From contig NZ_LMUY01000151.1 in the NCBI RefSeq assembly GCF_009765685.1, forward strand, positions 1 to 64,000: DNA of 64,000 nt. Reading direction: 5' to 3'. Under the pieces are notes generated by a model. It worked only from the letters and a program-made list of their open reading frames with translations, was not told where the DNA came from and searched no databases. A program made the position numbers and the translations under genes. This stretch comes from Acidisphaera sp. L21. GTDB lineage: Bacteria > Pseudomonadota > Alphaproteobacteria > Acetobacterales > Acetobacteraceae. Shown here one piece after another: positions 1 through 64,000 of the stretch; position 1 is the first letter of the stretch; the number at the start of each line of letters is the position of its first letter.

Positions 1-114
1 GCGGCTGATGGCGCTGCGGCGGGGACGTCCGGAGGCAGGATCTCGCCGGAGGACGATGCGTCATCCATGGCGATGATCCTTTTCGGCGGGGCCGGCCTGC
101 CCTATCATAGAGTG

Positions 115-375
115 ATGGACGGCATGACCCTTCCCCCCGAGCTCGAGCGCTTTGCCGAAGACGCGATCGCCGCCGGGCATTATCGCGACCTGGCAGAGGT
201 GGTCGCCGCCGGTCTCAGCTTGCTCAAGCGCCAGGAGGCGGCCCGTACGGCATTCGTCACATCGCTGGATGACGCACTGGCGGACGGAGAGCGAGCCGGC
301 TTCCTTACGATAGAGGAGGTCGAGCGCGACATGGACGACGCGATCGCGGAGGTTGCCACCAAGATCCGGTCGTGA
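115..375 (+). CDS. ParD-like antitoxin of a type II toxin-antitoxin pair
   Basis: An 86-residue protein. Residues from TLPPELERFAEDAIAAGHY onward match the short ribbon-helix-helix ParD/CopG antitoxin pattern: an operator-binding N-terminus (about residues 4-35, ending AAGLSLLKRQE) and an acidic C-terminal tail that would wrap the toxin. The stop codon overlaps the start of the downstream ParE-like gene in GTGA, so the two are translationally coupled. ATGs at 115 and 124 are both possible; an in-frame ATG at 67 would add a tail not typical of the family. Antitoxins of this type usually repress their own promoter. The assignment is from sequence pattern and context. Confidence 0.8.
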   Translation: MDGMTLPPELERFAEDAIAAGHYRDLAEVVAAGLSLLKRQEAARTAFVTSLDDALADGERAGFLTIEEVERDMDDAIAEVATKIRS

Positions 376-686
376 GCGGTGCTGCCATCCTCGCACCACG
401 CGCCCGCGCCGAGCTGGTGGAGGCGGTGCGATATCTTGCCCAGGACAGCGAAAGCGCGGCACGCGGTCTCCGCCTTGCCGTGGGCGAGGCGGCGCGTCTG
501 ATCGGTGCCCGCCCACTGGCCGGACGAGAAAGGCTGGAGTTGGCGCCAACACGGTATCGGTTCTGGTCGCTGACACGATATCCTTACATTCTGGTCTATG
601 AAGCAGCGTCGCGGCCTCCTCGGATTGCCCGGTGTGTGCATATGGCCCGCGACTTGGAGCCACTCCTGGCAGACTTGTCAGACTAA
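372..686 (+). CDS. ParE/RelE-superfamily toxin
   Basis: A 104-residue protein with a GTG start that overlaps the antitoxin stop (GTGA). The N-terminal segment LAPRARAELVEAVRYLAQDS, the central alpha-beta region with RPLAGRERLELAP, and the C-terminal strands YRFWSLTRYPYILVYEA and IARCVHMARDL follow the ParE fold layout. ParE toxins typically poison DNA gyrase; RelE relatives cleave mRNA. The sequence alone does not decide between them. The pair probably acts as a stabilisation module of the plasmid-like region downstream. Confidence 0.8.
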   Translation: MSGAAILAPRARAELVEAVRYLAQDSESAARGLRLAVGEAARLIGARPLAGRERLELAPTRYRFWSLTRYPYILVYEAASRPPRIARCVHMARDLEPLLADLSD

Positions 687-1344
687 CCGTGGGCTGAAGC
701 CAGACCGCCCCGACAGAGTTTACCTCGACCAGCAGACGCCGCGCCGCGAAGACAGTCATCAGGCCTGTGGCAAGTGTCTGTAAAACCCACTTTTCACCCT
801 ACTGCCCTGCCCTTTACGACGTCTGACACCCATTATTCCTGTTCCCAAACGCCCGTCCGGAGCATGCCACTGCCAGGCGGATTGTGGCAACTGCCTGTTT
901 GCTTTACTTAAGTGTTGAAAATGGCTATTTTGGTGAGTCAGCCGCTTGTAGCCGCCCGGTGGCTGGGGTTGCGGCCGGCCTTCGGCAACTGCGGTCGCCT
1001 CCTTCGGGCACAGAAGTCCACCATGTTTTTAGGAAGTTAGACCGCGGTGGAGCAGTAACCGACAAATGCGATTTATGGACATAATATTCCATCCCTGATC
1101 GGATGATTTCATTTCAATGAACGGTGCGGCGCCTACGCTGGCCCGCAGGGTAGCGGCCCTGCCAGCCCATTGGATCCTCGCGCATGTCCTCCGATGCCCT
1201 TCCCTGCCTTCTTCAGCATGTCGTCGCGGAGGCTCTGGTTGGAACCCGGGCGGCGGGGCAGCCCTACAGCCAGCCGCATCAGCCTAGTTTCTCGTCGTCG
1301 GTTGGCGGAGCATCCATTGTGGGCACCTGGAGCGGGCACAGCAC
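687..1344. other. Intergenic region, no gene recognised
   Basis: About 650 bases after the toxin gene. Short open frames exist on both strands but none has a convincing start, ribosome-binding site or familiar protein pattern. Base composition is mixed, with an A/T-richer patch around 1070-1110. I see no RNA gene or repeat here; it is probably decayed sequence. Confidence 0.4.
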
Positions 1345-1923
1345 GTGGCTACGGGCAACATCCCGGAGGCCGATGCACTCAGTGAGGACGGGCGGTTCGT
1401 CATGGTCGCTCGCCAGAGCAGTGGCCTGATCAGTCCATATTGGGGCTTCCATCGGGCGAATTTGACTAGCCCGAACCAGATCCACGTAAAGTTCCAGCCG
1501 CAAGGTTCAGGAATCATGCTCCGAGGTGCCAGGGAACCAGCGTGTCTGTCACCCGATGCAACTGAAGGCCAACAATCATTCGATGTGACCTTCTACTCAC
1601 CGAGCCAGATGGCCACGTCGAATGGGGTGCCGGGCTGGGATCGCGACAAGGTGGCACGTTGGTTGGCGCTCACGGGCGTAGCTTTTGACGTCGCAGGCTG
1701 CGCCCGTCTCAACGACGTGCACGAGTGGCGTGACGGGACGTTCGCGGTTGAGGCAGAAGACGGCAACGGCCTGACCAGCTTTGAGGGTCTTACAGCGATG
1801 AACCTGCCTAGGGCGCATCAATCTGGGAGGGGGATCTTTCGGAGGATGGTGACTGCGTCTGGCGCGTTCGCCTCGCGAAGGGCGGGGTGCGGGCGCTCAA
1901 CGAGGCCGAAGCCCCTCGACTGA
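1345..1923 (+). CDS. Hypothetical protein, possibly frameshifted at its 3' end
   Basis: A 192-residue open frame with no recognised family. Residues 1-150 look protein-like (for example FVMVARQSSGLISPYWGF and GWDRDKVARWLALTGVAFDVAG). From about 1825 the annotated frame turns into low-quality Arg/Ala sequence, while another forward frame reads EGDLSEDGDCVWRVRLAK and then GGVRALNEAEAPRLTIGRG, which looks more like real coding. A frameshift near 1820-1830 is therefore likely. The 5' end is uncertain and no good ribosome-binding site is seen. It sits between the toxin-antitoxin pair and a transposase remnant, so a broken accessory gene is the best guess. Confidence 0.3.
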   Translation: MATGNIPEADALSEDGRFVMVARQSSGLISPYWGFHRANLTSPNQIHVKFQPQGSGIMLRGAREPACLSPDATEGQQSFDVTFYSPSQMATSNGVPGWDRDKVARWLALTGVAFDVAGCARLNDVHEWRDGTFAVEAEDGNGLTSFEGLTAMNLPRAHQSGRGIFRRMVTASGAFASRRAGCGRSTRPKPLD

Positions 1924-2117
1924 CGATTGGACGGGGCAGGCCTGAACGTTGGCCGAGGCGTTTCGCTGCTTTTGTAAGGCCCCTCCCCTCCCCCATCCAA
2001 TTGCCGCGAATCAGTAAATGCCCTCGGTCCGTCTGGGCGTAGCTCCATGTGACCTCATCCTCCCTGCTCGAACTCCCGGAGCCATCTTATTGGGACGGTT
2101 GGATCTCGAAGGCGGTA

Positions 2118-2441
2118 TCAACAGGGCTGCGAACCAAAGCCTCGGCAGTATTGGATGCCGGCATGAGTGTCCGTGAGGCTACAAAACACTTCGACGTCGG
2201 TTCCGCCGGTATCTCGCGTTCTAGATCTCGCGTCCGCAGCGCCAGGTCCGTGCGACCCAGCGCATTGGGCAGCAATCGCCGCTTGGTCTTATCGAGGTCC
2301 AGGTCGGTTTGATCCTTGTGCCGATTGCTGAACGACCGTGCGCCACCATTGCCGAATTGCTTCCGACCTTGAGCGAAAGAGGTCATCCATTTGCCTATAC
2401 GACAATGCGGCGATTTATCGCGCGGTATGGCGTGTCGGGGG
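2118..2441 (+). pseudogene. IS630-family transposase remnant
   Basis: Two adjacent frames together resemble the N-terminal part of IS630 transposases. The first has the helix-turn-helix segment LDAGMSVREATKHFDVGSAG (about 2155-2215). The second resumes as VPIAERPCATIAELLPTLSE and then FAYTTMRRFIARYGVS (about 2318-2440), the second winged-helix part. A frameshift lies between them and the DDE catalytic domain is missing entirely, so the element is dead. No terminal repeats could be identified. Confidence 0.65.
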
Positions 2442-2811
2442 CGGTCCGTGATCGGCCGTGGAAACCTTTGTGCCAAAGCGCGAAGTCTTGCAGACGGTCA
2501 CTGTCCGATCCGAGCAGCCGCGATGGTGATAGCTTCCCGCCGGCATCAATGGGAGACTCGCGGCATACACATGTCGGGCGCGAGGTCGGATGGCGAGATC
2601 GAGCAGATCTGGAAGGCTCGCCAGCTGGACCGGACAGAGACGGTAGGTGTTCGACTGGGGCCGCATTGGTTGTGACTTGCTAACAGAACCTCTGGAAAGT
2701 CACCTGGCCCTATGCTGCGTTGAATAGGATACGGCACTGGCGGTGGGATCACTGCTGCAAAGATAGCAAGCACAGGTGCATCTCGAAATATATTAGAGTG
2801 AACGCTCTAGC

Positions 2812-2830
2812 CGTTTGACAGTGTCAAACG
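2812..2830. repeat. Near-perfect palindrome, candidate partition site or operator
   Basis: CGTTTGACAGTGTCAAACG is a 9-1-9 palindrome. A close relative, GTTTGACGGTGTCAAAG, occurs 416 bases downstream (3228-3244). Recurrence of the same dyad upstream of parA suggests a binding site for the partition partner protein or a ParA autorepression operator. Function is inferred from position only. Confidence 0.5.
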
Positions 2831-3227
2831 CAGAAAGTGTGTCCGTCACCGGGGTTGGCCCTATCAAGGCGCGAGATCATCATGTCCACCGACCCCTGAC
2901 CGATATGGCGCCGGTCTTGAAGCGAAGTGGCAAGTCGTGTCGCTTAAGATGCACGAGGCTTGCTCCGCCCCTCTTAGAGCCGCCGTCTAGCACTCGGCCC
3001 ACGTGGCTATCCTGCACTGCATCCACAGTTGCAGCCGCTATGCAATCCTTAAATCCTTCGTCACTCTCATGGGCGTGCTCTTAGCACCCGTTCGTCGCCG
3101 ATCGTCTGCTTCGCGATCACCCTGCTTCGATTCCGTGCAGGAGGCCGCTAGTGCTTCGAAAGCATTTTGATTATTGGTGGAGCCCCTCCCTTGCGATTAA
3201 GCGGTCACGCCCACCTCGCCGCCTACG

Positions 3228-3244
3228 GTTTGACGGTGTCAAAG
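3228..3244. repeat. Second copy of the TTTGAC/GTCAAA dyad
   Basis: GTTTGACGGTGTCAAAG shares 15 of 17 central positions with the palindrome at 2812-2830. It lies about 260 bases before the parA start and is followed by a half-site GTTTGACC at 3251-3258. Arms TTTGAC and GTCAAA are separated by three bases. Probably a parS-like site or operator; not proven. Confidence 0.5.
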
Positions 3245-3502
3245 TGTCTTGTTTGACCGAAACGCGGGGATGACTGCAGCGCTGTCTTAATATCTGAACA
3301 AAATGAGCGTTAAGCCGTGTCTTGCACATGGCGTGGCAACATTAGAAGAGGGTCGACTAACGCGCGAAATAGTGTGTCCTAAGTGACGCAGTCGCCGGCG
3401 TTTGCCTGGCGAAATGGTATCTGTGTGTTCCGTTGCTCACTTATATACTCGACAAGAAGCGGTAATGTCGGAGACTGATCTGCCATCGTTAGGGGTGCCG
3501 AA

Positions 3503-4159
3503 ATGGGCCGTGTAATTTTAGTTTCCAGTCCAAAAGGCGGAACAGGTAAGTCGGCTATATCACGACACCTACTGGTCTGTGCCCAGACCGCGGGGCTGGA
3601 CGCCGTCGGTGTCGATTTTGACCCTCAAAGGTCTTTTTCGAAATGGGCGTCGGCAAGGGAGGCTCAGCGACGGGTTCGATTCCCTGATCAGATCGAGACG
3701 AAGGTTTATGAAGCGACGTTCAAGGACTGGCGCAGCGGCTTCGTACAAGCTTCAGGCGCTAGCCTTGGGATCGTCGATACACCGCCGAATGTGGAAAGTG
3801 CAGTTTCTGAAATGGGTCAAATGTCGGAAAGCGCTGATCTTGTGCTGGTGCCTTGCGGTTGCACCACCGACGATCTTGATAGCGTCGAGCCGTGGATTTT
3901 AGCGTTGCAGAGCAGAGGGGTAAAGCCAATTGTTGTCTTGAATAAGGCTAATTCTCGAGTGCTGTCGTTCAAAAAAATTCGCAGTAGATTTCTAGCAATC
4001 GGCGAGGTTTGTCCCGTCGAGCTGCCCAATCTTGAGGACTTCCATACCTTTTCAGCTGCGGGAATGACATTGCTCGACACCCAAAAGAGCCGGGGAAGGG
4101 ATCCCGTGATTGACCTATGGCAATTCGTTTCCCGCTCTGTTGGCCTGGTGCCGGCATGA
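3503..4159 (+). CDS. parA: ParA-family partition ATPase
   Basis: A 218-residue protein of the short ParA type without an N-terminal DNA-binding extension. The deviant Walker A is visible at residues 10-17 (PKGGTGKS), the second motif in VGVDFDPQRS, and Walker B in LGIVDTPP. ParA proteins dimerise on ATP, bind nucleoid DNA and move partition complexes, so this gene would segregate a plasmid or secondary replicon. It overlaps the downstream gene by ATGA, which gives translational coupling with its presumed partner. The start is an ATG after a stretch with little Shine-Dalgarno signal (GGGGTGCCGAA). Base composition is less GC-rich than the later window, suggesting acquisition. Confidence 0.9.
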   Translation: MGRVILVSSPKGGTGKSAISRHLLVCAQTAGLDAVGVDFDPQRSFSKWASAREAQRRVRFPDQIETKVYEATFKDWRSGFVQASGASLGIVDTPPNVESAVSEMGQMSESADLVLVPCGCTTDDLDSVEPWILALQSRGVKPIVVLNKANSRVLSFKKIRSRFLAIGEVCPVELPNLEDFHTFSAAGMTLLDTQKSRGRDPVIDLWQFVSRSVGLVPA

Positions 4160-4854
4160 CGGTATCTCGGGCTAAGTTGCGTGATCTTGAACCTGTCGCT
4201 GATTTGCCGCCGCCTGAGGCATTGAAAACGATCACGCCGCTCCGACTGGACGAGAGATCTGCCGAGTTGGCTAATCAGGTCGTCGTTGACGCTGAACTCG
4301 TCGACACAATTGAAACCATATTTGCGGGCAGCGGCTTCGTAAAAGATCGCGACAAAGTTCGGATGCTGGTCAATGTTCGGGCCGAGATCAACTCCAAGTG
4401 GAAGGATACTAGAGACGCCTATTTAGCTATTGGCCGCTCGCTACTGGCTTTGGATACCAAGTTTTCACGGGAAGAATCGGAGATGCTTCGGGCGAATATG
4501 GATCAAGTTTTTCCTTTCTCAGATTCCGTCGGGTCTCAGCTTCGTGCATGTGCAAGAGCGGTCGATTCCGGTCGCCTTCCATTCGAAAGCTGCCCCTCGA
4601 GCTATGCTACGGCATATCAAATCGCAATGCTCTCGGACGCTCAGCTTGAAATCGCGAAGCAGAAGGGACTGATACGGATCAACGTAACCAGGTCCGAGAT
4701 CGTTAGCTTTCGTAAGGAGCTTAAGTCGGGAAGTGCTCCTGTAAACGAGGGAGAGACGAAGGCGAAGAGAGCGCTATTGTTACGAAAGCAGAAGAGACTG
4801 GAATTTAATCTCAAGCAGGTTTTAGATGAAATCGCCAGACTCGACGCTGAGTGA
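4156..4854 (+). CDS. Putative partition partner (ParB-like role), unrecognised family
   Basis: A 232-residue protein whose ATG overlaps the parA stop (ATGA), so it is almost certainly co-translated with parA. I do not recognise a classical ParB/Spo0J motif. The middle (about residues 50-170, including VNVRAEINSKWKDTRDAYLA and SSYATAYQIAMLSD) looks like a helical DNA-binding core, and the C-terminal 50 residues are a Lys/Arg/Glu-rich coiled coil (KAKRALLLRKQKRLEFNLKQ). Position, size and coupling point to the centromere-binding partner of ParA. Candidate sites for it are the dyads at 2812 and 3228. The biochemical role is inferred. Confidence 0.6.
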   Translation: MTVSRAKLRDLEPVADLPPPEALKTITPLRLDERSAELANQVVVDAELVDTIETIFAGSGFVKDRDKVRMLVNVRAEINSKWKDTRDAYLAIGRSLLALDTKFSREESEMLRANMDQVFPFSDSVGSQLRACARAVDSGRLPFESCPSSYATAYQIAMLSDAQLEIAKQKGLIRINVTRSEIVSFRKELKSGSAPVNEGETKAKRALLLRKQKRLEFNLKQVLDEIARLDAE

Positions 4855-4958
4855 CAATGGAGATCGGGATAAAGTACCGATCGGCTTCAAATTGCGTTAC
4901 CTCGCGTTACCATGCTTTGTCACAGGTGTGTTTGGCAGCTTGAGCGCAAGCGATTTAT

Positions 4959-6236
4959 CTAGAACGTTGGCGGCGTGCCGTCCCAATCCGTTGGCGGTTT
5001 GATTGGACAGCCTGATTGCCGCGGTCCGTGGCGACATACAGGGCAGGGCGGCTCTCGCGACCCAGCCCAGCCGGCATACACTCCTGGCCTGAGAAGGCGC
5101 CGGGAGTGGCCGTAAAGGTGCCCGTCTGGAGGTCCTTCGATTTTCATGTGGCTGGTCGGTGCGTTGATCAGGTGCTTCGACGGCGGCAGGCCAATCGTCT
5201 GTTCCGCAAGTTCCTTGGCTCTCCAGAAGGCCATGTAGGTCACATTGCTCTTGGAACCCGGCGCCAGGTAGAGCGCACAGTGGAGTAGGGCAAGGGGCCT
5301 TCGAGATCCTCCGGCCCGCTCATAGGCGTCTCCACGGGCCTGTGCATGGATGATGGCATTGGCGTCTGCCCAACCGATTTCCTCGGTCGCCATGACGGGC
5401 AGCCGACGGAAAGCGTTTCTGGCTGGTTCGCCGTCTTTGACGAGCCGGGCGATGTCGTAACTGGTCGCCGTTTCGTCGCTGGCCAGAATGCTTTTTTGCA
5501 AAGCCGAAAGCAGCCAATAATGGAAATCATCGGTGCGGTCATGGGACGCTGACCGTGCTTGGGCAACCGCGCTTACGTCCTCCACGGTGATCGGCGTGCC
5601 CGGCGCCAGCTCAAACAGCGCTTCGGCGATGCCTATGAGACAGCGGCCGTCGACACCGCACAAGCAAGGGACGAGGGCGCGGGCGTCATCGCTGAGTTCT
5701 AGGGATTGCCCCTTGTGGCTTTAGGCATGGGCCAGCAGTGCCAGCCAATCATCCGCGCCAAACGGCTCCAGCCGATATGTTTCGCAGCGGCTGAGGAGGT
5801 CTGAGACCAAATCGAACGACACGTTGGCGGTGGTGGCACCGATGAAAACGATGGTCCCGTTCTCGACAGGAGCTCCTGGACTCCGCGATTCCCATGGTGA
5901 ACCGCATCGTCAAGGATCAGGGTAGTGCGTCCTGTCGCCTGCAGGTCATCCTTCGCGTCAGCGTGGATCTTGCGCAAGTCGGCGGTGCCTGAGGTGACCG
6001 CAGAGATCTTCTCGAAACGCAGGTTGCTTTTGGCCGCTATCATACTGGCAATGGTTGTTTCCCGACTCCGGCCTGGCCGTGGAGGATGCAGGACGGCGAA
6101 CGGCGGAGGCCAACTTTCGACCAGGAGGGCGATCCGGTGCAAAGATCTGTCGCCGGCCCACCAGGTCCTATACCTTGGTAGGACGCAACTGCTCAGTCAC
6201 AGGCTTCGGCGCTGAGATTTCGAAAAGGGACGGGAG
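4959..6236 (-). pseudogene. rarA: Degraded rarA (mgsA), replication-associated recombination ATPase
   Basis: Read on the minus strand, pieces of RarA appear in order but in different frames. The N-terminus has PVTEQLRP followed by an in-frame stop (about 6180-6230). Next comes the AAA+ region with SNLRFEKISAVTSGTADLRK and LILDDAVHHGNRGVQELL (5850-6040), in which the Walker A is spoiled (GRSRETTIASM). The central part LFELAPGTPITVEDV through YWLLSALQKSILASD (5480-5620) and LPPSKHLINAPTSHMK (5135-5180) follows. A final fragment, SGQECMPAGLGRESRPALYV, lies in yet another frame (about 5040-5110). Several frameshifts, a stop and a lost P-loop make it non-functional. It lies between the par and rep genes. 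Confidence 0.75.
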
Positions 6237-6404
6237 GGCGGTTTCGGCAGAAGAACTTCCGCATCTGAGCGCGAAGGCGGGGTATGTTGCATGGTGAGGC
6301 GTTGCGTGGAGATCTTCGACCGCGTCATGGAACTGTCCTCCGCAATGTGGGCAAATCTGGATGTCGCATCCCGCTCGATATTTGGGGTGGCCCCTTGGGA
6401 AAAC

Positions 6405-6620
6405 TGGGGACTCTACATAGCGCCAAGACGAGTCGGGCTCTCTGGTTCCAGTTGATCATGAACAGAGCCTCCGGGGACTTCACATAGACAAGTGGGGACT
6501 TCACATATTGACCCCCTGAAAGATCAAGGGGTTAAAGATCTTGTCCCGGGGACACCGCATAGACATCACTAATAGGAGTCTCAATAGACTCTTCAATTAG
6601 CCTGCTATGTGAAGTCCCCA
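6405..6620. repeat. Iteron-like repeats upstream of repA
   Basis: Four good copies of CTATGTGRAGTCCCCA lie here: 6405-6422, 6472-6488 and 6493-6508 on the minus strand, and 6605-6620 on the plus strand. A degenerate copy (GGGGACACCGCATAG) is at 6548-6562. A small inverted repeat, GAGTCT/AGACTC (6576-6591), sits in the presumed repA promoter. The plus-oriented copy at 6605 overlaps the first possible repA start codon, which would let RepA repress its own gene. This arrangement is typical of iteron-controlled plasmid origins; which side is the origin is not decided. Confidence 0.8.
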
Positions 6621-7637
6621 GCGACAAAGCCCACGAACCTGTGGCAACCATCGTCTAAGATCACAGAGAGACGACGGATTATGGGCGAAATCCATGAGCT
6701 GTTACTAACCCAGGGCAAGCAGGCAACGCTTGCCAACGGGGCTAACAGGTCCGTTGTGGAGGCAGCAGCCTCCTACATGGCTGACGAGGACAGTGGCCTT
6801 GGCTTTGCTTATTCAGGCTGGGCGCAATGTGCGCTTCCGCATAAGAAAATTGCTGACGACGCTCGATGGTCGATTACGAGCGAGCGCGTTCTGCTCGTTG
6901 TTGAGCCAGGATTGAGGCGCATCAACCAAACATCTGAATTAGAGCCTATTGGCGTTCCATTTGGATCACATGCACGATTAATCCTCCTTTATTTGCAAAC
7001 AGAAGCTCTGCGGACAAAGTCCCGCGAGGTGGAACTTGGCCGGTCGATGCGTAATTGGCTGGAACGTCTAAATGTCAGTTACGGCGGAAAAACCGGTCAG
7101 AGCGTGCGGGATCAGGCCGAGCGCATTTCGCGCTGCCGGCTCACATTTCATCTAACGACCGGTTCCGAAGGATCTGGCCTTGTTAACCAAAACATTGTGG
7201 ATCGAGCACTCTTCATAGATGGTGACGACAAGGGCGGTCAGGGACGCTTAACACTTGAGACCGCGAAGCTCAGCGAAGGCTTCTACGAACAGCTGAAGAA
7301 GCATCCAGTCCCTTTGGAAGAATCCGCCATTCGGTCTCTCGCGAGTAATGCACCCGCCTTAGATGCTTATCTTTGGCTTGCATATAGGCTGCATGTGCTG
7401 AAATCACCTAAACTTGTGTCTTGGACTGCGCTCAAAGGCCAGTTCGGCACAGCTTACTCGAAATTGTCGTCATTCAAGCAGAACTTTACTCACACCCTTG
7501 CCATGGCTACCGCTGTTTATCCTGACGCCAAGCTGGAATTACTACCTGACGGGGTGGTTCTAAAGCCATCTAAACCACCTGTACAACCGCGCCAGATCAG
7601 CGTCCCAAAATTCTTCTTGGGCACTGGCACAGACTAG
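6609..7637 (+). CDS. repA: Plasmid replication initiator RepA (RepA_C family)
   Basis: Up to 342 residues. The N-terminal half has the family signature EAAASYMADEDSGLGFAYSG, then WSITSERVLLVVEPGLRR. The C-terminal domain carries LASNAPALDAYLWLAYRLH, VSWTALKGQFGTAYSKLSSF and TAVYPDAKLELLPDG, which match the 'plasmid encoded RepA protein' family of alphaproteobacterial and acetic acid bacterial plasmids. It would bind the flanking iterons and open the origin. The GTG at 6609 lies inside an iteron; the ATG at 6681 has a better ribosome site (GAGAGA), but the residues before it (SSKITERRRIM) also look natural. The gene appears intact and less GC-rich than the chromosomal part. Confidence 0.9.
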   Translation: MKSPATKPTNLWQPSSKITERRRIMGEIHELLLTQGKQATLANGANRSVVEAAASYMADEDSGLGFAYSGWAQCALPHKKIADDARWSITSERVLLVVEPGLRRINQTSELEPIGVPFGSHARLILLYLQTEALRTKSREVELGRSMRNWLERLNVSYGGKTGQSVRDQAERISRCRLTFHLTTGSEGSGLVNQNIVDRALFIDGDDKGGQGRLTLETAKLSEGFYEQLKKHPVPLEESAIRSLASNAPALDAYLWLAYRLHVLKSPKLVSWTALKGQFGTAYSKLSSFKQNFTHTLAMATAVYPDAKLELLPDGVVLKPSKPPVQPRQISVPKFFLGTGTD

Positions 7638-7665
7638 CTAAACGCTCACTGCTACACCTATGCAG

Positions 7666-8241
7666 CTATGTAGAGTCCCCACCTGTGGGATTCTGACCGT
7701 TGTTGCAACGTCGCACCCCACGTTGAAGCGGCCGACAACGGGTTGATCGCGATGTAGCGATCCGCAGCCGCTAGCCGCATCACCCAGCCATGTATGTGGA
7801 GTCCCCACCTGAGTGGCGAAAGCAGTTTATTGGCCACGGGCTGAGCGGCTTAGGGCATTCAGGCGCTATGTGGAGTCCCCACCAGCGGCCGTGTTCAGCC
7901 GCTATGCTGTCTAATCCGCTGAAAGCATGGCTTTTGCGATGCCCTGGGCCACCTCTTCTAGACAGCCATTCCCGAGGGGCTCGATGAGCCACAACATCTA
8001 ACCAACAGCGTGGCTACTCGATCCCGGGACCTGCGCGCGGTAACAATGCCCTAGCGCATGTAAGTCTGCCGACGGTCTAGGGCACTGCGAATGCGGAAAT
8101 GGGGACTCCACATAGCGCTTCCGCACTGGAAGTGGGGACTCCACATAGCGGCCCCTTAAAGCAGGCGCCGCTGATCAGGATGCAAGGGTCGCCCTGCGAG
8201 CCACTCTGTAAAGTGGTCCTATCCTGGGGACTTCACATAGC
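7666..8241. repeat. Iteron-like repeats downstream of repA, candidate replication origin
   Basis: Six copies of the same element follow repA. Three are on the plus strand (7666-7682 CTATGTAGAGTCCCCAC, 7793-7808, 7866-7882) and three on the minus strand (8100-8117, 8133-8150, 8225-8241). Orientation therefore flips between 7882 and 8100, leaving a roughly 220-base centre flanked by converging repeats. Spacing is irregular, which excludes a CRISPR array. The stretch has no gene. I infer a RepA-bound origin or copy-control locus. Confidence 0.75.
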
Positions 8242-8683
8242 AGCCGGTCGCAAAGGCCGCCCCGGCTGATCGACGGCCGGAGTGGTGGCATCGCGGTCTT
8301 CGAGAGCTGAGAGGAAGGCCGGTTCGCCCGGTCCGCATGTCATCTCAGGGAAAGCCAGATGAGAGGTAATGTAATCGAGGGATTGGCGGAAGGTCCTTGT
8401 AAAGATTGCAAACGCTTTCCCGGATAAAGCCGCGTGGCGCTAAGCTCCTGACGGCACGTATTGTAGTCGGCTACTGGTCGCGTGCGTCGAGCATCCCTGC
8501 TTTTTGGCACCAATACCAAATTGCTGGCGGGGATGGCCCTCTGCAAAAGTGAAATCTCAGGTTGGACTGCATTAGGATCTCGCGCGGGAGCTTCACATCG
8601 GTGAACCTTCCAGTCCGCGACTGTCCGGTTGCAGGCGACCTTGCCCCCTGAAATGCCCCCGTTCTGAAATTAGGGTTCGTCAA
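8242..8683. other. Intergenic region, no gene recognised
   Basis: About 440 bases between the last iteron and the IS3 remnant. Open frames on the minus strand lack family resemblance and natural composition. The last 60 bases probably belong to the 5' end of the dead IS3-type element. No repeats or RNA genes seen. Confidence 0.35.
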
Positions 8684-8792
8684 CAGGAGACGAGCAAATC
8701 GTGGGCGTGCTGAAAGAGCACCAAGCTGGTGCGACGGCAGCCGATCTGTGCCGTAGGCGGCATCAGCGAGGCGACGTTCTACACGTAGTAGG
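8684..8792 (+). pseudogene. IS3-family orfA remnant
   Basis: The plus strand reads DEQIVGVLKEHQAGATAADL followed by CRR and, after a small deletion, GISEATFYT. This is the N-terminal helix-turn-helix of IS3-family OrfA proteins (usual form ...DLCRRHGISEATFY). Only about 35 codons survive; orfB is absent. A two-base loss breaks the frame at about 8757. Confidence 0.7.
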
Positions 8793-9006
8793 CTTGGTGA
8801 ACCCCAGCGGTATGTGGCTTGTGCCGTTGGAGGCGAGGCTGCCGCAAAGCTTTCTTTGGACTCTACCGCTAGATCTTGAAGCTGTGCCTCTTCGCCGTCG
8901 CCAAGCACGGGAAGGGTCTGCGCATCCTTCCCACGCTCATCCGCGGGCTGCCACTCAGGGAAGGCGGCACGCCAACCGGGTTCAATGGGCTGCGTCCAGC
9001 GGACTC

Positions 9007-9081
9007 ATGTGGACGACGGGAGAGAAAGCGATGGAAGAGGAATGGTCAACCCTTCCGGAGCCAGTGCTCCTGATCGAGTAG
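9007..9081 (+). pseudogene. Short IS110-type transposase tail
   Basis: Positions 9007-9024 are identical over 18 bases to 11643-11660, the C-terminal codons (MWTTGE) of the intact IS110 transposase downstream. The frame continues to a stop at 9081. This looks like the scar of a second, related IS110 element; the rest of that element is gone. Confidence 0.5.
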
Positions 9082-9093
9082 GAGACTCCCCCA

Positions 9094-9446
9094 CTACGCG
9101 AAATGGCAAGCCGCGCTATGTCCCTCGGCCACAATTCGCAATGCCGGGTCCTCCGCGGCGCAGCGTGGCTCGGCCTGCGGACACCGGGTGCGGAAGCGGC
9201 AGCCGGTGCCGGGTCGCGCCAACTCCCCCCGAAGCGGCGGCGCGCTGGCAGGCGTGGCACCGGGGCCGAGGCGAGCAGGGCGCGTGTGTATGGATGGCGC
9301 GGACCCTGCCACAGGCTCGCCTGCCCAGCGCTTTCCACGATGCGGCCGAGATACATTACCAGCACCCGGTCGGCCATATAGCGCACCACGCCCAAATTGT
9401 GCGAGATGAACAAATAGGCCAAACCGAAGTCTCGCTTCAGGTGATA
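9094..9446 (-). pseudogene. Truncated, frameshifted oligopeptide ABC transporter ATPase (OppF/DppF-like)
   Basis: The minus strand encodes the C-terminal third of a peptide-import ATPase. It starts [20 protein letters not shown] and continues to [16 protein letters not shown] and [14 protein letters not shown] (D-loop to H-loop and beyond). After a frameshift near 9260 it resumes in another frame as [20 protein letters not shown], the cysteine-containing C-terminal extension of OppF-type proteins. Walker A, Q-loop and signature motif are missing because the gene stops at the left end of the IS256 element (9447). It is dead; its permeases and binding protein are not in the window. Confidence 0.8.
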
Positions 9447-10667
9447 GCGTCCGTGCTGGTGGTGGAATTTCGTTGACTGAAACGGTGTAGGCGGCGGTGG
9501 TCATCGGATCGGCTGGCTAAGGTGGAGTTGCGAGCTTCAACCTGAACCGACGAGGACCCGATGACCGAGGACAGACTACCGCTGGCTGAGCTTCTGGCGA
9601 AAGCCGGAGATGGCGACTTTCTGCGCAGTGTCGCGGAGGCTGTGGTGCAGTTGCTGATGGAGACTGACGTGGAAGGTCTGATCGGCGCCGGACGGCACGA
9701 ACGTACGGCCGAGCGGGCGACCTATCGCAACGGCTATCGCGACCGGACCTTAGATACGCGGCTGGGCAGCCTACAGCTGCGGATCCCCAAGCTGCGGCAG
9801 GGTAGCTACTTTCCGCCCTTCCTGGAGCCGCGCAAGACGTCGGAGAAGGCCCTGGTGGCGGTCATCCAGGAGGCCTGGATCGGTGGCGTGTCGACCCGGC
9901 GCGTCGATGACCTGGTGCAGGCGATGGGACTAGCGGGGATCAGCAAGAGCACGGTGAGCAAGCTGTGCAAGGACATCGACGACCGGGTGAACGCCTTCCT
10001 CGAACGTCCTCTTGTCGGCGACTGGCCATACCTGTGGCTGGATGCCACCTACCTCAAGCAGCGTGAAGGAGGCTAGATCAGAACTGTGGCGGTGATAATC
10101 GCCGTGGCGGTAAACACTGAGGGCAAACGGGAGATCGTGGGCCTGCACATCGGGCCTTCGGAGGCGGAGATCTTCTGGTCCACGTTCCTGAAGAGCCTGG
10201 TCAAACGCGGCTTGCGTGGCACCAAGCTGGTGATCTCCGATGCACACGAAGGCCTAAAAGCGGCGATTCGCCGGGTGCTTGGCTCAACGTGGCAAAGATG
10301 CCGCGTTCATTGGATGCGCAACGCTCAGGCCTACGTGCCGAAAGGCCAGCAGAACATGGTGTCGGCTGCCTTGCGCCAGGCGTTCACCCAACTGGACCAC
10401 CCGAATGCCACCCAGACGATGCGCCACGTCGCCGACCAACTCCGCGACAAATGGCCGAAGCTCGGCGCGTTCATCGACGACAGCGAGGCCGACGTGCTGG
10501 CCTGCAGCAACTTCCCCGCCCAGCATCGGGTCAAGATCCACAGCACCAACCCGATCGAACGGCTCAACAAGATGGGATATCCCGGCCAGCAAGCCTGCGG
10601 TGGATTTCTCGCCACCACTGGCTGACGCTGTATGCCGGCATTGGTGCCAACGGACCAGGAGGCAGAC

Positions 10668-11687
10668 ATGTTCTACGTCGGTTTGGATGTTTCGGTCGCA
10701 CGCACCGCTGTGTGCATCATGGACGCAGCGGGCCAGGTGATCCTCGAGCGCTCAGTCGAGAGCACGCCAGAGACGATCACCGCAACAATCAGGGCATCCG
10801 GAAAGGATGTGGAGCGCGTTGGGCTTGAAGCCGGCATCAACTCCGCCTGGATCGCCCGAGGGCTCGGCGAGGCCAAGCTGCCGGTTATCGTGATCGATGC
10901 CACCCATGCTGCCGCGGCGCTCAAGACTGGCTTTCGAAACAAGACCGACAAGAACGATGCGCGCGGAATCGCCGACCTGATGCGGGTCAACAAGTTTCGA
11001 GCCGTGTCGGTGAAGTCAGTAGCCGCTCAGCGCGACCGTGCCCTGCTGACGGTGCGCGAACAGCTCCGCCGGCAGTCGCTCGACGCACGCAACATCATCT
11101 GGTCCATCTTGCAGGTGGAAGGGCTGAAGCCGCCAAAGCTAGCCAGCCCGGCGTTCCAGGTTTTGCTGAGGCAGTCGCTGGACGACGAAGCACTGGCGCC
11201 GCTGCTGCGACCGCTCGCCGACGTCGTCGAGCACATCGACACTCGGGTTGCCAGCCTGGACAAGGAGATTGCCGCGCGAGCCAAGGCGAGCAAAGCCTGC
11301 AAACGGCTGATGACAGTGCCTGGCGTGGGCCCGCTCGTTGCCCTGACCTATGCCGCCGGCGTGGACGACCCGGCACGGTTCAGCGACTCTCGAACCGTCG
11401 GTGCTCACTTCGGCCTGACCCCGCGACGGTTTCAGTCCGGCGAGATGGATTGGTCCGGCGGGATCAGCCGTGCTGGCGACGCCGGGGTGCGGCGTGCGCT
11501 TTATCAGGCAGCCAACGTGCTCATCCATCACAGCCGTGGCTGGTGCGCCCTGAAGTCCTGGGCCGTACGCCTGGCCAAGCGCCGCGGCCTGGGCAAGGCC
11601 AAAGTCGCCCTGGCGCGCAAGCTGGCCGTGGTGCTGCACAAAATGTGGACGACGGGAGAGGACTATCGGCTGAAAGCCGCAGTCTAG
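10668..11687 (+). CDS. IS110-family transposase (DEDD recombinase)
   Basis: A 339-residue, intact protein. The start ATG at 10668 follows AGGAGGCAGAC, an excellent ribosome site; a GTG/ATG 12 codons upstream is less likely. The RuvC-like DEDD domain shows YVGLDVSVARTAV (D), VGLEAGINSAW (E) and NKTDKNDARGIADLM (DxxD). The C-terminal Tnp domain carries LMTVPGVGPLVALTYAAG, GAHFGLTPRRFQSGE and the nucleophile region GISRAGDAGVRRALYQAA with its conserved serine. Such enzymes insert without a DDE mechanism, guided by a structured RNA from the element's own non-coding end. Nothing suggests inactivation, so the element may still be mobile. Confidence 0.93.
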   Translation: MFYVGLDVSVARTAVCIMDAAGQVILERSVESTPETITATIRASGKDVERVGLEAGINSAWIARGLGEAKLPVIVIDATHAAAALKTGFRNKTDKNDARGIADLMRVNKFRAVSVKSVAAQRDRALLTVREQLRRQSLDARNIIWSILQVEGLKPPKLASPAFQVLLRQSLDDEALAPLLRPLADVVEHIDTRVASLDKEIAARAKASKACKRLMTVPGVGPLVALTYAAGVDDPARFSDSRTVGAHFGLTPRRFQSGEMDWSGGISRAGDAGVRRALYQAANVLIHHSRGWCALKSWAVRLAKRRGLGKAKVALARKLAVVLHKMWTTGEDYRLKAAV

Positions 11688-11701
11688 CCGTCCATACCAG
11701 A

Positions 11702-11783
11702 TCGGCCGCACGTTCGACGCGGCCGAAGAGGTCCCTCCGGGGACGGTGTTGAGGAGAGTGCGTTCTACTTCTTTGGCGGCCGC
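11702..11783. ncRNA. Candidate guide (bridge/seek) RNA segment of the IS110 element
   Basis: Within the 310-base 3' non-coding end there is a compact set of hairpins: TCGGCCGC/GCGGCCGA (11702-11709 with 11719-11726), then GTCCC/GGGAC around TCCG (11731-11744); an alternative outer stem is GCGGCCG/CGGCCGC (11719-11725 with 11777-11783). On either side of the small hairpin lie GAGGTC (11728-11733), identical to the right half of the occupied site (11999-12004), and TGTTGAG (11747-11753), complementary to the left half CTCAACA (10563-10569). This is the layout expected of a target-binding loop. Strand and exact ends are not decided. Confidence 0.45.
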
Positions 11784-12245
11784 ATCGCTCTTTGTGGGAA
11801 CCAGACGCCACAAATAAGGAAGCACCCCTCGGCTCCTGCCCATACCCCATCCTGAGCCGACGTCCGCGGACGAGCTCGTAGAGAAGGCTGCCCCCGGGGG
11901 ACACCATCATCAGCAGGCCGAGCTGGCCCGCTGCAACCTCAAAGGGACGAGGAGGCGCGATGTAGTAGTTGACGCAAGAGACCGGGATAGAGAAGAAAGA
12001 GGTCAAACGCCGGGCCGACGTTGTCGGCATCTTCCCAAACGAGGGCGCCATCGTAAGGCTGATTGGCGCTGTGCTGCTGGAGGCCAACGACGAGTGGCAG
12101 CTCCAGCATCGCTACATGCAGACCGAGGCCATGGCCGAACTCACATCGCCGACCATCGACGCAGCGCCCAACGAGATCACCACCGTAGCCGCATGATAGG
12201 TGACCACCTCAACTACACCGCAAATTCCACCACATTGACGGACGC

Positions 12246-12710
12246 CATCGGTTGCTCCGCAACCTGCCGTTGGTCGTGAAGATGTTCTTCTTCTATTTCG
12301 TGCTTGGCTGGCCGGAGGTTTCGGCGGCGCTAACCGCCTTGATCTTGCATCAGAGTGCCTACATCGCCGACGTGACCGCGGCCGGCCTGCGTTCCATCGA
12401 GCGTGGACAGTTCGATGCTGGGCTCGCGCTCGGATTGCGACGCATCGCGGTACTGCGTCACATTGTGCTTCCCCAACTCGCCCGCGTCGTTCTGTCGCCG
12501 ATGACGACCCAGTATGTGTCGGTCGTGAAAAATACCTCGGTGGTGGCCCTGATAGGCGTCGCCGATCTGACCTTCCAAACTCAGCAAATCAACGTCGATA
12601 CCTTTCGTGGCTTCGAAGCAGCGACGGCAGCGACGCTGCTCTACATGATTGTGGCGGGCGTGGTCATTGCGGGCATGGGTTGGCTACAACGCCGGCGGAT
12701 CATGCCTTGA
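12246..12710 (+). pseudogene. Polar amino acid ABC transporter permease, 5' end lost
   Basis: The frame opens directly at the IS256 right end (HRLLRNLPLVVKMFFFYF) and runs to a normal C-terminus, so the first 60-90 residues, with the first membrane span, are missing. The HisM/GlnP-type EAA loop is clear: DVTAAGLRSIERGQFDAGLA with LGLRRIAVLRHIVLPQLARV. Two further membrane spans follow (NTSVVALIGVADL; LLYMIVAGVVIAGMGWL). In the family this protein pairs with a second permease, here the next gene. Beheading by the IS makes the transporter non-functional unless a new start is used. Confidence 0.8.
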
Positions 12711-13438
12711 AAGCGCAGGTCTGGATTTGGCGCGCGTTCGTCGCCGTAGCGCTCGTTGCTATCGTCTGGTGGCTCGCCGCGCTGGACTGGTCACCCGTCA
12801 CGCCGTCCTGGCAGTTCCTCCTGGCCGCGTTGGGCCGAAGCTGGCTGTTGGCCATCGTCTCCATGACATTCGGCAGCTTTGCCGCGATACCTCTTGCCCT
12901 GGTCCGCGCGTATGGACCGCCGTGGCCACGGCGGATGTCTGCGCTCCTGATTGAGGCGGTGCGCGCCACGCCGGAGCTGATGATAATCTTCTGGGTGTAT
13001 TTCACCTTACCCATCATCACCGGCTCCGACATCAGCGCCTGGAGCGCGGCCCTAGGATCGCTGGCCGTTATCGCAGCCGCCTATCTTGCCGAAGTCGTGC
13101 GTGCGGGTCTGTCCTCTGTTCCTGCTGGACAGCGGGAGGCTGCCAAAGCCCTTGGATTGCGTCCAGTTACCGCATTCCGCCTTGTGGTTCTGCCGCAAGC
13201 ATTGCGAACTATGGCACCTGCACTGATTGCTACCTTCGTTGCTTTGTTCAAGACGACATCGCTCGTCTACGCCATAGGCGTCATGGACTTTTTTCGCGCG
13301 GTCACTGTCACCAACAACGCGGTTTATGCGCCGTATCAACTTCACGTCGTGTTAGGGGGAGGTTACTTTGCGAGTTGCTGGGCCCTCACCCGCGCAATCC
13401 GATACTTCGATCCCGGCTATTCCGCGCTGGAGGGCTGA
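12707..13438 (+). CDS. Polar amino acid ABC transporter permease (HisM/GltK type)
   Basis: About 243 residues with five predicted membrane spans (for example WRAFVAVALVAIVWWLAAL and SWLLAIVSMTFGSFAAIPLA). The EAA loop reads EVVRAGLSSVPAGQREAAKA followed by LGLRPVTAFRLVVLPQALR, the site that docks the ATPase. The most economical start is the TTG at 12707, which overlaps the upstream stop (TTGA); a TTG at 12680 is also possible. It is the second half of a permease pair whose binding protein and ATPase are absent, probably removed by the rearrangement at the IS element. The last 20 residues look slightly unusual. Confidence 0.8.
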   Translation: MKAQVWIWRAFVAVALVAIVWWLAALDWSPVTPSWQFLLAALGRSWLLAIVSMTFGSFAAIPLALVRAYGPPWPRRMSALLIEAVRATPELMIIFWVYFTLPIITGSDISAWSAALGSLAVIAAAYLAEVVRAGLSSVPAGQREAAKALGLRPVTAFRLVVLPQALRTMAPALIATFVALFKTTSLVYAIGVMDFFRAVTVTNNAVYAPYQLHVVLGGGYFASCWALTRAIRYFDPGYSALEG

Positions 13439-13590
13439 AGAGGAAGGCAGGTGGTCTCATCTCCAGCAGACAGGAATAGGCACCGAAACCTCGATCGAAG
13501 GGGTGCTGACGGCGTTTGCGGCCTACTGCAGTGACGGATCGCGCTGCACCGTCCAGGGCGCGCTTGCCGCCTTATATCGCTGATCGGCGT

Positions 13591-14064
13591 CTAATCCGCC
13601 TTGGGGAAGAACGTGTAGGTCGCGCTGTAATCCACGCGCGTTTCCGTGTCGACGTGCAACTGGTCGCAGCCGGCTGCTGGGGCAACTCCCCCTACCGTAG
13701 CGCTCCGTACCACATAGGCAACGCTGCTGAACAAACCCGGTCCAGAATGGCTCTTCGCAGCCAGCACCAGCCAAGGAATGGCCTTCGGCTGCGGCGACGC
13801 ACTGGTCACCACTGGATCGCCGACAACCGTACTCCCATCTGTGGCCTGCCAGCTCGGCCCAGCGAAATGATGGCCGACTACGTTGCCGGCGGCATCGGTC
13901 AAGTTGGCGTCCGGCGCTTTGAGACGCCAGGCGTAACCGCCGCCGGCGGTCGTGCAGCTGTAGATTTGGACGCCCTCTCCTTTGAGGACTATCGCCGGTG
14001 ACGCAGCGAAGGCGTAACAGGCGGTGGTAAGCACGAACGCGCCGATTGCCACGACAAGCTTCAT
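13591..14064 (-). CDS. Secreted DUF3455-family protein
   Basis: A 157-residue protein with a clear signal peptide (MKLVVAIGAFVLTTACYAFA). The mature part carries the DUF3455 pattern: LKGEGVQIYSCT, WRLKAPDANLTDAAGNVVGH and HFAGPSWQATDGSTVVG, ending with the Cys-containing CDQLHVDTETRVDYSATYTF. The family's role is unknown; members are small exported proteins of proteobacteria and fungi. The ATG at 14064 was chosen because it begins the signal peptide; an upstream ATG at 14088 would put eight residues before it. It is divergent from the next gene with a short shared promoter region. Confidence 0.8.
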   Translation of the reverse strand: MKLVVAIGAFVLTTACYAFAASPAIVLKGEGVQIYSCTTAGGGYAWRLKAPDANLTDAAGNVVGHHFAGPSWQATDGSTVVGDPVVTSASPQPKAIPWLVLAAKSHSGPGLFSSVAYVVRSATVGGVAPAAGCDQLHVDTETRVDYSATYTFFPKAD

Positions 14065-14142
14065 ATTGGGACTTTCAGTTCTAGGCATGATCGTAGCATG
14101 AGGCGAGGCGGGTCAAGGGTAGGTGCGTGTGGAGGAGACGTC

Positions 14143-14760
14143 TTGAAAAGCTTGCTACTGGCGACGGTGATTTTTATCGGCCTGCTTGGCTCTCGTGCCG
14201 GCCATGCCGCGTCTCAGCCATCTGCGAACCCGATTTCCTTCACATGCCCCGTCACTGGGACAATCAGCGTCATCCAAACTGAGGATGGAAAGCGACACAG
14301 AACGGAATGGCTTGGAAGCGCGTCGGATGATCCCGACATGTGCCTGCTGAAGCCCTACAAGAACGGCCAACCCGGAGAGACAATCGGGCGTATCTTCGGC
14401 CGCTGGCCTGCGAAATACACCCGCACTACGGCGGACGAAGCCGCAACCTTTCGCAGCGCCATGGACGGCTTCATGCGACACCATGCTTCCATGGCACAAT
14501 TTATCCTTAGGGGACGCACGGGGGAACAAACCGTTCAGATCTGGACGCTCGATGGTGAGGAAACCCTCAAAATCGGGGATGATACGGTCCGGGCTGTAAA
14601 GATCCACGTGAACTATATCTACTCAGGGTCGACAATAATGTATTGGACCAACCTATGGTTTGATCCAGAGCATAATCTGTTTGTAAAGTCGGAAGGTTCG
14701 CTGGAACGATCTCGTTCCTACACTTGGTCGATGGTGAAAATTCAGAGCCAAGGCGGCTAG
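14143..14760 (+). CDS. Hypothetical secreted protein
   Basis: About 205 residues, no family recognised. A TTG start at 14143 sits behind GGAGGAGACGTC and begins a signal peptide (LLLATVIFIGLLGSRAGHA), so it is preferred over the GTG/ATG at 14098. The mature protein has two cysteines (FTCPVTG and DMCLLKP), which could form a disulfide, and a beta-rich C-terminal half (VQIWTLDGEETLKIGDDTVR; YWTNLWFDPEHNLFVKSEGS). Probably a periplasmic protein. The stop is followed by a spacer of 170 bases to the next gene. Confidence 0.7.
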   Translation: MKSLLLATVIFIGLLGSRAGHAASQPSANPISFTCPVTGTISVIQTEDGKRHRTEWLGSASDDPDMCLLKPYKNGQPGETIGRIFGRWPAKYTRTTADEAATFRSAMDGFMRHHASMAQFILRGRTGEQTVQIWTLDGEETLKIGDDTVRAVKIHVNYIYSGSTIMYWTNLWFDPEHNLFVKSEGSLERSRSYTWSMVKIQSQGG

Positions 14761-14933
14761 GACGGGCATGACACGTTACCGGATGTCTGGGATGACTAGC
14801 TCGTTCGACCACGCCCCGAAACAGTCGGAATTCCTTACGGTTCGGAGCCGGAACCGATATAAGTACTTGAAAACTTTTGCTGGCACGTATGTTGCCTACT
14901 CCGAGTTGGATTAGTGCAGTTACGGAGATTTTA

Positions 14934-15776
14934 ATGCGCGCGTGGGCCATATGTATTACAGCCGTCGCTCTTGCGGGGCCGGCGATAGCCGGGCCAGTAG
15001 ACCTCGATCCCGCATTCCAAGCGAACACATTTCCAGCAAATGACGATGGTGCAACCGGCGCTATCTCGCTTGGTTTTGCCGCCAACTTTTTCGGGACAAC
15101 CTATACGCAAGCGTATGTGAGCAACAACGGTTATATCACCTTCAACACTGGGCAGGGCACTTACACCCCTTCTGGGCTTGGCGCGAGTTATTCGGGTCAG
15201 CCGATCATCGCCCCGTTCTTCGCCGACGTTGACACCCGCGGCAGCGGTAGTGGCCTTACCAGCTATGGTACTGACACCTATAACGGCTTTACCGCGTTCG
15301 GGGCGACTTGGCCCGCCGTTGGATATTTCGGTGGGCATACGGATAAGCTCAACACGTTCCAGGTCATTCTGGCCGATCGAGCCGACGTCGGTGCCGGCGA
15401 TTTCGATATTTATTTCAACTACAACTCGATCCAGTGGGAGACGGGCGACGCAAGCGGTGGCTCGGACGGTTTGGGCGGGGTGTCTGCCGCAGCCGGCTAC
15501 AATGCCGGGCAGGCGGGTGACCCGCCGGGCACCTACGACCAACTCGACGGATCGTTGGTGAACGGCGCTTTCCTCGATGGCGGACCGGATGCACTTGCGT
15601 CCAACACCAACGACGGCGTGACTGGCCAATATCTTTTCGAGGTTCGCGACGGTGCCGTGATCACGCCGCCGCCGCCTACGTCCGTGCCTGAGCCGGTTTC
15701 CGCTGTGCTTCTGGGTGCAGGGCTGGTTGCGGTCGGCATGGTTCGGAAGCGTCGCGGCAACCCTACCGCCGCGTAG
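14934..15776 (+). CDS. NIDO-domain surface protein with PEP-CTERM sorting tail
   Basis: A 280-residue exported protein. Signal peptide at residues 1-21 (ITAVALAGPAIA); body with a NIDO-type domain (YVSNNGYITFNTGQGTY, IIAPFFADVDTRGSG, then FQVILADRADVGAGDFDIYF and SIQWETGDASGGSDG); C-terminus VPEPVSAVLLGAGLVAVGMV followed by RKRR. This is the tripartite PEP-CTERM signal (VPEP, hydrophobic span, basic end), recognised by exosortase. The ATG at 14934 follows ACGGAGA. NIDO domains occur in adhesion proteins. No exosortase gene is in the window. A strong hairpin terminator follows. Confidence 0.85.
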   Translation: MRAWAICITAVALAGPAIAGPVDLDPAFQANTFPANDDGATGAISLGFAANFFGTTYTQAYVSNNGYITFNTGQGTYTPSGLGASYSGQPIIAPFFADVDTRGSGSGLTSYGTDTYNGFTAFGATWPAVGYFGGHTDKLNTFQVILADRADVGAGDFDIYFNYNSIQWETGDASGGSDGLGGVSAAAGYNAGQAGDPPGTYDQLDGSLVNGAFLDGGPDALASNTNDGVTGQYLFEVRDGAVITPPPPTSVPEPVSAVLLGAGLVAVGMVRKRRGNPTAA

Positions 15777-15781
15777 GTTGG

Positions 15782-15826
15782 ATCCCGCTTGCCTTTCCCA
15801 ACGACGGGAGAGGCGAGCGGGATTTA
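15782..15826 (+). terminator. Rho-independent-like terminator after the PEP-CTERM gene
   Basis: An 18-base stem, ATCCCGCTTGCCTTTCCC (15782-15799) with GGGAGAGGCGAGCGGGAT (15806-15823), has two G-T wobbles and a six-base loop, followed by TTTA. It starts six bases after the stop codon at 15776. Confidence 0.8.
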
Positions 15827-16024
15827 TGCCAACGATCACGGAGGCCAGGCGACTTTTGCCTTATCCTCGGCACTGCTGCTCCTTTCCGGGCTTGAACGAA
15901 GGGCTTGCGCACAATGCGCTGGGGACGGTAGGCCGCGGGGTCTGCAAGCTCTGCAACGGGTGAAAAACCTCGTAGGATCTACCTATCGATGCTCCGTCGC
16001 GCCGATGACCTGACAGTTGCGCAA

Positions 16025-17688
16025 TCAAGCCTCGGTGCGACGGAGCAAGTAATCCAGGCCGCCGACGCGAAACCAGCGGTAGCCGTAGGGCTCCATCAGA
16101 ATGCAATGGGTTCCATTTGCATCCGGTGTGCTGTTATCCGCGCTCAATAGATTGACCAGCAGTCCGTCATGCAGACCGTGGACGCCGGGTCGCACGTGGA
16201 CCTCCTGGGGCGCCGCGCCAAGGTTGTGGACGACGACCACGGCATTGTTGCGCCAGACGTAGCGCAGCGCGAATATGTCGGGACGGCCGCAATCCAGTAC
16301 CTCGAACTCCCCCCAGCCGATCTCTGGCACCTCCTTGCGCATGCGCAGCAATCGCTCGGTCCAGTTCAGCAGCGACGCCGGGTCGTGGCGTTGGGAGGCG
16401 ACGTTTAGATGGGCGTAGCCGTAGGGACCATGGTCAATGACCGGCAGCGGCGGGTCCTCGCCGGACGTAAACCCGGCGTGGCGTTCGCCCGACCACTGCA
16501 TCGGGGTGCGCGCGCAATCGCGCTCTGGCAGATCCAGGTTTTCGCCCATGCCGATCTCGTCGCCGTACCGGATCACCGGCGTGCCGGGTAGCGTCAGCAT
16601 GAGGCTGTAGGCCAATTCGAGCCGACGCCGGTCCCCCTGCAGCATTGGCGCCAGCCTGCGCCGGATGCCGCGTCCGTAGAGTTGCATGTCCGCCGCGGGG
16701 CCAAAGGCAGCAAAGACGCTGGCGCGCTGTGCCTCGGATAGCCGGCCGAGATCGAGCTCGTCATGGTTGCGTAGGAAAACCGCCCATTGCGCGGTCGCCG
16801 GGCGGCTTTCCGTTGCCTTCAGCGCCGCTGCCAGCGGCCCGGAATCTGTGGTGGCAAGTGCGTAGAAGAGGTATTGGTTGACCTGGAAGTTGAACATGAG
16901 CTGAAGACGCTCACCACTTGCGCCGAAGTAGTTCATGTCGGTATCCGGCAGCACGTTCGCCTCGGCCAGAACCACGGCATCGCCCTGTCGCCACTGCAGA
17001 AATTCACGAAAGGTGCGCAGCATGTCGTATTGCTGGGCGGGCTCGGAAATACCCGCGCCCTTCTTGGCGATGACGAACGGAACGGCGTCCATGCGAAAGC
17101 CGGACACACCGAGTTGCAGCCAGAACCCCATGATCTTAAGGATTTCGGCCTGCACCAGCGGGTTGCTGGTGTTGAGGTCGGGCTGAAACTCGTAGAAACG
17201 GTGGAAATAATACTGTTTGGCGACTGGATCCCGTGTCCAGGTTGTCTTCTGCACGCCGGGGAACACCACGCCGTCCGTCGCATGGGCCGGCTTCTTCGCG
17301 GACCAGACGTACCAGTCGCGATACTGCGAGTTCGGGCCGAGTCTGGCATCCTGAAACCACGGATGCTGGTCGGACGTGTGGTTGACCACCAGGTCGATCA
17401 GGACGCGGATCCCCCGCTGCTTGCAGCCATGGGTGAATTCCACAAAATCCCCCAGCGTGCCGTATCGTGGATCGACGCCGTAATAATCGCTGATGTCGTA
17501 GCCATCGTCGCGCTGCGGCGAGGGTTGGAACGGCATGAGCCAGATGGCCGTCACGCCCAGGCCTGAAGGTAGTCCAACCGGCGAAGCAGACCGACAAAGT
17601 CACCGACCCCGTCCCCGTTCGAGTCCATGAACGTCTCGACGGAGAGGGAGTAGATGATGGCGTTCTTGTACCAGAGGTCTGAGATCAA
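16025..17688 (-). pseudogene. GH13 alpha-amylase/trehalose synthase-like protein with a one-base frameshift
   Basis: Restoring one base gives about 554 residues. The N-terminus reads [20 protein letters not shown] and ends DYLQ at about 17565; the remainder continues in another frame as [20 protein letters not shown]. The junction is CAGGCCTGGG where CAGGCCCTGGG would keep frame, so a single base is missing near 17559-17562. The GH13 motifs are all present: VVNHTSDQHPWF, GFRMDAVPF (nucleophile D), VVLAEANVLP (acid E), FLRNHDELDL. A TTG at 17688 behind AGGAG is the likely start. It is divergent from a second GH13 gene. It could be a sequencing error rather than a real lesion. Confidence 0.85.
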
Positions 17689-17763
17689 CGGAGAACTCCT
17701 GTTCGGACGGTGAACATTGCGCGCTGTGGCGCGTTCTGTCGCGCAGGTTCTGGGGAACGCGGC

Positions 17764-19332
17764 ATGGAGTGGTGGCAGACTGGGATCGTCTACCAGGTTT
17801 ATCCGAGGTCGTTCCGTGACAGCGACGGCGACGGAACGGGCGACCTGCCGGGCATCATCGCGGGGCTGGAGCATCTGGTCTGGCTCGGCGTGGACGCGGT
17901 GTGGATTTCGCCGGTCTACCCATCCCCGATGACCGATTTCGGCTATGATGTGTCCGATTACTGCGCGATCGACCCGTTATTCGGCACGTTGGCCGATTTC
18001 GACACCCTGGTCGCCCGGGCGCATGCGCTGGGGTTGCGGGTGATCCTGGATTTCGTCCCGAACCATACCTCCGACCAGCATGAGTGGTTCATCGACAGCC
18101 GAAACCGCCGTAATGGGCGTGAGGACTGGTATATCTGGCGCGATGCAGCGCCGGGTGGCGGTCCACCCACCAATTGGCTGTCGAATTTCGCCGGGCCGGC
18201 CTGGGGGTGGGACGATCGGCGCGGCCAATACTACTACCACGCATTTCTGCCGACCCAGCCCGACCTGAACTGGCGCAACCCCGCAGTCGTTGCAGCCATG
18301 CACGACGCCATGCGGTTCTGGCTGCGGCGCGGCGTGGATGGGTTCCGCGTCGACGTCATGTGGATGATGATCAAAGACGATCAGTTCCGCGACGATCCAC
18401 CGAACCCGGCGTGGCATCCTGGCATGTCGTCGCATGACCGGTTGCTGCCGGTCTACACCGCAGACCGGCCGGAGGTGCACGACGTGGTGGCCGGCATGCG
18501 GGCCGTCACCGACGAGTTCCCGGCCCGCGTATTGATCGGTGAACTTTACCTGCCGATCGACCGGCTCGTCACGTATTACGGGCTGGATGGGAAGGGCGCG
18601 CAGCTTCCGTTCAACTTCCAGCTTCTGCTGCTGCAGGATTGGTCGGCATCGGCGATCGCAGACATCATCACGCGCTATGAGGCCGAGTTGCCGCCTGGCG
18701 CCTGGCCCAATTGGGTTTTGGGCAACCATGACCGGCCGCGCATCGCCAGCCGGATTGGACCGGCGCAGGCGCGTGTCGCAGCGATGCTGCTGTTGACGCT
18801 ACGGGGAACGCCCACGGTCTACATGGGGGAGGAATTGGGCATGATCGACACGCCGATCCCGCCTGCCGCGGTGCGCGACCCGGCGGAGTTGCGCGAACCT
18901 GGCAAGGCCCTGGGCCGCGACCCAGAGCGCACGCCGTTTCCCTGGACGGACGCCCCGGGCCATGACTTCACCACCGGCACACCGTGGCTACCATTCGGCG
19001 CCGATACCCCGTTGAGCCAGCAACGGGAGGATGCCGGGTCGATGCTGCAACTCTATCGCCGGCTCACTAGCCTGCGCCGGGCAAATCCCACGCTGGCAAC
19101 GGGCGCCATCACCAACGTGCGTGCCGATGGCCCGGTGTTGCGTTACGAGCGCACGCTGGGCGATCGGAAGAGCCGTGTCGTTCTCAACCTCGGTGTGTTG
19201 CCGGCCGCGGGGTGGGGCGGCGGCAAGGTCGCGGCCAGTACGCATAGCGGGCGGGTCGGTACGGCGTTGGAGGGTGGCTGGTATCTTCAGCCAAACGAGG
19301 GGGTCGTTTTGGACATCGAGCCTCCGGGTTAA
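17764..19332 (+). CDS. GH13 alpha-glucosidase (oligo-1,6-glucosidase type)
   Basis: A 522-residue cytoplasmic enzyme. It opens with [20 protein letters not shown] and carries the GH13 conserved regions: [23 protein letters not shown] (nucleophile D), VLIGELYLP (acid E) and VLGNHDRPR. It would cleave terminal alpha-glucosides or act as a transglucosylase. The ATG at 17764 begins the catalytic domain; an upstream ATG at 17710 would add 18 Cys-containing residues unlike the family. It is transcribed divergently from the frameshifted GH13 gene, with a 75-base gap that must hold both promoters. It converges on the DUF1345 gene with only two bases between stops. Confidence 0.9.
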
Positions 19333-19334
19333 CC

Positions 19335-19970
19335 TCAGCCGGCCAGCGAGGCCGCGATGTTCACGCCAAGCGCGATGATGGCGGTGTTAAAGAGATAGCC
19401 GACCAATGAGTGAGCGAGGACGAGGCGCCGCATTGCCGCGGATTGCGTCGAGACGTCGCTAACCTGGAAGGCGACGCCCATGCAGAAGGAGAAATACAGG
19501 AACTCGGAATAGCCCGGCTCGTCATTGCCCGGGAAATTCAGCGCCCCACCGTGACCCCAGTATTCATGGGCGTAGTGGGTTGCGAAAATCGTCTGGATGA
19601 AGAACCAACTCAACACAACGGTGACACCGGAGAGCAGGCCGAGCCAGCCCGCGTGAGGCGAACCGTGCGCGTTGGCCAGTTCGGCAACGATGGCACCCAG
19701 TGAGGCGATGGCGGCAAATACCGTGATCCACAAGACGCCCCAGCGCCCCTCATCCAACTTTGCCGCCACGCGGCGAATGCCCTCGGTGGTGGACCGCCAG
19801 ACACTCAAGGTGAAGACGGCGGTATAGGCCAGGATCCCCAGGTCCCAACCGACAAGGCATGACGTAATCGGGTCGAACCGGGTTAAACACACGGCGGAGC
19901 AAACGACGGCGACACCAATGCCGGCGATGAATGAGGGCCGGCGGCGCAGATGCTGAAGCACGTAGAACAA
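19335..19970 (-). CDS. DUF1345 inner-membrane protein
   Basis: A 211-residue protein with about six hydrophobic spans (SFIAGIGVAVVCSAVCLT, GILAYTAVFTLSVW, ITVFAAIASLGAIVAEL, LLSGVTVVLSWFFIQTIFAT, ...). The central THYAHEYWG and the downstream GYSEFLYFSFCMGVAFQVSD with TQSAAMRRLVLAHSL are the DUF1345 hallmarks. Function unknown; the YSEFLYFSF segment is reminiscent of two-TM channel-like proteins. It converges on the GH13 gene and shows no evident operon partner. Confidence 0.85.
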   Translation of the reverse strand: MFYVLQHLRRRPSFIAGIGVAVVCSAVCLTRFDPITSCLVGWDLGILAYTAVFTLSVWRSTTEGIRRVAAKLDEGRWGVLWITVFAAIASLGAIVAELANAHGSPHAGWLGLLSGVTVVLSWFFIQTIFATHYAHEYWGHGGALNFPGNDEPGYSEFLYFSFCMGVAFQVSDVSTQSAAMRRLVLAHSLVGYLFNTAIIALGVNIAASLAG

Positions 19971-20064
19971 AGCGGGGATTACCTGGGGGCGATGGGGTCG
20001 GGCTCAGCAAATGAACTTTTCGCAGACGCCCTGCGTAGAGCTACTTTGGTGAAAAAGAAACATT

Positions 20065-20358
20065 ATGTTGAGAATAGCACTCGTTGTGACCGCCATCGCG
20101 ATATCGTGCGGTGCTGCATCCGCCCAGCCGGCCCCGGCCGCCGCTGCTTCCCCGGAAAAGCCGATCGATAACGGCCCAACGTCGCCGGGGTCCGACCGCG
20201 CGTATCAGGGCGGTGGTGTGGTTCTGCAGGGGGCGCCGGGGGCTCCCGCGCCCAAACCGGAGCCGACGCCCGCCGGGCAGGCGCCGGCTGGGTCGCTAGA
20301 TCCGGCGCCTTCGTCGCAATCACCGGCCAGCGCGCCGTCCAAGGCCGCCGACGACTGA
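20065..20358 (+). CDS. Small secreted Pro/Ala-rich protein, unknown function
   Basis: A 97-residue protein. Residues 1-20 are a signal peptide (IALVVTAIAISCGAASAQ); the rest is low-complexity Pro, Ala, Ser and Gly with a short conserved-looking core NGPTSPGSDRAYQGGGVVLQ. No catalytic motif. The ATG follows AAAAAGAAACATT, a weak ribosome site. Proteins of this style are common, poorly conserved periplasmic or surface linkers. Confidence 0.6.
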   Translation: MLRIALVVTAIAISCGAASAQPAPAAAASPEKPIDNGPTSPGSDRAYQGGGVVLQGAPGAPAPKPEPTPAGQAPAGSLDPAPSSQSPASAPSKAADD

Positions 20359-20767
20359 TGCGGCAACGTGCGGCGCAGATGTCGCACATCGGACTTAGGT
20401 ATGACCTAGTCGGCTTGATGGCGTATGACGCTCATCATCCGGCTCTTGGGTAACATGCGCGCTATGTGAGGTCGCTCAGATAGCGCGCTTCGGTTGGGCT
20501 GCCCCGCTGCGTTAGCGGCAGAGCGGCAGCATATGTGCTTCGCCCGCATCGCTCGAATACCCCGCCGAGCCATCGTTCCGAAAGAAAAACCCGACGACCA
20601 AGCTGTATTATTGACTAATTCGGCAATAATTCTGTGTTGATGCGGAACTAGCTAAAACCTAACGTAATCGAAAGTCAATTGTTGGATTGCCAAGCTTACA
20701 GCTCGTAATCCATCATTTATTATCATCTGTCTCTCAAATTTCCGAAACAAAACATTATATACGCAAC
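20359..20767. other. Intergenic region with an inverted repeat and an A/T-rich leader
   Basis: A perfect 9-base inverted repeat, GCGCGCTAT (20457-20465) and ATAGCGCGC (20480-20488), followed by TTCGG, may terminate the small gene upstream. From about 20600 to 20767 the sequence becomes strikingly A/T-rich for this window (TATTATTGACTAATTCGG and similar), the likely promoter and leader of the glycan operon that begins at 20768. No gene is visible. Confidence 0.55.
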
Positions 20768-21652
20768 ATGACGATAGAGCGGGCCACCATTCAGTCTGTG
20801 GCTAAGCCCTGGGGCAGCGCAGATCGTCTCCCATGGAGCAGCGCCGAGCCGGACACGATCATCGGTGAAATTTGGTTCGGACGGGCGGGTGCGACCGCTG
20901 AAACCTCATCGCTCCTGCTGAAATTGCTGTTCACCCAGCAGGCGCTGTCAATCCAAGTGCATCCCGATGATGCCATGGCCCACACGATGGGTCTTCCTTG
21001 GGGCAAGTCGGAGGTTTGGTATGTCCTATCCGCCGAACCCAGCGCCAAATTGGCCCGGGGGCTTCGGACCGCACTCACGCCGGACGGGCTGCAGGCTTCG
21101 ATTATCGACGGCAGCATCCAGCAATTGGTGAATTGGCACGGCGTCCAGGCTCACGACACGATTGATATACCGGCCGGGACGATCCACGCCCTGGGGGCGG
21201 GCCTCGTCGTGGCGGAGTTGCAGCAACGCAGCGACGCGACGTTCCGGCTATTCGATTATGGCCGCGACCGCACGCTACACGTCGATCTCGGCGTCGCCGC
21301 AGCGATTCTGAGCCCAAGCGACCCCACCCCGGCACCACGACGACTGACACCGGCCCGCGTACTTCTGGCGGCGTCTCCATACTTCGTCTTCGAACGGATC
21401 GAACTAGAGGCTGGCTCCCGCTGGGACATCGATGCAGCGGTGGAAACCTGGCTTCTGGTGATTGAAGGGGCGGCCACGATCGGTGACGTTCAGGCCGCAA
21501 TTGGGGAGGCGGTGTTCCTCGATCAGGACCGGGCGGTGATCACGCCGGGTGCATCTGGCATGACGGCATTGGTCGGGATCGCCTCCCCCATCCCGGCGGA
21601 GAATTTGCTAACCGAAATTCTATCCCCCCACTTCAGCGAGGCCCAGGCATGA
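20768..21652 (+). CDS. Class I mannose-6-phosphate isomerase-like protein
   Basis: A 294-residue cupin-fold protein. It begins VAKPWGSADRLPW and has the zinc-site motif SIQVHPDD, then GKSEVWYVLSAEPSAKLARG, and IPAGTIHALGAGLVVAELQQ followed by RSDATFRLFDYGR. These match short class I phosphomannose isomerases, which interconvert mannose-6-P and fructose-6-P. The ATG at 20768 is chosen because homologous sequence begins just after it; 27 residues from an upstream ATG (20687) look unnatural. It overlaps the next gene (ATGA) and heads a four-gene operon with two GT4 enzymes and a GH130 enzyme, consistent with supplying mannose phosphate. Confidence 0.85.
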   Translation: MTIERATIQSVAKPWGSADRLPWSSAEPDTIIGEIWFGRAGATAETSSLLLKLLFTQQALSIQVHPDDAMAHTMGLPWGKSEVWYVLSAEPSAKLARGLRTALTPDGLQASIIDGSIQQLVNWHGVQAHDTIDIPAGTIHALGAGLVVAELQQRSDATFRLFDYGRDRTLHVDLGVAAAILSPSDPTPAPRRLTPARVLLAASPYFVFERIELEAGSRWDIDAAVETWLLVIEGAATIGDVQAAIGEAVFLDQDRAVITPGASGMTALVGIASPIPAENLLTEILSPHFSEAQA

Positions 21653-23925
21653 CTCAACTTCGGCGGCTTGCGTTCATTGGCAACGCGCTGCCGAGGCGCT
21701 GCGGGATCGCCACCTTCACCACGGACCTACAGCAGGCGGTGGACGCATCAAGCCCCGATATCGAAACCTGCGTCGTCGCCATGAACGATCATGGTCGCAG
21801 CTACGATTACCCGGCCGCCGTCGGCTTCGAAGTCGATGACACCAATATCGACGACTACATCCGCGCAGCCGCTTTCCTCAATGCCGGCCATTTCCAGGCC
21901 GTGTCGCTGCAGCATGAATTCGGGATTTTCGGCGGCGAGGCCGGCAGCCATATCATGGCGCTGCTATCGCGGCTGGTCATGCCCATCGTGACCACCCTAC
22001 ACACCGTGGTTGCCAAGCCCACGCCCGCCCAGCGCGATGTATTGGAGCAGATCGCCGCCGTTTCCACACGCCTCGTCGTGATGTCGGAAAAGGGGCGGGA
22101 GTTGCTTTGCTCGGTCTATCAGGTTCCCCCAGGCAAGATCGATGTCATCGCCCATGGCATCCCCGACTTCCCGTTTTCGGAGCCCGACATCGCCAAGGCG
22201 GAACTTGGCTTCAGCGGGCGGCCGGTAATCCTGACATTCGGCCTGCTGTCGCCGAACAAGGGGATCGAGGTGATGATCGACGCGATGCCCGCCATACTCG
22301 CCAGCGTACCGGATGCGGTTTACGTCGTATTGGGCGCCACGCACCCGAACCTGGTGCGCGACCAGGGCGAGACGTATCGGGACAGCCTCATCAGCCGCGT
22401 GCATGCGGCGGGTGTCGACAACCACGTGGTGTTCCTGGACCAGTTCGTCGACCAGTCCACCCTGCTGCGCTTCATCTCGATGTGCGACGTCTATGCGACG
22501 CCGTATCTGAGCGAGGCGCAGATGACGTCGGGTACGCTGTCCTACAGTTTTGGGCTGGGTAAGGCCGTCGTTTCGACGCCCTACTGGCACGCGCAGGATC
22601 TGCTGGCGGACGGGCGTGGCGTGCTGGTGCCGTTTGGCGACGCCGTCGCGATGGGGCGGGAAGTCGCGGGGCTGCTGCTGGATGACGACCGCCGGCTTGC
22701 CATGCGGCAGCGCGCGCATGCCGGCAGCCGCTCGATGACCTGGGCCAGCACGGCGCTGAACTATCTCGCCACGTTCGAGCAGGCGCGCCGCACCCGGCGC
22801 CTGAAGGTGGTGACCGAACTGAACCAGCCGCCGCCGCCGCGGGAAAGCCGGCCGATCCCCGGCATGGCGTCCATGCATCTCGTGTCGATGTGCGATGATA
22901 CCGGGCTGTTCCAGCACGCCGTGCATTCGGTGCCCGATCGCGTCCATGGCTACTGTGTCGACGACAATGCTAGGGCGTTGCTGGTGGCCTGCGGATTGAA
23001 CGCGCCGGGCGAGGAAAGCCTGCCCGATGCGCTGACGGCGCGGTTCGCCTCGTTCATTCAGCACGCCTGGAACCCACGCACCGGGCGGTTCCGCAATTTC
23101 ATGGGGTTCAACCGGGTGTGGTTGGAGGAGCAGGGCTCCGAAGACAGCCATGGCCGTGCGCTGTGGGCACTCGGCGAATGCTCCCGCAGCGACAGCAGCG
23201 GGTCCCGGCGGCGCTGGGCCGCTGCGTTGTTCGCCGAGGCGTTCGCCGCCACCGAAGGGTTCAGTTCGCCACGGGCCTGGGCGTTCACGCTGTTGGGGTT
23301 GGACGCCTATTGCCATGTCGCGCCGGGCAATGCCCGCGCCGCGCAGACACGTCGCCTGCTGGCGGACCGACTGGCGGCTCTCCTATCCGCAGTCGGGCAC
23401 GCGGACTGGATGTGGTTCGAAACAGGCTTGTCCTACGACAATGCACGCCTGTCTCAGGCCCTGCTGGTCACCGGTGCGGCGCTCGGCGTGCCATCCTTCA
23501 TCGATGCCGGGCTGCGGTCGCTGCGATGGCTGATGGCGGTGCAGACCTCACCGGCGGGTATGTTCCGCCCAGTCGGGTCGGAGGGGTTCGGCGACCAGTT
23601 GATGCGCCCCAGGCCGTTCGACCAGCAGCCGCTGGAGGCCACGGCCACCATTGCCGCCTGTCTCGCCGCCTGGCGGGCCGATGGCGACCCACGGTGGAAG
23701 ACCGATGGCGACCGGGCGTTCGCTTGGTTTCTGGGCGATAACGATCTGGGGGCGCCGCTGGTCGATCCAGATACCGGAAGCTGCCGCGACGGCCTGCACC
23801 GCGACCGCGCGAACGAGAATCGCGGCGGCGAATCGGCGGTATCCTATCTTCTGGGCCTGTTGGAGATCCGGCAGACAGAGCGCATCAACCAGCCGCATGT
23901 GAAACTGGCTCCGGGCCCGTTATAG
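21649..23925 (+). CDS. GT4 glycosyltransferase fused to an alpha/alpha-barrel glycosidase-like domain
   Basis: A 758-residue two-domain protein. Residues about 1-380 form a GT-B, GT4-type transferase: FIGNALPRRCGIATFTTDLQ, SLQHEFGIFGGEAG, VIAHGIPDFPF, ILTFGLLSPNKGIEVMIDA, and the donor-site region CDVYATPYLSEAQMTSGTLS with YSFGLGKAVVSTPYWHA. Residues about 400-750 form a second domain rich in helical pairs (VHGYCVDDNARALLVACGL, DSHGRALWALGECS, WFETGLSYDNARLSQALL, FDQQPLEATATIAACLAA) that resembles six-hairpin glycosidase folds. It is coupled to the isomerase gene by ATGA. The specificity (mannosyl or other) cannot be read from sequence. Confidence 0.85.
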   Translation: MTQLRRLAFIGNALPRRCGIATFTTDLQQAVDASSPDIETCVVAMNDHGRSYDYPAAVGFEVDDTNIDDYIRAAAFLNAGHFQAVSLQHEFGIFGGEAGSHIMALLSRLVMPIVTTLHTVVAKPTPAQRDVLEQIAAVSTRLVVMSEKGRELLCSVYQVPPGKIDVIAHGIPDFPFSEPDIAKAELGFSGRPVILTFGLLSPNKGIEVMIDAMPAILASVPDAVYVVLGATHPNLVRDQGETYRDSLISRVHAAGVDNHVVFLDQFVDQSTLLRFISMCDVYATPYLSEAQMTSGTLSYSFGLGKAVVSTPYWHAQDLLADGRGVLVPFGDAVAMGREVAGLLLDDDRRLAMRQRAHAGSRSMTWASTALNYLATFEQARRTRRLKVVTELNQPPPPRESRPIPGMASMHLVSMCDDTGLFQHAVHSVPDRVHGYCVDDNARALLVACGLNAPGEESLPDALTARFASFIQHAWNPRTGRFRNFMGFNRVWLEEQGSEDSHGRALWALGECSRSDSSGSRRRWAAALFAEAFAATEGFSSPRAWAFTLLGLDAYCHVAPGNARAAQTRRLLADRLAALLSAVGHADWMWFETGLSYDNARLSQALLVTGAALGVPSFIDAGLRSLRWLMAVQTSPAGMFRPVGSEGFGDQLMRPRPFDQQPLEATATIAACLAAWRADGDPRWKTDGDRAFAWFLGDNDLGAPLVDPDTGSCRDGLHRDRANENRGGESAVSYLLGLLEIRQTERINQPHVKLAPGPL

Positions 23926-23982
23926 ACCAGTGAGCGTGCCCGATGCTGCCCTCACTGGTTCGATCCACCGGAGCGCCGAACG

Positions 23983-25251
23983 ATGAGCGATAACGGCTTT
24001 CTCATGGGCCCCGACTCGGCGCGCGTGGTGTTGCTGCCCTTTACCCCTGCCGCCGAGTTGCGCAGCAACGTACAAATCCAGGATACGCGCGTGACGCAGA
24101 TCCTGGGCCGCATCTTGGCGCTGGACGACGCAACCGTCGAGCGACAGCTCGCGGACGTCACTGCCAACTTCGACGACCGCCATCGCGACCTGACCGCCCG
24201 GTTCGAGGGACGTGCCGCACAACTGGTCCCGCCGGGGCTCACCGAAAGCCGGCGCCGGCTGGCCGGGGCGTATTTCCTGATGGAGTATGCCTTCGAATCC
24301 GCGGCCCTGTTCAATCCCAGCGTGGTCGCCCATCCGGACCAGTCGGGCGCGCCGGAGGGCGGTCTTCGCTTCATCATCAGCCTGCGCGCCGTGGGCGAGG
24401 GCCATGTCTCCAGCCTCACCTTCCGCTCCGGCACGGTCACCGCCAATGGTCGGGTGACGCTCGACCCGGCGGCACGGCTCGCCTCCCTCCCGCACCAGGT
24501 CAGCCGCGAGTCTGCCGAGGGGTTCGACACGGTGACGTTCGCCTTCGACCCGACATTCGACCTCAGCGAGCGGGTGATCTTCCCGATGACGCCGGCGCAA
24601 TCCAAGGGGATCGAGGATGCGCGGTTCGTGGTCTTTGCCGATGGGGACGCGCGGCATTATTGCGCCACCTATACGGCGTACAACGGCCAGGGCATCCGGT
24701 CCGAGCTGATCGAAACGACGGACTTCACCACCTTCCGTTCGACCACGCTGCAGGGCACCGCCGCGCGCAACAAGGGCATGGCGCTGTTCCCGCGCAAGAT
24801 CGATGGCCGCTATGCGATGATCAGCCGGGAGGATGCGGAGAACCTCTATCTCGTCACCTCCGACAACCTTTACACCTGGAACGACGGCGTCGTGCTGCTG
24901 AAACCGAAATACGCCTGGGAGTTGATCCAGATCGGCAATTGCGGCTCGCCGATCGAGCTGGACGAGGGCTGGCTGCTGTTCATTCATGGCGTGGGGCCGG
25001 TGCGGAACTACGCGATCGGCGCCGTGCTGCTGGACAAGGCGGACCCGTCCCGGGTGCTGGCGCGGTCCCGCGAGCCGCTGCTACGCCCGATGGCGGCGAC
25101 CCGTGGCGGCTATGTTCCGAACGTGGTCTATTCCTGCGGCGGCATGCGGCATGGCGACTGCATCATCCTGCCCTACGGCGTGTCGGACATGTTCTCCCAC
25201 GTGACGACGATGCGGATCGATACGCTGCTGCGGACGCTCGATCCCGCCTGA
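23983..25251 (+). CDS. GH130 family glycoside phosphorylase/hydrolase (mannoside-type)
   Basis: A 422-residue five-bladed propeller protein. Key GH130 motifs: ALFNPSVVAHPDQSG, SKGIEDARFVVF (region of the proton donor D), RNKGMALFPRKIDGRYAMIS, IQIGNCGSPIELDEGWLLF and HGVGPVRNYAIGAVLLD. GH130 enzymes reversibly phosphorolyse or hydrolyse beta-mannosides (such as beta-1,2-mannooligosaccharides or Man-GlcNAc). The ATG at 23983 lies 57 bases after the preceding gene. The gene shares one base with the next start (TGATG). In this operon it would recycle or trim the product of the flanking transferases. Confidence 0.88.
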   Translation: MSDNGFLMGPDSARVVLLPFTPAAELRSNVQIQDTRVTQILGRILALDDATVERQLADVTANFDDRHRDLTARFEGRAAQLVPPGLTESRRRLAGAYFLMEYAFESAALFNPSVVAHPDQSGAPEGGLRFIISLRAVGEGHVSSLTFRSGTVTANGRVTLDPAARLASLPHQVSRESAEGFDTVTFAFDPTFDLSERVIFPMTPAQSKGIEDARFVVFADGDARHYCATYTAYNGQGIRSELIETTDFTTFRSTTLQGTAARNKGMALFPRKIDGRYAMISREDAENLYLVTSDNLYTWNDGVVLLKPKYAWELIQIGNCGSPIELDEGWLLFIHGVGPVRNYAIGAVLLDKADPSRVLARSREPLLRPMAATRGGYVPNVVYSCGGMRHGDCIILPYGVSDMFSHVTTMRIDTLLRTLDPA

Positions 25252-26303
25252 TGCATCCACTTGCGCGGCATCCCAACCTGGCGCGGCCAATGCGGATCGG
25301 GATGCTGGCCCCGATCGCCTGGCGGGTGCCGCCGCGTCATTACGGCCCGTGGGAACGCGTCGTGTCGCTGCTGACGGAGGGGCTGGTGGCGGCCGGCGCA
25401 GAGGTGACGCTGTTTGCGACTGCGGATTCGCAGACATCCGGCCAGTTGAGCGCCGTGGTGCCGACGCCGTATGAGGAAACGCCGGGCATGGATGCCAAGG
25501 TATGGGAGGGGCTACACCTCGCCAACGCCTTCGGACAGGCGGCCGGGTTCGATGTGATGCATAACCACTATGATTTCCTGCCGCTGACCTATGCTGGTCT
25601 GACGGGCACACCGATGGTGACCACCATTCACGGGTTTTCCAGCGACCGCATCCTGCCGGTCTATCGGGCGTATAATGGGCGGGCAGCGTATGTCAGTATC
25701 TCAGACTCGGATCGTCACCCTGACCTCGCCTACGCAGCGACCGTGCATCACGGGATCGACCTGGCGGCGTTCACCTACCAGCCGGACCCTGGGGCGTATC
25801 TGCTGTTCTTTGGCCGCATCCATCCGGACAAGGGCGCCGCCGATGCCATCCGGGTTGCGACGGCTGCGCGCCTGCCGCTGATTTTGGCCGGGATCGTGCA
25901 GGACCAGGGCTATTTCGATCGCGAGGTCGCCCCGTATTTGAACGAGACGATCCGGTTTGTGGGCTCGGTTGGTCCTGCGGCACGGGACACATTGCTGGGG
26001 GGCGCCTTGGGGTTGCTGCACCTCATCCATTTCGACGAGCCGTTCGGCCTTTCCGTCGTGGAGGCGATGGCCTGCGGCACCCCGGTTATCACCTTTCCCC
26101 GCGGCAGCATGACGGAATTAGTCGCCCAAGGCACCAGCGGTTTCCTGGTGGAAGACCAAGCAGCCGCGGTCGAGGCGGTGTCCCACCTTGCCGGCCTGAA
26201 CCGCCGTGCCGTGCGGGCGGAGGCCGAACGCCGGTTCTCCGTGGATCGCATGGTGGTCGACTATTTGCGGGTTTATCAGACGACGCTGGCGGCGCGCGCC
26301 TAG
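25251..26303 (+). CDS. GT4-family glycosyltransferase
   Basis: A 350-residue GT-B enzyme. The N-terminal acceptor domain begins MRIGMLAPIAWRVPPRHYGP (glycine-rich loop GPWERVVSLLTEGL). The C-terminal donor domain has VHHGIDLAAFTYQPDPGAYL, LLFFGRIHPDKGAADAIRVA and the EX7E-like segment LIHFDEPFGLSVVEAMACGT. It starts on the last base of the GH130 stop (TGATG). With the 758-residue GT4 enzyme it would build a heteropolymeric or repeating glycan; donor and acceptor are unknown. Confidence 0.88.
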   Translation: MHPLARHPNLARPMRIGMLAPIAWRVPPRHYGPWERVVSLLTEGLVAAGAEVTLFATADSQTSGQLSAVVPTPYEETPGMDAKVWEGLHLANAFGQAAGFDVMHNHYDFLPLTYAGLTGTPMVTTIHGFSSDRILPVYRAYNGRAAYVSISDSDRHPDLAYAATVHHGIDLAAFTYQPDPGAYLLFFGRIHPDKGAADAIRVATAARLPLILAGIVQDQGYFDREVAPYLNETIRFVGSVGPAARDTLLGGALGLLHLIHFDEPFGLSVVEAMACGTPVITFPRGSMTELVAQGTSGFLVEDQAAAVEAVSHLAGLNRRAVRAEAERRFSVDRMVVDYLRVYQTTLAARA

Positions 26304-26317
26304 ACAGCCTGCGGCCC

Positions 26318-26455
26318 CTACCACCAGCCCAGGATGCGCGAAACCACGAACGCGACGACGATGAGGGCGAGCAGTTTCCACAGCAGATTCGACGGCAGAC
26401 GGCTATGGCGCCGCGGCGGCCGGGACGGTCCACCATATCGCCAGGGTTGCCTCAT
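26318..26455 (-). CDS. Small single-span membrane protein
   Basis: A 45-residue frame: basic Pro/Arg-rich start (MRQPWRYGGPSRPPRRHSR), then one hydrophobic span (LLWKLLALIVVAFVVSRILG) and a WW end. It lies 14 bases past the stop of the convergent GT4 gene and 24 bases after the next minus-strand gene. Upstream of its ATG is GGCGTCTTCCA, not a clear ribosome site. The span is too regular to ignore, but the call rests on hydropathy alone. Confidence 0.45.
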   Translation of the reverse strand: MRQPWRYGGPSRPPRRHSRLPSNLLWKLLALIVVAFVVSRILGWW

Positions 26456-26479
26456 TGGAAGACGCCTACGGCCGGGTGC

Positions 26480-26737
26480 TCACTCAAGCGCGGTCCGGAC
26501 TTCTTCGATCAAGGCGTCCATTTCCGCCAACGAGCCAGCGTCGAGGTCTTCCAGGGCCTTTGTCAGCTTCGACGCTGCGATGCCCTGGTTGGGCACATCG
26601 CGTAGGGCGGCGAGGGCGATTTCTACCCCGCGGCGAACCTCCGAGGCGTCCATTGCGATGACGCCGCGATGTGCCCTGGCAAGTTCGAGCCGGGCGGTCT
26701 CCAGCAGGGCATCGCCGTGATGGTCTTCGGTTGGCAT
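26480..26737 (-). CDS. Small acidic hypothetical protein
   Basis: An 85-residue, Glu/Ala/Leu-rich, probably all-helical protein (LLETARLELARAHRGVIAMD; EVRRGVEIALAALRDVPNQG; LTKALEDLDAGSLAEMDALI). The ATG at 26737 follows CTGGAGATGCTC, a good ribosome site, and is preferred to an ATG at 26788. No family recognised. The gene overlaps nothing and could be in one transcript with the small membrane protein downstream. Confidence 0.55.
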   Translation of the reverse strand: MPTEDHHGDALLETARLELARAHRGVIAMDASEVRRGVEIALAALRDVPNQGIAASKLTKALEDLDAGSLAEMDALIEEVRTALE

Positions 26738-26762
26738 GAGCATCTCCAGGATCTGATTGCCA

Positions 26763-27107
26763 TTAAGCAGCCGGCGCCGGGCAACCAATATGTGCCGCCG
26801 CGGTCACCACCGCGTTTTGCTGCCCTTTCAGGTGGGCAAGATGGGCCGCATCATCCTGGTTTCCCCGCGATGCGGTGGGCAGGCCGATAGAAAGCACGCC
26901 CAGGGTATCGCCGATATAGGCCTTTTCTTGTTTGGCGGATGCGCCCGCGACCTGAGTATCCAGGCTTGCCTTCTCCTGCACAAGGCGGCTGCAGGACCAG
27001 GCCTGATAAGGCGCGCTGCTCAGCCGCTCTGCAGGGACATCTTCGGGCGCCTGCGCGCAGCCGGCCAGGAGGACGACGCAGATCGGGATTATCGCGGTCA
27101 ATTTCAT
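26763..27107 (-). CDS. Small putative lipoprotein
   Basis: A 114-residue protein with a lipoprotein signal (MKLTAIIPICVVLLAGC, lipobox LAGC), followed by a helical middle (CSRLVQEKASLDTQVAGASA) and a hydrophobic patch (YIGDTLGVLSIGLPTA). The pattern of a short lipoprotein with 'SRLxxE...' helix then a glycine-rich hydrophobic segment occurs in many unnamed proteobacterial lipoproteins. The ATG at 27107 begins the signal peptide; 27113 is an alternative two codons earlier. Confidence 0.65.
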   Translation of the reverse strand: MKLTAIIPICVVLLAGCAQAPEDVPAERLSSAPYQAWSCSRLVQEKASLDTQVAGASAKQEKAYIGDTLGVLSIGLPTASRGNQDDAAHLAHLKGQQNAVVTAAAHIGCPAPAA

Positions 27108-27174
27108 GGTCAAAGCTACGCTTTTGGCGCCGGACAGTTGCCGTTGGCGGCTGGCCCCGGGCGCGGTTGGCGTG

Positions 27175-28209
27175 TCAGACAGGTTTCTTCGGTCGCTCCG
27201 TCATGCGCTTCAGCGTGGCGACCTGGCGGAAGAATTGCTGGCGGGATTGTGCCGGGCTGCCAATTACGATCGCGCCGGGTTCAACGTCGGCGATGACACC
27301 GGCCTGGGCCCCGATTTGGGCGCCGTCGCCGATATGCAGATGCCCGGCCATCGCCGCCTGCCCGCCCACCTGCACAAAATCGCCCAGAATGGTCGACCCA
27401 GAAATGCCCACCTGCGCCACAATCACGCAGCACCGGCCCAGCCGCACGTTATGGCCGATCTGCACCAGGTTATCGATCCGCGAGCCCGCGCCGATCACCG
27501 TGTCCTGCGCCGACCCGCGATCGACGGTGGAGTTGGCGCCGATCTCCACGTCATCCTCGATGATCACCTTGCCGAGTTGCGGGATCGTCAGGTAGCCGGT
27601 GCTGGTTCGCGCGAAACTGAAGCCTTCCTGGCCGATACGCACGCCAGGATGAAGGAACACGCGATCGCCGATGAGGGCGTGGCTGACACTGACATGGGCG
27701 CTGATCCGGCAATCCCGCCCGATCACCACCCCGGCGGCGAGGCTGACATAGGCACCGATGGTGCATCCCGGCCCGATCTGCACCCGATCTTCGATACAGG
27801 CGAAGGCGCCGATTTCCGCGCTGGGGTCGACCTCCGCCCCGCGGGCGATCAGCGCGGTGGGGTGGATGCCGGGGCAGAGCGGGCGCGCCGGGTGGAACAA
27901 CTTGCCGACGCGGGCCCAGCCCTCGTATGGCGCCTTCATCACGATCGACACGGTGTTGGCGGGGACCCGGTCCTGCATGTTTGGATGCACGATGACGGCG
28001 CCGGCAGTGGTCTTGCCCAGCATGTCCGCATAGCGCCGATTGTCGAGAAAACTCACATGGCCAGGCTTCGCGACCTGGAGCGGCGCGATCCCCGTCAGCA
28101 TCAGGCCGGACTCGGCCGCGTCGCCCCCGGCAGCACGCGCCACCTCGGCAATGCCGAATGGTCCGCCCTGCGGGTAGAACCGCGGGTCGCCTACAGACAC
28201 ATCCTGCAT
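27175..28209 (-). CDS. lpxD: UDP-3-O-acylglucosamine N-acyltransferase
   Basis: A 344-residue enzyme of lipid A biosynthesis that adds the second hydroxyacyl chain to UDP-3-O-acylglucosamine. The N-terminal substrate-binding domain ends near HPTALIARGAEVDPSAEIGA; a left-handed beta-helix of hexapeptide repeats follows (VQIGPGCTIGAYVSLAAGVV, ... IDNLVQIGHNVRLGRCCVIV), with the catalytic His in QIGHNV. The C-terminal helix (QQFFRQVATLKRMTE) is typical. It stands alone here, not next to fabZ, lpxA or bamA as in the usual cluster, so it may be a second copy. The ATG at 28209 fits the family length. Confidence 0.92.
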   Translation of the reverse strand: MQDVSVGDPRFYPQGGPFGIAEVARAAGGDAAESGLMLTGIAPLQVAKPGHVSFLDNRRYADMLGKTTAGAVIVHPNMQDRVPANTVSIVMKAPYEGWARVGKLFHPARPLCPGIHPTALIARGAEVDPSAEIGAFACIEDRVQIGPGCTIGAYVSLAAGVVIGRDCRISAHVSVSHALIGDRVFLHPGVRIGQEGFSFARTSTGYLTIPQLGKVIIEDDVEIGANSTVDRGSAQDTVIGAGSRIDNLVQIGHNVRLGRCCVIVAQVGISGSTILGDFVQVGGQAAMAGHLHIGDGAQIGAQAGVIADVEPGAIVIGSPAQSRQQFFRQVATLKRMTERPKKPV

Positions 28210-28433
28210 GTCGCCCTCAACATTCGTTTAGGTGCTTAATATCGACCGAACGCGAAACAGAATTGCGAACTGTGGCGGACATAAATCAGGCGTGATCAAT
28301 ACTCTGCCTGGATGGGCGACACAAATACAAAGAAAATTCTATTACCTTGCAGGCCAATTATATCGAACATAGCGAGGCTGTGTACCATCGACTGGACAGC
28401 GACGCCATGATGGCCCGATTTTATTGGCCGCGT

Positions 28434-29216
28434 CTATCGGATGGACGGCCGCCGCTGGCCGCCATCGACCTGCAGGTCGGTCGCGTTCAGCCCCATGGCG
28501 CGCGGTGAGGCGAGGAAGACCGCGGCGTCGGCGATTTCCTGTACCGTGCTGAGCCGCCCGCGCGGGAAGTCCATCCGCTCGAACTCGCTGAAAGCCTCGG
28601 GTTTTGAGTGCTTTGTGCGATCCCACCCGCCGCCGTCGAATAGGGTGGAGCCCGGTGACAGGGCGTTTACCCGAATCCCCATCGGGCCCAACTCCCACGC
28701 GAGGGAGCGTGCGGCATGGATCAGCCCGGCCTTTGCCGCGGCGTATGACGCCGCGGCGGTGGTCGCTGCCCGGCCCGAGATGGATGCGATGAAGATCGCC
28801 GACGCCGCATCGCTGGCGGCAAGGGCCGGGATGGCCTGGCGCAGTAGGTCGACCGCGTGCAGCACGTTCAGTTGGAAGGTCTGCGCCCAGTCATCATGCG
28901 TCGCCGTCGCGAAATCCCGCGCGCCGACGCTACCGCCAGCGTTGGCAACGACGATATCCAGGCGCCCATACTCGGCCATGCACGCGGCAACCAACCGTTC
29001 GGGCGACGCCGGGTCAAGCATGTCTGCGGCGATGGTCAGAACACGGCCGCCGCCGAGCGCGCTCAGGTATTTTGCGGCGGAGTCGAGTTCCTCCTGCCCG
29101 CGGGCTGCGATGGCGACGTGGCACCCCTCACCCACCAACCCGGCGGCGGTGGCGCGGCCGATCCCACGGCTCCCGCCGGTGATGAGGGCGACCTTACCGC
29201 TGATCTGCATATCCAT
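28434..29216 (-). CDS. Short-chain dehydrogenase/reductase
   Basis: A 260-residue classical SDR. NAD(P)-binding TGGSRGIGRATAAGL at about residues 14-28, NAG motif in VVANAGGSVG, catalytic Ser in FIASISGRAATTAA, and Tyr-Lys in ASYAAAKAG. Substrate unknown. It is separated from lpxD by a 224-base A/T-richer gap, and is divergent from the binding-protein-like gene at 29386. The C-terminus DLQVDGGQRRPSIR is the usual SDR end. Confidence 0.88.
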   Translation of the reverse strand: MDMQISGKVALITGGSRGIGRATAAGLVGEGCHVAIAARGQEELDSAAKYLSALGGGRVLTIAADMLDPASPERLVAACMAEYGRLDIVVANAGGSVGARDFATATHDDWAQTFQLNVLHAVDLLRQAIPALAASDAASAIFIASISGRAATTAAASYAAAKAGLIHAARSLAWELGPMGIRVNALSPGSTLFDGGGWDRTKHSKPEAFSEFERMDFPRGRLSTVQEIADAAVFLASPRAMGLNATDLQVDGGQRRPSIR

Positions 29217-29385
29217 TCGTCAGGCACTCCATACTGGATGACGGCCAGGCCAGTTCGTCACGATGACGCGCATGGCGTGCCTTGCGTTGGTGGATTTGCT
29301 AGGGTGGCGGCAGACGTGAGCATCCGAGATGAGAAGCAAATTCCGAGCCATGCGGGAGGCTGAGTCCGCATCGCAAATTGGGGAC

Positions 29386-30075
29386 ATGATGTCTGACCGC
29401 CCGACGCTGCGCATCTTCTCCACCCTGGCCGTGCAGGGCGCCCTGCCGGTGTTGTTGGAGCGATCTGGCATCCTCGGCGCGGTCGAGTATGCCCCCACGG
29501 TCGCCACGCAGGAGCGCCTGCGCGGGGGCGCAACCGGCGACGTGGCTATCCTGACCCGCGCGGGGGTCGATGGGCTGACGGCGGACGGCATCCTGCGGCC
29601 AGGTGGGGTCGATATCGCCGGCTCCCTGGTGGGCATCGCCGTCCGGCCCGGCACCCCCCTGCCGACGCTGGACACCGAGGCCGATCTTCGCGTTGCCCTG
29701 CTGGCGGCGCGGTGCGTCTGCTATTCCCGCATCGGTGCCAGCGGATTGTTCTTTGCGGCCTTGCTCGACCGTATGGGGATCGCCGACGCGGTGAATGCCA
29801 AGGCGCGCATCATCCACTCCGGCTTCACCGCCGAGGCCGTTCGCGATGGGGATGCGGATATGGCAATCCAGCAAATCAGCGAGTTGATGGTAGTGCCGGG
29901 CATCACCATCGCCGGGCCGCTGCCAGCCATTTTGCAAACGCCGACCATGTTTACCGCCGCGATGATGACCGGTTGCACCGAGCCCGAGGCGGCAAGCCAG
30001 CTGATTGCGTGCTTGGCGTCGCCGGATGCGGAACCGGCCTTCGCGGCCGCAGGATTGCTGCCGCCGCGAGGCTGA
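29386..30075 (+). CDS. Substrate-binding-like protein (ModA/PBP type II fold), no signal peptide
   Basis: About 229 residues. The body matches the periplasmic-binding fold of molybdate-type proteins: TLRIFSTLAVQGALPVLLER, GDVAILTRAGVDGLTADGIL, VGIAVRPGTPLPTLDTEADL and SRIGASGLFFAALLDRMGI, closing with TEPEAASQLIACLASPDAEP. No cleavable signal is present, so it may be cytoplasmic or exported by another route. In-frame ATGs at 29329, 29386 and 29389 are possible; GGGGA before 29386/29389 favours those. No ABC partner genes are adjacent. Ligand unknown. Confidence 0.7.
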   Translation: MMSDRPTLRIFSTLAVQGALPVLLERSGILGAVEYAPTVATQERLRGGATGDVAILTRAGVDGLTADGILRPGGVDIAGSLVGIAVRPGTPLPTLDTEADLRVALLAARCVCYSRIGASGLFFAALLDRMGIADAVNAKARIIHSGFTAEAVRDGDADMAIQQISELMVVPGITIAGPLPAILQTPTMFTAAMMTGCTEPEAASQLIACLASPDAEPAFAAAGLLPPRG

Positions 30076-30150
30076 GCTTCGCCGGAATTTAGGGTTTCGT
30101 AAGCTTCCCATTCTAGGTGTTGCGCACACTGGCCAGCATGAGGCCCCAAA

Positions 30151-30768
30151 ATGGTAGATCCCGTCCAACGGCCGAACCCGGCGCCGACGATCGCGCAAGT
30201 TCGGTCAGATTCGACCGCGCCAGCCTTCGCGATGCCCGAGATTTCGGATGCGCTGATCCCGTCGCTGGCCCCCTATTCTCTCGTCGCGCTCCAGCACCTC
30301 CTCGGTATTCAGGAAGGCCAGTTTGGCGTGGCGCACGGGGATGCGACGTTGCAATCCGGGGTGTCCGGCACAGGACCGGTCAATGGGCGGCCGATCGTGG
30401 CTACCGACATCGACCGGTTCATGGGGCGATCCGTCGGCTCCGGCCAGTGTGTCGCCCTGGTCCAAGCCGCCAACCCGGATATCGGCTCAACCCATTGCTG
30501 GAGCGGTGGGACGCCCGTCCGGGGCAACACGAATTTGCAGGCTGGAACGGTGATTGCCACGTTCGATAGTGGCAATCGGTATGCCAACCATACGGATGGC
30601 AGCAGCCACGCCGCGATCTATCTGGGGCAGAACGAACAGGGCATCCAGGTCGTCGACCAATGGGCCGGCAGCACCGCGGCCGTTCGAACGATCGCGTGGA
30701 ACACGCCGGGGGCAACGGCGGCCAATACGGGCAGCGCGTTCAAAGTGGTCGAGTCGACCCACAGCTGA
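30151..30768 (+). CDS. BPSL0067-family (NlpC/P60- or CHAP-like) amidase-type protein
   Basis: A 205-residue protein. The C-terminal domain has the Cys-His peptidase layout: GSGQCVALVQAANPDIGSTH (catalytic Cys), AGTVIATFDSGNRYANH and SSHAAIYLGQNEQGIQVVDQ (catalytic His), ending AFKVVEST. This corresponds to the BPSL0067 family, related to peptidoglycan-cleaving amidases, some of which are type VI effectors. There is no signal peptide, and residues 1-60 are Pro/Ala-rich. No immunity gene or secretion-system gene is next to it. Confidence 0.8.
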   Translation: MVDPVQRPNPAPTIAQVRSDSTAPAFAMPEISDALIPSLAPYSLVALQHLLGIQEGQFGVAHGDATLQSGVSGTGPVNGRPIVATDIDRFMGRSVGSGQCVALVQAANPDIGSTHCWSGGTPVRGNTNLQAGTVIATFDSGNRYANHTDGSSHAAIYLGQNEQGIQVVDQWAGSTAAVRTIAWNTPGATAANTGSAFKVVESTHS

Positions 30769-30779
30769 CCCGAGCGGCT

Positions 30780-30802
30780 GGCCGGAGCCTTTGGCCCCGG
30801 CC
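30780..30802. terminator. Possible bidirectional terminator between convergent genes
   Basis: GGCCGGAGCC (30780-30789) can pair with GGCCCCGGCC (30793-30802) with one mismatch around a three-base loop TTT. It lies between the stops of the BPSL0067-family gene and kdgT. There is no clear T-tract, so the call is tentative. Confidence 0.4.
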
Positions 30803-30816
30803 GCCAGGCGGCCCTG

Positions 30817-31857
30817 CTACAAATGGCTCCCTAGGGCTGTATGCCCGAGACCGGGATGGCCGGCCTCGTCAGCAATCCCAGTGTCCGGCTCGACCTGGTC
30901 CGCCATGCCTTTGCCGAAGTGCCGATACCAGAGACCCGTCAGGATTGGGACCACGATCGAGGTCACGATGACGCAGATCGCGAGCAGGGGCGTGGCGGTC
31001 TTCACCAGGCCGCTGAACTGCGGCGCCACGGCTGCGATGGCAAGCGGGTTGGCCACCGCGGCGCCCGCGGTGCTGGATGCTGCAAGCCCGGCCGTGCCGG
31101 TGCCGCCGCCGATGAAGCGGTCGGCCAGGATCAGCGGGATCGCCGTCAGCACGACCACCGACAGGGCCAGCAGAACGCCCAAGCCCGCGAGCGGCGACAG
31201 CAGGTTGGTGAGGTCGACCGTGTTGCCGAGGGAAAAGGCGAAGAACGGGATCATCAGCATGCCGCCGGGCGTGAAGAAAGCCCGCAATTTGGGGTCCAAG
31301 TTGCCGAGGGCGAAGCCGGCGAGGAAGGGCAGGATGGCGCCCACGAAGATCTGCGGCTCGAAATGGGCGACGCCGGAGGCGCCCAGGATAATCATGCTCA
31401 TCAGCGGCCCGGATTCGATTGAGGTCAGCACGAACGCGCCCGCTTCCTCCTTCGTGCCGTAGGTCTGCATCAACGAGGCGTAGAGGCCGCCATTGGTCAT
31501 ATCCATGGCGCAGACGATGGCCAAAACCGAAAGGCCGGCGAAGAAGCCGGTCTGAATGCCCTCGGGCGGGAGGAGCCAGGTGGCGACGATGGTGATCACC
31601 CACGCGGCCAGGAATTTCGTGATGACCAGCGTGCCAGACTTGCGCAGCACGGTGCCGGTGGCGCTGAGCTTGATCGAGGCCCCCATGCAGAAGAACCATA
31701 CGGCGAGGATTGGAACGACCCCGGTCATGATCCCCTGGGTGAAGCCCTTGAAGTAGTTCGGCGCGTCCGGCGCAAACGTGCGGCAAAGCGCCCCCAGCAG
31801 AAGCGGGGCGAGCATGAGCCCGCCGGGGATCTTGTCGATCGTATCTTTCAGTCTCAT
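30817..31857 (-). CDS. kdgT: 2-keto-3-deoxygluconate permease
   Basis: A 346-residue membrane protein with about ten spans. It starts [20 protein letters not shown], the typical KdgT opening, and has [40 protein letters not shown] and [20 protein letters not shown], all KdgT signatures. The family imports 2-keto-3-deoxygluconate with protons. The ATG at 31857 was chosen from homology to the usual N-terminus; an upstream ATG at 31935 would add 26 unnatural residues. A terminator lies between it and the binding-protein gene behind it, so it probably has its own promoter. No pectin or KDG catabolic gene is adjacent. Confidence 0.88.
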
Positions 31858-32007
31858 TGCCGTCTCTCCCTGGCCGTTGCCAATCGTCATTGGCCGGGAG
31901 GGGCTGCCGGGCAGCAGGGCCGCCGGCGTCTCCAATCCCGGAACGGACAGGCTGCCATCTCCAAAGCGAATTGCCTAGTAGGACAGTAGGGCTGACGGGT
32001 ACGGAGC

Positions 32008-32034
32008 AAACGGCGGCGCCGCACGGCGCCGCCG
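32008..32034 (-). terminator. Rho-independent-like terminator after the binding-protein gene
   Basis: A perfect 10-base stem, CGGCGGCGCC (32011-32020) with GGCGCCGCCG (32025-32034), has a four-base loop. Read on the minus strand it is followed by TTTGC. It begins seven bases after the stop of the gene ending at 32041 and separates that gene from kdgT. Confidence 0.7.
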
Positions 32035-32040
32035 GGTTCG

Positions 32041-33567
32041 TCACGGGGTCGCGGTCTTGAACCGGACATCCTGCAGCCGCAGCAAGCCGTCTGCCATCAG
32101 CGTGAAGCCATCTACCCGGCGTGACACGCCCTGGATATTGCGCGTCGTCCAGAGGTAGATCAGCGGCAGATCCTTGTTCACCTGCTGCCAAACCTGGGAA
32201 TAGATCGCGCGGCGTGCCGGAACGTCACTGGCGACGCGCGCCTGGTCCAACAGGGAGTCTACCGCCGGGTTGGAGTAGTGGGCGATGTTCAACGCGCCGC
32301 CGGTATGCAGAAAGCTCCATGAATTGCTGTCGGTGTCCAGCAGGCCGGACCAGCCGCCCAGCGTCACCTGGTAATCGCCGCGGTTGGTGGCTGCGATGAC
32401 GGCGCCGAACTCCATCGTATTGACGTGCACGTCGAACCCGGCATCCGCGGCCATGGCCTGGATCACTTCACCGGCCTGCGTCGCCTGCGGCGTGTTGTAG
32501 ACGGCGAGGTCGACCCGGAATGGCGTCTTGACCCCAGCTTCCTTCAGCAACGCCTTGGCACGCTCCACATCGCGCTTCGGGATCGGCACCGCCGGGTCGT
32601 AGAGCGGGCTGATGGGCGATGTCGCCTGCGCATTCGCCACGTAGGACCCGGCGAACACCACACTGTTCAGCGCGTCCCGATCCAGGGACAGTTCCAGCGC
32701 CAGTCGCACCCGGGAATCCTCCGCCATGGGCCCTTTGGCGCTCGCCCCGTTGCCGATGTTCACCGTCAGCGCGCCGTAGCCCAAGCTGGGGACCGAGACG
32801 ATGGCGAGTTTCGGGTTGTGCGATACGGCATCCACGTCCAGCGGCGCTACCTCCGCGATGTCCAGCGCGCCGGCCTCCAGGTTGGCCTTGCGGATGCTGC
32901 TGTCGGGGATGACCTGGTAGGTGACGCGGTTGAAATGGATGCGGCTGGCGTCCCAATAGCCGGGATAACGCTCCAGCGTGACGTGATCCTGCGCCACCCG
33001 CTCGACAAATCGGAACGGGCCGGCGCAGACCGGGTGCAGGCCGAAATCCTTGCCCGCCGCCTCGGCCGCCTTCGGTGCGACCATCATGCCGGACCGGTCG
33101 GTGAGCGTGGCGATGAAGGGGGAGAAGGGCTGCTTCATCACCACCCGCACGGTCATCGGGTCGGCGACCTCGGCATGGTCCATGGCGCCGACTTCGCTGT
33201 GGCGCATGCTGGCATTCATGGTCAGGTCCCGCTGCAGCGTGTAGACCACAGCGGCGGCATCCAGCGGTTCACCATCCTGGAAGGTGACGTTCGGGCGAAC
33301 ATGGATCAGCAGCGTCTTGGGATCGGCCCATTCGTAGCCGGTGGCCAACACGGGCACGATGTTCAGCTTGGCATCGAAGTCGAACAGCTTGTCGCAGATT
33401 GCGGTCATGACGACCGTGCCGACATAGGTGCGGGAGAAGGTCGGATCCAGGATATCCGGATCGTCGCGCATGCCGATGTGCAGCGTGTCGGTGGGCTGGG
33501 CCTGGGCGACCCCGGCAAGCGATATCAGGCCCAGGCAGAGCCAAGCGGAAAAGCGATACATCGACAC
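32041..33567 (-). CDS. DppA/OppA-type ABC transporter substrate-binding protein
   Basis: A 508-residue periplasmic protein with a signal peptide (WLCLGLISLAGVAQA, residues about 9-23). The SBP_bac_5 fold is shown by LHIGMRDDPDILDPTFSRTY, LIHVRPNVTFQDGEPLDAAA, HPVCAGPFRFVERVAQDHVT and WDASRIHFNRVTYQVIPDSS, ending PLIYLWTTRNIQGVSRRVDG. It would bind a peptide or other oligomeric solute. No permease or ATPase gene is adjacent. The protein at 44727 is a clear paralogue (same CAGPFRFV and IYLW landmarks). A terminator follows its stop. Confidence 0.9.
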   Translation of the reverse strand: MSMYRFSAWLCLGLISLAGVAQAQPTDTLHIGMRDDPDILDPTFSRTYVGTVVMTAICDKLFDFDAKLNIVPVLATGYEWADPKTLLIHVRPNVTFQDGEPLDAAAVVYTLQRDLTMNASMRHSEVGAMDHAEVADPMTVRVVMKQPFSPFIATLTDRSGMMVAPKAAEAAGKDFGLHPVCAGPFRFVERVAQDHVTLERYPGYWDASRIHFNRVTYQVIPDSSIRKANLEAGALDIAEVAPLDVDAVSHNPKLAIVSVPSLGYGALTVNIGNGASAKGPMAEDSRVRLALELSLDRDALNSVVFAGSYVANAQATSPISPLYDPAVPIPKRDVERAKALLKEAGVKTPFRVDLAVYNTPQATQAGEVIQAMAADAGFDVHVNTMEFGAVIAATNRGDYQVTLGGWSGLLDTDSNSWSFLHTGGALNIAHYSNPAVDSLLDQARVASDVPARRAIYSQVWQQVNKDLPLIYLWTTRNIQGVSRRVDGFTLMADGLLRLQDVRFKTATP

Positions 33568-33653
33568 CCACCGTGTTGTTGCAGCATGGGATGCAAAGCG
33601 TGTACCGGCTGGCGCGGACTGTGCCGGACCGATGGGCGGGTGACGCCTGGTGG

Positions 33654-35189
33654 TTACTGTCCGCCGGCCGATAGACCAACCATGGCGCGGGCCTCGGCAA
33701 GCGTGCGGGTGCGCCGTAGCGCGTGTGACAATGTCGCGGCGATCCTATCGCGGCAACAAACCAGTGCCGCGGTGACTTTTCCGCCTTCGAGATACCAAGC
33801 GACGAAATCGAACGCCTCGACATCGCCATCATAGGCGATGTCTCCATCGCCGCGTCCGTGACCGATGTATTGCAGGCGTTTGCCGTGTTGCGCGGTCCAG
33901 AAGAAGGGGACGCCCTCGTAGCATGCGTCGCGACCCAGCATCGCCGCGGCGGCAACCCGGCCATGCTGCTGCGCCAGACGCCAATGCTCGATCCTTGGCC
34001 AGCCGGACGGCGAGGCGATGTCGCCCGCGGCCCAGAGACCGTCCGCTACGCGCAGGGCGGTATCCGTGACCAGGCCGCCATCATCCGCCTTCTGCAGTGA
34101 CGGCACGTAGTCCAACACAGGGGCGACGCCGAGGCCGGCGACGACCAAACCAGCGGACAGCGATTCATCGTTCACGATGACGGCGTCCAGCGTGATGCGC
34201 TGAACCGATGTGCCAAGCCGGAAGCGCACGCCCTTGGACTCATGCAATGTCCGCAGCGCAGCGCCGACCCGGGGACCGAATTGCTTGGCGAATGGGATTT
34301 CGTCTCGGCCAATGACCGTGACATTCATCTTACGGTCGATCAGATCCGATGCGACTTCCATCCCAATGAAGCTGGTGCCGATGATGACGGCCGACGCGCC
34401 GGGTTCGACATGGGCGAGGATCCCATCCACATCACTCAGGCTGCGCAAGGTCCGCACATGCGGCAGATCACCGCCCTCGATTGATAGCGCAAGAGGCTGC
34501 GCCCCGGTCGCCAGCATGGCGGCATCGTAGGCGAGTGTTTCGCCGGTCGAGAGGGTGAGTTGGCGTTTGCCTGGATCGACGGCCGTGACGCGGGCGACAA
34601 TTCGCTCGAGCTTTAACTTTTTCTGCAGCTCGTCATCGAGCAGCGGCAGCGTGCTGCGATCGAATGCGTCCTGCGCCAGCGCCATCTTGCTGAGCTGCGT
34701 GCGGTCCAACGGCTCGGCTGCGTCCGGCCCTACCAAGATGACGCGACCGCCGAAGCCGTCGTCGCGGAGCAGCGCCGCCGCGCTTGCCGAGGCCGCCCCG
34801 GTGCCCACCAACACAAAGACACGATCATCGGGCGCGTGCGCCAATGCGTCCCCGGGCGCCAGTGCGTCAGTGTGCATCGGCTCGATGTCGACCAGGACCC
34901 TGCCGTCGATGACGCGCACCGCATGGCGTTGCAACCCGGTCAGCGGCACGGGTTCGAGCAAGGCGCCGGTTTTGCTGTCGAAGGCGCCTGCGTGCCAGGG
35001 ACAGATGATCCGACCCTCGCATAGAACACCGTCGGCCAAGGGGGCCTTGGCGTGGGGACATGTACCTTGGAATGCCCTGACGTCGTTGCCTTCCCGCACG
35101 AACAGGAGCTTGGTGTCGCCCACTTCCAGCCCGGTCAGCCCTTGCGCAAGGGCGTCCAACTGTATCGCGCTGACCTCAACCATCGGCAT
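33654..35189 (-). CDS. Rieske-domain FAD/NAD(P)-dependent oxidoreductase (AIFM3-like)
   Basis: A 511-residue fusion. Residues 1-105 are a Rieske domain with the ligands CPHAKAPLADG and CPWHAGAFDSKTG. Then comes a pyridine nucleotide-disulfide reductase fold: FAD site FVLVGTGAASASAAALLRDD, NAD site SAVIIGTSFIGMEVASDLID, GLWAAGDIASP near the flavin, and a C-terminal reductase domain (FFWTAQHGKRLQYIGHGRGD). The architecture matches apoptosis-inducing factor 3-like proteins and ferredoxin reductases of oxygenase systems. ATG at 35189 (SD GGGAGTGGGG) is preferred; the frame extends 18 codons upstream. Its electron acceptor is unknown. Confidence 0.88.
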   Translation of the reverse strand: MPMVEVSAIQLDALAQGLTGLEVGDTKLLFVREGNDVRAFQGTCPHAKAPLADGVLCEGRIICPWHAGAFDSKTGALLEPVPLTGLQRHAVRVIDGRVLVDIEPMHTDALAPGDALAHAPDDRVFVLVGTGAASASAAALLRDDGFGGRVILVGPDAAEPLDRTQLSKMALAQDAFDRSTLPLLDDELQKKLKLERIVARVTAVDPGKRQLTLSTGETLAYDAAMLATGAQPLALSIEGGDLPHVRTLRSLSDVDGILAHVEPGASAVIIGTSFIGMEVASDLIDRKMNVTVIGRDEIPFAKQFGPRVGAALRTLHESKGVRFRLGTSVQRITLDAVIVNDESLSAGLVVAGLGVAPVLDYVPSLQKADDGGLVTDTALRVADGLWAAGDIASPSGWPRIEHWRLAQQHGRVAAAAMLGRDACYEGVPFFWTAQHGKRLQYIGHGRGDGDIAYDGDVEAFDFVAWYLEGGKVTAALVCCRDRIAATLSHALRRTRTLAEARAMVGLSAGGQ

Positions 35190-35285
35190 TCCCCACTCCC
35201 TGCGGAATGGCAGCGCAGAAAGCAGCGGTGCGTTCCGCGACACAGTCAGGTCTACGCCGAACGTGAAGTGCCGCCGCCGCGGGAA

Positions 35286-36320
35286 TTAGCTGCCCGGCGC
35301 CGACACGCCGGGCAACCAGGCGTTGCGATAGCCTGCAACCGGCGACCCCCAGCGGCGGGCAAACATGATTCCGAGAATGGCAACGAGTACGCCGGCAACC
35401 AGGTCGATGTAATAGTGGCCTCCGATCGGCGCGGCCGAGACGAACATGCCAGCGTTGAGGAGGCCAAACGGGATACGTGTCCAACGATTGAATCCGAACC
35501 CCCACCCAAGCAGCACCGCGCCCGCCGCGTGGAAGCTGGGGAATGACACGATGCCCTCAAGCGCATCGGTGTTGATCCGAGATAGCTCGCCGGTTCGCAA
35601 CTTCGTGAGGATGGTTGCCTGGCGCCAGGCAACCATATCATGCACGGTTGGCACATCCGCGGCGGTGATGGCGAAATGAGGATAGGCGCCAAGGGCGGGC
35701 ATGATGGAAAATATGGCCATCACGACCACGAGCGCCGCCGACCATGCCGCCATGAACGTCCAGCAGGCGCGTGTGCGGTTGCTGAGGCAGAGCAGGCAGA
35801 TCAGCAGGAACGGCTGCCATTGGATGCTTTCATAAGCGAAATTCGCCGGCACCATGAAGGCGGGCATCTTCGTGAGGGCCAGCATGGCCGACGGCCAATC
35901 GAGTACCGGAAACAGCGTCCGGTCGACCATCGCCAGCCAGGCATCCGCCAAAGGCGACGGGCTGGTTCCGAGTAGGATCGAGAGGAGCACGAAGGTGATG
36001 CCGTACAACACGTAGAGCGTCACTGCCTCCAGCAGATCGGCCAGCCGCATGACCCGGCGTGCGCGTAGGCACCCGGCGGTCCACAACAGCAAACCCGCCG
36101 GTATGAGTAACGCAGCGCAATCCGCCGGCGCGACTGTGAGGCCGCGGAGATGATAGCCGACGATCAGGAACAGCCAAAGACACGCCAAACCTTGGTAGAA
36201 CCGCCTCGGAAAGGACCGCCGCGCCGAAGCATCATTCGCAACCGGGCTGCGATGCATCGTCGCGACGGTAAACCAGCGTCCGCCGGCGAGATGAAGGGAA
36301 CTGGGCATGTCGGTGAGCAT
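35286..36320 (-). CDS. PAP2-superfamily membrane protein (inositolphosphotransferase-like)
   Basis: Up to 344 residues with six or more spans. The C-terminal PAP2 signature is clear: SFPSFHAAGAVLLGW (motif 2, catalytic-type His) and APIGGHYYIDLVAGVLVAIL (motif 3). A first motif is less obvious (WPSAMLALTKM region). This layout is the PAP2_3 type found in Aur1-like inositol phosphorylceramide synthases and lipid phosphatases. Starts at 36320, 36308 and 36257 are possible; I keep the longest. It would act at the inner membrane on a lipid phosphate; the substrate is unknown. Confidence 0.8.
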   Translation of the reverse strand: MLTDMPSSLHLAGGRWFTVATMHRSPVANDASARRSFPRRFYQGLACLWLFLIVGYHLRGLTVAPADCAALLIPAGLLLWTAGCLRARRVMRLADLLEAVTLYVLYGITFVLLSILLGTSPSPLADAWLAMVDRTLFPVLDWPSAMLALTKMPAFMVPANFAYESIQWQPFLLICLLCLSNRTRACWTFMAAWSAALVVVMAIFSIMPALGAYPHFAITAADVPTVHDMVAWRQATILTKLRTGELSRINTDALEGIVSFPSFHAAGAVLLGWGFGFNRWTRIPFGLLNAGMFVSAAPIGGHYYIDLVAGVLVAILGIMFARRWGSPVAGYRNAWLPGVSAPGS

Positions 36321-36391
36321 GCTACACCCAACAGGTAAAGTGTCCCTGAAGGCGTCGGACTGGCGGGAGCGGCATCAGCCGCGGGGCATCG

Positions 36392-37189
36392 TCACCCGTT
36401 GCCGCGGAACTCCGGGTAAAGCGCCATGCCGCCGTCGATGAACAGCGTCGTTCCCACGACGTAGTCAGACTCGTCGGACACCAGCCATGTGGCTGCTTTG
36501 GCGACGTCCGCGGCCTCGCCGATGCGGCCATAGGGGATGAGCCGCAGCAGTCGCTCCGCCGCCTCGCCCTCGGTTTCCGCCTTGTTGATGGCGGTGCGGA
36601 TTGCGCCGGGGGCGATGCCGTTCACCCGGATGCCGTCGGACGCGACCTCCTGCGCCAAAGTGCGCATCATCATGCCAACGCCGCCCTTCGACGCGGCGTA
36701 GTTCACATGGCCGGCCCAGGGAATGACCTCGTGCACCGAACTCATGCACAGGATCTTGCCAGCCGCTTTCGAGACGCCTCGGCGGCCCTGCTTGCGGAAT
36801 TGGCGGATCGCCTCGCGCGCGCATAGAAACTGGCCGGTGAGGTTGACCGCGATCACCTTGTCCCATTGCGCCAACGTCATCTCGGCCACCGGTGCGTCCT
36901 GTTGCAGCCCGGAATTCGCGACCAGGATATCGAGCGCGCCCCATTCCCGCACCATGGCGTCGACGAGGGCGATGGCGTCAGGCTCGTGCGACACATCACC
37001 CTTCAAGGCCCGGGCGCGTCCACCTAGGGCGATGATTTCGGCGGCCGCCTGCTCGGCCGGTTCGGCGTGGGCATTGTAGTTGATCCCAACCGCCGCCCCG
37101 GCCTCCGCCAGCGCGTGGGCGATGCCGAGGCCTAGGCCGGAACTGGCGCCGGTGACCAATGCCACCTGCCCGGTTAAACTCACGCTCAT
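36392..37189 (-). CDS. SDR-family oxidoreductase (glucose 1-dehydrogenase-like)
   Basis: A 265-residue classical SDR: TGASSGLGLGIAHAL at residues 14-28, LVANSGLQQDAPVAEM with NSG in place of NAG, catalytic Ser-Tyr-Lys in MSSVHEVIPWAGHVNYAASK, and the C-terminal YVVGTTLFIDGGMALYPEFR typical of glucose 1-dehydrogenases. The VHEVIPW segment after the catalytic Ser is a feature of that group. Substrate cannot be fixed from sequence. An ATG at 37189 follows AGGAGATCTGT, a strong ribosome site. Confidence 0.88.
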   Translation of the reverse strand: MSVSLTGQVALVTGASSGLGLGIAHALAEAGAAVGINYNAHAEPAEQAAAEIIALGGRARALKGDVSHEPDAIALVDAMVREWGALDILVANSGLQQDAPVAEMTLAQWDKVIAVNLTGQFLCAREAIRQFRKQGRRGVSKAAGKILCMSSVHEVIPWAGHVNYAASKGGVGMMMRTLAQEVASDGIRVNGIAPGAIRTAINKAETEGEAAERLLRLIPYGRIGEAADVAKAATWLVSDESDYVVGTTLFIDGGMALYPEFRGNG

Positions 37190-37220
37190 ACAGATCTCCT
37201 GATCGTTGCCGGCCCAGGCA

Positions 37221-37430
37221 CTAGGTCTTTTTGACGTGTTCGGGTTTGTGGACGGCTTCCTTGCCGGATTTGTCGCTGCGGACCAGGACCTGCGGCTCCT
37301 CCTTCGTCGCCTTGGCCGTGTGGCCCTTCACCTTCGTCGTCGATGTCACAACTTTCTCGACTGTACCGTGCGTCTCGCCCTGCGACGTGCCCCAGCTGAC
37401 CTTGTCGCCCTTCTTCGGTAATGCCGTCAT
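37221..37430 (-). CDS. DUF2945 (TUDOR-like HVA1) small protein
   Basis: A 69-residue, Lys/Thr-rich protein: PKKGDKVSWGTSQGETHGTV, EKVVTSTTKVKGHTAKAT, then PQVLVRSDKSGKEAVHKPEH. This is the DUF2945/'hypervirulence associated' TUDOR-like family, common in soil bacteria; function unknown. The ATG at 37430 follows GAGGAGGGCCGCA, an excellent ribosome site, and 16 extra residues from an earlier start are unnatural. It is divergent from the small membrane protein gene at 37556. Confidence 0.8.
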   Translation of the reverse strand: MTALPKKGDKVSWGTSQGETHGTVEKVVTSTTKVKGHTAKATKEEPQVLVRSDKSGKEAVHKPEHVKKT

Positions 37431-37555
37431 TGCGGCCCTCCTCTGTTTTGCCTGACGCACCAACGCGGATTGCGCCAATCGGTCGCGCCGGCGCGTGTTC
37501 AGGAAACCGGCATGACCTCAGCGGACTTTCACCCAGGCAGAGAAGGAATCGCACG

Positions 37556-37879
37556 ATGAAGCTGTTGCTTGCCTTGTTCGGGGGCGCCGTTGCCGTCGCA
37601 GGCGCCGATAAGCTGACGGGAAACAAGGGCTATGCCAGGATGTTCCGGCACCTCGAATGGTCGGACAACGCCATGCGCGCCGCGGCCATCGCCGAAACCG
37701 CCGGCGGGGTCCTGATGATCCCGCCCGCCACGCGCCGCCTGGGTGGGGCGATCGTGGCGGCCGTGTCCACGGTGGTCATTGCCAGCGAACTACAGCGCGG
37801 CGACTCCAAATTGGCCGCGCCGCGCGCCCTGGTTCTACTGGGCGGTCTGCTGGGCGTGGTCGTAAGCCAGAGGACGTAG
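37556..37879 (+). CDS. Small DoxX-like membrane protein
   Basis: A 107-residue protein with about four hydrophobic segments (KLLLALFGGAVAVAGADKLT, AAAIAETAGGVLMIPPATRR, GGAIVAAVSTVVIASELQRG, ALVLLGGLLGVVVSQ). The second segment, AETAGGVLMI after a helical region, is reminiscent of DoxX/DoxD-type proteins. The ATG at 37556 follows AGAAGGAATCGCACG. Divergent promoter region shared with the DUF2945 gene. Function unknown. Confidence 0.7.
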   Translation: MKLLLALFGGAVAVAGADKLTGNKGYARMFRHLEWSDNAMRAAAIAETAGGVLMIPPATRRLGGAIVAAVSTVVIASELQRGDSKLAAPRALVLLGGLLGVVVSQRT

Positions 37880-37897
37880 GACATCCCCCCAGGGCGT

Positions 37898-38503
37898 CTA
37901 CCCGGCAGATGGGCGGTATGGGGCGTATAGGTTGAAGAACGTGGCAGCCGTGCCGGCAATGTCGCCGACCGCGTCGGCAAGTGTGTCGAAGCCGACCGGT
38001 CCGGCGAATTCCGCCAGTACCCAATACTCGTGGCCGCCCGGCGCGGCGAATAGCCGGCATTGCGCCAGTCGGCCCAGAGTGGCGAAGCGTGAGGTTGCCG
38101 CTGGCGCAAACCCCGGCCCGGCGCCGGGGTAACGCGCCACCAAAAGGCAATTCACGTTGTCCTGCGGCAGGGATAACGAGTCGCCCGGGGTGATCCGCTC
38201 TGCCTCGACGCGGATGCGGCCGGCGCGCGCAGTCCGGGCGAGGAGGCGGCGGCTCCATGGGGTGGATTGCGCGCCGGCCACGGCGCGATACGCCGGGTCG
38301 TCCAGCACCGACAAGGCGCGAAGATCGTAGATGGCCAGCGAGCGAGGAAATCCCGTGGTGCAGATCCAGCGGTTCGCGGTCAAAAACCCTGGGAGGCCCT
38401 GCCGCTGCGGCAGGTGTTCGGTGTCATACCAATCGTTGAACTCTTCCTCAAGACCTGGCGGTGGTTCCATGATCGCCAGCATGACCGCCGGGCGCTCAGA
38501 CAC
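37898..38503 (-). CDS. Hypothetical protein with a dimeric alpha/beta-barrel (EthD-like) start
   Basis: A 201-residue protein. Residues 8-45 (VMLAIMEPPPGLEEEFNDWY; DTEHLPQRQGLPGFLTANRW) have the 'W-Y-DTEHLP-R-PGF' pattern of dimeric ferredoxin-like barrels such as EthD or DUF4286 proteins. A second similar half (LLVARYPGAGPGFAPAATSR ... CRLFAAPGGHEYWVLAEFAG) suggests a duplicated domain. The start overlaps the end of the MFS gene by eight bases, so it is in one operon with it and may act on the transported compound. Confidence 0.7.
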   Translation of the reverse strand: MSERPAVMLAIMEPPPGLEEEFNDWYDTEHLPQRQGLPGFLTANRWICTTGFPRSLAIYDLRALSVLDDPAYRAVAGAQSTPWSRRLLARTARAGRIRVEAERITPGDSLSLPQDNVNCLLVARYPGAGPGFAPAATSRFATLGRLAQCRLFAAPGGHEYWVLAEFAGPVGFDTLADAVGDIAGTAATFFNLYAPYRPSAG

Positions 38504-39794
38504 GGGCGCGGCCCATGGGCAGCAGCGTCAGCAGCCCGCTCACCAGGCATAGCCCGGCCAGAAACAGCAATCCCAATTCGAAGCTTCCCGTCGCACCCCT
38601 GATCCAGCCGATCGCATATGGCCCGACGAAGCCGGCCAGGCCAGCCAGGGAGGTGATGATGGCAATGCCGGGTGCGGCGTCGACATTGGCCAATCGCTCC
38701 GTCGCCAGCGCCCAGAATGGGCCCTTGACGCCATACAGCCCCAGCGACGCCACCGACAGCGCCAGGATCTGGGTTGCCGGCGACCGCAGTATCAAGCAAG
38801 CGGCGAGCCCGATTGCCGCGAGAAAGGCCGGGATCGCGGTATGCCAAACCCGTTCGTCCATGCGGTCGGACTGGCGGCCCCAGAAGATCGTGGCGACGCA
38901 GCCGAACCCGAACGGGATTGCCACCATGAGGCCCGTCTGGAAATCGCTATAGCCCGGTGACTTCAGAATTAGGGGGAGCCAAAGGCTCAACCCATAGGTT
39001 CCGGCGGTGACGCCGAAGAAGATCATTGCGAATATTAGCAGCGTCGGGTTTGCCAACAGGTGCCACCGTGACCCGGCGGCCGGCGCGGTGGATTGGCCAG
39101 CCTCCCGCGCCAATTCGTGCAGCAGCCAGTCCCGCTCGTCTTCCGGCAGCCATCGCGCGGTCTTTGGCGTGTCGCTCAGCAACGCGAAACATAGCAACCC
39201 GAGGATGACGGAGGGCGCGCCTTCCAGCAGGTACAACCATTGCCAGCCACGCAAGCCCTGGATGCCGTTCAGCCCCAGGATCAGGCCGGAGATTGGCGCA
39301 CCGAGGAAGCTCGAAAGAGGAATGGCCAACATGAACAACGCCATCGCTTTGGCCCGGTGTCGTTTGGGGAACCACTTGGTCATGAAGAAGATGACGCCTG
39401 GGAACAGCCCGGCCTCCGCCATGCCCAGCAGCAGGCGAACGGCGTAGAACGAGCGCGCACCCTGTACTGCGGCCATCGCGGCGGATATGATGCCGATCGT
39501 GATCAAGATACGGCCGAGCCAGAGGCGGGCACCGAATTTCTCCAGCGCCAAATTGCTGGGCAATTCGCAGACGAAGTAGCCGAGGAAGAAGATACTGGCG
39601 CCGAAGGCAAAATCCTGCGGTGACAGGCCCAGATCGTGATTGGCGGTCAACGCCGCGAAACCGACATTCACGCGGTCCAGATAGGTCACCAGGAACGCCA
39701 CCACCAGCAGCGGCAAAAACCGCCAGGCGATCCGCCGCATGGTGCGGATCTCCACCGGGTCGAGCACCGGCGCGGTCGCCTGCAGCACGCTCAT
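38496..39794 (-). CDS. MFS transporter, anion:cation symporter (ACS) type
   Basis: A 432-residue, 12-span transporter. The N-terminus RIAWRFLPLLVVAFLVTYLD followed by RVNVGFAALT is the ACS family hallmark, and LLLGMAEAGLFPGVIFFMTK with WFPKRHRAKAMALFM is the TM4-TM5 signature. This family takes up organic anions such as tartrate, glucarate, 4-hydroxyphenylacetate or phthalate. It starts at 39794 in ATGA overlap with the carboxymuconolactone-decarboxylase-like gene and ends within the following gene, so three genes form an operon, probably for an organic acid. Confidence 0.9.
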   Translation of the reverse strand: MSVLQATAPVLDPVEIRTMRRIAWRFLPLLVVAFLVTYLDRVNVGFAALTANHDLGLSPQDFAFGASIFFLGYFVCELPSNLALEKFGARLWLGRILITIGIISAAMAAVQGARSFYAVRLLLGMAEAGLFPGVIFFMTKWFPKRHRAKAMALFMLAIPLSSFLGAPISGLILGLNGIQGLRGWQWLYLLEGAPSVILGLLCFALLSDTPKTARWLPEDERDWLLHELAREAGQSTAPAAGSRWHLLANPTLLIFAMIFFGVTAGTYGLSLWLPLILKSPGYSDFQTGLMVAIPFGFGCVATIFWGRQSDRMDERVWHTAIPAFLAAIGLAACLILRSPATQILALSVASLGLYGVKGPFWALATERLANVDAAPGIAIITSLAGLAGFVGPYAIGWIRGATGSFELGLLFLAGLCLVSGLLTLLPMGRARV

Positions 39795-40336
39795 GCCGGT
39801 TGTTCGGCGGATGCGATTCCGAACGTGACCACCGTCAGCGACACCATAGTATAGTAGCCGATCGCGGTGACCAGTTCGACCATGCCGCTCTGCCCCAGCA
39901 CGCCGGTCGCAGTGGCGTAGGTGGCATCGTCCATCCCTTGCCCCGTCAACAGCCGACGCGCCACATCGTACGCAGTGGCTTGCGCGGGATCGGATAGTGC
40001 TGGGCGCGCGCCAGCCTTGATCGCAGCAATGGCGTCCTCGGCGACATGTTCGGCGCGCAGCTTGGCTTCCTGAACATTTTGCACGTAGCCAGCATTCCAA
40101 TGCACCGCTGCGGTGAATGCCGCCATTGCGGTGACGACGGGCGCCAGACGAAGGTCGAACCGAATGGCTTCCCCCAACGCTTGCGCTGGCATTGCCATGG
40201 CCGGGCTATGCAGCCACGCCGTCAGCGGTGCGGGTAGGTATTGCCTGCGGCCGGCCAAAGCAGCCTCGACCACGCGGCATTGCGCCGCATCCATTTCTGC
40301 AGGCGCTATCGATGTCAAACGTGTCACGCGTTCCAT
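39791..40336 (-). CDS. Carboxymuconolactone decarboxylase/AhpD-like protein
   Basis: A 181-residue, all-helical protein. The middle (AMAMPAQALGEAIRFDLRLA followed by AAVHWNAGYVQNVQEAKLRA) follows the CMD/AhpD pattern 'ELAILxxAxxxxxxYEWxxH', but the CxxC of peroxidase-active members is absent (VHWNAGY), so a decarboxylase or other role fits better. The end (TATGVLGQSGMVELVTAIGY; TMVSLTVVTFG) is typical. The ATG at 40336 is preferred to 40390. It is coupled to the downstream MFS gene by ATGA. Confidence 0.8.
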   Translation of the reverse strand: MERVTRLTSIAPAEMDAAQCRVVEAALAGRRQYLPAPLTAWLHSPAMAMPAQALGEAIRFDLRLAPVVTAMAAFTAAVHWNAGYVQNVQEAKLRAEHVAEDAIAAIKAGARPALSDPAQATAYDVARRLLTGQGMDDATYATATGVLGQSGMVELVTAIGYYTMVSLTVVTFGIASAEQPA

Positions 40337-40417
40337 CCCCGATCCGTTGGGCGCATTGATACGCCTGCGCTGGAAGACTACCATCGGCATTTACCAAGCC
40401 CAAATGGGATCGTCCGA

Positions 40418-41698
40418 ATGAACCGCCGTTGGTGGGTTGCGCTGCTGCTGTTTCTGCTGACGGCGATCAACTATATCGACCGCGTCGCCCTGTCGTTGGC
40501 AGCCAAGCCGGTGGCGACGGAGTTCGGGTTGACGCCAGTCCAACTCGGGTACGTGTTTTCCTCGTTCCTGTGGACCTACACGTTCGCGCTGATCCCGATG
40601 GGCATCCTGGTCGATCGCGTGGGCGCAAAACGAGTGGCGGGTTTCGGCCTGGCATTGTGGTCGTTGGCCACCGCCTGCACGGGCTTTGCCAGCAGCCTGC
40701 CCATCTTGATCCTGACGCGCCTCGCCATGGGCGCTGGGGAGGCGACGACCAACCCGGCGGGGGCGCGCATCGTGCGCGAATGGTTCCCGGCGGGGGAACG
40801 GGGAACTGCCAATGCAGTGTTCAACAGCGGTGCCTTTGCCGGGCCCGCCATCTGCGCCATCGTCGTGGGCGCCTTGCTGGATACGATCGGCTGGCGCGCC
40901 TCCTTCCTGGCAGCGGCCGTGCTGGGCGGCGTGTGGCTGGTGGCGTGGTGGTGGGTTTATGGCCCGCCCGAACGCGTTCGCTGGCTGAGCGCAGGGGAAC
41001 GGGACTACATCGTGACGCAGCGGCAAATGGCGCGGGCCGACGTGCAGGACCGGTCGAGCCTCGCCGGGCTCGCAGCCATTCTGTCGCAGCCAGCGATGTG
41101 GGGCTTGGTCATTGCCCAGGGTTGCAGCGCCTATTGCTCCTACCTGTTCTTGTCCTGGTTGCCGAGTTATCTGCAGGTGGCCAAGCACCTAACCATCGCG
41201 CGTTCCGGTCTTTTCACCGCCGTGCCGTATCTGTTGGCGATGGTGTTCTGCATTGCGATCGGCCGGTTGAGCGACCGCATCATCAGCCGCAATCGCGGGG
41301 TGCCGGGCGGCCGACGATACATCATCGCGATCTCCATGCTGACCGCCGCCTGCATGATCGCCGCGGCGCCGTTCACCGACAGCACGCCGATGCTGCTGGG
41401 AATGTTGACGGTGGCGCTGACGGGGATCGCGGTGAATACCTCCCAGCTCTTCGCACTGCTGAGCGATCTGCTGCCCGACCCGACCAATGTGGGCAAGGCG
41501 ATGGGCGTCATGGTGGTGGGAGGCAATCTGTTCGGATTGCTGGCGCCCATCCTCACCGGCTACGTCATCGCGGCAACTGGCAGTTACGACCGGGCATTCG
41601 TCCTGGCCGGCGTGCTGATGCTGGCGGGGGCGGCGTGCTGCCTGGGGCTGGCGCGCACCACCATCCGGATTGGAATGCCCCGTGTCCTCCCCACCTAA
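40418..41698 (+). CDS. MFS transporter, ACS type
   Basis: A 426-residue transporter. RRWWVALLLFLLTAINYIDR followed by VALSLAAKPVATEFGL (TM1), LTRLAMGAGEATTNPAGARI and VREWFPAGERGTANAVFNSG (TM4 loop) identify the anion:cation symporter family. It is transcribed divergently from the CMD-like gene with an 81-base gap that must hold both promoters. A SnoaL-like gene overlaps its 3' end. Substrate likely a sugar acid or aromatic acid. Confidence 0.9.
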   Translation: MNRRWWVALLLFLLTAINYIDRVALSLAAKPVATEFGLTPVQLGYVFSSFLWTYTFALIPMGILVDRVGAKRVAGFGLALWSLATACTGFASSLPILILTRLAMGAGEATTNPAGARIVREWFPAGERGTANAVFNSGAFAGPAICAIVVGALLDTIGWRASFLAAAVLGGVWLVAWWWVYGPPERVRWLSAGERDYIVTQRQMARADVQDRSSLAGLAAILSQPAMWGLVIAQGCSAYCSYLFLSWLPSYLQVAKHLTIARSGLFTAVPYLLAMVFCIAIGRLSDRIISRNRGVPGGRRYIIAISMLTAACMIAAAPFTDSTPMLLGMLTVALTGIAVNTSQLFALLSDLLPDPTNVGKAMGVMVVGGNLFGLLAPILTGYVIAATGSYDRAFVLAGVLMLAGAACCLGLARTTIRIGMPRVLPT

Positions 41699-42095
41699 TC
41701 CGGCGGAGGACCGCGAGGCGATCCGAGCGTTGCTCAGCCTTTATGGCCGATTGTGGGACCAGGGGGCGGTCCGCGAAGTCGTTGCCCTGTTTACGGCGGA
41801 TGGCGAATGGCGGTCAAAGCTCGGCAGCGCAACCGGGCCTGTCGAGATCGAGGCGTTGCTGGCCCGCATCGGGCGGGGGCGCGGCAACGGGGAAGCACCG
41901 GCGCGGCGGCATTTCGTCGCCAATTTCACCATCGATCTAGCCGGCGATGTCGCGATGGCCGAGTCCGACTTTTTGGTCGTTCAGCACGATGGCGGCGCCT
42001 TCACCATCGTCAGCATGGGCAGCTACCGCGACCGCCTGGCCCGGCAGCAGGAGGGCTGGCGCATCCTGCAGCGGGTTATCGTCCACCCGGGGTGA
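41682..42095 (+). CDS. SnoaL-like (NTF2-fold) protein
   Basis: About 137 residues. The pattern AEDREAIRALLSLYGRLWDQ, VREVVALFTADGEWRSKLG, ARRHFVANFTIDLAGDVAMA and then SYRDRLARQQEGWRILQRVI is the SnoaL-like domain of small cyclases, isomerases and dehydratases. The GTG at 41682 is taken as the start; a TTG at 41670 in the same frame is possible. The 5' end overlaps the MFS gene by 17 bases, so the two are co-transcribed, and the protein may act on the imported compound. Confidence 0.8.
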   Translation: MSSPPNPAEDREAIRALLSLYGRLWDQGAVREVVALFTADGEWRSKLGSATGPVEIEALLARIGRGRGNGEAPARRHFVANFTIDLAGDVAMAESDFLVVQHDGGAFTIVSMGSYRDRLARQQEGWRILQRVIVHPG

Positions 42096-42176
42096 CCAGA
42101 CTGCACTTGTTGCGGATACACGAAGGATTAATGACGACTCCCTAATCTGTTTACCAATTCGACGGGAGAGAATTGG

Positions 42177-44093
42177 ATGCGCAGACTTGGGGCCTTCACG
42201 ATATCGCGGCGCTTGTCCGTTTTTGCAGCGCTCTCCTTCGCAGGGTTGATCGCGCTTGGCGGCGTGGCGCTGGATATGCAGTGGCAGAACCTGCGGTCCG
42301 AACGCATCGGCCAGTTGACCGCGCTGACGCAAGTTGCGCGCGGTGTCATCGATGCCAATCACAGCCTTGCCCAAAGCGGCAAGTTAGCGGAAGCGGAGGC
42401 GAAGACGCGGGCCTTGGCGGCCATTTCCGCCATGCGTTACGGCAAGGAGGACTACATCTCCGTCCGCGACGCCAAGCAGATCATGATCGCTCATCCCGAC
42501 CCGAACCGGCTCGGTAAGGATTACAGCACGTCGCTCGATGGTCATGGCGTAAATTACACGGCCGAGGTCATTCCGCGCGCCCGCCGAGACGGCTGGGCGG
42601 TCACCACCTACTGGACCCAGCGTGCCAGTGGCGGCCAGATGATCGAGAAGACGAGCGTGTTCATGGACTATCCACCTTGGGGCTGGACGATCGTTAGCGG
42701 CTCGTTCGTCGACGATCTGGACGATATCTTCTGGGCGTCCGCCCTCAAGCTGGCCGCCGTGGCGCTTGGCGTGCTCGCGCTGGTCGCGGTCGTGGCGGTG
42801 CTGATCATACGATCCGTCGTGCGGCCGATCCGGGCGCTGAATGCGCAGATGGTGCAGCTCGCAGCGGGGGACGTCGCGTCCGAGGTACCGGGCACGGCAC
42901 GGCAGGACGAGGTGGGCGGCATGGCCCGCGCGGTGCAGGTCTTCCGCGACGCGGCCGTCGACACGCAGCGGCTGGAGGCAGAGGCCGAAGTGGCGCGCGC
43001 CGCGGCGGAGGCCGACCGTGCCCGTGGCGATGCAGAGCGTGCCGAAGCCGCCGCGCAACAGCGGGTCGTGGTGGAGGGATTGGCCACCGGGCTGTCCCGT
43101 CTGGCCACGGGCGATTTGTGTTGCGGTATCGAAGAGCGGTTTGCGCCGGAATACGAGCGCCTGCGCGCCGACTTCAACGGCGCGGTCGCCAAACTGTCGG
43201 ACACGATTACGGCCGTAGTCGCCAATGCCGCCGCCATCCGTTCGGGCAGCGGCGAGATTGCGCAGGCCGCTGGCGATCTGAGCCGCCGGACCGAACAGCA
43301 GGCCGCAACGCTGGAGGAAACGGCCGCGGCGCTGGACGAGATTACCGCTACGGTCAAGCGCACGGCCGATAGCGCCGGCAATGCGACTGCCGTGGTGCGG
43401 CAGGCGCAGGTGGATGCGGAGCATTCGGGCAACGTCGTGCAGAATGCGGTGGCGGCGATGGGCGCGATCGAGGGCTCGGCCCGGCAGATCGGCCAGATCA
43501 TCGGCGTGATCGACGAGATCGCGTTCCAGACCAATCTGTTGGCGCTGAATGCCGGGGTGGAAGCGGCCCGGGCCGGCGACGCCGGTCGTGGCTTCGCCGT
43601 CGTGGCGCAGGAGGTGCGCGCCCTGGCGCAGCGCAGTGCCGACGCCGCGAAGGAGATCAAGGTGTTGATCGGCGCCAGTACGCAGCAGGTCGGCTCGGGC
43701 GTGCGGCTTGTTGGCGAAACCGGTGAGGCGTTGGGGCGCATCGTGGCGCAGGTCGCCGGCGTGGCGGAGGCGATCACTGGCATGGCGAAGGCGGCGCACG
43801 AGCAATCGACGGCGCTGCAGGAGGTCAACACCGCCGTCAACCAGATGGACCAGGTGACGCAACAGAACGCGGCGATGGTGGAGCAAAGCACCGCTGCCAG
43901 CGAGGCGCTGCGGCAACAGGCCGAGGAGTTGGGCGTGCTGACGGCGAGCTTCAAACTCGCCCGGGACACGGCGGAGGCGGCGCCCGTGCGCAAGGCGCCG
44001 CCGAGTGCGACGCGGCGTGCTGCGCCGCGCGTGGTGGCCCGTGGCCGGAGCAACCTTGCCCGCGACCAGGCGGCCGACTGGGAAGAGTTCTGA
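42177..44093 (+). CDS. Methyl-accepting chemotaxis protein with single-Cache sensor
   Basis: A 638-residue receptor: TM1 at residues about 13-33; a periplasmic sCache_2-type domain (about 35-180) with [20 protein letters not shown] and [22 protein letters not shown]2 about 186-212; HAMP; a helical linker; and the signalling domain with the hairpin tip [20 protein letters not shown] followed by [20 protein letters not shown]. The C-terminal pentapeptide DWEEF resembles the CheR-docking motif NWETF. Such Cache domains bind small carboxylates. Start chosen at ATG 42177, after GGGAGAGAATTGG. No che genes are adjacent. Confidence 0.92.
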
Positions 44094-44094
44094 G

Positions 44095-44150
44095 GCTAGT
44101 GCAAACTTCGTGCTGAAAGACGCACGAACTTTGCACTAGCTCTCTGTTTT
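44095..44150 (+). terminator. Very strong rho-independent terminator after the chemoreceptor gene
   Basis: A 19-base stem, GCTAGTGCAAACTTCGTGC (44095-44113) pairing with GCACGAACTTTGCACTAGC (44122-44140), has one mismatch and an eight-base loop, followed by TCTCTGTTTT. It begins one base after the stop codon. The near-perfect length is unusual and would work in either direction. Confidence 0.85.
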
Positions 44151-44270
44151 GGCTGCGGGCCGCCTGGCCCGACCGCGCAGGGTTAGGACAAGCCTTGCAG
44201 ACAGGACGGTCCGGGGCAACCAAGCGGCATCGGCCGACGTTGCCCTACGCCCATCCTGAAAGCACCATCC

Positions 44271-44657
44271 ATGACCATCGAACTCCAGATTCTCGCCTGG
44301 TCCATCGTGCTGGGGCTCGTGCATGTGCTGGCCACCGGCTTCGTCGCCACGGCGCAGCATGGCGCCGCGTACAACGCCGGGCCACGGGATGCGCAATTGC
44401 CGCTGACCGGCGTCGGCGGCCGCGTGGTTCGCGCCTTCGCGAATTACATGCAGACCTGGCCGTTCTTCGCGGCCGCGGTGCTGATGGCGCATGTGCTGGA
44501 CCGCCATGGCTGGCTGACGATGCTGGGATGCCAGCTGTATATATGGGCACGGCTGATCTATGTGCCGCTTTATGCCGCTGGCGTGCCGGGGCTGCGGTCG
44601 CTCGCATTCACGGTGGCGATCGTGGGGATCGCGATGATCTTGGTGGCGCTGCTGTAG
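44271..44657 (+). CDS. MAPEG-family membrane protein
   Basis: A 128-residue, four-span protein: LQILAWSIVLGLVHVLATGF, FANYMQTWPFFAAAVLMAHV, LYIWARLIYVPLYAAGVPGL and SLAFTVAIVGIAMILVALL. The RAxxNxxETxP-like element at RAFANYMQTWPFF and the WARLIYVPLYAAGVP segment are MAPEG signatures. Bacterial members are of uncertain function, often linked to glutathione chemistry. ATG at 44271. Confidence 0.88.
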   Translation: MTIELQILAWSIVLGLVHVLATGFVATAQHGAAYNAGPRDAQLPLTGVGGRVVRAFANYMQTWPFFAAAVLMAHVLDRHGWLTMLGCQLYIWARLIYVPLYAAGVPGLRSLAFTVAIVGIAMILVALL

Positions 44658-44726
44658 CCGACCGGCTGGAATCCGGATAATTACCGTGGCGTAACTCTTG
44701 CTAATCGGTGGCGGAAGGAGTTCGCC

Positions 44727-46229
44727 ATGCGCCGTTTGTGGGTCCTGTCCGCCGTCTTCCTGTTTCTTGGCATGTCGGCGCAAGCGCAAACTTTGCGCAT
44801 CGGCCTGGCAAGCGACCCGGATGCGCTTGACCCGACCATCTCCCGCACCGTGGCCGGGCGGCAGGTGTTTGCCGCCATGTGCGACAAGCTGGTGGACATC
44901 GACGCCAACCTGACCATCGTGCCGCAACTGGCCACCGCCTGGACCTGGCAGGACGACAACAGGACGCTGGTGCTGACCTTGCGGCCAGGCGTGCAGTTCC
45001 ATGATGGCTCCACCATGGATTCTGCCGCGGTGGTTGCCTCGTTGCAGCGCCACCTCAACCTCCCAGGCTCCACCCGCAAGCCGGAGATGGGGCCGATCGA
45101 GCGGATCGAGGCGTCGGGCCCGCTGGAGGTGCGCATTCACCTCAGCCAGCCGTTTGCGCCATTGCTGGCGGCGCTGTCCGATCGATCCGGCATGATCATG
45201 TCGACCAAGGCGGCCGCGTTGTCGGGTGCCGATTTCGCTGCCCATCCGGTGTGCGCCGGGCCGTTCCGGTTCGTGCGCCGCATCGCGCAGGACCGGATGG
45301 AGCTGGAACGCTTCCCCGAGTATTGGGACGCCAAGTCCATCCATTTCGACCGCGTGATCTATTTCCCCATTCCGGATCCGACCGTGCGCTCCGTCGGGCT
45401 GCGCGGCGGCACGCTGGATCTGATCGAGACGGTGCAGCCGACCGACATTCCGACGCTGAAGGCGGATAAGCGGCTGCAGGTGATGACGGGGCCGAGCCTG
45501 TCTTCCTATTACATCGCGGTGAACATCGCGGACGGGCCGCGCGCCAATACCAAGATCGGCCAGAGTGAGGCGGTGCGGGAGGCGCTGGATTTGTCGATCG
45601 ATCGCAAGGCGCTGGTGGACGTGGCGTTCGAGGGATTGTTCATCCCCGGCAATCAGACGGTGCCGCCGGGCAGCCCGTTCTACGTCGCGTCGATCCCGGT
45701 GCCGGGGCGCGACGTGGCGCGGGCCAAGGCGGTGCTGAAGCAGGCCGGGTTCGACCGGGTGACGGTGCAGATGACGATCCCGAACTCCGCCGATTACCAG
45801 CAGGCGGCGGAGGTGATCCAGTCCATGGCGGCCGATGCCGGGATCGACATCCAGTTGGTGAAGACCGAAACCGCGACCCTGTTGGCGAACTGGACCAGCG
45901 GCGATTTCGAGAGCCTGCTGATCCAATGGAGCGGCCGGACCGACGTGGACGCCAATCTGTATAACTTCAACGCCTGCGGCATGGCGCTGAATGGCGGGCA
46001 TTACTGCAATCCCAAACTGGACGAGGCGCTGAACGCCGGCCGGTCCACCACCGACATGGCGCAGCGCATGGTGGCCTACACCAATGCGGCGCAAATCTAC
46101 CTGAAGGACCGGCCCTACATCTATCTTTGGCATCCCGTGCTGGTGTTCGGCGCCACGGCGAAGCTGGACGGGCTGCGCGTGGTGCCGGATAGCCTGATCC
46201 GGTTTCCGGGCCTGCAATTGAAGTCCTAG
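44727..46229 (+). CDS. DppA/OppA-type ABC transporter substrate-binding protein
   Basis: A 500-residue periplasmic protein with a signal peptide (MRRLWVLSAVFLFLGMSAQA). The SBP_bac_5 landmarks are LRIGLASDPDALDPTISRTV, LTLRPGVQFHDGSTMDSAAV, HPVCAGPFRFVRRIAQDRME and RPYIYLWHPVLVFGA. It is a paralogue of the protein at 32041-33567. Its ATG follows AAGGAGTTCGCC. No transporter partner genes are adjacent; the next gene is an alpha/beta-hydrolase. As for the paralogue, the ligand may be a peptide, opine or oligosaccharide. Confidence 0.9.
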   Translation: MRRLWVLSAVFLFLGMSAQAQTLRIGLASDPDALDPTISRTVAGRQVFAAMCDKLVDIDANLTIVPQLATAWTWQDDNRTLVLTLRPGVQFHDGSTMDSAAVVASLQRHLNLPGSTRKPEMGPIERIEASGPLEVRIHLSQPFAPLLAALSDRSGMIMSTKAAALSGADFAAHPVCAGPFRFVRRIAQDRMELERFPEYWDAKSIHFDRVIYFPIPDPTVRSVGLRGGTLDLIETVQPTDIPTLKADKRLQVMTGPSLSSYYIAVNIADGPRANTKIGQSEAVREALDLSIDRKALVDVAFEGLFIPGNQTVPPGSPFYVASIPVPGRDVARAKAVLKQAGFDRVTVQMTIPNSADYQQAAEVIQSMAADAGIDIQLVKTETATLLANWTSGDFESLLIQWSGRTDVDANLYNFNACGMALNGGHYCNPKLDEALNAGRSTTDMAQRMVAYTNAAQIYLKDRPYIYLWHPVLVFGATAKLDGLRVVPDSLIRFPGLQLKS

Positions 46230-46256
46230 GCTGCGTCACCGCATCGGAGGTTGCCC

Positions 46257-47003
46257 ATGCCTTTTCTCACGCGGCCAGATGGCCGGATCCGCTACGAGTT
46301 GTATGGCGAAGGCTACCCGGTGTTGCTGTTCGCACCGGGCGGCCTGCGATCCCGGTTGGAGATGTGGTCCGCCCCGGCGGGGGGGCCGCCGCGGCCGTGG
46401 GTTGACTGGACGCAGGCGCTGCCCGCAGCCGGGTTTACCGCGGTCGCGATGGACCAGCGCAATGCCGGGCAGTCGGAGACCGCTGTCGAGGCGGACCATG
46501 GCTGGCACACCTACACGGAAGACCATCTGTCGCTGATGGACCATCTGGGTTTCCAGACATTCCATGTGCTGGGCGGGTGCATCGGCGGCAGCTTCTGCCT
46601 GAAGGCGGCCCAGCGAGCGCCGGAGCGTGTGACTGCCGCGGTGTTGCAGAACCCGATCGGGCTGAACCCGGACCATCCGGAGTATTTCCCCGATAGCCAG
46701 GTCGAATGGAGCCGGGATCTCCGTGCCGCCCGGCCGGCGTTGGACGAGGCGGCCATCGCCGCGTTCGGGCGCAATATGTGGGACCACGATTTCGTCTTCT
46801 GCGTCGATCGCGCCTTCGCCAAGGCCTGCCCGGTGCCGACCTTCCTGCTGCCTGGCACGGACATTCCGCACCCGGCCATCACCAGCACGGAATTGGCGGC
46901 GCTGCTGCCCGGGGTGGAGGTGCTGAGCGATTGGCGAGCGCCAACCTACCTGCAGCAGCAGCACGACAGCATCGTCCGGTTCCTCCGGTCGAAAGCGCCC
47001 TAG
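46257..47003 (+). CDS. Alpha/beta-hydrolase with cysteine at the nucleophile position
   Basis: A 248-residue protein: RIRYELYGEGYPVLLFAPGG (oxyanion-region HG replaced by APGG), FTAVAMDQRNAGQSETAVEA, then the elbow HVLGGCIGGSFCLKAAQRAP, and a C-terminal His region LQQQHDSIVRFL. The elbow GGCIGG has Cys where esterases have Ser, as in dienelactone hydrolase and a few relatives. The ATG at 46257 follows GGAGGTTGCCC, a strong site; a TTG at 46251 is unlikely. The stop overlaps that of the convergent aldolase gene. Confidence 0.85.
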   Translation: MPFLTRPDGRIRYELYGEGYPVLLFAPGGLRSRLEMWSAPAGGPPRPWVDWTQALPAAGFTAVAMDQRNAGQSETAVEADHGWHTYTEDHLSLMDHLGFQTFHVLGGCIGGSFCLKAAQRAPERVTAAVLQNPIGLNPDHPEYFPDSQVEWSRDLRAARPALDEAAIAAFGRNMWDHDFVFCVDRAFAKACPVPTFLLPGTDIPHPAITSTELAALLPGVEVLSDWRAPTYLQQQHDSIVRFLRSKAP

Positions 47004-47638
47004 CCCCTGGCGGGCGATCCATAGGTTTTGTACCGCTCGCGCGCGGCTTCGATCTGGGTTGGGGTCAGCAGGCGGGGTGACCCGGCGCTGCGGGCCAGTA
47101 GATATTGCCGGGCGAGGGTTTCGAGGCGCAGCGAGGCGGACAGCGCCGTCGCCGGGTCGCGGCCGTGGCAGATCATGCCGTGATTGGCCAACAGGCAGGC
47201 GGACCGGCCTTGCAGCGCCGCCACGGCGGATTCGGCCAAGGCGGGTGTGCCGAAGGTCGTATAAGGCGCGCATCGCACGTCACCGCCGCCGAAGCCCACC
47301 ACCATATAATGGAACGGCGGCAGATCCTCCCCCAAGCACGCTAGCGCGGTGCAGTAATCGGCGTGGGTGTGCACGATGGCGCCGGCCTGCGGATAGGCGG
47401 CGTAGATTGCGGCGTGCATCGGTGCCTCACTGGATGGGGTGCCAGGGCTCTGCGCCTGCCCGTCGAGCGTCACCTGCACCAGCCCGGCGGGGGTGACCGT
47501 CTCGGCAGTGGTGCCGGAGGGGGTGATGAGCATGCCGGCGCCACTGCGCTGGCTGACGTTGCCGCTGCTGCCGTTGTTGAGGCCGAGCCGGGCGAGTTCG
47601 CGGTAGACGAAGGCGATGGCGTTCGGATCGGCGGTCAT
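47000..47638 (-). CDS. Class II aldolase/adducin family, OtnC-like decarboxylase
   Basis: A 212-residue zinc enzyme. GNVSQRSGAGMLITPSG, SSEAPMHAAIYAAYPQAGAI, the metal ligands VHTHADYCTALA and LANHGMICHG, and a closing LETLARQYLLA. Together with the kinase it matches the 3-oxo-tetronate 4-phosphate decarboxylase (OtnC) role in four-carbon sugar acid breakdown. Its start overlaps the kinase stop (ATGA). It converges on the hydrolase gene. L-fuculose- or ribulose-phosphate aldolase is the alternative. Confidence 0.85.
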   Translation of the reverse strand: MTADPNAIAFVYRELARLGLNNGSSGNVSQRSGAGMLITPSGTTAETVTPAGLVQVTLDGQAQSPGTPSSEAPMHAAIYAAYPQAGAIVHTHADYCTALACLGEDLPPFHYMVVGFGGGDVRCAPYTTFGTPALAESAVAALQGRSACLLANHGMICHGRDPATALSASLRLETLARQYLLARSAGSPRLLTPTQIEAARERYKTYGSPARG

Positions 47639-48906
47639 GCGGCGTCTCCCATCTCGGCCAGGGTGCGGGCGAACATGTCCACGGTGCCCAACTTGCCGGA
47701 TTTCAGGCACAGCGCCAGACGCACCGGCGCCTCCACCAGGCAGACGCCCAGGCCGGCGGTGGTATAGGGGGCGACGTGCAGTTCGGTGATGCCCAACGCC
47801 TGCACGATGCTGCCGGAGGTTTCGCCGCCAGCCACCAGCAGGCGCCGCACGCCGCGCGCCACCAGCCCGGTTGCGATCTGGCCCAACAATCCCTCCGCGA
47901 ACCGGCCCGCGGCGACCGCGCCCATGCGGGCTTGTGCAGCGGCTACCGCGTCGGCGGAGGTGGAGGTGGTGATGCAGACAGGCCCATCCGCCAGGCGCGG
48001 CGTGGCCCAGTCTAGCGCATGGGACACGGTGGCCGCCTCGTTGGCCAGCACGTCCAGCTCCAGCACCGGATGGTGCTGGCCGAACGCGGCAATCTGTTCC
48101 CGCGTGCGGTCGGAACAACTACCCGCCAGCACGGCTCCGGCGCCCGCAACGCGCGGCGGCGAGGGTGGCACAAGGCGGGGAATAAGCCCCTGTTCCTGCC
48201 AAATCGCCGGGTAGTGGCCGACCACGGTGGAGCCGCCGGTGGTGAACCGCCAATCCCAGCTGGCCTGCGCAATGGCCTGCAGGTCGCCATCGGTGAGCGT
48301 GTCGGCGATCACGAACGGGGTGCCCGCCGCGGCCAGCCCGGCGACGTGGCTGCGGATTGCCGCCGCGCCAGCCTGCACGACCTCCCACGGCAGCAAGCCG
48401 ACCGCCAGCGTGGTCTGCGGCGCCAGTACGTCGCTGAGGCGCGAGCGGGTCATCGGGGTTAGTGGGTCGAAGCGCTTCGGCGAGTCTTGCAGCAGCCGGT
48501 CCGCGACGAAGAGGTGGCCCTGGTAGATCGTGCGGAATGCTTCCGGGAAGCCGGGGCAAAACAGCGCGGATGGGGCGCCGGTGCGGGCCAGGAGCACTTC
48601 GGAGCAATTGCCGATGTTGCCGCTGTCGGTGCTGTCGAAGGTGGCGCAGTATTTGAAGAAAATTTGCTGCACGCCCAGAGCCTCGAACGCGTCGGCGGCG
48701 GCCTGGACGGTCGCGATGGCTTCGTCCGGCGGGGCCACGCGGGATCGCAGGGCGATCACGACGGCATCGGTGTCGGCCAGTTGCGGGGGAACGGCTTGCG
48801 GGCCGGTGAAGAGCAGGGTACGCGCCCCGCCTGCCGCCAGCACACCGGCCAGTTCGACTGCGCCGGTGAAGTCGTCGGCAATCGCGCCCAGGATCGGGGA
48901 ACGCAT
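47635..48906 (-). CDS. otnK: 3-oxo-tetronate kinase-like protein (OtnK, DUF1537 family)
   Basis: A 423-residue protein. The N-terminal domain has LGAIADDFTGAVELAGVLAA and IFFKYCATFDSTDSGNIGNC; the C-terminal nucleotide-binding domain has LVAGGETSGSIVQALGITEL. These are the DUF1537 kinase marks shown for OtnK, which phosphorylates 3-oxo-tetronate (2-keto acid form of threonate/erythronate). The ATG at 48906 follows GAGG at a good distance; 48915 is an alternative. It is coupled to the downstream decarboxylase. The usual dehydrogenase (LtnD) and isomerase (OtnI) are not adjacent. Confidence 0.88.
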   Translation of the reverse strand: MRSPILGAIADDFTGAVELAGVLAAGGARTLLFTGPQAVPPQLADTDAVVIALRSRVAPPDEAIATVQAAADAFEALGVQQIFFKYCATFDSTDSGNIGNCSEVLLARTGAPSALFCPGFPEAFRTIYQGHLFVADRLLQDSPKRFDPLTPMTRSRLSDVLAPQTTLAVGLLPWEVVQAGAAAIRSHVAGLAAAGTPFVIADTLTDGDLQAIAQASWDWRFTTGGSTVVGHYPAIWQEQGLIPRLVPPSPPRVAGAGAVLAGSCSDRTREQIAAFGQHHPVLELDVLANEAATVSHALDWATPRLADGPVCITTSTSADAVAAAQARMGAVAAGRFAEGLLGQIATGLVARGVRRLLVAGGETSGSIVQALGITELHVAPYTTAGLGVCLVEAPVRLALCLKSGKLGTVDMFARTLAEMGDAA

Positions 48907-49026
48907 GGGCACCATCCTCGAAAGGTCACGGGCCGCCTTTATAGATCGATCCCCGCCGTGCCGGCGAGACGTCTCGGCGGGATGGCAAATCTCGACTTGG
49001 AAGGGGTCGGTCATTATGAATTGCTG

Positions 49027-49911
49027 ATGGCCCTTCCATATCACCTCCTGGTTCTCGCGGCTGTGATGGTTGCGGTATCGCCGTCCGCGGCGGGGGCGAA
49101 GGCTCGGGCGGTGGCGCCGGTGGTTCAGGGGCCGCTGCCGGATGATCGGGTGTGCCAGGCGGCCATTCAATCGGCCGAACAGGCGTTGCACCTGCCCGCG
49201 CAGTTGTTGGGGGCGATTGGGCTGGTCGAGAGCGGCCGGGTGAGCCCACCGACGGGCCGCGTCGCGCCCTGGCCGTGGACCATCAATGTCGGCGGGACCG
49301 GGTATTTCTACGATACGAAGGACCAGGCGATCGCGGCCACCCAGGGCTATCTGGCCAAGGGCGTGCAATCGATCGATGTCGGGTGCCTGCAGGTCAATCT
49401 CAGCTACCACCCGACGGCCTTCGCCTCACTGGACCAGGCGTTCGACCCGGTTGCCAACGCCAAGTACGCCGCCGACTTCCTGACCCGGTTGTATGCACAG
49501 TCGCATCTTTGGGCCACCGCGGCGGCGGCCTACCACTCGCAGACGCCAGGCGTGAGCGATGGGTATGTGCGCCGGGTAGTGGCTGCCTGGCCGCTGGCGG
49601 TGCGCTATATCGACGCGTCGGTGCTGACGGCGATTGGCACGGGTCCGGGCGTGAGTATTTTGCCTCCAGCAGCCCCCGCCTGCGTGCCACCAGACCTGAG
49701 CCGCTATACGCCGGAATTCCAGAAGGTGATGATCCAGGCCTCGCTCGACCATGCCAGGCTGCTGGCCGCGATGGGGGCGGCGAATCTGCCCAAGACCCAG
49801 GCAGGATGCGAGGCGCAGCCGATCGGCGTGCCCCAAACCGCCCGCCTGCGATCTGCTCGGGGCCCGCAGATCGGGGGGCCGCCAGTCGCATTTGCCCGCC
49901 AAGCCGGCTGA
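49027..49911 (+). CDS. Lytic transglycosylase-like (SLT) protein
   Basis: About 294 residues with a signal peptide (LLVLAAVMVAVSPSAAGAKA). The catalytic domain reads LPAQLLGAIGLVESGRV, with the likely catalytic Glu in LVES, then GVQSIDVGCLQVNLSYHPTA and AANYY-like LWATAAAAYHSQTPG, matching the SLT family that cleaves peptidoglycan and often accompanies secretion systems or flagella. Note the WPWTINVGGTGYFYDTK insert typical of transglycosylases of this subgroup. The ATG at 49027 has a weak ribosome site; upstream in-frame codons look spurious. Confidence 0.85.
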   Translation: MALPYHLLVLAAVMVAVSPSAAGAKARAVAPVVQGPLPDDRVCQAAIQSAEQALHLPAQLLGAIGLVESGRVSPPTGRVAPWPWTINVGGTGYFYDTKDQAIAATQGYLAKGVQSIDVGCLQVNLSYHPTAFASLDQAFDPVANAKYAADFLTRLYAQSHLWATAAAAYHSQTPGVSDGYVRRVVAAWPLAVRYIDASVLTAIGTGPGVSILPPAAPACVPPDLSRYTPEFQKVMIQASLDHARLLAAMGAANLPKTQAGCEAQPIGVPQTARLRSARGPQIGGPPVAFARQAG

Positions 49912-49931
49912 TCAGGCGGGAGTGCCGTCCG

Positions 49932-51854
49932 TCAGAGTGCTGGTAGCAGCGCGCCGAGGTCGCGGAGTTGGGGCTGTTCGTCGACCAGGTGCAAGTTTGG
50001 ATTGAGGAACGGGTCGCATTCAATCAAAGCGCCCCAATCACGCAGCAGCCATTCCAACTCAAGCACCGTTTGCTCCCGCCGCCCGTCCGAGCTGTCGGGC
50101 GGACGGGTGGCCATCTCATGATGCGTTAGCTGGGACCAGGGCGTCCAAATGACGCGGTAACCATGCGCGGTCAGCCGCAGGCATAGGTCGACGTCGTTGT
50201 ATGCGAGCGGAAAGGCTTCGTTGAGGCCGCGCACCTCCTGGAACAATTCGGTTCGCATTGCCAGGCATGCGCCGGTGACGCCCCATACTTGGCGCGTCAA
50301 GCCGGCCAAGCCGAAAGCACCGCTTTCATCACCCGGCAGAAACCGGAACATATGCCGGGGCACGCCGGAACGGTCGGTCGTGAGCCCGGCATGCTGTACC
50401 CGTCCGTCCGGATACAGCAGCTTGGCCCCGACCGCGCCGACGCCGGGTTGCAGCGCCTGGGACACGAGTTCGGTCAGCCAGTCCGGATGCACCATGGCGA
50501 TGTCATTGTTCAGAAATACCAATACCGAGCCGGTGGCGTGTTGCGCAGCCAGGTTGTTGGCCGCGGACCAGTTGAACGTGCCCGGCTGGGGCAACACCCG
50601 GACCCGCGGATCGCCGGCCAGCCGCTCCAGCAGGGCGAGTGTCTCGGGTTCGACGGAATCGTTGTCCACGATCAGGAGTTCGATATGCGGATAGTCGGTC
50701 CGGTTCAGGACGCCGTCTGCGGATTCCCGCAGCAACGAGGCGCGGTCCCGGGTTGGAATGATGAGGGAGACCAGCGGCGGTGGGTCTGGCAGGGCATACA
50801 CGATGCGGCTCCAGGCTGGCTCCCTCGGATGGGGCTGTACGCGTGCGGCGATATCGTCCCGGGCGAGTTGTGCGGTCGCGGCTTGGCGCATGGCCGGGTA
50901 AAGATCCTGCGGCACCATCGTGCGGTGGCAGAGCACGGCCGGGATGTGGTGAATGCGATCTTCTCGCGCCGCTGCGGCGACCTGATTGGTGAGATCATAG
51001 AGCCAAGCCGATCCGTGCACTGGGGCGGCGTTTTCCACCAGAGCGCGCCGGAAAAACGTGAACGGGCCCACGAGGTCGCGTCCTCGTTGTAGTTCTGGAT
51101 CCCAGCCGGGCTTGAAGAAGGGGTTCACGCGCCGGCCTGAGTCGTCCAGCCAATCCTCATCGGCAAACATCAGATCGAGCGGCGACAATTGCGCCGCCAC
51201 CTCCGCCGCCAGCCCCAGCGCGCCGGGGGCCAGACGGTCCCGCGCATCGAAAAAGCACAGCATGTCCGCGTCCAGCCGTCTCAGCGCCAATGCCACGGCC
51301 TCAGCAGGCTGGGCGCCGGGTGGGAGCGTGGCGTATTGGATTTGCCCGCCCTCGGACGAAGGTGGCGGGAGAGTTGCAGTCGGGTCCAGGACGAGGATGG
51401 AGCAGGCAGCCGGGCAATCAGCCAGCAGGGTTTGAGCCGCGAAGCTGCACCCGGGTGGCACCCACATGACCAACCCCAGGGTCGTTCGGTGATGGGTGGT
51501 TTCGACAGGCGAAATCGCTGCGCGGCAGGCGGCCTCGCTGGTTTCGATCCAAGCATCGTAGCGATCCTGGTCCGTCATGGGCCGAGGAGCCGCCGGCTCG
51601 CGCCGGGTTTCCGCCACTGTACGAAGCAAGGTTTTCAGGGCGTCGATCATGGTCCGGATCGGATGGGTCAACCGCCAGCTGTTGCTGTCTTGCAGCTGCT
51701 GGACATGCGACCGCAGCATCGCCATTTCAGATTGGGCGGCTGCTAGGGCGGCTTCCAAGGCTCTGACCCGCCGTTTGGCGGCATTTCCTTCGAAACTCGC
51801 GCGGTTTTCATCAATTAGCCTTCGGGCTTTGTCGGTGCCCGCCTTAATAAGCAT
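49932..51854 (-). CDS. Family 2 glycosyltransferase with N-terminal coiled coil
   Basis: A 640-residue protein: a coiled coil at about residues 28-75 (RVRALEAALAAAQSEMAMLR), a middle GT-like domain (ADMLCFFDARDRLAPGALGL; LMFADEDWLDDSGRR) and a C-terminal GT-A domain starting VSLIIPTRDRASLLRES, with FLNNDIAMVHPDWL (DxD-equivalent ND) and the acceptor-loop region NEAFPLAYNDVDLCLRLTAH. This tandem layout is found in rhamnosyl-/O-antigen-type transferases. It ends 20 bases from the stop of the lytic transglycosylase. Donor and acceptor unknown. Confidence 0.88.
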   Translation of the reverse strand: MLIKAGTDKARRLIDENRASFEGNAAKRRVRALEAALAAAQSEMAMLRSHVQQLQDSNSWRLTHPIRTMIDALKTLLRTVAETRREPAAPRPMTDQDRYDAWIETSEAACRAAISPVETTHHRTTLGLVMWVPPGCSFAAQTLLADCPAACSILVLDPTATLPPPSSEGGQIQYATLPPGAQPAEAVALALRRLDADMLCFFDARDRLAPGALGLAAEVAAQLSPLDLMFADEDWLDDSGRRVNPFFKPGWDPELQRGRDLVGPFTFFRRALVENAAPVHGSAWLYDLTNQVAAAAREDRIHHIPAVLCHRTMVPQDLYPAMRQAATAQLARDDIAARVQPHPREPAWSRIVYALPDPPPLVSLIIPTRDRASLLRESADGVLNRTDYPHIELLIVDNDSVEPETLALLERLAGDPRVRVLPQPGTFNWSAANNLAAQHATGSVLVFLNNDIAMVHPDWLTELVSQALQPGVGAVGAKLLYPDGRVQHAGLTTDRSGVPRHMFRFLPGDESGAFGLAGLTRQVWGVTGACLAMRTELFQEVRGLNEAFPLAYNDVDLCLRLTAHGYRVIWTPWSQLTHHEMATRPPDSSDGRREQTVLELEWLLRDWGALIECDPFLNPNLHLVDEQPQLRDLGALLPAL

Positions 51855-52294
51855 CTTGTTGCACGCCGACTCCGAGCCTTTGGCTCAAATTAATCTAGAA
51901 AGTTCCAACGTTTAATCCGCCTCACCTGGCGGCTGATATCGACCTTGGTCGAGCCGTGTCGATCGTTCGGTATTACGCAGAAGCCCCCCTTGGCGTTGCA
52001 CACTGATACAATGTCGGGGACGATCGTGGAGTTTATGTGGCAATTGCGCACGGTTGACGCCAAGCCGTCGATGCGGCTGGTGCGACGATATGCGTCCAGT
52101 CACGCGCGAATGTTTGCTTGGAGAAAGGGACGAGTACAGCCGCTTTTGAACAGCGTCGTAGTATAGGATATCAGCCTGGGAGTTTAGCCGGTGCCTCGCG
52201 ACTGCATTTGCTTGTGGCTCAACCACCGCGATGGGTTATTGAGAACAGGAAGCTCACGGAGGTGCGTAGTCGCTGGCGTTTGTACCGGTTGAAA
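51855..52294. other. Intergenic region upstream of the glycosyltransferase gene
   Basis: About 440 bases between the family 2 transferase start and the tRNA gene. Open frames on both strands are short, of poor composition and without homology I recognise. The 60 bases before 51854 are A/T-richer (CAAATTAATCTAGAAAG) and probably hold the promoter. Integrases can target tRNA genes, but I see no integrase fragment here. Confidence 0.4.
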
Positions 52295-52369
<75 letters not shown>

Positions 52370-52520
52370 AACGCGGCGGGTATACCGTTGTCCGCTGATG
52401 GCTGCAACGGCTTGGAAAACGGGCGGATCAGCCATGCGTGCCGCCCCCAGGGGACAACTCCGCGCGTACCGGGCGGAAGCCGCTGGCACCGCGGCGCTGG
52501 GTCGTTCAGGTTGCGGCCCG

Positions 52521-53846
52521 ATGACCGAGCGATCGACCCAGCCTGCGCCGACCGACCACGAACGGGAATGCCCGGATTGCGGACTGTTCCAGCGTATCCC
52601 GCGGCTGCCGCCGAATGGGGAGGCGAACTGCTTGCGATGCGATGCTACGCTGCGGCGCACCCGCGTGCGGTCATTCGACAAGACGCTGGCGCTCAGCCTT
52701 ACCTCGCTCGTGCTGTATTGGGTGGCAGTGACGGCGCCGTTCCTCTCAGTCGATATCGTGGGGCGGCAGCGGGAGACGACCATGCTGTCCCTTCCCGTCG
52801 CTTTCTGGGAGGAAGGAGCGTGGGAACTTGCGCTGATCGTTGGCGTCACCGCCATCATCATGCCGCTGGTGAAAATCGGCGTGATGGTCGCCGTGATGGT
52901 GGGGCTGCGCACCGCCAATCCGCCACGCAGCCTGCCGTTGATGTTCAAGTGGTATCGCCGGGTCGGGCCGTGGGCGATGGTGGAGGTGTTTCTGCTGGGC
53001 GTGTTCGTGGCGTTTACCCGCCTGGGCGCGATCGCGACCGTGGATGTGGGCATCGCGCTCTACGCCGTGGCGGCGCTGATGATGACCATGGTGGCCGCCG
53101 ACTACTACCTGGATGATGACGAGATCTGGCATGCCATGGAGGCACGCGGCCTGGTGCCACCGGCGGAAATTGGGCCCGGCACTCCGATCGGGTGCGACGT
53201 GTGTGGCCGGGTGCATTATGGGCAGGATGGCGACCGATGCACGCGCTGCGACAGCGTGGTGCGGAGCCGCAAGCCCAACAGCATCGTCAATACCTGGGCG
53301 CTGCTGGCGGCCTCCGCCCTGCTCTACATTCCGGCCAATGCCTTCCCGGTGATGACCATCACCCGGCTGGGCAAGGGCAACGAGTCGACGATCCTGGGCG
53401 GTGCGCAGGAATTGCTGGACGCAGGCATGTGGCCGCTGGCGCTGTTGGTGTTCGTGGCCAGCATCATGGTGCCGCTTCTGAAGCTCTTCAGCATGTCGGT
53501 GATGCTGATGACGGCGCAGCGCGGGTCGTCCTGGCGGCTACATGACAGGACGGTGGTCTTCCGGCTGGTCGATTTCATCGGGCGCTGGTCGATGATCGAC
53601 ATCTTCATGATGGCCACGCTGGTTGGCCTGGTGCGCGCTGGCGCCATCGCGAGCATCACGCCCGGGCTGGGCGCGATCTGCTTCGGCAGCGTCGTCGTCT
53701 TGACCATGTTCGCCGTTACGTGCTTCGACCCCCGCGTAATGTGGGACCGGGCCGAGGCACGCGACGCAGCGCGCAACGACCCGAACACGCTGCTGCCACG
53801 AGAGAACCGCCCGGCGCCCCTGCCGGCCGAGCCGAGAGCCGCATGA
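52521..53846 (+). CDS. pqiA: Paraquat-inducible protein A, membrane component of the Pqi lipid transport system
   Basis: A 441-residue protein built of two PqiA repeats, each with a zinc ribbon and four spans. Ribbon 1 has CPDCG and CLRC (about residues 18-42); ribbon 2 has CDVCG and CTRC. Spans include LSLTSLVLYWVAVTAPFLSV and AIIMPLVKIGVMVAVMVGL, with the repeat in the second half (ALLYIPANAFPVMTI, IMVPLLKLFSMSVMLM). PqiA anchors PqiB in the inner membrane. The ATG at 52521 begins the family sequence. The next gene overlaps by ATGA. Confidence 0.92.
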   Translation: MTERSTQPAPTDHERECPDCGLFQRIPRLPPNGEANCLRCDATLRRTRVRSFDKTLALSLTSLVLYWVAVTAPFLSVDIVGRQRETTMLSLPVAFWEEGAWELALIVGVTAIIMPLVKIGVMVAVMVGLRTANPPRSLPLMFKWYRRVGPWAMVEVFLLGVFVAFTRLGAIATVDVGIALYAVAALMMTMVAADYYLDDDEIWHAMEARGLVPPAEIGPGTPIGCDVCGRVHYGQDGDRCTRCDSVVRSRKPNSIVNTWALLAASALLYIPANAFPVMTITRLGKGNESTILGGAQELLDAGMWPLALLVFVASIMVPLLKLFSMSVMLMTAQRGSSWRLHDRTVVFRLVDFIGRWSMIDIFMMATLVGLVRAGAIASITPGLGAICFGSVVVLTMFAVTCFDPRVMWDRAEARDAARNDPNTLLPRENRPAPLPAEPRAA

Positions 53847-55585
53847 GCGACCAGACCCCGCCGAGCCAACCCGACCCGCCGCCTTCTTCCCAGCCAAACC
53901 CCCGCCCCTACACCCCGCCCGAGGCCCATGTCCGGCGGAAATCCGGGTTCTCGCTCGTCTGGATTTTGCCGATCGTGGCGGCGGTCATCGGCGGCTATTT
54001 GGCCTTCACCACCCTGTCCCGGCGCGGGCCGGAGATCGTCATCACCTTCCAAAGCGCGGAGGGCCTGACCGCCGGGCAGACGCGGGTGCGGCACAAGGCG
54101 GTCGACCTCGGCACCGTTACGGGCATACGATTGTCCTCGGATATGAGCCACGTCATCGTGCATGTGCGCATGACGCGAGAGGCCGATCCCTACCTCACCG
54201 ACAAGGCGCGGTTCTGGGTGGTGCGGCCGCGGCTGTCGGCCAGCAATATCTCCGGCTTGGAGACGCTGCTGTCGGGCGGATATATCGAGATGGACCCTGG
54301 CACCGATAAGGATGCCAAATCCCAGACCGAATATACCGGCCTGGAGAACCCGCCCGGCGTGCGATCGGACGAGCCTGGGACGACGTTCAAGCTGACCACG
54401 GCACGCATCGGCTCGTTGGGCAGCGGCTCGCCGGTGTTCTACCGCGACATTACGGTCGGCGAGGTGCTGGGCTACCAGTTGCCGGAGGGAAATGGCCCGA
54501 TCGACGTCAACGTGTTCGTGCGCGCGCCGTATGACAAATGGGTTCGCTCCGGCACGCGGTTCTGGAACGCCTCGGGGCTGAGCGTCGAACTGGGCGGCAG
54601 TGGCGTGCATGTGGAACTGGAATCGATCCAGGCGGTGCTGTCGGGCGGCGTGGCGTTCAGCACGCCGGAGGATAGCCGGGAGACGCCGAGTGCGGCCAGC
54701 GATGCCAGTTTCCGGCTGTATGATGACGAGCCGGCGGCGAACGCGGCCGGGTATAAGGAACGACTGCCGTTCGTACTGTATTTCCAGACGTCGACCGCCG
54801 GGCTGTCGGTCGGCTCGCCCGTGCAGATGTATGGCATCACCATCGGCAACGTCACCAACGTCCGGCTGGAGCTGGACCCGGTGAACGCCACCGCCCGGGT
54901 GCGCGTCGCGATCGAGGTGCAGCCGGAGCGGCTGAGCGCCATCGGCGGCAATCGGAGCGACAATGCCGGGCTGGTAGCGCAGCGCCTGGTGGATCATGGG
55001 ATGCGGGCGGGGCTGTCGACCATCAGCTACCTCACCGGGTCGATGGCGGTGTCGTTGGACTTCCCGCAGAGCCCACCCCCGGCGAAGGTGACGCGGGAGG
55101 GAGATGCCTATGTGCTGCCCACCCAAGGCGGCGGGCTGGGCGGCATCACCACGGCGCTCAGCGATATTGCCAACAAGATCGGGCAGATCCCGTTTGCCGC
55201 GATCGGGGCAAACGCCAATGGGGCGCTGGCGGCGATCAACGGCCTGGTGGGGAGTCCGGAGTTGAAGAACGCCGTGGCGGGACTTGCCGGCACATTACAG
55301 GACGTGCAGGGGCTGGTGCGGCGAACCGATGCCGGGCTGTCGCCGTTGATGCGTCGCCTGCCCGAGGTGAGCAGCGATCTGCAGTCGACGATCGCCCGCG
55401 CAAACCGGCTGGTCGGATCGGTGGACGCAGGGTATGGCGCGAACTCGCAGTTTTCGCGTGATCTGGAGCGATTGATGTCGCAGTTGAACGATGGTGTTCG
55501 ATCCATCCGGCTTTTGGCGGATTTCCTGGACCGGCATCCGGAGGCGTTGATCCGTGGCCGGACCAACACGGGGGCGGATCGGTGA
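53843..55585 (+). CDS. pqiB: Intermembrane transport protein PqiB (three MCE domains)
   Basis: A 580-residue protein with a short Pro-rich cytoplasmic tail, one membrane span (FSLVWILPIVAAVIGGYLAF), and three MCE domains (first FQSAEGLTAGQTRVRHKAVD; second TTARIGSLGSGSPVFYRDIT; third FQTSTAGLSVGSPVQMYGIT). The C-terminal long helix (LPEVSSDLQSTIARANRLVG) forms the needle of PqiB rings that bridges the periplasm. Coupled to pqiA (ATGA) and pqiC (GTGA). Confidence 0.93.
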   Translation: MSDQTPPSQPDPPPSSQPNPRPYTPPEAHVRRKSGFSLVWILPIVAAVIGGYLAFTTLSRRGPEIVITFQSAEGLTAGQTRVRHKAVDLGTVTGIRLSSDMSHVIVHVRMTREADPYLTDKARFWVVRPRLSASNISGLETLLSGGYIEMDPGTDKDAKSQTEYTGLENPPGVRSDEPGTTFKLTTARIGSLGSGSPVFYRDITVGEVLGYQLPEGNGPIDVNVFVRAPYDKWVRSGTRFWNASGLSVELGGSGVHVELESIQAVLSGGVAFSTPEDSRETPSAASDASFRLYDDEPAANAAGYKERLPFVLYFQTSTAGLSVGSPVQMYGITIGNVTNVRLELDPVNATARVRVAIEVQPERLSAIGGNRSDNAGLVAQRLVDHGMRAGLSTISYLTGSMAVSLDFPQSPPPAKVTREGDAYVLPTQGGGLGGITTALSDIANKIGQIPFAAIGANANGALAAINGLVGSPELKNAVAGLAGTLQDVQGLVRRTDAGLSPLMRRLPEVSSDLQSTIARANRLVGSVDAGYGANSQFSRDLERLMSQLNDGVRSIRLLADFLDRHPEALIRGRTNTGADR

Positions 55586-56190
55586 GACGTCGCTTTCTGC
55601 TGGTAGCCCCGGCGGTGCTGGCGCTGGCCCGATGCGCCTCGCCAGACCCGGCGATCTACACACTGCGCGCCGTGCCGGGCTCCGCCGCTAGCGGTGGCCC
55701 GATGGCGATCAAGGTCGCCCGGCCCGGGCTAGCGGGTTATTTAGATCGGCCGGAGATCGTTCGCGACAATTCCGTCTCCCGCTTGACGCTGAATAGTGGG
55801 GAGCGTTGGGGCGAGCCGCTGGGGGATATGGTGGGGCGCGTGCTGGCGCTGGATCTGGCGCAGCGGCTGCCCGGCAGCAGCGTGTTTACCGAGGCGGGGA
55901 CCATCTCCGTCGATCCGTCCGCCACGGTCGAGTTGGATATCCAGCGGTTCGACCTGGACACTGGCGGCTCGGTGATCCTGCTGGCGCAGGTGGCGGTGCA
56001 GCAGGGGCGCGCGCATGACCCTGCAGCCACGCACTCGCTACGCCTGACGGTGCAACCCGCCAGCACTGGCACGCCGGATGTGGTCGCGGCGATGAGCGGC
56101 GCGTTGGGGCAGTTGGCCGATTCCGTGGCCGATCTATTGCGCGCGCTGAGCCCGCGTGCGTTGACGCCGCCGACCGCCCGGCGGCGATAG
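55582..56190 (+). CDS. pqiC: PqiC/ABC-type transport auxiliary lipoprotein (DUF330)
   Basis: A 202-residue outer-membrane lipoprotein candidate. Signal RRRFLLVAPAVLALARC has an unusual lipobox (LARC, with Arg before Cys), so lipidation is not certain. The mature region matches PqiC: YTLRAVPGSAASGGPMAIKV, ARPGLAGYLDRPEIVR, ERWGEPLGDMVGRVLALDLA and VELDIQRFDLDTGGSVILLA. It completes the pqiABC operon through a GTGA overlap. PqiC is thought to receive lipid from PqiB. Confidence 0.88.
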   Translation: MRRRFLLVAPAVLALARCASPDPAIYTLRAVPGSAASGGPMAIKVARPGLAGYLDRPEIVRDNSVSRLTLNSGERWGEPLGDMVGRVLALDLAQRLPGSSVFTEAGTISVDPSATVELDIQRFDLDTGGSVILLAQVAVQQGRAHDPAATHSLRLTVQPASTGTPDVVAAMSGALGQLADSVADLLRALSPRALTPPTARRR

Positions 56191-56193
56191 GCG

Positions 56194-57273
56194 TCAGTCG
56201 CTGTTGGGATAGGACGCCATCAGCGCCTGCTGCCGGCGCCAGGCGCGGAACATGCCCCAAAGGCCGGTGGGGCGAGCGCCGGCGGCGCGGTTGGCACGGC
56301 CAATTTCCCACGCGGCGCGGTAGTGCATGAACTGCGACACGTAGGCGTCGCGCAGGGTGCAGCGGGCGTCCCAGATATGGGTCGCTTCCGACCCGGCGCC
56401 GTTCACCTCGATCACGGTGAAGCCTTGGCCCAGGCGCAACGCGGCCTCCGACCCGTAGCGCACATCGATGCGGCCGAAATAGAAGCCGGGAATGGCGCGG
56501 GCGATGGCATCGACCTGCCGGGTCAGCGCGGGGGTGATGCGATCGGCGCCATCCAGGAAGACCGAGCCCTTGCAGTGATTGCCGGTGAAGACCAGCGGCA
56601 CGATTTCGCCGGCGGCCGGGATTTCCGCCAGCCGGCTGGTGAGACGGGGCAAATAGAGTTGCGGCACCTGGCCGGCGCGCGGGTCATTGCGAATCAACGT
56701 TTCCAACGAATTGCGGCCATCGCCCGTGACACTCGGCTGGCGCTTCAGCGTGACGGAGGTGATACGGCCGGTCTCTTCGTGCGGGTGGCGGATGTAGAAC
56801 AACCCGGCCTCGTTCGGCTCCGGCACGAAGCGTTGCAGCAATAGGGCGACGCCGCGCGGGAAGGAGGCTGCGGCCTGTTGCAACGCCGCCGGGTCGGCGG
56901 CCAGGCGCACGCCGGCGCCGTTGCAGCCGATGTCGGGCTTCAACACCACGGGCCAGCCGAAGCCGGCTCGTTCGGCCAGCGCCGCGACGTCGTCGATCCC
57001 GGCGCGGAGGGTGACGTAGGGGGCGATCCAGCCCTGTGCATCCGGCTCGGCCATGTCCAGGATGGCGGATTTGCTTTCGCCGCACAGGCCGCCGGTTTCG
57101 ATCGTGGGATTGGCGGCGGTGGGCAGGCTCATGTCGCCGTAGCGCAGGCCCAGCCAGATCCATTGTGCGACGACGGGTGCGTAGAACAGCCAGCTTGGCC
57201 AGAATTCGAAGGGGGAGACGATGCGCTCGCGCGCCTGGGCGGTGCGACCGACGGAAAGGGTGGTGTCGATCAT
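56194..57273 (-). CDS. ATP-grasp-domain protein, D-alanine-D-alanine ligase-like
   Basis: A 359-residue protein. The middle and C-terminal parts have the ATP-grasp pattern: WPVVLKPDIGCNGAGVRLAA, ALLLQRFVPEPNEAGLFYIR, FYFGRIDVRYGSEAALRLGQ and FTVIEVNGAGSEATHIWDAR (Mg2+ ligands E and N). The N-terminus is unusual: a membrane-like stretch LFYAPVVAQWIWLGLRYGDM. The ATG at 57273 overlaps the DedA stop (ATGA), so the two form an operon. Substrate is unknown; the pairing with a membrane protein suggests envelope or peptide synthesis. Confidence 0.8.
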   Translation of the reverse strand: MIDTTLSVGRTAQARERIVSPFEFWPSWLFYAPVVAQWIWLGLRYGDMSLPTAANPTIETGGLCGESKSAILDMAEPDAQGWIAPYVTLRAGIDDVAALAERAGFGWPVVLKPDIGCNGAGVRLAADPAALQQAAASFPRGVALLLQRFVPEPNEAGLFYIRHPHEETGRITSVTLKRQPSVTGDGRNSLETLIRNDPRAGQVPQLYLPRLTSRLAEIPAAGEIVPLVFTGNHCKGSVFLDGADRITPALTRQVDAIARAIPGFYFGRIDVRYGSEAALRLGQGFTVIEVNGAGSEATHIWDARCTLRDAYVSQFMHYRAAWEIGRANRAAGARPTGLWGMFRAWRRQQALMASYPNSD

Positions 57274-57827
57274 ACCGAAGGCTCCGATGATTGCAGTCGG
57301 GCAGCGATCCGGCCTGCCAGCACCACCGTCAACGCGAAGCCTGCCATGCCCGCCCAACGCCAGGCACCTAAATACGCGGTCATGTATTGGCCGAGCTGCA
57401 GCGACACGCCGAACAGCAGCGTGGTCCAAATCAGCGTGGCGCCGACAGCGGCGAGGGCGAAGCGGCGGATGTCCACATGGAAATACCCGCACGCGGTGTA
57501 TGTTGGCAGCCGGGCGCCAGGCAGGAACCGGCTGACGAAGACGACGGAGACGACGTGGCCGCGCAGCCAGTCACCGCTACGGGTAAACCGGTCGGGTGGG
57601 GCCCAGCGCCGGGCCCAGGGCGTGGCGGCGGCCAGCCGGCCGAGGCCGTATAGCCCAAGATCCCCGAGCACGATGCCGAGATAGAGCGAGATCAGCGCCA
57701 CCGTGGGGGACACCTGGCCGACCTGCACGTCCATGGCAGCCAGGATGGTGGCCGCGTCCTCCAGCACGAAGGTGCCGAGCAGGATCAGGATTCCCTGTAG
57801 CAGCGGACCATGCCCGTTGAGGCTCAA
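57270..57827 (-). CDS. DedA-family (SNARE-associated, VTT domain) membrane protein
   Basis: A 185-residue protein: [20 protein letters not shown], then [20 protein letters not shown], the conserved loop [20 protein letters not shown] and [20 protein letters not shown]. The F-x-R-x-x-P-G-x-R motif ([12 protein letters not shown]) identifies DedA/VTT proteins, which are lipid scramblases or flippases. It is shorter than many family members. The gene shares an ATGA with the ATP-grasp gene. It is divergent from the acyl-CoA dehydrogenase operon. Confidence 0.85.
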
Positions 57828-58070
57828 CCAGTCGGGCAGGCTGTGAAGCAGGATCGGCTCCTACGGCAAGGCGCAGTGTGCGGCGGTTGGCACAACGCGA
57901 TGTGCGTGATGTGGGTTCGCCGTCAAAGGTTTGGCAGGGCGGGCTGTCGCGCGAAACCGATTGGTTGGTGTCGAAACGTAACCGCCGGTGATTGGCCCGG
58001 TCGCTTGCCAGCCCGGGTGGATCGTGGCGGTATCACCCCAACGACGAAGTGTAGAAAAGAGGGAGCTTCC

Positions 58071-59306
58071 ATGGATTTCGAATTCTCGGAAAAGGTGCAG
58101 GGCCTGCGCACCCGCGTGAAGGCGTTCATGGACGCGCACGTGCATCCGAACGAAGCCACCTACATCGAGCAGATGGCCAACGCGACCGATCGCTGGCAGC
58201 CGGTGCCGATCGTGGAAAAGCTGAAGAAGACGGCGAAGGCGGAGGGGCTGTGGAACCTGTTTCTGGCCCACAGCAAGAAGGGCTTCGGGCTTAGCAACCT
58301 GGAATACGCCCCGCTGTCGGAGATCATGGGCCGCACGCAATGGGCGAGCGAGGTGTTCAACTGCTCCGCCCCCGATACTGGCAACATGGAGACGCTGGAG
58401 CTGTATGGGACGGAGGAGCAGAAGAAGCAGTGGATGCTGCCGCTGCTGGAGGGCGAAATCCGCTCGGCGTTTTGTATGACCGAGCCGTCGGTGGCGTCGT
58501 CGGACGCGACGAACATCGAGACGTCGATCGTGCGCGATGGCGACGAATACGTGATCAATGGGCGGAAATGGTGGTCGTCTGGCGCCGGGGATCCGCGCTG
58601 CGCCGTGTTCATCGTGATGGGCAAGTCGGACCCGACGAATATGGACAAGTATCGCCAGCAATCGATGATCCTGGTGCCGCGTGGCACGCCGGGCATGACC
58701 ATCCATCGCATGCTGCCGGTGTTCGGGTATGACGACGCGCCGCATGGGCATGCCGAGATCAGCTTCGAGAACGTGCGGGTGCCGGCGACCAATATCCTGC
58801 TGGGCGAGGGCCGCGGGTTCGAAATCGCGCAGGGGCGGCTTGGGCCGGGACGCATCCATCACTGCATGCGCACCATCGGGCTGATGGAGCGGGCGTTGGA
58901 GATGATGTGCACGCGTTCGCTGGCGCGGAGCCCGTTCGGCAAGCCGTTGGCGGACCAGGGCGTGACGATCGAGCGGATCGCGAACAGCCGCATCATGATC
59001 GACCAGGGGCGCCTGCTGGTGCTGCACGCCGCGTGGAAGATGGACACGGTGGGCAACAAGGCGGCCAAGCGGGAAATTGCGGAGATCAAGGTCTCCATTC
59101 CCAACATGGCGTGCCAGATCATGGATTGGGCGATCCAGATGCATGGCGGCGGCGGCGTGACCAGCGATTTCGGACTGGCGCGGATGTACGCGACCGCGCG
59201 CACCATGCGCATCGTGGACGGGCCGGACGAGGTGCATCGTCACCAATTGGGGCGGCTGGAGTTGGCGAAGTACAAGCCGGCCCGGCCCAATGTGGCGGCG
59301 GAGTAA
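58071..59306 (+). CDS. Acyl-CoA dehydrogenase, ACAD10/11-like
   Basis: A 411-residue flavoprotein. [20 protein letters not shown] at the N-terminus; [20 protein letters not shown] (flavin and substrate loop); [40 protein letters not shown]; and the end [20 protein letters not shown] followed by [17 protein letters not shown]. The DGPDEVH ending and length are typical of the ACAD10/11 group. ATG at 58071 after GGGAGCTTCC. It heads an operon with an SDR and an aminoglycoside-phosphotransferase-like kinase. Confidence 0.9.
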
Positions 59307-59312
59307 GTGGCG

Positions 59313-60092
59313 ATGAGCAACCTGTTCGATCTGACCGGCAAGGTCGCGCTGATTACCGGCAGTTCCAAAGGGATCGGCCGCGCCATTGCCGAGCGGATGG
59401 CGGAGCATGGGGCCAAGGTCGTCATCTCCAGCCGGAAGGCGCCGGCGTGCGAGGAGGTGGCGGCGGGCATCCGGGCCAAAGGGGGTGAGGCGATCGTCCT
59501 GCCGGCCAATATCGCGCACAAGGACCAGCTTCAGGGTCTGGTCAACGACACCATTGCGAAGTGGGGCGGGATCGACATCCTGGTCTGCAATGCGGCGGTG
59601 AACCCGTATTTCGGCCCGGCGATCGACTGCCCGGACGAGGCGTTCGACCGCATCATGGGGTCGAACGTGCGGTCCAATTTCTGGTTGTGCAACATGGTGT
59701 TGCCGCAGATGGCAGAGCGTGGGGGCGGGGCGGTCGTCGTCATTTCCTCGATCGCGGGCATTCGCGGCACGCCGACGCTGGGCGCGTACGGGATATCCAA
59801 GGCGGCGGACACGGCGATCGTGCGCAACATCGCGGTGGAGTGGGGACGGAAGAACATCCGAGCCAACTGCATCGCGCCGGGTCTGGTGAAGACCGATTTT
59901 GCACGGGCGCTGTGGGAGGATCCGCCGACGCTGGCCAAGCGGGTGAAGGACAGCCCCCTGCCCCGCATCGGCGAGCCGGACGAGATCGCCGGCGCCGCGA
60001 TCTTCCTGGCGAGCCCGGCGGGCAGTTTCACCACCGGGCAGGTCTTCGTCATCGACGGGGGCGTTACGATCGGGGGCGCGGCGCTGGAATGA
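59313..60092 (+). CDS. Short-chain dehydrogenase/reductase of the ACAD operon
   Basis: A 259-residue SDR: TGSSKGIGRAIAERM (residues about 13-27), VCNAAVNPYFGPAID, catalytic Ser in VISSIAGIRGTPTL, Tyr-Lys in GAYGISKAA and IRANCIAPGLVKTDFARALW. The C-terminus TTGQVFVIDGGVTIGGA is standard. ATG at 59313 is preferred to the GTG at 59307 (GGAG upstream). It is six bases after the ACAD stop and coupled to the kinase by ATGA. It probably oxidises or reduces a hydroxyacyl- or keto-intermediate of the same pathway. Confidence 0.9.
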   Translation: MSNLFDLTGKVALITGSSKGIGRAIAERMAEHGAKVVISSRKAPACEEVAAGIRAKGGEAIVLPANIAHKDQLQGLVNDTIAKWGGIDILVCNAAVNPYFGPAIDCPDEAFDRIMGSNVRSNFWLCNMVLPQMAERGGGAVVVISSIAGIRGTPTLGAYGISKAADTAIVRNIAVEWGRKNIRANCIAPGLVKTDFARALWEDPPTLAKRVKDSPLPRIGEPDEIAGAAIFLASPAGSFTTGQVFVIDGGVTIGGAALE

Positions 60093-61156
60093 ACAGTGTG
60101 AGCAACGCGCCGGGCATCATCGGCGCGCCGGTGCTGGTGCCGCCGCTGGCCAACCACATGTTCGACGAGGCGGCGTTGGCGGCGTATTTGGCGGCGGAGT
60201 TGCCGGGCTTTGCCGGGCCGATGACGGTGCGGCAGTTCCAGGGGGGGCAGTCGAACCCAACATTCCATCTGCACACGCCGGGTGCGGAATACGTGCTGCG
60301 GAAGAAGCCGCCAGGCACGCTGCTGCCGTCCGCGCATGCGGTGGACCGGGAGTATACGGTGCAGTCGGCCCTGGCCGGGTCGGCCGTGCCGGTGGCGCCG
60401 ATGCGGCTGCTGTGCCGGGACGACAGCGTGATCGGCACGATGTTCTACGTGATGGACAACGTGCCCGGCCGCATCTTCGCCGACCGCACGCTGACGGGCG
60501 TGCCGGCTGCCGACCAGGCGGCGATGTATGACGACATGAACCGCGTGATGGCGGCGTTGCATGGGGTGGATTGGCAGGCAGCCGGGTTGGGCAGCTTCGG
60601 CCGCCCGCAAGCCTATGTCGCCCGGCAGATCGACCGATGGAGCAAGCAATATGTCGGCTCCAACGTCGGGGACGTGCCGGAGATGGATCGGCTGATGGCG
60701 TGGCTGCCGACGCACACGCCGAAGGAGGACGAAACCTCCATCGCACATGGGGATTTCCGGCTGGGCAACCTGATCTTTCACATGACGGAGCCACGGGTCG
60801 TCGCGGTGCTGGATTGGGAGTTGTCGACGCTGGGCCATCCGCTGGCGGATTTGGCGTATAACTGCATCCCGTGGCGGCTGCCGGTGACGATGGAGGGGCT
60901 GATTGGCGCCGACATGACCGGCATTCCGTCGGAGGCAGAGTATGTCGCCGCCTATTGCCGCCGCACCGGGCGCGCGGGCGTGCCGGAATTGGATTTCTTC
61001 ATCGTGTTCTCGTTGTTCCGCTGGGCGGCCATTGCGGCGGGTGTGTATCGCCGGGCACTGGATGGCAATGCGGCGGATGCCAGGGCGCTGAACATCGGCA
61101 CGAAGTTTCGCAAGCTGGCGGAGGCCGCGTGGGCGTTGGCGGAGCGAACGGGCTAG
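60089..61156 (+). CDS. Aminoglycoside phosphotransferase-like kinase (ACAD10/11 N-terminal / LvaA type)
   Basis: A 355-residue kinase: MTVRQFQGGQSNPTFHLHTP (nucleotide loop), YVLRKKPPGTLLPSAHAVDR (Lys in RKKPPG), MFYVMDNVPGRIFADRTLTG, the Brenner motif SIAHGDFRLGNLIFHM (catalytic D) and VVAVLDWELSTLGHPLADLA (DFG-equivalent D). This is the acyl-CoA-linked APH group that phosphorylates 4-hydroxyacyl-CoA in LvaA and ACAD10/11. Coupled to the SDR by ATGA, ending the operon. It converges on the methionine aminopeptidase gene with ten bases between. Confidence 0.9.
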   Translation: MNSVSNAPGIIGAPVLVPPLANHMFDEAALAAYLAAELPGFAGPMTVRQFQGGQSNPTFHLHTPGAEYVLRKKPPGTLLPSAHAVDREYTVQSALAGSAVPVAPMRLLCRDDSVIGTMFYVMDNVPGRIFADRTLTGVPAADQAAMYDDMNRVMAALHGVDWQAAGLGSFGRPQAYVARQIDRWSKQYVGSNVGDVPEMDRLMAWLPTHTPKEDETSIAHGDFRLGNLIFHMTEPRVVAVLDWELSTLGHPLADLAYNCIPWRLPVTMEGLIGADMTGIPSEAEYVAAYCRRTGRAGVPELDFFIVFSLFRWAAIAAGVYRRALDGNAADARALNIGTKFRKLAEAAWALAERTG

Positions 61157-61165
61157 ACGCCCCCG

Positions 61166-61915
61166 CTAGCCCGGCATGGTGAGGATCAACGGTCCGTTGC
61201 GGGTGGCGATTACGGTGTGTTCGTATTGGACGGTGAGCGCCCTGGGCTGGCTGTAGAGGGTCCAGGGATCCTCGCGGGTGTCGGCGAATTCTGCGCCGAA
61301 GGAGAGGAACGGTTCCACGGTGAACACCAGGCCGTCCTGCATGATCCGGCGATCGGAGGCGTCGGGCCAGGTGGCGATCTCGGTCGGCGCCTCGTGCAGG
61401 GAGCGGCCGACGCCGTGGCTGGCGAGGTTGCGGACCAGCGTGTAGCCGTTCTGGCGCGCGAAGGCGCCGACGGCATGGCCGATGCCCGCCAGCTTTTTGC
61501 CGCTGCCGACCTGGCGCAGGCCTGTCCACATCGCACGGCGGCCGTCCCGGCACAGACGCTCCACCGCGCTCGTTACAGGCGGGACGGCGAATGAGGCACC
61601 GGTATCGGCAAAGTAGCCGTCCATTTCGGCGGACACGTCGATGTTGACCAGGTCGCCGGGGCGGATCCGCCGGTCGCCGGGGATGCCGTGGGCGATCTGC
61701 TCGTTGACGCTGATGCAGGTGGCGCCGGGAAAGGCGTAAACCTGCTCGGGCGCGGAGCGGGCGCCGGCTCCCTCCATGAAGTCCCGCCCGATCTGGTCGA
61801 GTTCGCGGGTGGTGATGCCGGGCTCGATGGCTTGGCCCATCGCCGCCAGCGTGTTGGCGACGATGCGGCCGATCCGCTTCAACCCTGCCAACTCGTCGTC
61901 GTTCGACACCGTCAT
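61166..61915 (-). CDS. map: Type I methionine aminopeptidase
   Basis: A 249-residue metallopeptidase that removes the initiator Met. Metal ligands and substrate histidines are in place: HGIPGDRRIRPGDLVNIDVS (D), MDGYFADTGASF (D), ASHGVGRSLHEAP (H), FTVEPFLSF (E) and VQYEHTVIAT (E). The sequence lacks the N-terminal zinc-finger extension of some type I forms. ATG at 61915. Probably an extra copy beside a main chromosomal map gene, but this cannot be seen from the window. It is followed on the same strand by genes that start upstream (beta-lactamase, MoxR). Confidence 0.9.
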   Translation of the reverse strand: MTVSNDDELAGLKRIGRIVANTLAAMGQAIEPGITTRELDQIGRDFMEGAGARSAPEQVYAFPGATCISVNEQIAHGIPGDRRIRPGDLVNIDVSAEMDGYFADTGASFAVPPVTSAVERLCRDGRRAMWTGLRQVGSGKKLAGIGHAVGAFARQNGYTLVRNLASHGVGRSLHEAPTEIATWPDASDRRIMQDGLVFTVEPFLSFGAEFADTREDPWTLYSQPRALTVQYEHTVIATRNGPLILTMPG

Positions 61916-61932
61916 GGCGCGTCCTTTCGGTT

Positions 61933-62778
61933 CTAGGCCCAGGCCGCGACCGCGGCACCGACATCGGCGAGCGCGGCTTCCCGCACGGCATCGTCGGCCG
62001 AGCCCTCGGTGAGGTAGGCGGCGACGATGATCGGCGGGGCGCCGTTGGGCGGGAATAGCAGCCCGGCGTCGTTGCTGGTGCGGAAGTCGCCGGTGCCGGT
62101 CTTGTCCGCCACCTGCCAGCCGGGGGGCAAGCGGGCACGCAGGCGGGCGTCGCCGACCTGGTTGCCGCGCAGCCAGCCCAGCAGGGACGCCTTGGCCGGT
62201 GCGGGGAGCGCGTGGCCGAGTGTGAGCGCCTGGATGTCGGCGAGCATCGCGGCGGGGGTGGTGGTGTCTCTGACGTCGCCGGGTTTTGCCTCGTTCAATG
62301 CGGTTTCCCAGCGATCCAGCCGGGTCATTTCGTCGCCGAGCGTGCGGAGATACCTCGTGAGCCCGGCGGGGCCGCCGATGATGTGCAGCATGAGGTTGCC
62401 GGCGGTGTTGTCGCTCTGGCTCAGGGCGGCGGCGCAGATGGCGTCCAGCGTCATGCCGTCCGTGTCGGCATGGGGCGCGGTCAAAGGGGAGTGGACGACC
62501 AGATCGTGCTTCGGGAAATGGATGCGGCGCTGCAAGCCGGCGACGCCGACATGCGCCAGGACTGCGCCGGCCGTCGGCAGCTTGGCGGTGCTGCACATCG
62601 GGAAGCGCTCGTCCTGCCGGTAGCCAGCGGTGCGGCCGGTCGCGGTGTCCAGCACGGCGACGCCCAGGCGTCCGCCACGACGCGCCTCGATTGCGGCAAA
62701 GACCTGGGGCAACCCGTCCGGGGCGGCCGCTGCCAGCAACCCTGCCCCGGCCGCCAGGAGCGCCCGACGGCCGATCAT
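61933..62778 (-). CDS. Class A beta-lactamase
   Basis: A 281-residue serine hydrolase with a signal peptide bearing twin arginines (IGRRALLAAGAGLLAAAAPD), suggesting Tat export. Active-site motifs: MCSTAKLP (SxxK), LSQSDNTAGN (SDN), WETALNEAKPGD (ExxLN omega loop) and ADKTGTGDF (KTG). All residues needed for class A activity are visible. The ATG at 62778 overlaps the MoxR stop (TGATG), so the three minus-strand genes MoxR, beta-lactamase and map are likely one transcript. It could give penicillin-type resistance; spectrum unknown. Confidence 0.93.
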   Translation of the reverse strand: MIGRRALLAAGAGLLAAAAPDGLPQVFAAIEARRGGRLGVAVLDTATGRTAGYRQDERFPMCSTAKLPTAGAVLAHVGVAGLQRRIHFPKHDLVVHSPLTAPHADTDGMTLDAICAAALSQSDNTAGNLMLHIIGGPAGLTRYLRTLGDEMTRLDRWETALNEAKPGDVRDTTTPAAMLADIQALTLGHALPAPAKASLLGWLRGNQVGDARLRARLPPGWQVADKTGTGDFRTSNDAGLLFPPNGAPPIIVAAYLTEGSADDAVREAALADVGAAVAAWA

Positions 62779-63623
62779 CAGCTGCCGCGGCGGTTCAGGA
62801 AGGCCAAACGCTCGAACAGATGCACGTCCTGCTCGTTCTTTAGCAGTGCGCCGTGCAGCGGGGGGATGACCAAATGGGGGTCGTTGGAACGGAGCGCCTC
62901 GGCGGGCATGCTCTCGATCATCAGCAGCTTCAGCCAGTCGAGCAATTCGCTGGTGGCGGGCTTCTTCTTCAGGCCGGGGATCTCGCGGATCTTGAAGAAG
63001 ACATTCAGCGCCTCGCGCGCCAGGTCCTGTTGCAGGCCGGGGTAATGCGCCTCGACGATGCGGTCCATCGTGTCGCGGTCGGGGAAGCGGATGTAGTGGA
63101 AGAAACAGCGGCGCAAAAAGGCGTCCGGCAGCTCCTTCTCGTTGTTGGAGGTGATGATCACCACGGGGCGATGCTTGGCCGAGATGGTCTTCTGCGTCTC
63201 GTAGACGTGGAACTGCATGCGGTCGAGTTCCAGAAGCAGGTCGTTGGGGAATTCGATGTCCGCCTTGTCGATCTCGTCGATGAGCACGACGGCCTGCTCG
63301 TCCGCGTCGAACGCGTCCCATAATTTGCCGCGCACGATGTAGTTGGAGATGTCGGCCACGCGGGCGTCGCCCAACTGGCTGTCGCGCAGGCGGGAGACGG
63401 CGTCGTATTCGTAGAGACCCTGCTGCGCCTTGGTGGTGGATTTGATGTGCCACTCGATCAGGTCGCGACCGAACGCCTTGGCGACCTCGTGCGCCAGGAC
63501 GGTCTTGCCGGTGCCGGGTTCGCCCTTGATCAGCAGCGGGCGCTGCAGGGCGACGGCAGCGTTGACCGCCACCTCCAGGTCGCGGGAGGCGATGTAGCTT
63601 TCCGTGCTCTTGAAACGATCCAA
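62778..63623 (-). CDS. MoxR-family AAA+ ATPase
   Basis: A 281-residue ATPase. Walker A LLIKGEPGTGKTVLAHEVAK, Walker B VVLIDEIDKADIEF, sensor 1 VVIITSNNEKELPDAF and sensor 2/Arg finger LRRCFFHYIRFPDRD. The TTG at 63623 after GGAGCAGGTA gives the usual DRFKSTESYIAS N-terminus; longer frames upstream overlap the divergent gene and are unnatural. MoxR ATPases are chaperone-like and usually paired with a von Willebrand factor A protein; none is adjacent. Confidence 0.9.
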   Translation of the reverse strand: MDRFKSTESYIASRDLEVAVNAAVALQRPLLIKGEPGTGKTVLAHEVAKAFGRDLIEWHIKSTTKAQQGLYEYDAVSRLRDSQLGDARVADISNYIVRGKLWDAFDADEQAVVLIDEIDKADIEFPNDLLLELDRMQFHVYETQKTISAKHRPVVIITSNNEKELPDAFLRRCFFHYIRFPDRDTMDRIVEAHYPGLQQDLAREALNVFFKIREIPGLKKKPATSELLDWLKLLMIESMPAEALRSNDPHLVIPPLHGALLKNEQDVHLFERLAFLNRRGS

Positions 63624-63689
63624 TACCTGCTCCCCTGCAACCCGATCGGCGCGTTCGCCGTTGCCGAAGCGAAGCAACGGATCGCGCGC

Positions 63690-64000
63690 ATGCTGGGCAA
63701 CACCTGGACTCTGATCAAGGCAAGCGTCAACGGCTACATCGAGGATAACGCGCTGAGCCGGGGCGCCTCGATCGCGTATTATACGGTGTTTTCGCTGGCG
63801 CCGGTGCTGGTCATCATCGTGGCGATCGCTGGGATGGCGTTCGGGGAGGACGCGGCGCAGGGGGCCCTGGCACGGCAGATCCAGGGGTTGATGGGCCATG
63901 ATGCCGCGGTGGCGATCCAGGGGATGGTGCGCAGCGCCTGGCTGAGCGGGTCCAGCACGCAGGCCACCATCATCGGCGCGGTGACGCTGCTGGTGACGGC
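63690..64000 (+). CDS. YihY/BrkB-family membrane protein, truncated by the window end
   Basis: The first 103 residues of a larger membrane protein. It reads WTLIKASVNGYIEDNALSRG followed by ASIAYYTVFSLAPVLVIIVA and IAGMAFGEDAAQGALARQIQ, the start of the YihY/UPF0761 family: an amphipathic helix, the AAxAYYxxFSLxPxL motif of TM1, and a cytoplasmic loop. ATG at 63690. Divergent from the MoxR gene with 66 bases between. The C-terminal half lies beyond the window. Confidence 0.85.
   Translation, partial: MLGNTWTLIKASVNGYIEDNALSRGASIAYYTVFSLAPVLVIIVAIAGMAFGEDAAQGALARQIQGLMGHDAAVAIQGMVRSAWLSGSSTQATIIGAVTLLVT

Follow-up and report, generated by a model that had tools for sequence, protein, structure and literature searches.

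Two matched near-palindromes upstream of a small parA gene in Acidisphaera sp. L21 are candidates for the handle by which a plasmid is probably passed to daughter cells. We think it likely that they form the centromere, and probably also the operator, of a plasmid partition cassette that couples a small ParA to a ParB-like partner of the CTPase-less kind. The stretch of DNA analyzed here, referred to as the window, comprises the first 64 kb (64,000 nucleotides) of a 217,578-bp contig in a draft genome of 162 contigs. Dyad 1, CGTTTGACAGTGTCAAACG, occupies positions 2812–2830, about 690 bp 5' of parA, and consists of two arms of 9 bp each separated by one central base. Dyad 2, GTTTGACGGTGTCAAAG, occupies positions 3228–3244, about 275 bp 5' of parA, and its right half reads CTTTGAC; both are listed, without assigned strand, as candidate parS-like binding sites. 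A half-site, GTTTGACC, follows shortly 3' of dyad 2 (3251–3258, forward strand) and is a feature of sequence only. The original prediction had named these three elements, and each was found in the window as it described them, at 2812, 3228 and 3251.

The strength of the two dyads lies in their agreement with one another. Dyad 1 alone is weak, because dinucleotide shuffles of positions 2502–3502 yield a lone palindrome of equal quality in 48 of 2000 cases; in contrast, a pair of palindromes with at least 13 of the central 15 bases agreeing was obtained in none of 2000 shuffles of the same segment, and the claim that the two share one dyad is borne out. Dyad 2 is an imperfect palindrome and matches the dyad pattern exactly on the forward strand and with three mismatches on the opposite strand. 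Allowing up to three mismatches, the pattern is found in the window only at the places of the two dyads (4 matches, both strands counted), whereas shuffled windows give a mean of 0.61 matches and reach 4 in 1 of 100 shuffles. A search for further copies, also proposed originally, returned no other exact one: exact matches to GTTTGACNNTGTCAAA in the draft genome (6.4 Mb, 162 contigs) are confined to the same two places, and with up to two mismatches allowed the pattern matches 21 times and its reversed control 12 times. Chance may account for the half-site at 3251, since the bare 7-mer GTTTGAC shows no enrichment in the window (7 occurrences against 5.07 expected). The dyads had been placed in a gene-free kilobase, a fair description, as the segment from 2683 to 3503 has only one listed open reading frame of at least 80 codons, a mechanical 89-residue frame (2815–3084). 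A scan of positions 2600–3560 found no promoter or terminator consensus, the promoter part of the scan covering sigma-70-type sequences only. A second inverted repeat, TAGAGTGAACGCTCTA (2794–2809), ends 2 bp 5' of dyad 1.

The first gene of the pair (3503–4159, forward strand) codes for a small ParA-type ATPase of 218 residues, with Pfam matches to CbiA (1.2e-8) and MipZ (3.6e-7) and with phmmer matches in the PDB to MipZ, ParF and ParA chains. The P-loop is N-terminal, KGGTGKS can be read in the translation, and there is no N-terminal DNA-binding extension. By Pfam, phmmer and the KGGTGKS motif the protein is a deviant Walker ATPase of the ParA type, as type I ParABS systems demand. The start of the second gene (4156–4854, forward strand) overlaps the parA stop; its product, of 232 residues, is the partner, which we propose to be a CTPase-less, ParB-like site-binding protein.

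Relatives of the partner are present in 59 of 397 Acetobacteraceae genomes and in 71 plasmid records, including records from Acetobacter, Azospirillum and Roseomonas, where most of them carry the label hypothetical protein or DUF3102. A sample of 289 genomes from across the class has them in 3, the genome of the window being counted in. Upstream sequence was analyzed for 80 of the 103 other Acetobacteraceae matches (L190 was added later) and for eight plasmid loci, L009–L016, some of which represent the same plasmid; these 88 and the window make up 89 loci. In 87 of the 89, BLAST places the relative after a small ParA; L114 has no partner match and L079 no parA match. A scan of genome contigs with the single protein found no relative, and the diverse alignment A1 was too variable for this purpose; an alignment of a close clade worked. 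Viral contigs contributed one distant relative, L174, which has no recognized dyad. With the genome-contig loci and L174 the collection rose to 124 loci, or 87 once near-duplicates had been removed. In 84 of these 87, no more than 20 bp separate the partner from the parA stop, and in 59 there is a 4-base overlap. The pair in the window sits on a long branch of the partner tree, within no starred clade, and its closest relative by tblastn shares 51% identity over 69% of the partner; the pair thus lacks close homologues in which conservation of the window's own dyad could be seen. Literature searches, which covered listed titles and abstract openings in a library with few subscription journals, found nothing on the partner or its sites and no match for the dyad sequences or for CTPase-lacking ParB-like proteins in Alphaproteobacteria.

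The dyads might also be read as RepA-binding sites, iterons or a rep operator, of a plasmid origin. A RepA_C gene is detected by Pfam at 6609–7637 of the window, and a rep gene is annotated near the pair in L011, L013, L015 and L016. However, L009, L010, L012 and L014 have no annotated rep in the fetched flanks (up to 4 kb) and all four nevertheless keep a dyad; moreover, annotated rep genes are located past the partner, with parA between them and the dyad. We regard a role in replication as very improbable. Other genes around the cassette include a ParD/ParE-type toxin-antitoxin pair close to the contig start (67–686), an open reading frame (2049–2312) with a weak, sub-cut-off Pfam match to an IS630-type transposase helix-turn-helix, probably a transposon relic, and, on the reverse strand, a partial gene for an MgsA/RarA-type AAA+ ATPase (4959–5663; MgsA_C, 2e-22) whose N-terminal half is apparently missing from the same frame.

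The original prediction had staked itself on conservation of a dyad beside homologous parA-partner pairs, and it survived the comparison: 45% of 86 loci (one of the 87 was dropped, its upstream sequence being too short) have a palindrome with a score of at least 8 in the 300 bp before parA, against 1.9% of 258 shuffles. The proportion elsewhere is 7% for 82 stretches between −800 and −500 and 2% for 86 taken from within parA. In the large clade that path and identity place nearest to the window (support 91, unstarred, 30 rows), a dyad precedes parA in all 30 loci. It has the form TTAGACA(n)TGTCTAA in 26, mostly as ATTAGACATGTCTAAT, and in the other four it is a hybrid, (G/A)TTTGACATGTCTAATT, whose left half, TTTGAC, is that of the window. 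Hybrid dyads are found at L061, L064, L066, L067 and L068, of which L066 was left out of the 30 as a near-duplicate. Whole GTTTGAC dyads precede parA in the more distant pairs L111, L122 and L190, and in L121 with an imperfect centre; the GTTTGAC half-site of dyad 2 is thus common to these four loci and to the hybrids. Other clades have dyads of their own: TTTTAC(G/A)..GTAAAA; GTTTTCCCTTGTAAAAC, present twice in several loci; TTTTACACGTGTAAAA, in up to three copies; GTTTACCGGTAAAC, in two copies; GTTCAACCGGTTGAAC, TTTAGCCGGCTAAA, TCTTACGCCGTAAGA and others. The core TTTAGCCGGCTAAA belongs to the dyads upstream of parA in L092 and L093, the latter reading GTTTAGCCGGCTAAAC. In a stack of 32 TTAGAC-type dyads from 25 loci, the core carries 1.89 bits per base against 0.14 for the flanks, the core value being inflated because the rows were selected by motif.

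The sequence of the dyad follows the partner tree. Strict typing assigned 62 of the 87 loci to 15 types and left 25 without a type; the types were defined by eye on these very loci, and variants of the typing assigned 61 of the 87, with L111 and L122 missed, or 63, among which the type of L105 (TTTTCCCCAGTGAAA) is doubtful. Fourteen changes on the partner tree, the fewest that 15 types allow, account for the typed loci, whereas 300 shuffles needed a mean of 35.0 and never fewer than 31. With the types at this minimum, the partner tree calls for no separate origins of the GTTTGAC dyads in the window and in the distant clade. This is a matter of consistency rather than proof, since typing was by eye and related loci share sites by descent; the flanks of the TTAGAC-type dyads, however, show no such conservation. 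Together, the enrichment of palindromes before homologous parA genes and the agreement of their sequence with the partner tree uphold the view that the dyads are good candidates for a new centromere or operator.

The position of the dyads bears on whether they could be an operator only, with the partner as a repressor and the centromere elsewhere or absent. The dyads do precede parA, two or more copies are present in 20 of the 62 typed loci, and in five Acetobacter-type loci one copy begins about 35 bp 5' of the start codon, all of which would suit a repressor. At other loci, however, the dyads lie up to 224 bp away, and those of the window are some 275 and 690 bp from parA, distances less suited to simple repression, and the sigma-70-type scan gave no promoter match near the window dyads. 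A purely regulatory role therefore seems rather unlikely to us, if the strongest of the alternatives considered here. Dyad 1 is also more distant from parA than every typed dyad of the relatives (maximum 224 bp; the whole fetched upstream sequence was scanned for the TTAGAC and hybrid type, giving 68 sites at up to 215 bp, and the other types were sought within 400 bp), and for this reason we hold it to be the less certain of the two.

Counts across genomes address the specificity of the association. In the 397 genomes, ATTAGACN1-3GTCTAAT occurs at 11 sites (reversed control, 1), and all 11 are just before a parA-partner pair. Similarly, TTWGACATGTCWAA occurs at 25 sites in the 59 partner-carrying genomes (control, 1), 21 of them before such a pair. 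The four off-locus sites were considered as secondary centromeres and, after inspection of their surroundings, were read as coincidence. Two of them span start codons, of an annotated fliE in L192 and of a similarly opening gene in L195; these gene starts (L192:2890 and L195:1421) read TTAGACATGTCTAA, the letters of the partition dyad, again probably by coincidence. The other two, L193 and L194, are on a 161-kb contig of genome G268, one of them 71 bases 5' of an open reading frame resembling a transporter-binding protein and the other without a clear gene. The window's own type behaves differently: GTTTGACN1-3GTCAAAC is found 10 times in the 397 genomes, whereas its reversed control is found 12 times, 5 of them in a single genome. 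Four of the 10 GTTTGAC sites precede a parA-partner pair (in the window, G107, G131 and G373:C592); around the other six, no ParA and no significant partner match was found in the 1.6–3 kb fetched, and GTTTGAC dyads are therefore not exclusive to such loci. A GTTTGACCGCGTCAAAC site at L191:1491, with no parA-partner pair beside it, is in G373, the genome in which a different contig (L190) has a GTTTGAC dyad before such a pair. Numbers alone do not set the GTTTGAC dyad apart, and the argument is carried by its placement and by the hybrids. These counts also bear on a further alternative, that the dyads are the operator of an unrelated regulator, for example of the TetR family, whose gene has been lost and whose nearness to parA is accidental. 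GTTTGAC dyads away from parA-partner pairs, and the inverted repeat 2 bp before dyad 1, would agree with it. On the other hand, such an accident sits poorly with the 11 of 11 ATTAGAC dyads, family-wide, that precede a pair, and with the upstream neighbors in L009–L016, which differ in annotation (hypothetical protein, methyltransferase, IclR regulator, transposase, large methylase-type open reading frames) and include no TetR protein. We consider this explanation improbable.

The original prediction had called the partner unrecognized. This no longer holds in full: the protein has no Pfam match above the cut-off, but its predicted fold resembles the DNA-binding domains of ParB and KorB. The AlphaFold model (mean pLDDT 83; 32 aligned sequences) predicts, in order, a low-confidence region (residues 1–30), two short helices, a long helix (65–102), a compact helical domain extending to residue 192 and a C-terminal helix (198–231). 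The long helix together with the putative ParB/KorB/Noc-like DNA-binding domain (residues 61–195; positions 4336–4740, forward strand) was modelled with a mean pLDDT of 92.5. In VIA-align its top match is KorB (Z 8.4, 2.6 Å over 96 residues; KorB-operator, 7.4, 2.8 Å over 95), and matches are also found with Spo0J-parS (Z 7.0, 3.4 Å, 99 residues), ParB (Z 7.3, but at 8.2 Å) and Noc (Z 7.0, 6.8 Å; Noc 6y93, Z 6.4, 3.9 Å, 98 residues), with SopB, VirB and P1 ParB in lower rows. These Z values are middling, as helical models often reach them, and the unrelated chaperone Raf1 (Z 6.7) ranks amid the ParB rows. Foldseek returned no match with E below 0.001, and a profile search of the PDB gave nothing below E 0.09, the matches being mostly to coiled coils on the C-terminal helix. 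A ParB/KorB-type fold is thus probable, not certain. ParB_N, the CTPase domain, was not found by Pfam in the window partner at E 0.1, and it is absent from the families that 39 aligned partners match at E 0.01. Six of the 39 match DUF3102 (PF11300), a protein of unknown function in Pfam (best E 5.4e-6); the window partner has no such match at E 0.01. Matches in PHROGs are mostly to unnamed families, and a single NCBIfam match was rejected as spurious. The model consists of helices, without any reported strand, and this tells against a ribbon-helix-helix partner.

The residues that change most closely with the dyad fall where DNA-reading helices are predicted. The alignment columns best explained by dyad type correspond to window residues 124, 151, 148, 127, 125 and 155. 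In the model, residues 124, 125 and 127 are at the start of the putative recognition helix (residues 123–137, DSVGSQLRACARAVD; positions 4522–4566, forward strand), whose role in recognition we infer, and residues 148, 151 and 155 are at or in the next helix. The next columns are 86, 158, 195, 112 and 87, among which 86, 195, 112 and 87 are outside the predicted reading helices. All 30 of the 30 TTAGAC and hybrid loci have SDATATQ or SEATATQ at the start of the recognition helix, where the window has SDSVGSQ. In the reported comparison of ParB and Noc, specificity resides in four residues in the helix-turn-helix and the adjacent helix (PMC7383237), and the co-varying columns presumably correspond to these in position. 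Phylogeny alone could, however, yield such patterns of residue and dyad. In a sample in which 52 of 78 fetched genome loci were typed, 12 genomes have two or more typed systems, and none of the 18 within-genome pairs shares a dyad type; shuffles gave a mean of 3.2 same-type pairs and none in 1.7% of cases. The absence of same-type coexistence fits partition incompatibility, with the same caveat of phylogeny.

It had also been stated that the dyads bear no likeness to chromosomal parS. The half-sites do not sustain this, as GTTTGAC differs from GTTTCAC, the half-site of the chromosomal parS described as TGTTTCAC-GTGAAACA (PMC7383237), at one base in seven; the spacing of the halves does, as it clearly differs from that of the canonical 16-bp TGTTTCACGTGAAACA, and the window dyads do not classify as canonical parS. 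Could they be degenerate chromosomal parS sites, bound by the canonical ParB of the host? The one-base difference would allow it, and the draft genome has four ParB_N matches (contigs C162, C85, C122 and C87). None of the four is on C101, the contig of the window, however, and neither the spacing, nor the way the sites follow the partner tree, nor the coexistence of several types in one host is what such an origin would lead one to expect. We judge this the least probable of the alternatives, its chance being close to nil.

We therefore return to the partition cassette, in which the dyads are very likely sites bound by the partner. Each dyad would be bound by a partner dimer, one helix-turn-helix domain per half-site. 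The partner would build a partition complex at the dyads, and ParA, bound to the nucleoid and stimulated by partner-covered plasmid DNA, would move the complex over the nucleoid. Since the dyads precede parA and ParA itself lacks a DNA-binding extension, the partner is probably also the repressor of its own operon, acting from the dyads. Possibly the partner slides on DNA without nucleotide as ParT does, a suggestion that we make tentatively. A 2026 survey of PLSDB counts 31,192 plasmids (52.1%) with no or unidentified partition system (PMC13245405), and the partner family may fill part of this gap for Acetobacteraceae and Azospirillum plasmids. The partner sequences paired with their predicted sites also offer a ready set for a study of protein-site co-change.

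The cassette can be compared with several known systems. With the canonical HTH-ParB/parS and Noc/NBS systems it shares palindromes with TTT-n-n-C halves; it differs from them in that the partner has no CTPase domain and in that the typed partner clades own distinct sites. KorB of RK2 binds CTP and forms a sliding clamp (PMC11790492; entry 8qa8), and its OB site, which is reported to contain TTTAGCGGCTAAA (PMC11790492), resembles the L092 and L093 dyad, in keeping with a reading head of the ParB/KorB type. The partner, although KorB is the top structural match of its modelled domain, has no counterpart of KorB's CTP-binding domain. The ParAs of RHH-ParB systems such as pSM19035 are small (type Ib). 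As in the window, ParA is there accompanied by a partner. The sites of the RHH partners overlap the par promoters, and these partners are described as binding arrays of 7-bp repeats (PMC9499535), whereas the window has dyads and a partner predicted to be HTH-like. The repABC systems of alphaproteobacterial plasmids have a centromere-like site near the partition genes, as is proposed for the cassette, and by their description are set apart by a different ParB (RepB) and a different operon (PMC9040568).

By analogy, the closest described mechanism is that of ParA-ParT-parS of the Streptomyces plasmid SCP2. In the account given of that system, ParA is followed by a CTPase-less ParB-like clamp, ParT, which loads at an 18-bp inverted-repeat parS and diffuses nucleotide-free (PMC12260392). 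The predicted layout of the partner is also reminiscent of ParT, with a flexible N-terminus and a long helix before the helix-turn-helix; ParT is reported to end in a C-terminal dimerization domain where the model of the partner has a C-terminal helix. The two differ in the place of their sites, parS of SCP2 lying inside parT and the dyads of the window and its relatives before parA, and in their distribution: 44 of 45 ParA-linked ParT homologues are reported from Actinomycetota (PMC12260392), whereas the partner family is found in Alphaproteobacteria. No relationship in sequence was detected, hhalign giving a probability below 1% (0.8% for A1 against ParT and 8 homologues, 0.4% against ParT alone). 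We speculate, while giving it less than an even chance, that the partner represents a second, independently arisen ParT-like lineage without a CTPase, common on Acetobacteraceae plasmids, which would load nucleotide-free and in which the palindromes of each clade would serve as a compatibility code. If so, the code would let several such plasmids share one cell, and the partners and their sites would be of use in asking whether CTP-free ParB-like clamps, such as ParT of SCP2, arose more than once.
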